Shown: positions 1 to 25,974 of the stretch, in pieces
Position numbering within the stretch: the stretch's first letter is position 1
How the letters are laid out: every line of letters starts with the position of its first letter
IMG/VR virus record: IMGVR_UViG_3300030333_007508
Location: 1 to 25,974 of that record
DNA from: a virus
Reading direction: 5' to 3' (one strand)
DNA: 25,974 bases
Program-made: the position numbers and the translations under genes
The notes under the pieces: generated by a model
Seen by the model: the letters and a program-made list of their open reading frames with translations, nothing else
What the model was told of the DNA's origin: nothing
Databases searched by the model: none

Positions 1-64
1 CTGGCGTTAAGCCAAGATTTATTTGGACTTCTTTAATTATGTCTTTGCGACCTGCAAACTTCAT
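1..64 (-). CDS. 5' end of a leftward gene, truncated by the window edge
   Basis: An ATG on the minus strand at 64-62 opens a frame of 21 codons that runs off the left edge without a stop. The start reads MKFAGRKDIIKEV and continues QINLGLTP. It lies downstream of the 133-495 gene in the same direction and after an AT-rich gap (65-132), so it is probably the next gene of the leftward structural block. Too little is visible to name it. No SD is seen; the upstream bases are almost pure A/T. Confidence 0.6.
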   Translation of the reverse strand, partial: MKFAGRKDIIKEVQINLGLTP

Positions 65-132
65 ATATTATATTAATATAATTAATAGAGTTTTCTAGGA
101 AGAAACCACAAAAGAATTTTCAAGACCCAACT

Positions 133-495
133 CTAAGGAGACTCAGGAGGTGTGCTTGCCCATTCTCTTAAAGCAGGGATGGCGGCAATAATCGCGTCCA
201 TCGCATCTTTAACCTCTGGCACCTCGTCAACGCACTGCCAAAAACCTTTTTTTCCATTCTTCCGGTTTGGGACATGAATATGCCCTACGCCATCATTATC
301 AGGAGTTATGTGAATTTTCTTGGCATCTGCGTCATAGGGTAAACATTCGATATTAATACCGCCCTTATCGGGTCCTGACTCAGCAGTATTTGGGACACAG
401 ATGCTGATAGACTTCAACCAAATAGAATCAAAGGTTTCTTCTGGGCGAGCGGGGACTACAAAAGGTTCGTTTCTTGGGATTGGATCGTTTGACAT
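133..495 (-). CDS. Hypothetical phage protein, 120 aa
   Basis: I do not recognise this protein. It is mixed in charge with a proline-rich N-terminus, contains a short HIHVPNRKNGKKG segment near the middle, and ends in a helical stretch followed by a proline-rich tail. There is no signal peptide or membrane segment. It follows the glycosyltransferase gene (568-1221) in the same direction after a 72-bp gap that holds a 21-bp palindrome. Its ATG has no SD, but TGTAAATA (503-510, minus strand) ends 7 bp upstream, the same motif that precedes several other starts here. The location suggests an accessory structural or late protein; that is inference. Confidence 0.75.
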   Translation of the reverse strand: MSNDPIPRNEPFVVPARPEETFDSIWLKSISICVPNTAESGPDKGGINIECLPYDADAKKIHITPDNDGVGHIHVPNRKNGKKGFWQCVDEVPEVKDAMDAIIAAIPALREWASTPPESP

Positions 496-502
496 GGCTA
501 AT

Positions 503-510
503 TATTTACA
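503..510 (-). promoter_or_regulatory. TGTAAATA motif before the 133-495 gene
   Basis: The minus strand reads ATGTAAATA with 7 bp between the motif and the ATG at 495. It matches the GTGTAAATA-like boxes before 16132(-), 18270(+), 22255(+) and 25478(+). It resembles the T4 late-promoter box TATAAATA, which needs no -35 element. Promoter function is inferred from recurrence and spacing only. Confidence 0.4.
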
Positions 511-521
511 TTAAAGTTAAT

Positions 522-542
522 TGTATACTATTATAGTATACA
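522..542. promoter_or_regulatory. 21-bp perfect palindrome, operator-like
   Basis: Arms TGTATACTAT (522-531) and ATAGTATACA (533-542) are perfect reverse complements around a single central T. The site lies between two leftward genes, and the minus-strand reading contains a TATAAT hexamer inside the dyad. A dimeric repressor or activator site overlapping a -10 element would look like this. There is no T-run next to it, so it does not look like a terminator. No second copy was noticed in the window. Confidence 0.5.
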
Positions 543-567
543 CCAATTTTCAGTAGCACACACCCGT

Positions 568-1221
568 TTACACAAAAAAAGACTTATAATGCCCCACTCT
601 AATCCTTGGGACTATAACAGGTTTTACTCCTGTTTCCTTGAAGCAGTTCTGACAAAAACTAACGTCTTCAAAAGCCATCTCTTTATAAGGCCCTATCTCC
701 TGCATATTATAAGTGAAGAAAGGATATGCCATCTTCTCTAAGAGAGAAGTGTGAATCTTAGTGAAACCAAACCCAGTAAAGTCTGCTTCTACTATAGTAT
801 TTGGATTTTCTTTAGCTAGATTTTTCAAGCTATCAACAGAGAAAAACGGCATATAATGGTTTTTCATGAAGAAGTCAGTGTCCCACTTCCCACACATCGC
901 ATTGTCTCCTAAATCAGATCTATACCAACCACTACAAAATTTATATTCTTCAGGGACAGAGAGCAAGTCTTCTACTTGTTCTATTGTGAAAGTGACATCG
1001 GAATCAATCCAGAAAAGCCATTTTGCTTTCGGTATTTTAGGGTTAGCAAACCCGCTACCACCTGTAGCTAAATAATTACGAGCAAAGTTAACAAAGAGTT
1101 TGTGACAAGTTAATATCTTAGAATTGTTTTTATCACACCAAGACTGTAATTCAAGATAACGAGGGAAAATGTTACCGGGAATCCCGCTACCAATCGGCAC
1201 CAGAAAAAGACAATCAAGCAT
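568..1221 (-). CDS. Glycosyltransferase, GT-A fold (GT2-like)
   Basis: A 217-aa protein with the hallmarks of a nucleotide-sugar glycosyltransferase of the GT-A type. The segment KWLFWIDSDVTF holds the metal-binding DxD motif (D73-S74-D75). An acceptor/catalytic-region motif EDVSFC follows at about 185-190, and a late histidine (H211) in VGHYK fits the metal-coordinating C-terminal His of such enzymes. There is no signal peptide or TM segment, so it should act in the cytoplasm. It lies downstream of the tail-fibre genes; possible acceptors are a virion protein, modified phage DNA or a host surface precursor, and the sequence does not decide between them. It has its own near-consensus promoter (1227-1254), embedded in the 3' end of the upstream gene. 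Confidence 0.75.
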   Translation of the reverse strand: MLDCLFLVPIGSGIPGNIFPRYLELQSWCDKNNSKILTCHKLFVNFARNYLATGGSGFANPKIPKAKWLFWIDSDVTFTIEQVEDLLSVPEEYKFCSGWYRSDLGDNAMCGKWDTDFFMKNHYMPFFSVDSLKNLAKENPNTIVEADFTGFGFTKIHTSLLEKMAYPFFTYNMQEIGPYKEMAFEDVSFCQNCFKETGVKPVIVPRIRVGHYKSFFV

Positions 1222-1226
1222 ACATT

Positions 1227-1254
1227 ATTATATGTGCTTACCCCATTGATTCAA
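1227..1254 (-). promoter_or_regulatory. Sigma70-like promoter for the glycosyltransferase, near-leaderless
   Basis: On the minus strand TTGAAT (1254-1249), a 16-bp spacer and a perfect TATAAT (1232-1227) precede the ATG at 1221 by only 5 bp. The -35 and spacer overlap the last codons and stop of the upstream gene (1238-1534). Transcription should start at or inside the start codon region, so the mRNA would be essentially leaderless. Confidence 0.6.
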
Positions 1255-1534
1255 GTTCTTCCCTCTCAATCCGCACTGACTCAGGTTGATATTGCTCGCG
1301 CCACTCTTGAAATGATATTTCTTGCTCTAAAGATAACTTCTCAGCATCAGTCAGGATCATGCCATCGTCCTCCACTAAGAGATATGACCCCCCTTCATTG
1401 CTTTCAGAGACTTCCCAGCCATACATGAATTCTGATTCATCTTCTTCATTCTTGGGCCGTCCCAGTTTTTCCTGCCAAAGCTCTCTGCTTCTTTCTTCGG
1501 CACCACTAATATTATTAAATTTTAAATATCTCAT
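1238..1534 (-). CDS. Small acidic hypothetical protein, 98 aa, after the adhesin gene
   Basis: This protein is rich in Glu and is not recognised. It starts MRYLKFNNISGAEERSREL and has a central acidic segment, with no membrane segment or signal peptide. Its ATG overlaps the stop of the adhesin gene at 1531-1534 (ATGA), implying translational coupling. A small protein encoded directly behind a fibre or adhesin gene is often a fibre assembly chaperone or adaptor, so that role is possible, but no family match supports it. Its 3' end carries the promoter of the glycosyltransferase gene. Confidence 0.7.
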   Translation of the reverse strand: MRYLKFNNISGAEERSRELWQEKLGRPKNEEDESEFMYGWEVSESNEGGSYLLVEDDGMILTDAEKLSLEQEISFQEWREQYQPESVRIEREELESMG

Positions 1535-2505
1535 GCGTAATCAACTTCGTTATATATTGCGATATTTTTCTCTAGTGCAAGTTGAATGTCATCACTTAAT
1601 GCGGCTGATCCCGCACTGGAATCGAAAACATAAACTTCTCTGATTATTCCATTAAAGGGATTGTTGTTTATTCTTCTGCAACCAATTCTAAATCTATCCG
1701 ATCTGCCAATGTGTTTGTCCTCGTTTACGTCTCTAGTAGTTTCAACCCCGTTTACTCTAACTATCATTGACTTGCCATCTCCACCTGATGCACTAGATCT
1801 TGCTCTGTCGTATCTCGCGCTAACTATTGTGCGCGTATCTGTGTCGTAACCAGTAGCAGTATCTTCGTCAAAAGAATCTACAGCTAACCTGTAAGCGGCA
1901 GTGCTTAAGTATATTAGTTCTGCTCCATCATTAAAATTATCTAAATTAGAAATAAGACCACCTGCCCCTGAAAAATTAAATACCTCGCCAACAAAAATCA
2001 TAGTAAAATCATCGTCACTATTAGGGAGCCTGTAATTGTTTACTTGTAAATAATCTCCAGACGCACTAAATCCCCCAGACGTAACACATTTAAGTCCTCT
2101 GTTAAACACTCCTGAAGAAATTAACTCAGGCTGTCTACTTGTAGTTGTTTGGACTGCATCTGGATCTTTATCAAAACCCGTCCAAGAACCTCCACCCGGC
2201 TGTGTGCTGCTATTACCACTTTGGTTATACCACTTAGTAACGAAAGCTGAGTCGCTCCCTACAAAAACTCTAAGAGTATCGCCAGAGCTAGTCATACTGC
2301 TAAGGGTCACCTCTTGTCTGTCGCCAAAATAAACATCTGCTTCTGTATTGTCAGAATCTCTTCTAACTCTAATAGCTGCACCAGTATATCCAGCGCGTAA
2401 TTTACGAAGGCCGTAAGCTAATCTAGCCGTAGGCACCTCCGCATTATCTAAAGGAGGCGGGACGTTTCTTCTTGTCGCCCCAGCAAGTGAAGGTCTTATA
2501 ATCAT
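1531..2505 (-). CDS. Tail-associated LamG / arabinofuranosidase-B-like adhesin
   Basis: A 324-aa protein. Residues about 28-60 (AYGLRKLRAGYTGAAIRVRR and on) plus WYNQSG (92-97) match the jelly-roll module seen in arabinofuranosidase-B-like and LamG-type phage structural proteins. Later landmarks are DNFNDGAELIY (189-199) and EDKHIGRSDRFRIG (262-275). This fold usually binds or trims polysaccharide; catalysis cannot be claimed from what is visible. It follows the large fibre gene with an ATGA overlap (2502-2505), so it is probably a tail-fibre component or receptor-binding subunit. The protein at 22503-23405 is a clear paralogue sharing all these landmarks, encoded on the opposite strand. Confidence 0.75.
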   Translation of the reverse strand: MIIRPSLAGATRRNVPPPLDNAEVPTARLAYGLRKLRAGYTGAAIRVRRDSDNTEADVYFGDRQEVTLSSMTSSGDTLRVFVGSDSAFVTKWYNQSGNSSTQPGGGSWTGFDKDPDAVQTTTSRQPELISSGVFNRGLKCVTSGGFSASGDYLQVNNYRLPNSDDDFTMIFVGEVFNFSGAGGLISNLDNFNDGAELIYLSTAAYRLAVDSFDEDTATGYDTDTRTIVSARYDRARSSASGGDGKSMIVRVNGVETTRDVNEDKHIGRSDRFRIGCRRINNNPFNGIIREVYVFDSSAGSAALSDDIQLALEKNIAIYNEVDYA

Positions 2506-5500
2506 ATTAAATTACCGAATACTGCATAACTATTGGATGCGATTCTAACTATAGAAGCTGGTTGATATCCAGATGCTAGAGTCACAGTGCCATTTGTCAC
2601 GCCATTAACAATCATACTACTGGAAGCCACAATGTCAACATCTGATGTTGAATGCATTACAGAACAGTTAAAGTCTGAACCTAAATCACTTGTTATTGAT
2701 ATTTGATCGAATGATGTAGATGTGCCATTTATAAATGAACCATTTTCAGCAGCAGCTAAAGTAAAGTCTGAACTTTTTTCGGATATGTGGAAACCTCCTT
2801 TTATAGCTCCTGAGACATGAAGTTTCGCAGCTGGATGACTTGAACCCACCCCAACATCACCTTGAACTATTAAGCCATTAGAAGGTGCGGAGATGCTTTG
2901 ATAACTTGTTCCTATATTTGCCTGACCGTAAACTCCAAGACTATTAGTGGCGCTATAAGTTCCAATCCCAACATTGCCAGCAACTATTAAACCTTGAGCT
3001 GGAGGAGATTGGCCAACCAAAGCAGTCCCGATAACCCCACTTCTCGCATATGAAATCCCTTCCACATGGAGTTTATGTGCAGCGTTGGGAGAGGCAGTCC
3101 CTATACCGATATTGCTATTTGAAGCTACTGTAAGTGCTGTAGTCCCTGCTGTAGAAAACGAGATTGTATCAGTGGCAAAATCAATACGGTTGTCTGTATC
3201 TCCATCATGGAAAATTGTATCCTGAAGATAGATACTACCGAAAGTCGGAGAACCACCCGGATTAACTGGAGTATAACCCAACGCATCTGTGACGTTGCTA
3301 GAGTTAATGCCAGTGATAAAGTCCGCGATGTCGTTATCGTTGAGTAAAGCCCCTGTTGTCGAAGGATCTACAGGAGTGTATCCCAAAGCACTAGTTACAT
3401 CGCTACTGCTTAAACCAGTAAAGCCAATTGAATCCCCAGACAAAAGATAAGGTAAACCATTCAATGTGATACGGCTACCCGCCCCGGTTCCCGCAACCTC
3501 GCCTGACACATAAAGTTTATGAGATGGATCTACTACTCCTATACCCACATTACCATTTGACAGAATAACCATCTGGTCTGCCAGTGCTGAACCATTATAA
3601 GTCCCAAAGGTAAGACTGTAGTTGCCGTTCTTCCCTTCGATGATCTGAGCGTCTCCTGCTCCCCATCTTACCCTGCTAGAAGAAGCAATCTCAATGTTGC
3701 TGGAAACTGTTACAGTTCCATTTACATCTAACGCGGAAGATGGATCGTGGGTTCCTATTCCGACTTTTTGGCTAAACAAGCCTGTGTATCCAGAGATGTC
3801 GCCTATTACTTCCAGCTTGGCTGTTGGATTAGTTGTTCCAATACCTACATTATTTGATTTAAAGGCTATTGTTTGGTAATTATCACCTGCTCCAGTTATT
3901 CCCACATATCCGTATTGACCAGTTAATGCTCCGTTACCATTATTAAATCCAACTATGGCGGCAGCTATTGCGTTCCCGACATTTATCTGAGTTTCATCAT
4001 TGACAGAACCCCCACCTATAAATTCAGCGACATAATTGAGTGCTGTGCCATCGTCATCTTTTACAGAGAACCTTCTTCTTGGGCTATCTGTTCCTATACC
4101 AACATTACCGTCATCATGAATTCTCATGGCTTCGGAATAAGACCCTCCACCTATGAATTTCAAAGCCCCAGCATAACTACCTCCGACAGATAAATCATTT
4201 GATGAATCAAGTTGAACAACAGTTCTTTCTGTGCCTCCAGAGTCTTTAAATCTGACTTGTTTATTATTATCTAATAAAATATGACCACCTGCTAGATGCA
4301 ATGACGCTGTTGTTGGTGTCACTGTATTAAACAATCCAGTCGCACCTGATATATATTGAGTGCTAGTTATGGAATCTGTAGTGCTAGCGCCCCGCGCCGT
4401 CACGGTTGCGAGAGTATCCGCTTCAGCCGAGAGTGGGGTGAACCCGAGAGCGTCTGTTACATTGCTAGAATTTATGCCTGTAATAAAATTCGCAATATCA
4501 TTATCGTTGACTAACGCGCCCGTAGTTGATGGATCGACGGGTGTATATCCGAGTGCGTTCGTAACATTGCTAGAGCTTAATCCGGTAAAGGTGTCATTGA
4601 AATCCCCAGACAAAAGATAAGGTAAACCATTTAGTGTAATTCGACTACCCGCTCCAGTTCCCGCCACCTCACCAGACACATAAAGTTTATGAGATGCATC
4701 TAAAACACCTATACCTACATTACCATCGGAGGAGACGGTTAGCCTCTTAGATCCATTCGTTTCTAAATGAATAGTATCTGTTTCAAAACTCAGCTTAGTG
4801 TTTTCGTCCCCTGCGTGTCTTACGTCAGTAGATATTTCTGCGCGACTTGCTACTATAGCAGCACTACTCTTAATATCACCGACAACTTGTAGAGGTTTAG
4901 AAGGATTATTTGTTCCTATACCTACCTGACCATCGTTATCTATTGTAAGCCTAGCATCTGAGCCAGCTTCTCTAATATTAAATCCATTACCATCTACGCC
5001 CAACAAGAAATCATTATTAGAATTAGCGTCAAATAAGATAGAGGGAAAATTACTACCATTTAATTTAATATTATTACCATAACCACCCGCATGACTATCT
5101 CCCGTGGCACTGACTGTTAAAGAAGAACTTACATCAGTTGTATTAATACCTATACCATCTTGGAATAATCCTGTTGTCCCAGAGATATGCGGCCCAGTAG
5201 AGATAATGGAGGTGGTTGTTGTGTTCCCTCGATCTGTAACAGCTTGAAGGGTGTCTGTTTCTGAAGTAGAAACTGCGTTCCCATTTATGAAAAGACCACT
5301 TGTTGATTCAACATAAACTCCATTTTCAAAATGCATACTTAATGCATTAGCTCCTGTGGAAAGAGCTTCAGTTGAAGATGCGTCCGAAAGAACAAATGCA
5401 CCACTATGTCCATTTTGGACTTTAGAATAATTACCAGCAACTAAAGCGTTGTCTGCTATTTGAATTTCATTGTGATTTCCAGCGAGAATAGCTGAAGACT

Positions 5501-8126
5501 CACCTGATAATCTGTTTTGTAATCCTCCTGCTACAAAACTGTATCTTCCTGAAAGAGTATTATTTCTTCCTCCTCCTATCACGCTATAAACTGACGCTTC
5601 ATCTAACTTATTACCATATCCACCCACAATCACCCCGCCATCTGATCCGCTTAATATATGATTGCGAGCACCACCGCCAACAAACCCAAAGTTTGAATCG
5701 GTAATTATTCCTGAATAACCTCCTGCGATGGCAGAGACTAAACCTCCAGACTCAATTAAATTGTTGAACCCTCCCCCAATAAATGCAGCCTTAGTAGAAT
5801 AAATATCATTATTATATCCTCCCACACTAGAAGAGTAATTAGATCCAGTTATACAGTGTCCTGATCCCCCACCGATGAAACCAAAATCACCTCCATCAAT
5901 GTCATTGATAGCTCCACCCCCAATAAAATCAAAATCACCAGAAATCACATGTCCACTTCCCGCTATAATAACAGAGCCAGTAGAATACACATTAGAGTCG
6001 GTGGCTGATATTACCGCCTTATCATAAGCGACCTCAAATGGAGCGTTGCTAGTAGGTGTAGTTTTTCCGAAAACTATTTTCGGCAAATCAGCGTAGCTTT
6101 GCTCACCAGCCTTTGTATTAAAAACTAATTTTTCACTACCAGCATTCTGCATCCTAAATGCCGCTTCACGGGCAGAACTTAATTCAGCTTTTATAGCATC
6201 TGCCCCAGCAGAATCTTTGATTGTTAATGACCCCTGATCATTACTGTCAACTTCAGCCACGTATTTTGCTGCATCTCCAGCAGCATTATAAAGTTTAGAA
6301 AAGCCTCTGTTGTTTCCATCGCTACCTTCTTCAGTGCTTAAAGTTCCATCTGAAGCAAAAGTTTTGGTTTCACCTGTGACATGCAAATCACCACTCAAAG
6401 AAATATTGTCTTTTATCCTCGCTCTTTCCGTTCCTGCTGTAAACCAAGTGATTGTGTCATCAGAAGGGAAACCAAAATAAGTATTAGTGTCCCCTTGGTG
6501 TTCAATAAAGCTATTAATTTGGATTACACTGCTGCCACCCATTATAAGGTTTGTGGTAGCGGTGTTACCCTCTGTAAGAGTTTGCTCTATTGTGCAACAT
6601 GATGAAGATCCACCTCCACCTCCACCTTCTCCTGAAATCAGGTAAATGTTACCGAACATGTCGGTCATTCTGCCGCTCACACCAGAACCAGAATAACTGT
6701 TAGCGAACATAGTTCCTCCCCCTTGACCGTCATCAACATTTAAATCGTTGCCTAAAGCGTAGAAAGCTTCTTTCCCCTGAGGAATGCTAGCCAGTCGGAA
6801 ATTTTCTCCTCCAATTAAAAAATCTTGTGTATCTATTCCAACTTTGCTAGCTGTCCTAAGTTTTATAAATAAATCTTTATCGAGGTCGATATGGGACTGA
6901 TTGTAATTACCAAAATCATTAGCATATAATCTTATATGTTGGCCTTGCGTTTGATCCAACGGAAAGGTGCCAAGAAAATTACCTTGATCTAAAATATCTA
7001 AATTGCTTCCTGTATTTGAAGCATAAACACCTACTGTATCATATACCGTAGTGCCAGGGACTTGATCAAAGAAAAGTTGTAAATCAATATAACCAGATAC
7101 CCCACTGTGGTTTAATTGCTGTTGACTAAAACCTCTTTGGGCAGCTTGTGCATCAGCTAGAGAACCAATAGCTCCTGTGTTTAAAGTTTGGTTCCCTGTA
7201 GATTCGTTGAGTTGAAGTCCTCCTGATGTTGTCGCATAGACTTTTTCTATACTTAAAGTGTTACCATAAAGAAGAAAGTCTGAAATATGACTATTGCCAT
7301 CTGTATTTAAAACCTCAGTCCTTATCCCGAAGTTTCTAGTGTAGCTACCAAATACGCCTATATTATCAGTTTTGCTAAAAGTAAAAGCGGGAGAAGTAGA
7401 AATTCTATAATTAGAGGAAACAACATTTCCTTCTATATCTAATATACTAGTTTTTATACTCTCAATAAAATTATCAGCTTCTACGGCAGCGGCGTTCGTT
7501 AATATTCTTCCCTCTCTGCCGACAACAGAATTGATAATAGTTACAGTGCTAGCAGTATATACTCCACTTCCCGTAGGGATTTCATTAAGATTCCCACTAT
7601 TGATTGGGAAATTTATTTGGAACTCATTAATATCCTTAGTCTTAAATGGCCCCTCGTAAAAACCACTTGTAGAAAAATCGCCAACTGTTGATCCTATACC
7701 TACTTTACCAGTTACAGATGATCCAACAACTCCTTCTTTTTTGTATTCGGCGTAAAGTGCTCCGCTGAAATCAGTGTTTTTGGGTAGGCTATAAAAATTA
7801 TTTAAATCATTTGTCCCTATCCCCAAGAAACCTGTTGCTTCAGCCCTGATGTCTCCCATAGGAGTATTTCCCCCCAGCACAGTTCCTGTCGAATTATAAA
7901 AATATGTAGGGCTTACAAAGTTACCTGTTAGTGTTTCAGGCATCGCTTGGCCCGAAGCCACTACATTTAAGAATCTTACTGAGTCCCATCCACTAGCTAC
8001 TGCTGTGGACCTCCATCTACCCCCCACTCCCGTTGCTGCTAACGCATTTGTGTAAGCTTTTCTAAAAACCACAGATGCTCCATCATGAGCAGCCACTGAT
8101 AATACATTGTAACCTGTGTCCGACAT
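2502..8126 (-). CDS. Large repeat-rich tail fibre, 1874 aa
   Basis: A very long fibre protein. It contains roughly eleven copies of a VGIGTxxPxxKLxVxG-type repeat, typical of trimeric phage fibres and of proteins that carry an intramolecular chaperone. Around residue 505 there is a flexible Gly/Ser hinge ending in CC. Residues about 712-919 form GGG/GGY-x-N repeats resembling a YadA-type left-handed beta-roll head. Further on, ALGYTPVDPSTTGAL modules occur twice (the second halves differ), encoded by diverged DNA repeats at about 3275-3555 and 4435-4725. The C-terminus lacks the peptidase-S74 autochaperone often attached to such fibres. It lies directly downstream of the J-like gene, so it likely forms the side or central fibre for receptor contact. 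Low-complexity repeats make host-range variation by recombination likely. Confidence 0.85.
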   Translation of the reverse strand: MSDTGYNVLSVAAHDGASVVFRKAYTNALAATGVGGRWRSTAVASGWDSVRFLNVVASGQAMPETLTGNFVSPTYFYNSTGTVLGGNTPMGDIRAEATGFLGIGTNDLNNFYSLPKNTDFSGALYAEYKKEGVVGSSVTGKVGIGSTVGDFSTSGFYEGPFKTKDINEFQINFPINSGNLNEIPTGSGVYTASTVTIINSVVGREGRILTNAAAVEADNFIESIKTSILDIEGNVVSSNYRISTSPAFTFSKTDNIGVFGSYTRNFGIRTEVLNTDGNSHISDFLLYGNTLSIEKVYATTSGGLQLNESTGNQTLNTGAIGSLADAQAAQRGFSQQQLNHSGVSGYIDLQLFFDQVPGTTVYDTVGVYASNTGSNLDILDQGNFLGTFPLDQTQGQHIRLYANDFGNYNQSHIDLDKDLFIKLRTASKVGIDTQDFLIGGENFRLASIPQGKEAFYALGNDLNVDDGQGGGTMFANSYSGSGVSGRMTDMFGNIYLISGEGGGGGGSSSCCTIEQTLTEGNTATTNLIMGGSSVIQINSFIEHQGDTNTYFGFPSDDTITWFTAGTERARIKDNISLSGDLHVTGETKTFASDGTLSTEEGSDGNNRGFSKLYNAAGDAAKYVAEVDSNDQGSLTIKDSAGADAIKAELSSAREAAFRMQNAGSEKLVFNTKAGEQSYADLPKIVFGKTTPTSNAPFEVAYDKAVISATDSNVYSTGSVIIAGSGHVISGDFDFIGGGAINDIDGGDFGFIGGGSGHCITGSNYSSSVGGYNNDIYSTKAAFIGGGFNNLIESGGLVSAIAGGYSGIITDSNFGFVGGGARNHILSGSDGGVIVGGYGNKLDEASVYSVIGGGRNNTLSGRYSFVAGGLQNRLSGESSAILAGNHNEIQIADNALVAGNYSKVQNGHSGAFVLSDASSTEALSTGANALSMHFENGVYVESTSGLFINGNAVSTSETDTLQAVTDRGNTTTTSIISTGPHISGTTGLFQDGIGINTTDVSSSLTVSATGDSHAGGYGNNIKLNGSNFPSILFDANSNNDFLLGVDGNGFNIREAGSDARLTIDNDGQVGIGTNNPSKPLQVVGDIKSSAAIVASRAEISTDVRHAGDENTKLSFETDTIHLETNGSKRLTVSSDGNVGIGVLDASHKLYVSGEVAGTGAGSRITLNGLPYLLSGDFNDTFTGLSSSNVTNALGYTPVDPSTTGALVNDNDIANFITGINSSNVTDALGFTPLSAEADTLATVTARGASTTDSITSTQYISGATGLFNTVTPTTASLHLAGGHILLDNNKQVRFKDSGGTERTVVQLDSSNDLSVGGSYAGALKFIGGGSYSEAMRIHDDGNVGIGTDSPRRRFSVKDDDGTALNYVAEFIGGGSVNDETQINVGNAIAAAIVGFNNGNGALTGQYGYVGITGAGDNYQTIAFKSNNVGIGTTNPTAKLEVIGDISGYTGLFSQKVGIGTHDPSSALDVNGTVTVSSNIEIASSSRVRWGAGDAQIIEGKNGNYSLTFGTYNGSALADQMVILSNGNVGIGVVDPSHKLYVSGEVAGTGAGSRITLNGLPYLLSGDSIGFTGLSSSDVTSALGYTPVDPSTTGALLNDNDIADFITGINSSNVTDALGYTPVNPGGSPTFGSIYLQDTIFHDGDTDNRIDFATDTISFSTAGTTALTVASNSNIGIGTASPNAAHKLHVEGISYARSGVIGTALVGQSPPAQGLIVAGNVGIGTYSATNSLGVYGQANIGTSYQSISAPSNGLIVQGDVGVGSSHPAAKLHVSGAIKGGFHISEKSSDFTLAAAENGSFINGTSTSFDQISITSDLGSDFNCSVMHSTSDVDIVASSSMIVNGVTNGTVTLASGYQPASIVRIASNSYAVFGNLI
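3275..3555. repeat. Intragenic fibre repeat, copy 1
   Basis: This segment of the fibre gene encodes NLGxxLYVSGEVAGTGAGSR-like and ALGYTPVDPSTTGALLND-like sequence and is closely matched by 4435-4725. The best-conserved core is 3431-3530 against 4601-4700, where the encoded protein is nearly identical but many third positions differ. That fits an old duplication under protein-level selection. Confidence 0.8.
4435..4725. repeat. Intragenic fibre repeat, copy 2
   Basis: This is the partner of the 3275-3555 repeat, offset by about 1170 bp. One codon differs in length between the copies (SFNDTFTGL-like here against SIGFTGL there). It encodes the same KLYVSGEVAGTGAGSR and ALGYTPVDPSTTGAL modules in the fibre shaft. 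Confidence 0.8.
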
Positions 8127-8128
8127 CT

Positions 8129-11100
8129 TTATAAAATTTGAATTTGATCAACAAATGATTTGCTAAATGTTAAAAGGTCATCATAAACAACAAATATTCC
8201 TGAAGAATCGTAGTCCGAATCAAAATAAGCATTAGCTCCGTCTGCCTTAGCGTTGTTACCTAGCGCGTTTACTCTATAATTAAATACCCCCACTTGATCT
8301 AAATCACTAAACTGGTGTCCTGTAGTTGTTACACTTGTAGATTCTGTTACGCCATTTGGGTGGACTAACTCAACGCCATACCCACTACTATTGGCAACAG
8401 CACTCCAATTGCCCGTTATTGAAAAAGTATCAGTCGTAGCATCTGGCACTCCCGAGATTACGCTATTTATTACAGGAGCATCTAGAGGACAGTATACAAT
8501 TTTATTTATAGTTTGGCATTTTTGATAACTAAAAGTGTCAGCTTCATTTTCTATGCTTATATTATCTTCTATTAGCTCAAATTTACCTGTTTCATATTTA
8601 GTAGCTGTAACTAAATATTCATTAGTTCTTTCTCCTTTCATGGAGACTACTTTATAAATAAAAGGGCTAGCGTCTTTTATTTCCAATTTAGTAGAGCTGC
8701 CTAGTTTGATAAATGGCAACACTTCAGGTCTATCGAAACCAGAGAGAACACTACCATAGTTATTATAACCTGCGCCTGTTAATTGATCTTCATTTGCTAA
8801 AATAGTGGTTACGTTTAAGACTGTTAATTGTTCTGGTTTTAATCCCTCTAATTCAGAGGTTAAAACCCCATGCGTAGGTCTAGAACCAGCACCAATGTAA
8901 GCCTCAGAATCAAATCCCTCAAAGGAATGTAAAGTTCCACGCCTATTTGCTGCCGTAAAGTCAAACTCCGCTATTTTCCCCGTCCCCATCGCAGCTAAGG
9001 TGTGGTCTCCTGTGGATTCCGATATAAAATCTCCCGAAAATAAATTTAAAGCTTGTGTCCCTGACGCGAAAACCCAACCAGTTACCCCCGTTTCGAAATA
9101 AAGCATGGTGCCGCTACTAGGAATACCTGTGTATAAAGCATATTGCTTGTAACGTGGGTCTAACTGCTGCGTAGCTCCTGTGTAACCATCTTTGTATCCT
9201 GAAAAATTATACACTCCTGTATACCTAGCCCAAGCAACATCTATGTTTTCCCCAGTTACTGTAAATTCTTGATAACGTTGCCTCCTAAGTGTAGCAAATC
9301 CAGTCTCTATTTCATCAAAACCATCTGCCCCTGTTGGGTTCATGACTGTCAAAACAGGATTCATTTCAGAGGGAGAATAAGTATTGCTCACTCGGATTAT
9401 CTCTTTCTCTAAATCAACATCTAAAACTTTGCCGAAGTTGGCTTTATTTGTTTTTAAGTCATCTTCAATAAATACCAAATCTCCAGGCTGACACAAAAGA
9501 GTTTCTAGACCCGCAGTGAAGGCTACTTGTTGGTTTTCTTTTATTTTAGAAAAAATTTGATGTTGCGCTACTCTTCGCGCCATAGCTCTAGAAGTTATAC
9601 CCACACCTTCTATTCTTTTCTTAAAAATACCCTTTTCCTTGATGCTGTCTTCGTCTTCTACGACTTCTATTTTAGGAGAGAAATTATCAAATCTGTCCTT
9701 AAAACCCACTTCAATAACATTAAACTGTTCATCTCTTCTGTTATTTGAATAGAAAAATAAACCATCTTTAACATTTTCGTTGGTAAAGATGTTGACAGGT
9801 TCTCGCGGTCTATCGTCTACAAAATTTATACTAGAGTTGCTAAAGAAAACTCTCCCCCTGAAAATAGCCGCGATGGTATTGATGGCATCAAATATTTTTT
9901 GCCCTTGTTCAAAAACAATATTACATGAAAAACGAGGCTCTTTTCCTCCTCTACCATCTGTAACCCCCTCGAAATATCCTTCATCATCTACTGCATCACA
10001 AAATCTTCCTATCCTATATAACTCCCATATATTAATTTCATTTATATTAATATGAGAACCCATCCCGTAACGTTGATTAGTTAACAAGTCATATAAAATC
10101 CAAGCTGGATTATCTGTCCATTCTGGCTGTGCCTTAAAACTTCCATCCCAATCACCTTTATATACTTGCCTATCTTTTTTATTTGTATTATCGAAAGCAG
10201 CTTGACTATTATAATATCTTTTATCTAGTTTAGTTTTGCTTATAGGGAAATAGTTACTAGGAACCTTTACTCTTTTTAATTTACAGTCGAAACTACGTCT
10301 TGGAATACTTGTAAAAGATCTAGAGTCTAGCCGTGTTCCTACGATAGCGGAAAAAGGGTAAGGTAATGAGACATCAATAATTTCTGTTACTTTACCAAGC
10401 TGAACTACTTTATTTATTAGAACAGAATTTGTTTCGTATGATAATTTTGTGATTTTAACGTAGCGCTTTTCAGTGCTATCTTGGTCAATAGTCCCCGCCT
10501 CTATTCCTTGTTCTCCGTTAGCGCTTAATATAACTTGCTTATTGTTAATAGTGGGAGGTAATTCAAAACCTGCATTTAAATTTGGATCTCCTCCGTCTAG
10601 GTTCACAATAAATTCTCTAGTCGAATCTCCTCTATAATCAGGGTTTCCAATGTCTATGATTGTATTACCCTCGATAAGAGCGACTATTCTATAAGTGTAG
10701 GTTTTGTAAGGAGTCTGCAAACCCTCAGATCCATCTGAATTTAAACCAAGAGTTCCTGTTTCTACTTTTATATTCAAAACAGCTGGGAATTTAGATGCTA
10801 TATCTAGGGGATCATCAGCCGCTTCAGGTTTATGTTTGTAAGTTAAAGTGTCATTTAAAGCACTTATGTTTAAACTAACAAATGCTCTTGTAACGTTTGG
10901 ATTGTAAACAGTATGAACAACAGGGACTGCATCTTCGTCCCAATTCGCAAGAGACCTATTAGCCCAGTTTGAATAATTTAATAGATCGTCAGCATTATCG
11001 ACTCTTTGATCGTCACTACCTTCCTTCAGAGGTAATCCATTTACATCTACTTGAAGATTGTAATTGTCTGCCCCTTCTAGTAAAACAGCGGGTCTATTTA

Positions 11101-12982
11101 ACATCTCTGCATTCATAGATAACCTTTGAGGAGCATACTGGTATGAGCCTTTAACTTCTGGTCTGCTGTGATTCTGCCCAGCAACCAACTGAGATTGCTT
11201 ACTAGCATTGAATGGTCCGAACAGCTCTCTGTTGTAAAGATGATCTATAAATACAGTTCTAAAATAATTTAGAGGTTCTTGGTATTCACTACCATTTCTA
11301 AATTCAGCAAGAATATTTGAAAAATTAAATTTTAAATCAGTAAGTCCATGTTTCCCTAAAAACCTCGCAGGTAATTGACTTTTAGCATATTTAAAAGATT
11401 GTAGATCTTTTAATAAGGTATAAATTTCCTTTGGAACGCAATAGGTTTTCCCTAAAACACCGTCTTGGTATCTGTCTAAATTGTTTGAAGACTCTATACG
11501 ACGAAAGCTTCGCCCACCCTGCTCCCTAGAAATCTCAAGCACAGAAATTGTTTGTGTCTCAATGGAAAGAGGCACTTTCATTAAAACAAACCCCTTCATT
11601 TCCCCAGTTAAGTTGCCGCTTGTATCAATTGTAGGACAAGTAACATCAAAAAATTCGACACCTTCCTCCTCTAATAAATTCTTTAAAGACCATTCGTTAC
11701 TAGTGCCGAATGGTCGGGTCATCATATTTTCTAATTCTATTACTCCATCTTTCTCTCCCGCCGAAAGATTTAAGGTAGTTAGTTCGTCACTGTCCTCCTC
11801 GTTGACTTTTACAATTGTATATAGACAAGGCTCTTCATATGTTATCCCCTCATATAAGCTAAGAATATGGTTTTTGAGTAGATCAACCGATCCCCCTCCT
11901 CTCCAGCCTAAAGCAGATAAAGCTTTTTCAGCTAATGTTCTCTGTAAGGAGTTAGCATTTTCTTCAGATTCTTGGTTATCTAAAAAGAGCTGATAAATTG
12001 CGTCTATTTCTGTCGTTACAAATTCTTGTAGTCGCGTTAGAGCATCATCAAAAAAATACCCATATTCCCAATCCCAGTGCTCTTGGATTGACATTCTCCC
12101 AAGAGGATCTGTATCAGTCTCTGAGTCCCACCCCGCTACATTTGTAAATGGGCAGCACATAAAATTTGCCGAGCTAAATGTGCTGTCGTCTAACCAAAAA
12201 ACATCTTTATGATTTATTAAACCATAAGTTCCTACGTTTCTCCCGCCTATTGAAGTGTCAAACTCATAGTTGGCGTCCGCTAACGGACCTGCTTGATAAA
12301 GGGCGTTTTCATCATTTGTCCCGTATACAGTATTTCTTTTGCCATTTAAAAACCAAGGGAAAGTTTCTTCGGGAGAAATTCTATTTTTAATAAAAGCTCT
12401 TAAATAAAAATCATGCTGACGCGCCCAGCCTCCAACTGAAAAATTAGAATTGTGACCACCTACTGACCAGAACCTATACCATTTTACAAAAAAGAGTGGG
12501 CAATCAGCCCAAGCATCACCTTCCAAAGCGTTGAGTCCCTTGTTAAAATTATTACCAACGGTTCTTGGTAAACCGCTAACCCTAGCTGAACTAGATCTTA
12601 GATCAGCATTAGAAAGTTCTTCGAAGAATTTTTGACAATTTTTTGTGGCAGTATTATTTCCGTTAGCTAGTTCGCAGTTCAAAACCTCTAAGGCTTCAAT
12701 TTCTACATCGCTTATCGTGAGGTCAGTTGGCTTATTAGAAACAGCCACTGGAGTATCGTCTAAGTAAATTCCTTGCAATATTCTCAACCCCTCCAAAACT
12801 CTACCTTCTCTATCGACTATGCCTTCAATGGGACCGTCAGATATTAAATCAATAGTTTCAGCGAAGCTATGAGAAGCCCCATATTGGAGATCTCCCAATT
12901 CAGGAGGTTTATAAACAGGAGGTTTAGGTTCATTCCCTCCACCTGCTCCAGCGATAGCTCTCTTTTTTAAGATATGATTCAT
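8129..12982 (-). CDS. Central tail-tip protein, lambda gpJ-like, 1617 aa
   Basis: The N-terminus (residues about 37-55, HSFAETIDLISDGPIEG) matches the start of lambda J-family host-specificity proteins, which form the trimeric tail-tip hub. Residues about 1060-1155, including RAMARRVAQHQI and QPGDLVFIEDD, match the phage-tail_3 (gp27/44-like) region. Near the C-terminus (about 1497-1577) an FN3-like module, NWSAVANSSGYGVEL, is visible. At 1617 aa it is longer than lambda J (about 1130 aa); extra sequence lies in the first 900 residues. It abuts the I-like gene (TAA directly before ATG) and lies just upstream of the giant fibre gene. Expected role: DNA ejection hub and attachment point for receptor-binding proteins. 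Confidence 0.9.
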   Translation of the reverse strand: MNHILKKRAIAGAGGGNEPKPPVYKPPELGDLQYGASHSFAETIDLISDGPIEGIVDREGRVLEGLRILQGIYLDDTPVAVSNKPTDLTISDVEIEALEVLNCELANGNNTATKNCQKFFEELSNADLRSSSARVSGLPRTVGNNFNKGLNALEGDAWADCPLFFVKWYRFWSVGGHNSNFSVGGWARQHDFYLRAFIKNRISPEETFPWFLNGKRNTVYGTNDENALYQAGPLADANYEFDTSIGGRNVGTYGLINHKDVFWLDDSTFSSANFMCCPFTNVAGWDSETDTDPLGRMSIQEHWDWEYGYFFDDALTRLQEFVTTEIDAIYQLFLDNQESEENANSLQRTLAEKALSALGWRGGGSVDLLKNHILSLYEGITYEEPCLYTIVKVNEEDSDELTTLNLSAGEKDGVIELENMMTRPFGTSNEWSLKNLLEEEGVEFFDVTCPTIDTSGNLTGEMKGFVLMKVPLSIETQTISVLEISREQGGRSFRRIESSNNLDRYQDGVLGKTYCVPKEIYTLLKDLQSFKYAKSQLPARFLGKHGLTDLKFNFSNILAEFRNGSEYQEPLNYFRTVFIDHLYNRELFGPFNASKQSQLVAGQNHSRPEVKGSYQYAPQRLSMNAEMLNRPAVLLEGADNYNLQVDVNGLPLKEGSDDQRVDNADDLLNYSNWANRSLANWDEDAVPVVHTVYNPNVTRAFVSLNISALNDTLTYKHKPEAADDPLDIASKFPAVLNIKVETGTLGLNSDGSEGLQTPYKTYTYRIVALIEGNTIIDIGNPDYRGDSTREFIVNLDGGDPNLNAGFELPPTINNKQVILSANGEQGIEAGTIDQDSTEKRYVKITKLSYETNSVLINKVVQLGKVTEIIDVSLPYPFSAIVGTRLDSRSFTSIPRRSFDCKLKRVKVPSNYFPISKTKLDKRYYNSQAAFDNTNKKDRQVYKGDWDGSFKAQPEWTDNPAWILYDLLTNQRYGMGSHININEINIWELYRIGRFCDAVDDEGYFEGVTDGRGGKEPRFSCNIVFEQGQKIFDAINTIAAIFRGRVFFSNSSINFVDDRPREPVNIFTNENVKDGLFFYSNNRRDEQFNVIEVGFKDRFDNFSPKIEVVEDEDSIKEKGIFKKRIEGVGITSRAMARRVAQHQIFSKIKENQQVAFTAGLETLLCQPGDLVFIEDDLKTNKANFGKVLDVDLEKEIIRVSNTYSPSEMNPVLTVMNPTGADGFDEIETGFATLRRQRYQEFTVTGENIDVAWARYTGVYNFSGYKDGYTGATQQLDPRYKQYALYTGIPSSGTMLYFETGVTGWVFASGTQALNLFSGDFISESTGDHTLAAMGTGKIAEFDFTAANRRGTLHSFEGFDSEAYIGAGSRPTHGVLTSELEGLKPEQLTVLNVTTILANEDQLTGAGYNNYGSVLSGFDRPEVLPFIKLGSSTKLEIKDASPFIYKVVSMKGERTNEYLVTATKYETGKFELIEDNISIENEADTFSYQKCQTINKIVYCPLDAPVINSVISGVPDATTDTFSITGNWSAVANSSGYGVELVHPNGVTESTSVTTTGHQFSDLDQVGVFNYRVNALGNNAKADGANAYFDSDYDSSGIFVVYDDLLTFSKSFVDQIQIL

Positions 12983-13618
12983 TTAAAGCGCGTAGTTAGC
13001 TCCTCCATCACCCCCATTACCGTCTGCGAACTCCGTGCGGCTGTCTGTATCTGTATTCACGGTAGCTGTATTGTTTATTTCTATACCATCTGTTAATAAA
13101 TACTGGGGATCTGCATATTGCGGATAAGACTTGATAGTAGCCTGTATTACTTGTGTTCCTACTAATAACCTGCCATATCCCACAGGCACGGGTGCTCCCT
13201 GACTGGCTAGGTTTACCCTATTACTAAAGACGAGAGATTGTGTGTTACCTCTAGCCTCTACCTCTAAAGCCTCTACTTCAGGTTTGGGCGTAAGAGCATA
13301 AGTTATACCCGCGAATATAACTGCTAATAATATTTTTTGTATAATAGCTGCGGCAGGACCACTACCTGCAATTACAGGAACCAAATCAATATTTTTGGGC
13401 TTACGGAAAGCTTCCATTTCTTCCCCCTTTGTTATTGATTTTTTATCAATAATAATATCGTAATGAAAACCTTCTTTCTGTAAATTAATAATTCTTCTTA
13501 TGAATCCAGTTCGATTGCAATCAATAGCTTGCAATACATCTTTTGGGTTGTTTATATTAAGAATAAAGGAATCTCCGTATTCCCTTGCTAAAATCCCATG
13601 TATCCTTACAGATGTCAT
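12983..13618 (-). CDS. Tail assembly protein, lambda gpI-like
   Basis: A 211-aa protein between the JAMM (K-like) and J-like genes, where lambda places gene I. The N-terminal ~75 residues (VRIHGILAREYGDSF start) look like the ubiquitin-like domain of this family. They are followed by PVIAGSGPAAA and a hydrophobic segment (about 88-109), as is usual in TAP-I proteins. The motif SQGAPVPVGYGRLLVG in the second half is also characteristic. It acts during tail-tip assembly, probably as a substrate or partner of the K-like peptidase, and in lambda it is not found in the mature virion. The ATG at 13618 overlaps the stop of the K-like gene (13615-13618). Confidence 0.88.
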   Translation of the reverse strand: MTSVRIHGILAREYGDSFILNINNPKDVLQAIDCNRTGFIRRIINLQKEGFHYDIIIDKKSITKGEEMEAFRKPKNIDLVPVIAGSGPAAAIIQKILLAVIFAGITYALTPKPEVEALEVEARGNTQSLVFSNRVNLASQGAPVPVGYGRLLVGTQVIQATIKSYPQYADPQYLLTDGIEINNTATVNTDTDSRTEFADGNGGDGGANYAL

Positions 13619-14043
13619 CTTGCAGCCTTTATCCTTTCTAGTTTATTTACATCTCCTTCAATACTTTTGGGCGTATAAATGTTAATTTTTTTTGTATTAA
13701 GGCTGTAAATCAAAAATGGTTGACAACAATTATCTGCCATTTTCACATCGAATTCTGACTCAGTTTCATCGCCCTTTATGTGACTATGAAAAACAGCAAT
13801 CATTTTATAGTCTTCTTTAAAAAGCAAATAATTAAGAGGATTGATTACAAATTTGTCAGCGGGTTCATCTGAAATGTTTTCCTCTACCTGCACAATATAT
13901 TTGTTTAGGTCTTCATCAAAACCCAAAAACCCACAAACTTCCTGAGTAAAGTTCTTGTGAGATATTTCTTTAATTTTATGGAGTGCGGCTTTTTCTCCTT
14001 TAATTTTAAAATGTTTCTGTATTTCTTCCATAGCTAAATCCAT
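13615..14043 (-). CDS. JAMM/MPN metallopeptidase, lambda gpK-like (JAMM part only)
   Basis: The zinc-binding JAMM motif is complete: E35 in TQEVCGFLGFDE, then H86-S-H88 and S96-x-x-D99 in FHSHIKGDETESEFD (numbering from the ATG at 14043). This fits the N-terminal half of lambda gpK, a tail-assembly peptidase. The NlpC/P60 domain that follows in lambda K is absent, leaving 142 aa. I chose the ATG at 14043 because AGGAA lies 4-8 bp upstream. An alternative GTG at 14061 in the same frame has no such site, and both overlap the end of the L-like gene. The ubiquitin-like N-terminus of the next protein (I) is a plausible target. Confidence 0.88.
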   Translation of the reverse strand: MDLAMEEIQKHFKIKGEKAALHKIKEISHKNFTQEVCGFLGFDEDLNKYIVQVEENISDEPADKFVINPLNYLLFKEDYKMIAVFHSHIKGDETESEFDVKMADNCCQPFLIYSLNTKKINIYTPKSIEGDVNKLERIKAAR

Positions 14044-16132
14044 CAGTTCCTGGGAATCCACCGTATCTAGGGTTTGGTGGGGTTGGGTTTGACACTAAAG
14101 TAACAGGCGCTTCTTGGTAGGTTTCTTGGATGCCTGAAAAATGTCCACTTCCTGTTAAATGATAAGGTCCGACAGTATGTATATCCAGCATACCCGTTTC
14201 AGTTGTAGATCCAATAATACCTGTGGTGCCATCCCACCATGCGATAAGACTATTTCCTGTGATGTCCTCATATTGTCCCGTGCATTCGCTATAAGGTCTG
14301 GGCGCGACTGTGAAGTTGTTTTCTAAGGCATCAGCTTCTAATTCATTAGGGGGATTAATTACTTTATATAAATAATCTAATTCTGTAGCTGTTAAGACTC
14401 TATTCCATAATGCCCACGGTCCTATCGCTCCATTTATACTTGATACAAAAGTAGTGCTTTTCTCTTCATAACCATCAGTTGTAAATTGTTGCTCCACTCC
14501 TCCTAGCATAAAGGTTTGAGGGAGAGCTTTCCTATCAGCATAAGGTTCGTCGGCTGTGGGCCAATTTAGTGTCGCTCTTTTATTATAAGACTCAAAATTA
14601 CCGTTCATTGCATCAGGAAAAACCTGAGGCTCTCTATTTAAACTAATAGTTAAATTAGTTTGTAATTCTTTAAATTTATCGTGAGCATTAACGTCTTCTC
14701 CGTTTTCTACAGCATTAATAAGTTCTTGAGTTCCTGTTGAGTGGACAATGGAATATTGGTTCCAGTCTCGCAAGTTTCCTTCTCTTTGGATTGGGTTCAA
14801 GCCTACTACATTGTAAATATTATCAGTGCTATCAGGGTCGGTAGTATTCAAACGGGAAGCAAAAAATGCCATGTCAGTTCCCGCACTACTACCCCTATTA
14901 TCTGCTGTAGCTCCTACCTGCCCTCCTCCGATATTTATAAACCTAGAAACAGGCCAATGATCGTCATCTCTTGATGAAGTGCTTAAAATTCCTGCTCCAT
15001 ATGGGCTGTTAAAATTGGTGTTAGCCCAACCAACTATAGTGAAATCTCCAGTTAAGACTCCTGTGATCTCATCTGCGTGAGTGTGGAAAACTCCTGAATT
15101 TGCAGGCCCAGGATAACTATCCACACTATTAGATCCCGAAATTTTTACACAATCAAAGGTTTGTTGAACATTTTGAGATTGTCTAAATACTATATCTTGA
15201 TACTCATTAAACCTTTTTTGGCAAGCGGGGAATTTTTTACTGCAACCATCTTTTTGCCAATAAGTAGGATTACCCTCTGGTGCTTGCCCTACTGTGGGGT
15301 TTGCAGTGGTTCCAGTGACACAAACATAAGCAGTTTTTAGGGGTTGCGATCCTCCGAGGTTGTCTGACAAAAAAATAGTAGGGCTTTGAACAACCACTAT
15401 ATCGCCTTTTACATAATTTGTTGAAGGCTCCCATACAGCGGTAGGATCAGTGAAAAAATTTATAGCTGAATTCGTGGCGTAACTGGATGGCCAATTAGGA
15501 ACCACAGCATTTTCATCTGCGTCTACAAAAGGAGAACCATCTTCTTTTTCTATAGGGAAACCTTCATACCTGCAACCCTCCCCCCTATACTGCCAATAAC
15601 AAAATTTAGCTACAACTCCCCGCGAGTTTACGGTAAAATTTTCTAAGTCTAAAGGAGAGTTTAGTTCAAATTCTACAAATATTTTAGATTCTTGAATTTT
15701 TCTACCCATTAACCACAGTTCATTCGTAAGCTCTGCCGTTGGGTCCGCTACGCCGAAAGGGTTTCCTCCATCAAAATTAGTATCGTCTAAAAACCTAACA
15801 GAAACTCTTTTTCTTACGACTCTTGCATTTACAAAGTCTTTGTGGTTCTGTAGGAGATTAGTGACAATATTATTAGTATTGCCGACTTTTATTTTTGGTC
15901 GCGCTAATTTTCCATCAGCTAATAAATCAAAACCCTCGCTTTCTAAAGCCAAAGGTAAATATTGCACACCTTGCCAAATTAATGATTTGTCATACAATGC
16001 TCCTCCATGAAAACCTAAAAATAAGTTTGGTTTATTGATCTTGTCAGGGTAAACCCTAAATAATTCCAATACGGCGCTGGGTTGTAAATCTAAAAGACTA
16101 CTCGCTACTTCGTTTTTACCCTCTGCCGCCAT
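14006..16132 (-). CDS. Minor tail protein, lambda gpL-like, with inserted carbohydrate-binding-like modules
   Basis: Residues 20-190 follow lambda gpL, including RVVRKRVSVRFLDDTNF and FCYWQYRGEGCRYEG. The four cysteines that hold the 4Fe-4S cluster in gpL are present with the right spacing: C178-x8-C187 and C297-x6-C304. The family's closing GGFPG motif appears only at 691-695. Two extra segments interrupt the C-terminal domain. One (about 192-290) resembles a small chitin-binding-type module (WEPSTNYVKGDIVVVQ, later YWQKDG). The other (about 305-688) contains a LamG/concanavalin-like domain (DFTIVGWANTNF, GAIGPWALWNRVLTATELDYLY). The protein is therefore 708 aa against 232 in lambda. It should sit at the tail tip and may bind glycans. 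It is the first gene of the leftward operon, preceded by GTGTAAAGA 5 bp before the ATG. Confidence 0.88.
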   Translation of the reverse strand: MAAEGKNEVASSLLDLQPSAVLELFRVYPDKINKPNLFLGFHGGALYDKSLIWQGVQYLPLALESEGFDLLADGKLARPKIKVGNTNNIVTNLLQNHKDFVNARVVRKRVSVRFLDDTNFDGGNPFGVADPTAELTNELWLMGRKIQESKIFVEFELNSPLDLENFTVNSRGVVAKFCYWQYRGEGCRYEGFPIEKEDGSPFVDADENAVVPNWPSSYATNSAINFFTDPTAVWEPSTNYVKGDIVVVQSPTIFLSDNLGGSQPLKTAYVCVTGTTANPTVGQAPEGNPTYWQKDGCSKKFPACQKRFNEYQDIVFRQSQNVQQTFDCVKISGSNSVDSYPGPANSGVFHTHADEITGVLTGDFTIVGWANTNFNSPYGAGILSTSSRDDDHWPVSRFINIGGGQVGATADNRGSSAGTDMAFFASRLNTTDPDSTDNIYNVVGLNPIQREGNLRDWNQYSIVHSTGTQELINAVENGEDVNAHDKFKELQTNLTISLNREPQVFPDAMNGNFESYNKRATLNWPTADEPYADRKALPQTFMLGGVEQQFTTDGYEEKSTTFVSSINGAIGPWALWNRVLTATELDYLYKVINPPNELEADALENNFTVAPRPYSECTGQYEDITGNSLIAWWDGTTGIIGSTTETGMLDIHTVGPYHLTGSGHFSGIQETYQEAPVTLVSNPTPPNPRYGGFPGTDGFSYGRNTETF

Positions 16133-16137
16133 GTTTA

Positions 16138-16146
16138 TCTTTACAC
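16138..16146 (-). promoter_or_regulatory. GTGTAAAGA motif before the leftward tail operon
   Basis: On the minus strand GTGTAAAGA is followed by TAAAC and the ATG of the L-like gene at 16132. It matches the motif seen before 495(-), 18270(+), 22255(+) and 25478(+) at a similar distance. It overlaps the -35 box of the rightward promoter on the other strand. It is proposed as a late-promoter-like element; no independent evidence supports that. Confidence 0.4.
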
Positions 16147-16167
16147 TTTATTATCATATAATATAAT
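16140..16167 (+). promoter_or_regulatory. Sigma70-like rightward promoter, near-leaderless
   Basis: TTTACA (16140-16145), a 16-bp spacer and TATAAT (16162-16167) end 6 bp before the ATG at 16174. Five of six -35 bases and all six -10 bases match the consensus. It should drive 16174-17452. A second TATAAT at 16157-16162 overlaps the first by one base. Confidence 0.6.
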
Positions 16168-16173
16168 TAAGAA

Positions 16174-16890
16174 ATGAAAATTACATATTTAAAAGATAGC
16201 ACTGAGGCTTGGCCTTACTTCTACGATTTTTGTGTAAAGTCCAAACCCTACCACTATTGCTCCCTTCCGTCACATCACCTAAGAGACAAAAAAATAAAAG
16301 CAAATTTTGATGAGTTTTCTAGCCGTATCGTCTACAAGGCTGAAGATAAGGGTAAAGTCATGGGGTTTGTCTTCCTACAGCAAGAAGAATATTGCTTAGA
16401 TGTTAATTTCCTGTTTGGAGTCAGGAAAAACTTTACAAGTCCCCGTTTAATTTCGGCAGCACATACGATATTCGAAGATGCCTTAAAAAAATATAATAAA
16501 AATTATTTAAAAAGCCAGATAAGAAGAACATTTAAAGTAAAATCTTACAAAAAATGGATTGAAAGATATGATAACAAAGCCATAATACTTAACGATCCAC
16601 AAAATACTGTGGTTTGGTGCAATTCAGAAAAAATGAGTGTAATATTTAAAGTTGTAGGTGCTAATAAAACAACAGAGCATTTAATGGGTAAGGAAGCCGC
16701 AATGGAATCTGTCCGAAAAGGATTGCGTTCTAAAATCCGTGAAATGATTATTGAAAATCAAACTTACTTATTTGATGAAAAAAGCGTTGACTTTCTTCCT
16801 GACCGCGTTTTAATACACGGACTGTTGTCAGACGACAGAGAAAATGTCGGGAGAATAGCATTCGAATTCAAACCTCAAAAACTAGCATGA
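16174..16890 (+). CDS. Hypothetical protein, 238 aa, possibly GNAT-like N-terminal half
   Basis: I do not recognise this protein with confidence. The first ~120 residues have the rhythm of an acetyltransferase-type fold: a helix with aromatics (WPYFYDF), a strand pair around GKVMGFVFLQQEEYCLDVNF, then a long helix. The canonical acetyl-CoA P-loop (R/Q-x-x-G-x-G/A) is not evident, so activity is doubtful. The second half is basic and helical, then beta-rich. There is no signal peptide or TM segment. It is the first gene of a rightward unit under a strong-looking promoter and overlaps the next gene by ATGA (16887-16890). Standing divergently from the tail operon it could be a regulator, but nothing in the sequence shows a DNA-binding motif. 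Confidence 0.7.
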   Translation: MKITYLKDSTEAWPYFYDFCVKSKPYHYCSLPSHHLRDKKIKANFDEFSSRIVYKAEDKGKVMGFVFLQQEEYCLDVNFLFGVRKNFTSPRLISAAHTIFEDALKKYNKNYLKSQIRRTFKVKSYKKWIERYDNKAIILNDPQNTVVWCNSEKMSVIFKVVGANKTTEHLMGKEAAMESVRKGLRSKIREMIIENQTYLFDEKSVDFLPDRVLIHGLLSDDRENVGRIAFEFKPQKLA

Positions 16891-17084
16891 ATTACGTTAT
16901 TTATAGAGTATATAACCGCAAAGGACAATTCCATCATTGTTACAGTGGACAATTAGATGGAGCGCGAGAGTGGGCTATTGACTGCGCTAAAGTAGTCAGT
17001 GGCTCAGTCAGGGAGGTTTCCCCAGCAGGAGTGGAAACAGAAATTTTTTCCTCCAAACAAAAAGCTAGTGCTAAAAGTAATTAA
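16887..17084 (+). CDS. Small hypothetical protein, 65 aa
   Basis: A short protein starting MNYVIYRVYNRKGQFHHCY, with a beta-strand-like N-terminal half and a Ser/Lys-rich tail. It is not recognised. The start overlaps the stop of the upstream gene (ATGA), and its 3' end overlaps the proposed GTG start of the spanin-like gene at 17068. This overlapping arrangement supports co-translation with its neighbours. Confidence 0.65.
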   Translation: MNYVIYRVYNRKGQFHHCYSGQLDGAREWAIDCAKVVSGSVREVSPAGVETEIFSSKQKASAKSN

Positions 17085-17322
17085 ATCACTTATAAAATCT
17101 GTAGAGCTTTTTTTGACTTTAAAAAATAAAAGGTTTTATTATGATTTGCATAAAGAGCATAGAAAAACTGAAGATGAACTTATCACAGAAATTGAAAAAC
17201 TTAGGAGCACTGGCGATAGTAATGACGCTACCCGCGCTGACCTCTTGCGGAAGCGGCTCCGTATCGAAAATGAGCAATTTGAACATCTATCAGCCTTCTA
17301 CTCTAAGGTTGAAGAAGAATAA
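17068..17322 (+). CDS. Inner-spanin-like coiled-coil protein, GTG start
   Basis: From the GTG the product is 84 aa: an amphipathic/hydrophobic N-terminal helix (VLKVIKSLIKSVELFLTL) followed by a charged coiled coil ending DATRADLLRKRLRIENEQFEHLSA. That pattern recurs in small phage proteins found beside lysis genes. The overlapping lipoprotein in another frame (from 17174) suggests an Rz/Rz1-type spanin pair joining inner and outer membranes at the end of lysis. The GTG was chosen over the in-frame ATG at 16999 because the segment between them (MAQSGRFPQQEWKQKFF) looks like read-through of the upstream gene's DNA. A weak point is that the N-terminal helix contains lysines and is a poor TM segment. 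Confidence 0.55.
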   Translation: MLKVIKSLIKSVELFLTLKNKRFYYDLHKEHRKTEDELITEIEKLRSTGDSNDATRADLLRKRLRIENEQFEHLSAFYSKVEEE

Positions 17323-17452
17323 TTCCGTTTCTACCAAAGATGGTATATACACCCCTCAGAAGGATGAAGTGTGGCACTCTGATGCTCGCTATAGGGAGCT
17401 AGAAAGGGAAGTATTCTATTTACCTAGACACCAAATACTGAGCGATAAATAA
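17174..17452 (+). CDS. Outer-membrane lipoprotein, candidate outer spanin (Rz1-like)
   Basis: From the ATG at 17174 the protein begins MNLSQKLKNLGALAIVMTLP and continues to a lipobox LTSC, so a lipid-modified cysteine is expected at residue 25 and a mature chain of about 68 aa. The residue after Cys is Gly, not Asp, which favours outer-membrane sorting. An in-frame ATG at 17141 would add 11 residues and is less typical for a signal peptide. It overlaps the coiled-coil gene (17068-17322) in a +1-shifted frame, the classic nested arrangement of spanin genes. No SD is obvious. The mature part has Ser/Lys-rich and then acidic segments, not the proline-rich region of lambda Rz1. Confidence 0.65.
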   Translation: MNLSQKLKNLGALAIVMTLPALTSCGSGSVSKMSNLNIYQPSTLRLKKNNSVSTKDGIYTPQKDEVWHSDARYRELEREVFYLPRHQILSDK

Positions 17453-17465
17453 TTCCATTTAGGGG

Positions 17466-17493
17466 TTGACAAAAATTTCCCACTCACTAAAAT
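17466..17493 (+). promoter_or_regulatory. Sigma70-like promoter of the outer-membrane protein gene, leaderless geometry
   Basis: A perfect TTGACA (17466-17471), a 16-bp spacer and TAAAAT (17488-17493) end 8 bp before the ATG at 17502. Transcription is expected to start at or within 1-2 bases of the start codon. It begins 13 bp after the stop of the lipoprotein gene. Confidence 0.65.
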
Positions 17494-17501
17494 ACATAAA
17501 T

Positions 17502-18191
17502 ATGAAGACACTACTGTTTAGTCTCGTAACACTGTTGGGCGTTACTCTTGGTAACGCAGGTATTAGCGCTGTAGATCTTGCAGAAAACATTTCTGTGGAT
17601 GCTAGCGTTTCTTACAGCAATCTTTCCACTAGTGGCGGCTTGGCTGTCAGGGAGGATTCTTTGGGTTACTCCGTGCTTCTTGGCACTTCGTTTGAAGGTG
17701 GGGTTGCTTCGGTTGGCGTTGATATCTACGATGCTGACGGAGGAACTGACACTGACCTTTCGATTTCTTGGGCGCGTCCAGTAACTATTCTGGGGCAATC
17801 TCTTGAAGCAGAGATTTATCTCCAACAAATCGAATCTTCTTACGGAGGTTGGGAGGAAGCTGGTCTTGGTCTGACCTATTCTAATGAATGGGCAGATGTA
17901 ACTGCTACTTTCTGGCATGAACTAGGGACTGATGCTTCTTATGGAGTTGAAATCACTGTTTCCCGTGACTTTACTGTTCCTGTAGAGAATCTTACCGTTA
18001 GTCCATTCGTTGCTGTAAATATTGCTAACGATTATAATGCAGTAGAGGTGGGGGTTTCTGCTGATTATGATTTCGGTAATAATCTTTCTGTAGGTGCAAA
18101 AGTTTCTTATAACCACAATGATGTAGATGGTTCTGCCTATGCTCTCGATAACGATTGGGTTGTAGGTGCAGGGTTTAACTACAAATTCTGA
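17502..18191 (+). CDS. Outer-membrane beta-barrel protein, moron-like
   Basis: From the ATG at 17502 the 229-aa protein has a clear Sec signal peptide (MKTLLFSLVTLLGVTLGNAG, cleavage near the NAGISA region). It is followed by alternating polar/hydrophobic strands with glycine and aromatic residues and a C-terminal NYKF, the terminal Phe recognised by the BAM machinery. This indicates a small barrel, perhaps 10-12 strands. I chose this ATG over the in-frame codon at 17466, which lies inside the promoter. The gene has its own promoter (17466-17493) and a strong terminator (18219-18246), so it is a self-contained unit between the spanin genes and the holin. That layout is typical of moron genes such as lom or bor of lambdoid phages, which alter the host surface. 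Possible jobs are superinfection exclusion or altered permeability. Confidence 0.78.
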   Translation: MKTLLFSLVTLLGVTLGNAGISAVDLAENISVDASVSYSNLSTSGGLAVREDSLGYSVLLGTSFEGGVASVGVDIYDADGGTDTDLSISWARPVTILGQSLEAEIYLQQIESSYGGWEEAGLGLTYSNEWADVTATFWHELGTDASYGVEITVSRDFTVPVENLTVSPFVAVNIANDYNAVEVGVSADYDFGNNLSVGAKVSYNHNDVDGSAYALDNDWVVGAGFNYKF

Positions 18192-18218
18192 TTGTAACCC
18201 CCAACAAATAATAAAAAA

Positions 18219-18246
18219 AGCCTCCCGAAAAAGGGAGGCTTTTTTT
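18219..18246 (+). terminator. Rho-independent terminator after the barrel gene
   Basis: AGCCTCCC (18219-18226), a six-base loop and GGGAGGCT (18233-18240) form a perfect 8-bp GC-rich stem followed by a run of T. The A-run before the stem means it could also work in the other direction, but no leftward gene needs it. Confidence 0.92.
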
Positions 18247-18253
18247 ATATTCG

Positions 18254-18262
18254 GTGTAAATA
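18254..18262 (+). promoter_or_regulatory. GTGTAAATA motif before the holin gene
   Basis: GTGTAAATA lies 7 bp before the ATG at 18270 and immediately after the barrel-gene terminator, exactly where the lysis operon needs a new promoter. No TTGACA-like box is present upstream at the right spacing. It is read as a T4-late-like promoter core; function is inferred. Confidence 0.45.
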
Positions 18263-18269
18263 AATAAAC

Positions 18270-18587
18270 ATGGAACCCGAAAAGTCTATTTTAAAGGAGT
18301 TTCTTAACGGAGGATGGTTAGTCCCGCTGGTGGGTGCTGCTGCGATGTTGGCTAGACTTTTGTCGGGTGACAATGAACTATCGTGTAAACAGCAATTAAA
18401 GAGAATATTAACAGCAGCTATTGCTGCGGGTGTAGCTTGGTTTATTTTAGAACAAACTGATGTGTCTTCCCTTACGAAAGCTATTACTTATGGTATCATT
18501 GGCGTGGTTAGTCCAGAGGTAATTAGTGGCATAGTCAAACTAGGGGAAAGGTTTGCTAAAAACCCAGAAAAATTTATTAAAAAATGA
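18270..18587 (+). CDS. Holin, superfamily III / LydA-like
   Basis: A 105-aa protein with hydrophobic segments at about 14-31 (GGWLVPLVGAAAMLARLL), 46-61 (ILTAAIAAGVAWFILE) and a weaker one at about 70-88, ending in a basic tail. The pattern, including GGWLVPLVGAAAMLAR and KQQLKRILTAAIAAG, fits the LydA-type holin family. It forms inner-membrane lesions that release the CHAP endolysin encoded at 19186. The gene follows the GTGTAAATA motif and overlaps the next gene by ATGA (18584-18587). Confidence 0.82.
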   Translation: MEPEKSILKEFLNGGWLVPLVGAAAMLARLLSGDNELSCKQQLKRILTAAIAAGVAWFILEQTDVSSLTKAITYGIIGVVSPEVISGIVKLGERFAKNPEKFIKK

Positions 18588-19189
18588 GACCCAAGTTCAT
18601 AGTTTATTGCCTAGCGGCAATTTGTTTAACGTTTGGCTGGAGAGGAACAACTCTTACAGAAGATATAAATAATACCCTAGCAGAAAATGCTCGCCAATCA
18701 GAATCCTCTATCATGGAGATCGGAATGTGCTTTGATTGGTATGGCGTGATTATCGTAGATTCTGTGATAAAAACTTCCCACGGTATTATATCTCCTAGTG
18801 AAATGGTTGAGGTTCTAGAGGAGGAAAGCGCAAATAAAGATGAATATCTAGAGGGATACAAGAAAGATATTACTCCCGATGAGACTGAGTATGCAGATTT
18901 TGTTTTTGAGCAAGAGAAGAAAATAAGTTCTTATGTTAGTAAGTTGATCGAGTGGGGAAATAAAGAAGACGTTAATAGCATTAAAGCTTCCATCCCTCAC
19001 ATGTATACAATGACCGATCCGACTATCGAGGCCATCAATAATATTATGGATACTAAGATGTATTATAATGAAAGAAAGTCTGAGGACTTATATTGCAGAA
19101 TAGATGAATACAGAAATTTTATGATTTTAACGGTTGTTCTTTCGATTGTAATGTCAGTGTGTGCATCATTTAGTAGGAGGTGTAGATGA
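18584..19189 (+). CDS. Two-TM protein with a periplasmic helical domain, lysis cassette
   Basis: A 201-aa protein with a hydrophobic N-terminus (FIVYCLAAICLTFGW, about 5-19), a ~155-residue acidic and largely helical middle, and a C-terminal TM segment (MILTVVLSIVMSVCASF, about 180-196) followed by arginines. The topology places the middle in the periplasm, like the four-helix sensor part of chemoreceptors, but without a cytoplasmic signalling domain. It is encoded between holin and endolysin with ATGA overlaps on both sides. A lysis-timing regulator (antiholin) is the natural guess, by analogy with T4 RI, whose periplasmic domain binds the holin. No family match confirms it. Confidence 0.7.
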   Translation: MRPKFIVYCLAAICLTFGWRGTTLTEDINNTLAENARQSESSIMEIGMCFDWYGVIIVDSVIKTSHGIISPSEMVEVLEEESANKDEYLEGYKKDITPDETEYADFVFEQEKKISSYVSKLIEWGNKEDVNSIKASIPHMYTMTDPTIEAINNIMDTKMYYNERKSEDLYCRIDEYRNFMILTVVLSIVMSVCASFSRRCR

Positions 19190-19806
19190 ATTTTAAAGGG
19201 AAAAAAGAAGTAGTTAAAGCTGTTCAAAAGCTTTTAGGAGTTTCTGCTGATGGGGCAGACGGTCCTGTGACATGGAATGCTATCTTAGCTAAACTATCTA
19301 CCAAGGAACCTGTTGTTTCTGGTAGCAGCATACCAGAAAAAATGGTCGCTCTCGCTAGGAGGGAAATAGGAGTCTCTGAGGTTGATGGTAGTAACTGTGG
19401 GCCAAGGGTCGATGAATATAAAGCTGCCACATGGTTAGATCCTGATAAGGGTTGGCCTTGGTGTGCTGCGTTTATATGTTGGCTAGTTAGGGAGTCAATA
19501 GAGGGAGAGACTGTTGCATTTAATCGCCCACAGACTGCTGGAGCTTGGGACTTTGAAAACTGGGCTAAAAAACAAGCTACTAATGGTGTAGAGTTGAGGA
19601 AACCTACAAACGAAGACATTAAAGCTGGTGACATAGTTGTTTTTAGTTTTTCCCATATTGGTTTAGCTGTAGCTGATGTAGATTCAAGTGGTTATGTTAA
19701 AACTATTGAGGGTAATACTAATGGGGCGGGTAGTAGAGAGGGTGGCTCAGTCCTAGAAAAGAACAGGCACGTTTCTAAAATAAGAAGTAGGATACGAATT
19801 CTGTAA
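19186..19806 (+). CDS. Endolysin: peptidoglycan-binding segment plus CHAP amidase/peptidase
   Basis: Residues 3-38 (VVKAVQKLLGVSADGADGPVTW) look like a peptidoglycan-binding domain of the PGBD type. Residues 50-200 are a CHAP domain of the TIGR02594-like kind. The nucleophile is C93 in GWPWCAAFICWL, the general base H157 in FSFSHIGLAV, and E175/N177 in TIEGNTN completes the site. It cleaves peptidoglycan once the holin lets it through; no signal peptide is present. This gene has the best SD in the window, AGGAGGTG just before the ATG, and overlaps the previous stop by ATGA. High-level translation is therefore expected. Confidence 0.92.
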   Translation: MNFKGKKEVVKAVQKLLGVSADGADGPVTWNAILAKLSTKEPVVSGSSIPEKMVALARREIGVSEVDGSNCGPRVDEYKAATWLDPDKGWPWCAAFICWLVRESIEGETVAFNRPQTAGAWDFENWAKKQATNGVELRKPTNEDIKAGDIVVFSFSHIGLAVADVDSSGYVKTIEGNTNGAGSREGGSVLEKNRHVSKIRSRIRIL

Positions 19807-19813
19807 TTTTTTG

Positions 19814-19841
19814 TTGACACTAGAGGTCGTATCTCTATTAT
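19814..19841 (+). promoter_or_regulatory. Sigma70-like promoter of the MazG-PPase operon, leaderless geometry
   Basis: A perfect TTGACA (19814-19819), a 16-bp spacer and TATTAT (19836-19841) end 8 bp before the ATG at 19850. The layout is identical to the promoter at 17466-17493. It begins 7 bp after the endolysin stop. Confidence 0.65.
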
Positions 19842-19849
19842 TGGTTTTG

Positions 19850-20353
19850 ATGAAAGACAAAGCGATCAAAATCCGCAAAAAAGATCTCTATGAATATATC
19901 ATTGGGGAAGCTGGTTATCATCCCATTGAGGTGGCTCTTGATGAAAATTACTTATTCAATGAACGGTATGAAATTTTTGATGCCTTCATTTATGACTGTG
20001 CTTTAAAAAAGAAAATTGTTCAAGGTGTTGATTATATTAACTTTGTTAAAGAAGTAGACAAATTGAGACAAATGAAATTGAGCGGCAAGGACATCAGTAA
20101 AAGAGAGACTATTTCCATGTGCATAGAGTTATATGAGATCGCTCCTAAAACTGTTTTAATTGATGACAGTTCAGTATTAGATCTTCCTGATCTCCCTACG
20201 CCAAACGCCCAAAAAATCAAAGAAGTATTTGGTCTAGAAGATATAGATACTTCGAAGTTTGCTGATTTTAAAATGACTGAAGAGGATCATGCTTTACAAG
20301 AATACGAAAAACAAAAAAAAGAACTATTCGAAGGGCTTGAAGAAAATGAGTAA
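19850..20353 (+). CDS. Hypothetical protein, first gene of the MazG-PPase operon
   Basis: From the ATG at 19850 the product is 167 aa (MKDKAIKIRKKDLYEYI), mostly helical with many Lys/Glu, and it ends in an acidic coiled-coil-like tail (EEDHALQEYEKQKKELFEG). It is not recognised. An upstream in-frame codon at 19811 would put the start inside the promoter and is rejected. Its 3' end overlaps the MazG start by 8 bp, so translation is probably coupled with the nucleotide-pool genes that follow. The helical, charged character would suit a protein-protein interaction role; this is inference. Confidence 0.72.
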   Translation: MKDKAIKIRKKDLYEYIIGEAGYHPIEVALDENYLFNERYEIFDAFIYDCALKKKIVQGVDYINFVKEVDKLRQMKLSGKDISKRETISMCIELYEIAPKTVLIDDSSVLDLPDLPTPNAQKIKEVFGLEDIDTSKFADFKMTEEDHALQEYEKQKKELFEGLEENE

Positions 20354-20714
20354 ATTTTTAGAATTAGAAAGCAACGTAATCCGTTGGGCGCAAGAACGAG
20401 GCATCTTTGATAGGGGGGATGCCTTGGCTCAGTTAGACAAGACAGAGGAAGAGCTTGACGAAACAATCAATGCTGTAAAAGCTTTGGAGAACTGGGAGTG
20501 GGCAATTCAGGCTGACCCAAAAAATGTTAACCCCGAAACAATAAAGTCTTTGAAGAACGAGGTCGCTGATGGCATTGGTGATATGCTGGTGACGATCATT
20601 ATCGCGGCTGAAATGCTTAATCTTCAGATTCTTGATTGTTTACAGTTAGCTTACGATGAGATCAAAGACAGAACAGGTAAAATGGTTGATGGCCAATTCG
20701 TTAAAGACAAATGA
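20346..20714 (+). CDS. MazG-type nucleoside triphosphate pyrophosphohydrolase
   Basis: A 122-aa all-alpha NTP pyrophosphatase. The metal-binding residues are visible as EExxxE (E35, E36, E39 in KTEEELDET) and ExxD (E72, D75, with D79 nearby, in NEVADGIGD). The ending RTGKMVDGQFVKDK is typical of phage MazG proteins. The enzyme converts (d)NTP to (d)NMP and pyrophosphate. Phage MazG proteins have been linked to nucleotide recycling or to dampening ppGpp. The ATG at 20346 overlaps the upstream gene by 8 bp. Its partner gene two ORFs downstream encodes pyrophosphatase, which would remove the pyrophosphate product. Confidence 0.88.
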   Translation: MSKFLELESNVIRWAQERGIFDRGDALAQLDKTEEELDETINAVKALENWEWAIQADPKNVNPETIKSLKNEVADGIGDMLVTIIIAAEMLNLQILDCLQLAYDEIKDRTGKMVDGQFVKDK

Positions 20715-20851
20715 AAAAGAAATCAGGAAGTTCCTACGAGGAAAAGAAAAAAAAGAGTTATAAAGGATTTAATTCTAGAAAAAAAACTTCTTTCAACAAG
20801 AATAGTAAACACTATAAGAAGAAGTATAGGGGCCAAGGTAAAATTAAGTGA
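20711..20851 (+). CDS. 46-aa lysine-rich basic peptide between MazG and PPase
   Basis: A short frame with ATGA overlap to the MazG stop (20711-20714) and GTGA overlap to the PPase start (20848-20851), so it sits exactly in the coupled chain. It contains 17 Lys and 2 Arg in 46 residues with only 2 Glu, plus several Tyr and Ser, and is likely disordered and nucleic-acid binding. It begins MKKKSGSSYEEKKKKSYK. No family is recognised. The double overlap is the main support for it being a real gene. Confidence 0.65.
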   Translation: MKKKSGSSYEEKKKKSYKGFNSRKKTSFNKNSKHYKKKYRGQGKIK

Positions 20852-21375
20852 ACCTAGTTAATGACATTCCTATTACCGTTGACGATTTCGAGCATGTAAG
20901 CTGCATCGTAGAAATCCCTAAGGATACTAATACAAAATACGAATACAACGAAAGATTAAATATCTTTGAGTTAGATAGGTGTTTAGTATCCTCTTTACAA
21001 TACCCAATAAACTACGGCTTCATTACTCAAACCTTAGCGTTAGATAATGATCCTTTAGATGTTCTGATTTTCAATCATGATCCCATCGACAGGGCTAGTC
21101 TAGTCAGGTGTAGGGTGATGGGTGTGTTGGGTTTCGAAGATGGCGGTAAGATAGACAACAAGGTCATTGCCGTTCCCCATTGGTCTCCTCAAGAAAAATA
21201 TTCTAAACTTGGCGACATCGAATCCTCACACCTAAAAATATTTAGGCAGTTTTTTAAAATATATAAAATAGATCGCAACTCAGAAACTAAAGTGGGAGAG
21301 TGGAGATGCGCTAATACTGCTTTAAAAACAGTAAAAGAGTCACATCGTAGATGGGTAAACGGAGCTTGGAATTAA
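20848..21375 (+). CDS. ppa: Inorganic pyrophosphatase, family I
   Basis: A 175-aa soluble pyrophosphatase. Essentially every active-site residue of E. coli Ppa has a counterpart: E22, K30, E32, R44, Y52, Y56, the signature DNDPLDV with D66/D68/D71, then D98, D103, K105 and Y139-K140. It hydrolyses pyrophosphate to two phosphates with Mg2+. The start is GTG at 20848, overlapping the stop of the basic peptide. Phages rarely carry this enzyme. Beside MazG it would pull NTP hydrolysis forward, and it would also help DNA synthesis by removing pyrophosphate. Confidence 0.93.
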   Translation: MNLVNDIPITVDDFEHVSCIVEIPKDTNTKYEYNERLNIFELDRCLVSSLQYPINYGFITQTLALDNDPLDVLIFNHDPIDRASLVRCRVMGVLGFEDGGKIDNKVIAVPHWSPQEKYSKLGDIESSHLKIFRQFFKIYKIDRNSETKVGEWRCANTALKTVKESHRRWVNGAWN

Positions 21376-21383
21376 AAATTATG

Positions 21384-21411
21384 TTGAAATCCTATAAAAA
21401 GTGTAAATAAT
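21384..21411 (+). promoter_or_regulatory. Promoter region before the small membrane protein
   Basis: Two readings overlap. TTGAAA (21384-21389), a 16-bp spacer and AATAAT (21406-21411) form a sigma70-like promoter. GTGTAAATA (21401-21409) is a copy of the recurring motif. Here the ATG at 21432 is about 20 bp further on, so unlike the other sites a short leader would exist. Confidence 0.4.
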
Positions 21412-21431
21412 AGTAACAACAAATAAATATC

Positions 21432-21620
21432 ATGGATGTCATTTTACAATTATTTCAGGATAACCCTTGGTTTGGCGTAGTAGCAGCGGCTATCGCTTTT
21501 GCTTCTGCCATTACTGCTGCTACCCCTACCCCTAAAAAGGGTAGCTTTTGGGCTAAGGTTTATGGGATTATCGACTGGGCTGCTCTGAACATTGGAAAAG
21601 CCAAAGATAAAGGAGAATAA
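21432..21620 (+). CDS. Small membrane protein, 62 aa
   Basis: One hydrophobic segment (about 13-29, WFGVVAAAIAFASAITAAT) is followed by PTPKKGSFWAKVYGIIDWAALNIGKAKDK. Short proteins of this shape are common in marine and enteric phage genomes, often near lysis genes, without a proven role. It stands alone between a promoter region and a terminator. A holin-like or membrane-associated late function is possible. Confidence 0.75.
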   Translation: MDVILQLFQDNPWFGVVAAAIAFASAITAATPTPKKGSFWAKVYGIIDWAALNIGKAKDKGE

Positions 21621-21640
21621 GTTACTTAATTTTTCATAAA

Positions 21641-21671
21641 AACCTCCGTCCCCTGTGGTCGGGGGTTTTTT
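21641..21671 (+). terminator. Rho-independent terminator after the small membrane protein
   Basis: AACCTCCG (21641-21648) pairs with CGGGGGTT (21660-21667), including one T-G wobble, around an 11-base loop. A T-run to 21671 follows. The next promoter's -35 starts two bases later, at 21673. Confidence 0.8.
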
Positions 21672-21672
21672 C

Positions 21673-21700
21673 TTGCAATAGGGAACCCAATAGATATAAT
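21673..21700 (+). promoter_or_regulatory. Sigma70-like promoter of the PD-(D/E)XK-like gene, near-leaderless
   Basis: TTGCAA (21673-21678), a 16-bp spacer and a perfect TATAAT (21695-21700) end 6 bp before the ATG at 21707, or 9 bp before the tandem ATG at 21710. It follows a terminator directly. Confidence 0.6.
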
Positions 21701-21706
21701 AAGCGT

Positions 21707-22240
21707 ATGATGTCAGATAAGGCACGGGGCTTGTCAGGCTCTAAGCATGTAGCCCACACTCAGAAACTAATGGATGAGTCTACTGAAAGGTATCAACATT
21801 CATGCCTTTCTGCTACGTTGAGCATAAAAAAAGCTACAAAAAAACAAGACATAGGCCATGTTGACTTTGTAGTAGAGGGTGAGACAGTAGATTTAAAAGG
21901 ATTAAAAAACTCTACCCGAGAAGGTAAGATCCTTCTGGAATTTCTAAATGTCGCTGGCAAGACAGGTTGGTGCAATGAAAACGGAACTCCCTTATGGATA
22001 GCCTTTGATTTCGGGGCTTTCTTTCTACATGTTAAAAATATTGATTTGTATAACCTAGCAAAAGAAAAATGTAATTTACGTGATACAGTTGGTCGAGTTG
22101 ACTCCTGTCTATATAAAGGTTATCGCCGTAAAGGGAGAAAAGATTTAATGTCTATGGTAACTCTTAAAGATGTTTTAGAAAATTGCGAACATTGGTTTTT
22201 ACCATACGCAAAATATCAAATACCTATTGAAGAACTTTAA
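21707..22240 (+). CDS. PD-(D/E)XK-like nuclease-fold phage protein
   Basis: A 177-aa protein. The segment IGHVDFVVEGETVDLKGLK has D53 and then D62-x-K64 on consecutive strands, the arrangement of a PD-(D/E)XK active site. The following LLEFLNVAGKTGW (E78) and LWIAFDFG strands fit the rest of the core. Related small phage proteins with a VDxKG motif occur in many tailed phages and are of unknown function. A role in recombination, packaging or host-DNA breakdown is possible. There are two tandem ATG codons; the second (21710) would place the start nearer the predicted transcription start. No signal peptide or TM is present. Confidence 0.55.
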   Translation: MMSDKARGLSGSKHVAHTQKLMDESTERYQHSCLSATLSIKKATKKQDIGHVDFVVEGETVDLKGLKNSTREGKILLEFLNVAGKTGWCNENGTPLWIAFDFGAFFLHVKNIDLYNLAKEKCNLRDTVGRVDSCLYKGYRRKGRKDLMSMVTLKDVLENCEHWFLPYAKYQIPIEEL

Positions 22241-22241
22241 G

Positions 22242-22249
22242 TGTAAGAA
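22242..22249 (+). promoter_or_regulatory. GTGTAAGAA-like motif before 22255
   Basis: GTGTAAGAA (22241-22249) lies 5 bp before the ATG at 22255 and directly behind the stop of the upstream gene. It is a variant of the motif before 16132(-) (GTGTAAAGA, also 5 bp). Weak evidence by itself. Confidence 0.3.
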
Positions 22250-22254
22250 AAAGT

Positions 22255-22503
22255 ATGTCTAGTCCTCAACAATTACTCATGGAGCAAAACGGAGTCCCAG
22301 GTGGTCAATACGTTATAGATGATGGCACACTTGTTACGGGGGAGTGGTTTGCTGTTCAAGCGATTGAAGCTACAACTATAGAGGGGCTTACTACTTGCAA
22401 TATCAGCGATATTTCAGGTTGTGTTATCCCTGCTGGATCTACAATTTTTGGTAATTTTACTGTGGTTAACTGCTCTGGTAAAGCTATTCTTTATAATGTA
22501 TAA
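22255..22503 (+). CDS. Small beta-rich hypothetical protein, 82 aa
   Basis: This protein is not recognised by family. After a polar N-terminus (MSSPQQLLMEQNGVPGGQYV) it is beta-rich, ending IPAGSTIFGNFTVVNCSGKAILYNV. That ending resembles short phage proteins placed next to fibre or decoration genes. Three cysteines (in TCNISD, SGCVIP and NCSG) are noticeable for such a short protein. Its stop overlaps the start of the adhesin paralogue (TAATG at 22501-22505), so it is likely a co-translated structural partner of that protein. Confidence 0.65.
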   Translation: MSSPQQLLMEQNGVPGGQYVIDDGTLVTGEWFAVQAIEATTIEGLTTCNISDISGCVIPAGSTIFGNFTVVNCSGKAILYNV

Positions 22504-23405
22504 TGCTTAAGCTAGGGCAAAACTTAGGGACTCACGCCACACCTAAAGCGGGATTCCCTTTAGACGAGATTTCTGTAGCTCCTCAGGGTGCATGGGGGTT
22601 AAGAAGATTATCTTCTTCTTATACTGGCCCCGCCCTTATTTCCAACAGCACTAGTGGTTACACCGCTACCATTTATTTTGACTCTAACGGTGAAGTAAGT
22701 TTAAATAGTCCTACAAGCCAAGCTGATTACCCAACATTGAAAGACTGGGCTTTTAACGAGGGGGATGGGAATCTTTGGGTCAGCACTTGGTATGATCAGT
22801 CAGGTGGAACGGCTCGTAATGCGACTCAGACTATCGCAGGTGACATGCCGATGCTTGTTAATGCAGGAGTTTTGGTAAAACAAGGGAGCCTTCTCTTTGC
22901 TGATGATTATTTTAAGGTTTTAAATTATGCATTCCCTAACCCTAATGATAGCTGCACTATTTTAGCTGTCGCTCGCCCCACAAATTCAGACGCAATGGGA
23001 ATCGTTACGGACATCGAGAATTTCAACGATGGGGTGGAATTAATTTATGCTAGCAATAGCTGGGATTGGCGTATTAAAAATACAGATTTAAATAATAACC
23101 CAATAGATCCAAACATAAATGGTAAAGTCCAATTAGCCATTGCCCTCTACGATACAAGCTTAGGTTCCAATCAATCAAAACTTTTTGTTAATGGCACAGT
23201 AGTATCCAAGGATTGCACAGAAGACAAACATGTGGCTAGCACCGATAGGTTCAGAATCGGAGCCAGAATAACGACAAGCAATCAAATGGATGGCAATATC
23301 TCTGAAGCTATGATTTGGGACTCAGCTTTATCTGATTCCAATATCCAAAAACTTCAGAATAATATCTTTATTCACTACTCCATTCCCAAAGGTTCCGCAG
23401 GTTAA
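22503..23405 (+). CDS. LamG / arabinofuranosidase-B-like adhesin, paralogue of 1531-2505
   Basis: A 300-aa protein sharing a series of landmarks with the protein at 1531-2505: WGLRRLSSSYTGPAL (31-45), WYDQSGG (96-102), ENFNDGVELIY (172-182) and EDKHVASTDRFRIGAR (240-255). The same order and spacing point to common descent. The fold is the jelly-roll of glycan-binding phage structural proteins. An extra N-terminal ~25 residues replace the Pro-rich start of the other copy. It is translated with the small protein 22255-22503. It probably is a second virion adhesin or head/tail decoration. It lies on the strand opposite to the main tail operon, so it may be expressed at another time. Confidence 0.75.
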   Translation: MLKLGQNLGTHATPKAGFPLDEISVAPQGAWGLRRLSSSYTGPALISNSTSGYTATIYFDSNGEVSLNSPTSQADYPTLKDWAFNEGDGNLWVSTWYDQSGGTARNATQTIAGDMPMLVNAGVLVKQGSLLFADDYFKVLNYAFPNPNDSCTILAVARPTNSDAMGIVTDIENFNDGVELIYASNSWDWRIKNTDLNNNPIDPNINGKVQLAIALYDTSLGSNQSKLFVNGTVVSKDCTEDKHVASTDRFRIGARITTSNQMDGNISEAMIWDSALSDSNIQKLQNNIFIHYSIPKGSAG

Positions 23406-23413
23406 ATTTCTCC

Positions 23414-23441
23414 TTGACTTTTTTGCGCGTCAGTAGATAAT
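23414..23441 (+). promoter_or_regulatory. Sigma70-like promoter of the tRNA-bearing operon, short leader
   Basis: TTGACT (23414-23419), a 16-bp spacer and GATAAT (23436-23441) end 11 bp before the ATG at 23453. The leader would be about 4-5 bases at most. It starts 8 bp after the adhesin stop. Confidence 0.6.
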
Positions 23442-23452
23442 GTCTACCGACT

Positions 23453-23683
23453 ATGGACCTTGATGATTGCGACTTGTATTTCGCTGATGATGCCATTCGC
23501 TTCACTGGCTTAGATGAATGTGCTGTAGGTGTTGACCAGAGAGGTTATATAGTCTACTCCTATCAAAAGATGCTTGAGCATTTTATGAAGGAGATGAGTT
23601 ACGAAGAAGCCGAGGAATGGATCGGTTTCAATGTCGTGGGCATCAAACCTGATACATATACTGTTGTATATAATGAACAATAA
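23453..23683 (+). CDS. Small acidic conserved phage protein, 76 aa
   Basis: An acidic protein (MDLDDCDLYFADDAIRF) with the pattern ECAVGVDQRGYIVYSYQKMLEHFM followed by MSYEEAEEWIGFNVVG. This pattern is frequent in small phage proteins of unknown function. No membrane or signal segment is present. It is first in an operon that runs through the tRNA; the stop overlaps the next gene by 11 bp. Confidence 0.75.
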   Translation: MDLDDCDLYFADDAIRFTGLDECAVGVDQRGYIVYSYQKMLEHFMKEMSYEEAEEWIGFNVVGIKPDTYTVVYNEQ

Positions 23684-23921
23684 ATTAAATAAAATAGGAT
23701 ACCTGTTACTGTCAATTTTCGCAGGTTTAACAGTGGGAGTAGTCTTGTCTGTTTATGTTGGTATACTTGCTTGCATACAAACTCTTATTGGGTTTCCGAT
23801 GAGGGTATATTACGGATGCGTGGCTAACGCAATGGCTAGAAAATTTGCGGATTCTGATACACCAGAAGATATTTGGAGTCGGCACATCGAAAAAATAGAA
23901 GAGAATAACACAAAAAACTAA
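23673..23921 (+). CDS. Small membrane protein, 82 aa
   Basis: The ATG at 23673 was chosen over the in-frame codon at 23631 because it gives a short basic N-terminus (MNNKLNKIG) before a long hydrophobic stretch (YLLLSIFAGLTVGVVLSVYV, then GILACIQTLIGFP). That could be one or two TM segments. The C-terminal half is polar and acidic. It is unrecognised. Its stop overlaps the next start (TAATG). Confidence 0.65.
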   Translation: MNNKLNKIGYLLLSIFAGLTVGVVLSVYVGILACIQTLIGFPMRVYYGCVANAMARKFADSDTPEDIWSRHIEKIEENNTKN

Positions 23922-24430
23922 TGGCTACAATACATGTAAGTAGATGGAATCATAATATTGGCTTGTCTGACCCCAAGTATTCCCTTATCTTAAGAGATAA
24001 TAAAATAAGTAAAAAGATTTTAAGTCTATTAAAAATAAAATCTGAAAACGATAATTTAGTTTTTCCTTTCTTTTCTTTGTTGAATCCAAATAATATTATC
24101 GGAGCTTACAGAGCCAAGTCAAATAAAAGAGAAGAATACAAAGGGTTAAAGGGTTGTGCTAACGATTATCTTTATCCCCTTTGTGTCCCTAATGTTGAAT
24201 TAGACCACAGCAAAACTCTTAACCTTGTTAAGTCCCCTCTAGCTGTAGCTAAATATTTGAGTGATGACAGAAATGCTATAGCATATTGTCGGCAGGATAA
24301 AGTATCCGATAGCTTAATTGAGTATATTGTTAATAATAATATTAAGGAAATAAACTGCGTAGGTTTCAAGAGGAAATATATTATAGAGTATAAGCTCAGT
24401 GAATACGGACACGATTGCTTGATAACATAA
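23921..24430 (+). CDS. Hypothetical protein, 169 aa
   Basis: This protein is not recognised. It is rich in Lys/Asn/Ile with a conserved-looking middle (GLKGCANDYLYPLCVPNVE) and a C-terminal beta-type stretch (INCVGFKRKYIIEYKL). Four cysteines occur, two of them in the middle segment. There is no TM segment. It is coupled to both neighbours by TAATG overlaps (23919-23923 and 24428-24432) and has no SD. Being next to the Nmad1-like gene suggests a role in nucleotide metabolism, but there is no motif evidence. Confidence 0.7.
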   Translation: MATIHVSRWNHNIGLSDPKYSLILRDNKISKKILSLLKIKSENDNLVFPFFSLLNPNNIIGAYRAKSNKREEYKGLKGCANDYLYPLCVPNVELDHSKTLNLVKSPLAVAKYLSDDRNAIAYCRQDKVSDSLIEYIVNNNIKEINCVGFKRKYIIEYKLSEYGHDCLIT

Positions 24431-24900
24431 TGAATACAAAAGAACTACTCCAACTACATGATGAAACCTGCAAGGCTTGCAGGATAATCATGGAAAAGAA
24501 AAACAGTGATTATACTGGAGGGAAAAACGCCACAGACATATTCGCTAATTTTAATGCATCTAAGATACTGGACATTCATCCTGTGCAGGGTTTGCTCCTC
24601 CGTGTAATCGACAAAATAAAAAGAATCTATTCATTCACCAACGATAGAGAACTTTCTGTCCCAGATGAAACTGTAGAAGATGCTTGCGATGACATAGTAA
24701 ACTACGCTATCTTAGCCAAGGCGATGCTTCTAAAGGAGAGGCGAGGACCAACGAGACAATTGACTGAAGAGCAAGAACTTGAAGGAGAAAAACGTATTGA
24801 TATCATTGGGCGTAACGGTAACGAAGGTCTTCATTACTCCCAGATCGAACAGGATTCTCCAAATAAAGAAACCTACCCATCTGATATCGGGTGTGACTAG
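24430..24900 (+). CDS. Nucleotide-modification-associated domain 1 (Nmad1/DUF1599)-like protein
   Basis: A 156-aa protein. The pattern KKNSDYTGG, FANFNASKIL, LLLRVIDKIKRI and then DETVEDACDDIVNYAILAKAML is that of the DUF1599 / Nmad1 family. This family is related to MazG-like all-alpha pyrophosphohydrolases and is predicted to act on modified nucleotides in phages. The last ~40 residues are polar and look disordered. The ATG at 24430 shares bases with the previous stop. The TAG stop ends at 24900, whose G is also the first base of the tRNA. Substrate cannot be told from sequence. Confidence 0.7.
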   Translation: MNTKELLQLHDETCKACRIIMEKKNSDYTGGKNATDIFANFNASKILDIHPVQGLLLRVIDKIKRIYSFTNDRELSVPDETVEDACDDIVNYAILAKAMLLKERRGPTRQLTEEQELEGEKRIDIIGRNGNEGLHYSQIEQDSPNKETYPSDIGCD

Positions 24901-24975
24901 GCGGGATAGCCCAATGGCAGAGGCAAGCGACTTAAAATCGCTAAAGTGTGGGTTCGAATCCCACTCCCGCTACCA
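24900..24975 (+). tRNA. tRNA with UAA anticodon (Leu UUA), class-I short variable loop
   Basis: A 76-nt cloverleaf is complete: acceptor stem 24900-24906 with 24965-24971 (first pair G-U), D stem 24909-24911 with 24922-24924, anticodon stem 24926-24930 with 24938-24942, loop CTTAAAA with anticodon TAA (24933-24935), T arm 24948-24964 and an encoded CCA at 24973-24975. The variable loop is only 5 nt (24943-24947), whereas bacterial leucine tRNAs normally carry a long variable arm. Its first base is the last base of the upstream stop codon. UUA is a common leucine codon in this AT-rich sequence. It would supply that codon if charged with leucine. Confidence 0.9.
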
Positions 24976-24980
24976 ATGTT

Positions 24981-25448
24981 ATGAATATATTTGCAGTAAA
25001 TAACAACCCCAAAACAGCAGCTCAAGAACTGTGCGATAAACACGTTGTCAAAATGATTTTGGAGTCAGCACAAATGCTGTGTGCCGTGTTTCCGAACGGA
25101 GATGCTCCATACAAGAGAGCATTCTACAACCATCCTTGCACTAGGTGGGCTAGAGAGTCGGTAGAGAACTACGAGTGGTTGCTAGATCACGCTTACGCTA
25201 TGTGCCAAGAGTATACTAGACGCTATGGCAAGGTGCATAAGTCTCTCGACACTATCCAGTGGTGTGGATCTAATTACCACAAGCTAAATATACCACGCAA
25301 AGGATTGACTAAGTTCGCACAAGCGATGCCAGAACAATACAAAAACGATTGTTCTGTTACCGCATATAGGGCATATTATAACGGAGAAAAAGCTTACTTT
25401 GCAAAATGGACTAAAAGAGATCAACCCGAATGGTTTCAAAATAAATAA
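24981..25448 (+). CDS. Conserved phage protein, possible DNA-repair (pyrimidine-dimer-glycosylase-like) family
   Basis: From the ATG at 24981, six bases after the tRNA CCA, the product is 155 aa. The pattern MNIFAVNNNPKTAAQELCDKHVVKMILE, NHPCTRWARESVENYEWLL and GLTKFAQAMPEQYK ending in a Trp-rich KWTKRDQPEWF is one seen in many marine T4-like and other tailed phages. Some relatives have been labelled pyrimidine-dimer-glycosylase-like. I cannot verify this, and DenV's key residues are not obviously aligned. The upstream in-frame ATG at 24948 lies inside the tRNA T arm and is rejected. Confidence 0.75.
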   Translation: MNIFAVNNNPKTAAQELCDKHVVKMILESAQMLCAVFPNGDAPYKRAFYNHPCTRWARESVENYEWLLDHAYAMCQEYTRRYGKVHKSLDTIQWCGSNYHKLNIPRKGLTKFAQAMPEQYKNDCSVTAYRAYYNGEKAYFAKWTKRDQPEWFQNK

Positions 25449-25456
25449 AAAGTCCC

Positions 25457-25494
25457 GCAGATAGTGTAAATATATATATCAAGCTACTATCTGC
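25457..25494. repeat. 9-bp inverted repeat bracketing the start of the secreted-protein gene
   Basis: GCAGATAGT (25457-25465) and ACTATCTGC (25486-25494) are perfect reverse complements separated by 20 bases. The right arm is inside the signal-peptide codons. The loop would hold the end of the GTGTAAATA box and the proposed start codon. There is no T-run, so it is unlikely to be a terminator. Confidence 0.6.
25464..25472 (+). promoter_or_regulatory. GTGTAAATA motif before the secreted-protein gene
   Basis: An exact GTGTAAATA, identical to the box before the holin gene. Five bases separate it from the ATC at 25478, the same gap as between the GTGTAAAGA box and the ATG of the L-like gene. This spacing is the main reason for choosing 25478 as the start. 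Confidence 0.4.
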
Positions 25495-25974
25495 CATAGC
25501 GAGCCTACTTGTTCTTACATTTTCATCTTTAGGGTTATCTCAAGAATCTAAATCTAACCTATTTGGGTTTCATTCAGAAATAGTAAGAGCAAATACTTAT
25601 AATTTAATAGGTATAAATGTGGCTACTCAGCCTCACGGTAGATTAGTAAGAACTATAGGACAAGCTTTTGGCTCTGAAAACGCAGCAGGTTTAAAGAGTC
25701 CTACGTTTGGATTTGATAGCAACGATCCGACAGAGGCAGATATAATATGGATTTGGCGTGATGATGGTTCTTGGTTGGGGATATACTACAATGACCAAGA
25801 CTTAACAACCGAAATACCCCCGATGACAAGGGGTTGGAAGGCTATTGGTTTCGGGGACACTAATGCATCCCGAGTTGTTATACCTGAAAACGGGGGCTTT
25901 TTTCTACAATCTAGACAAGAAAGAGATTGGTTGTTAGTTTTTGGAGGAAATGTTAATGCTTCCCCTAAATTTTT
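25478..25974 (+). CDS. Secreted protein with a signal peptide and no canonical start codon, 3' end outside the window
   Basis: The frame is open from 25445 to the window end and encodes a textbook signal peptide: IKLLSAIASLLVLTFSSLGLS, with cleavage near LSQE. This is followed by FGFHSEIVRANTYNLIGINV, ADIIWIWRDDGSWLGIYYND, a GW segment and VVIPENGGFFLQ. No ATG, GTG or TTG exists in frame before the signal peptide; ATC (25478) or ATA (25472) are the only sensible starts. The pattern of a short hydrophobic opening, W-x-x-IYY and IPxGxGFFLQ resembles the TIGR02597-type secreted family that I associate with Verrucomicrobiota. That assignment is from memory and tentative. A sequencing error or a decayed start is the alternative. 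Confidence 0.6.
   Translation, partial: MKLLSAIASLLVLTFSSLGLSQESKSNLFGFHSEIVRANTYNLIGINVATQPHGRLVRTIGQAFGSENAAGLKSPTFGFDSNDPTEADIIWIWRDDGSWLGIYYNDQDLTTEIPPMTRGWKAIGFGDTNASRVVIPENGGFFLQSRQERDWLLVFGGNVNASPKF

Follow-up and report, generated by a model that had tools for sequence, protein, structure and literature searches.

The window, a stretch of 25,974 bases taken from an IMG/VR virus record, encodes a family I soluble inorganic pyrophosphatase (PPase) in a short operon that also carries a MazG-like gene. The reading that we find fairly probable is that this is a real phage enzyme, added as a single gene to an older array, which clears the pyrophosphate (PPi) of phage nucleic-acid synthesis and does not form a dedicated pair with MazG. 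The window phage is an uncultured, siphovirus-type phage from a lineage without isolates. Searches of INPHARED returned no capsid relative and only remote terminase matches, and no host was found through a provirus or isolate in cellular contigs or INPHARED. The window has a tail gene cluster on the minus strand, with lambda-J-like and minor tail proteins. It also encodes a MipA-like outer-membrane β-barrel protein (PF06629, 26.6 bits, cut-off 24.2), which is conserved in 44 loci and suggests a Gram-negative host. Other observations include a virion-structural-like protein (phrog_10356) present twice in the window and found in 44 loci, a tRNA-Leu(TAA) gene lying between DUF1599 and pyrimidine-dimer-glycosylase-like genes, which was the only Rfam hit, and, in a close relative (L095-L096, record G001, ~37.6-50.2 kb), a run of glycosyltransferase-, NeuB-, and nucleotide-sugar-like genes, read by eye except for NeuB (PF03102, 6e-69), the only clear profile match of two tested.

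The window operon and its two enzymes

The first-pass annotation had described an overlapping operon containing MazG and PPase, and all four open reading frames and their overlaps were confirmed (Table 1). HEAD and the MazG-like gene share 8 nt (ATGAGTAA), MazG and SMALL share 4 nt (ATGA), and SMALL and PPase share 4 nt (GTGA), downstream of one strong promoter-like site; MazG and PPase are probably co-transcribed in the window phage. In many relatives the start of PPase overlaps, or lies directly against, the gene before it, and because it overlaps the preceding stop codon in so many of them, the overlaps are not special to MazG and PPase. Stop-start overlaps between the genes of a phage operon are thus weak evidence of functional pairing.

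Table 1. Features of the window discussed in the text
Feature	Position	Strand	Remarks
phrog_10356 virion-structural-like gene	1531-2505	-	
MipA-like gene	17466-18191		
Holin-like gene	18270	+	
201-aa gene	18584	+	
CHAP endolysin	19186	+	
Promoter-like site, sigma-70-like	19814..19841	+	TTGACA-N16-TATTAT; 11/12 consensus match
HEAD	19850-20353	+	167 aa, ATG start
MazG-like nucleoside triphosphate pyrophosphohydrolase	20346-20714	+	122 aa
SMALL	20711-20851	+	46 aa, very basic (Lys/Arg-rich)
PPase, family I soluble inorganic pyrophosphatase	20848-21375	+	175 aa, GTG start
Promoter-like site upstream of k2	21384..21411	+	TTGAAA-N16-AATAAT; consensus match
k2	21432-21620	+	62 aa
Intrinsic terminator-like hairpin after k2	21648..21672	+	5 G-C pair stem, then T run
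Promoter-like site	21673-21707		
177-aa gene	21707	+	
phrog_10356 virion-structural-like gene	22503-23405	+	
DUF1599 gene	24415-24900		
tRNA-Leu(TAA)	24900-24975		
Pyrimidine-dimer-glycosylase-like gene	24948		

The −10 hexamer of the promoter-like site and the HEAD start codon are 8 nt apart, and the HEAD transcript is likely leaderless. A TTGACA and a −10-like hexamer occupy the equivalent place in loci L002, L004, L198, L199, and L352, and in several more distant relatives a −10-like hexamer adjoins the HEAD start codon. The promoter-like stretch upstream of k2 is also present in L198, L199, and L352, which lack PPase, where it comes immediately after the stop codon of SMALL; the hairpin and T run after k2 recur in L199 and L352. 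At a further promoter-like site, the −10 hexamer ends 6 nt before the 177-aa gene. The placement of such sites near start codons (19814-19849, 21384-21431, and 21673-21707) suggests that leaderless transcripts are a habit of the lineage.

The PPase matches Pfam PF00719 with an E-value of 3.7e-44 and a score of 150.7 bits (curated cut-off 23.5), and it matches 63 distinct PDB sequences, the closest solved relatives being plant and bacterial PPases. With the Salmonella enzyme as reference, all 14 active-site residues checked (E20, K29, E31, R43, Y51, Y55, D65, D67, D70, D97, D102, K104, Y141, and K142 in E. coli numbering; E98 is variable and was excluded from the count) are present, bearing out the earlier statement that every catalytic residue is kept, and the same 14 are intact in 81 of 81 aligned viral PPases (the window and 80 others). 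The gene is under purifying selection, with a median pairwise dN/dS of 0.09 over 262 close pairs. Judged by its sequence, the protein is probably an active, phage-encoded family I enzyme. Its flanks are viral, with lysis genes upstream and the virion-structural-like and pyrimidine-dimer-glycosylase-like phage genes downstream. The first-pass annotation called phage PPases rare, which holds for isolates, where INPHARED gave 10 matches, all below 39% identity and several lying on bacterial contigs, but not for uncultured phages, with relatives in at least 90 IMG/VR viral contigs (80 retained, 72-97% identity). Two INPHARED entries, AFYI01000007.1 and AGRM01000005.1, are 501-kb Salmonella contigs and the source of some of these "phage" matches. 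A PHROG search with PPase returned no family match, and a search of cellular contigs returned cellular PPases only, at 34-37% identity. All viral PPases form one clade in a tree against a thin sample of 13 bacterial sequences.

The MazG-like protein matches phrog_715 (E 1.5e-25) and scores 15.5 bits against Pfam MazG, under the cut-off of 22. The metal-binding ExxE ... ExxD residues (E35, E36, E39, E72, D75, and D79) are invariant in 19 homologues, as part of an invariant motif, K32-T33-x-E35-E36-xx-E39 ... E72-xx-D75-xxx-D79, that is accompanied by RTGKMVxGQFV. An AF2 model is all-helical (pLDDT 91), and its best PDB neighbors are the MazG-family proteins DR2231 and dCTPases, with a high probability of up to 0.97 but a weak E-value of 0.1. 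For most pairs of close copies dN/dS is ~0.14-0.20; it is 0.07-0.10 for L004 against L199 and L198 and ~0.36 between L199 and L198, which are nearly identical. MazG looks intact and under purifying selection.

Entry of PPase into an older array

When DNA from the window and L002, which carry PPase, is aligned with the PPase-less L198, L199, and L352, PPase stands out as a single extra block, with the end of SMALL on one side and the conserved GTTGAAAT... leader of k2 on the other; the downstream border of the insertion is the promoter-like stretch that precedes k2. L352 also lacks MazG, and HEAD there leads directly into SMALL; in L198 an additional block separates MazG from SMALL. This comparison shows a clean gain of PPase, by itself, at the junction of SMALL and k2. 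The HEAD-MazG-SMALL-k2 array, which comes after lysis genes and was found without PPase in ~30 loci recovered through MazG, is older than the arrival of PPase. The sequence and position of SMALL are conserved whether or not a locus has MazG or PPase. The k2 protein has one hydrophobic stretch and 19 invariant columns in its alignment, with relatives in at least 571 viral contigs and none in INPHARED.

HEAD stands out as a conserved protein without a recognized fold. Its conserved domain is the first ~100 aa, with 15 invariant columns across 20 homologues, and the acidic C-terminal part of ~65 aa is specific to the window's subclade. Nothing scored over the cut-off in Pfam, PHROG gave no match, and INPHARED held no homologue; the attempt to assign a function from fold was dropped because searches of PDB and BFVD gave no match. 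The earlier suggestion that HEAD belongs to the same system stands to the extent that HEAD shares an old array with MazG, but the MazG-PPase unit to which it was to belong is unsupported. We speculate, tentatively and with more doubt than belief, that HEAD-MazG-SMALL-k2 may be an undescribed and widespread phage module, in which HEAD, as a new fold or family, would act on nucleotides together with MazG, and PPase would be a plug-in that substitutes for MazG or complements it, the two tending to exclude each other in the slot.

Three genomic contexts are seen for PPase itself, and in most cases MazG is absent. The commonest (context A) is the slot between HEAD and k2 after the lysis genes, where the gene directly upstream of PPase varies among HEAD, SMALL, c24, a glycosyltransferase gene, and a SET-domain gene; an HNH-family gene (c22) lies between MazG and SMALL in L003 and L004. 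One HEAD-PPase slot, in L022, contains a gene (c99, 4251-5510) for a 419-aa protein with tandem VGIGSTS repeats. In context B (L048, L057, L059, L065, and L066), PPase follows DUF1599. The idea that DUF1599 is a hidden MazG relative was rejected, with a profile comparison probability of 0.2%, for which the DUF1599 side comprised only four close sequences, and no PDB match. Context C (L064 and L068-L081) includes nine loci with enough flanking sequence, and eight of these have nrdB upstream of PPase on the same strand, at a distance of 2.8-4.4 kb; thyX is ~1.3 kb upstream in three (L069-L071). This neighborhood points to DNA precursor supply.

Association with MazG and the role of PPase

The first-pass annotation had proposed that MazG and PPase could work as a coupled module, PPase pulling NTP or dNTP pyrophosphohydrolysis to completion to recycle or deplete nucleotides. 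The chemistry of the two is complementary, and the conversion of PPi to phosphate by PPase is a sound biochemical reading, both enzymes being intact by sequence; the genes adjoin and overlap in the window, L002, and L388, and breakdown of dGTP and dCTP by phage MazG is published from in vitro work (PMC6850273). The conserved linkage expected in related phages did not emerge when slots were collected with HEAD or k2 as baits and neither enzyme was used. The 94 complete HEAD-to-k2 slots comprised 6 with both genes, 15 with MazG only, 41 with PPase only, and 32 with neither, so that most PPase slots lack MazG, and co-occurrence was not above chance (6 versus 10.5 expected; odds ratio 0.31, p 0.046). 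De-duplication at 90% identity left 5, 10, 19, and 17 slots, respectively (both genes, 5 versus 7.1 expected; odds ratio 0.45, p 0.23). A pooled table adding loci found through MazG or PPase was set aside as biased by its baits. A PF00719 search of whole MazG-found records recovered PPase in 0 of 50, a set that excludes loci already known to carry both genes. Conversely, 13 of 49 PPase-found records contain phrog_715, with MazG mostly 1.5-4.6 kb from PPase; the records are mostly fragments, and absence of MazG applies to the sequenced part of the genome. In the tree, the MazG-adjacent PPases (window, L002, L003, and L004) form one clade of four (99/94) inside the single viral clade, which confines the adjacency to one small group. 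Six capsid-found records of at least 70 kb, of which two carry both genes and four neither, give a small hint of co-occurrence at the level of the genome. The slot contingency test rejects a conserved module, and a coupled function is in our view distinctly unlikely; MazG and PPase are separately inserted and lost neighbors, not a dedicated enzyme pair. Degradation of ppGpp by the window MazG, also raised earlier, is unlikely because purified cyanophage MazG, which prefers dGTP and dCTP, neither binds nor cleaves (p)ppGpp (PMC6850273). The two-gene story is in any case now testable.

We favor instead the reading in which PPase would hydrolyze the PPi that phage DNA and RNA synthesis generates, together with MazG-derived PPi where MazG is present. 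Removal of PPi would drive polymerization forward and would give phosphate back to the cell, and co-transcription with MazG in the window would be a matter of position. The location of PPase beside lysis genes suggests late expression, which is a poorer fit with DNA replication. Return of phosphate could also be the main purpose. PPase would then be kept as an auxiliary gene for phosphorus supply where water is poor in P, a role of the kind suggested for ppa of soil phages. Phage ppa has been published as a P-acquisition gene whose expressed products hydrolyze PPi (PMC10987575), and phage mazG rises under phosphate limitation, for which a model of nucleotide-phosphate recycling was proposed (PMC10976474), but the nrdB and thyX neighborhood of context C fits replication better, and we regard scavenging as the main role as unlikely. 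That PPase is simply a passenger hitch-hiking in a gene-exchange hot spot is highly improbable. The HEAD-to-k2 slot does take HNH, glycosyltransferase, SET-domain, and other genes, but the selection data argue strongly against this reading, as the median dN/dS is low, the active site is conserved in every viral PPase aligned, and the gene is retained in three different contexts. The retention of an intact PPase in three settings by an isolate-less lineage suggests that PPi removal or phosphate return is worth a gene to these phages.

Comparison with known systems

Published work already describes phage PPases with activity and a phage MazG that spares ppGpp; a literature search turned up no pairing of MazG with PPase in phages. 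The window MazG resembles that of cyanophage S-PM2 in being a small phage MazG-like pyrophosphohydrolase (PMC6850273; PMC10976474), but S-PM2 mazG adjoins DNA polymerase and primase, whereas the window gene sits in the HEAD-MazG-SMALL-k2 array after the lysis genes. It also matches the profile of the PHROG 715 MazG-like pyrophosphatases of Cellulophaga and Flavobacterium phages and LUZ100, at 39-45% identity, although the searches made found neither HEAD nor k2 in those phages. The PPase belongs to the same fold family as cellular family I PPases (Salmonella and E. coli Ppa; Chitinophagaceae) and has the 14 active-site residues of Salmonella Ppa, but the viral proteins are only ~34-37% identical to the cellular ones and make up a separate clade when compared with the few bacterial sequences sampled. 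A further parallel is soil phage ppa (PMC10987575), which likewise places a family I soluble PPase with conserved active residues on a phage contig. One soil enzyme was shown to be active, whereas the window PPase is known from sequence, as a member of a conserved clade with fixed neighborhoods in an isolate-less, siphovirus-type lineage, one subclade of which has PPase and MazG in one operon.
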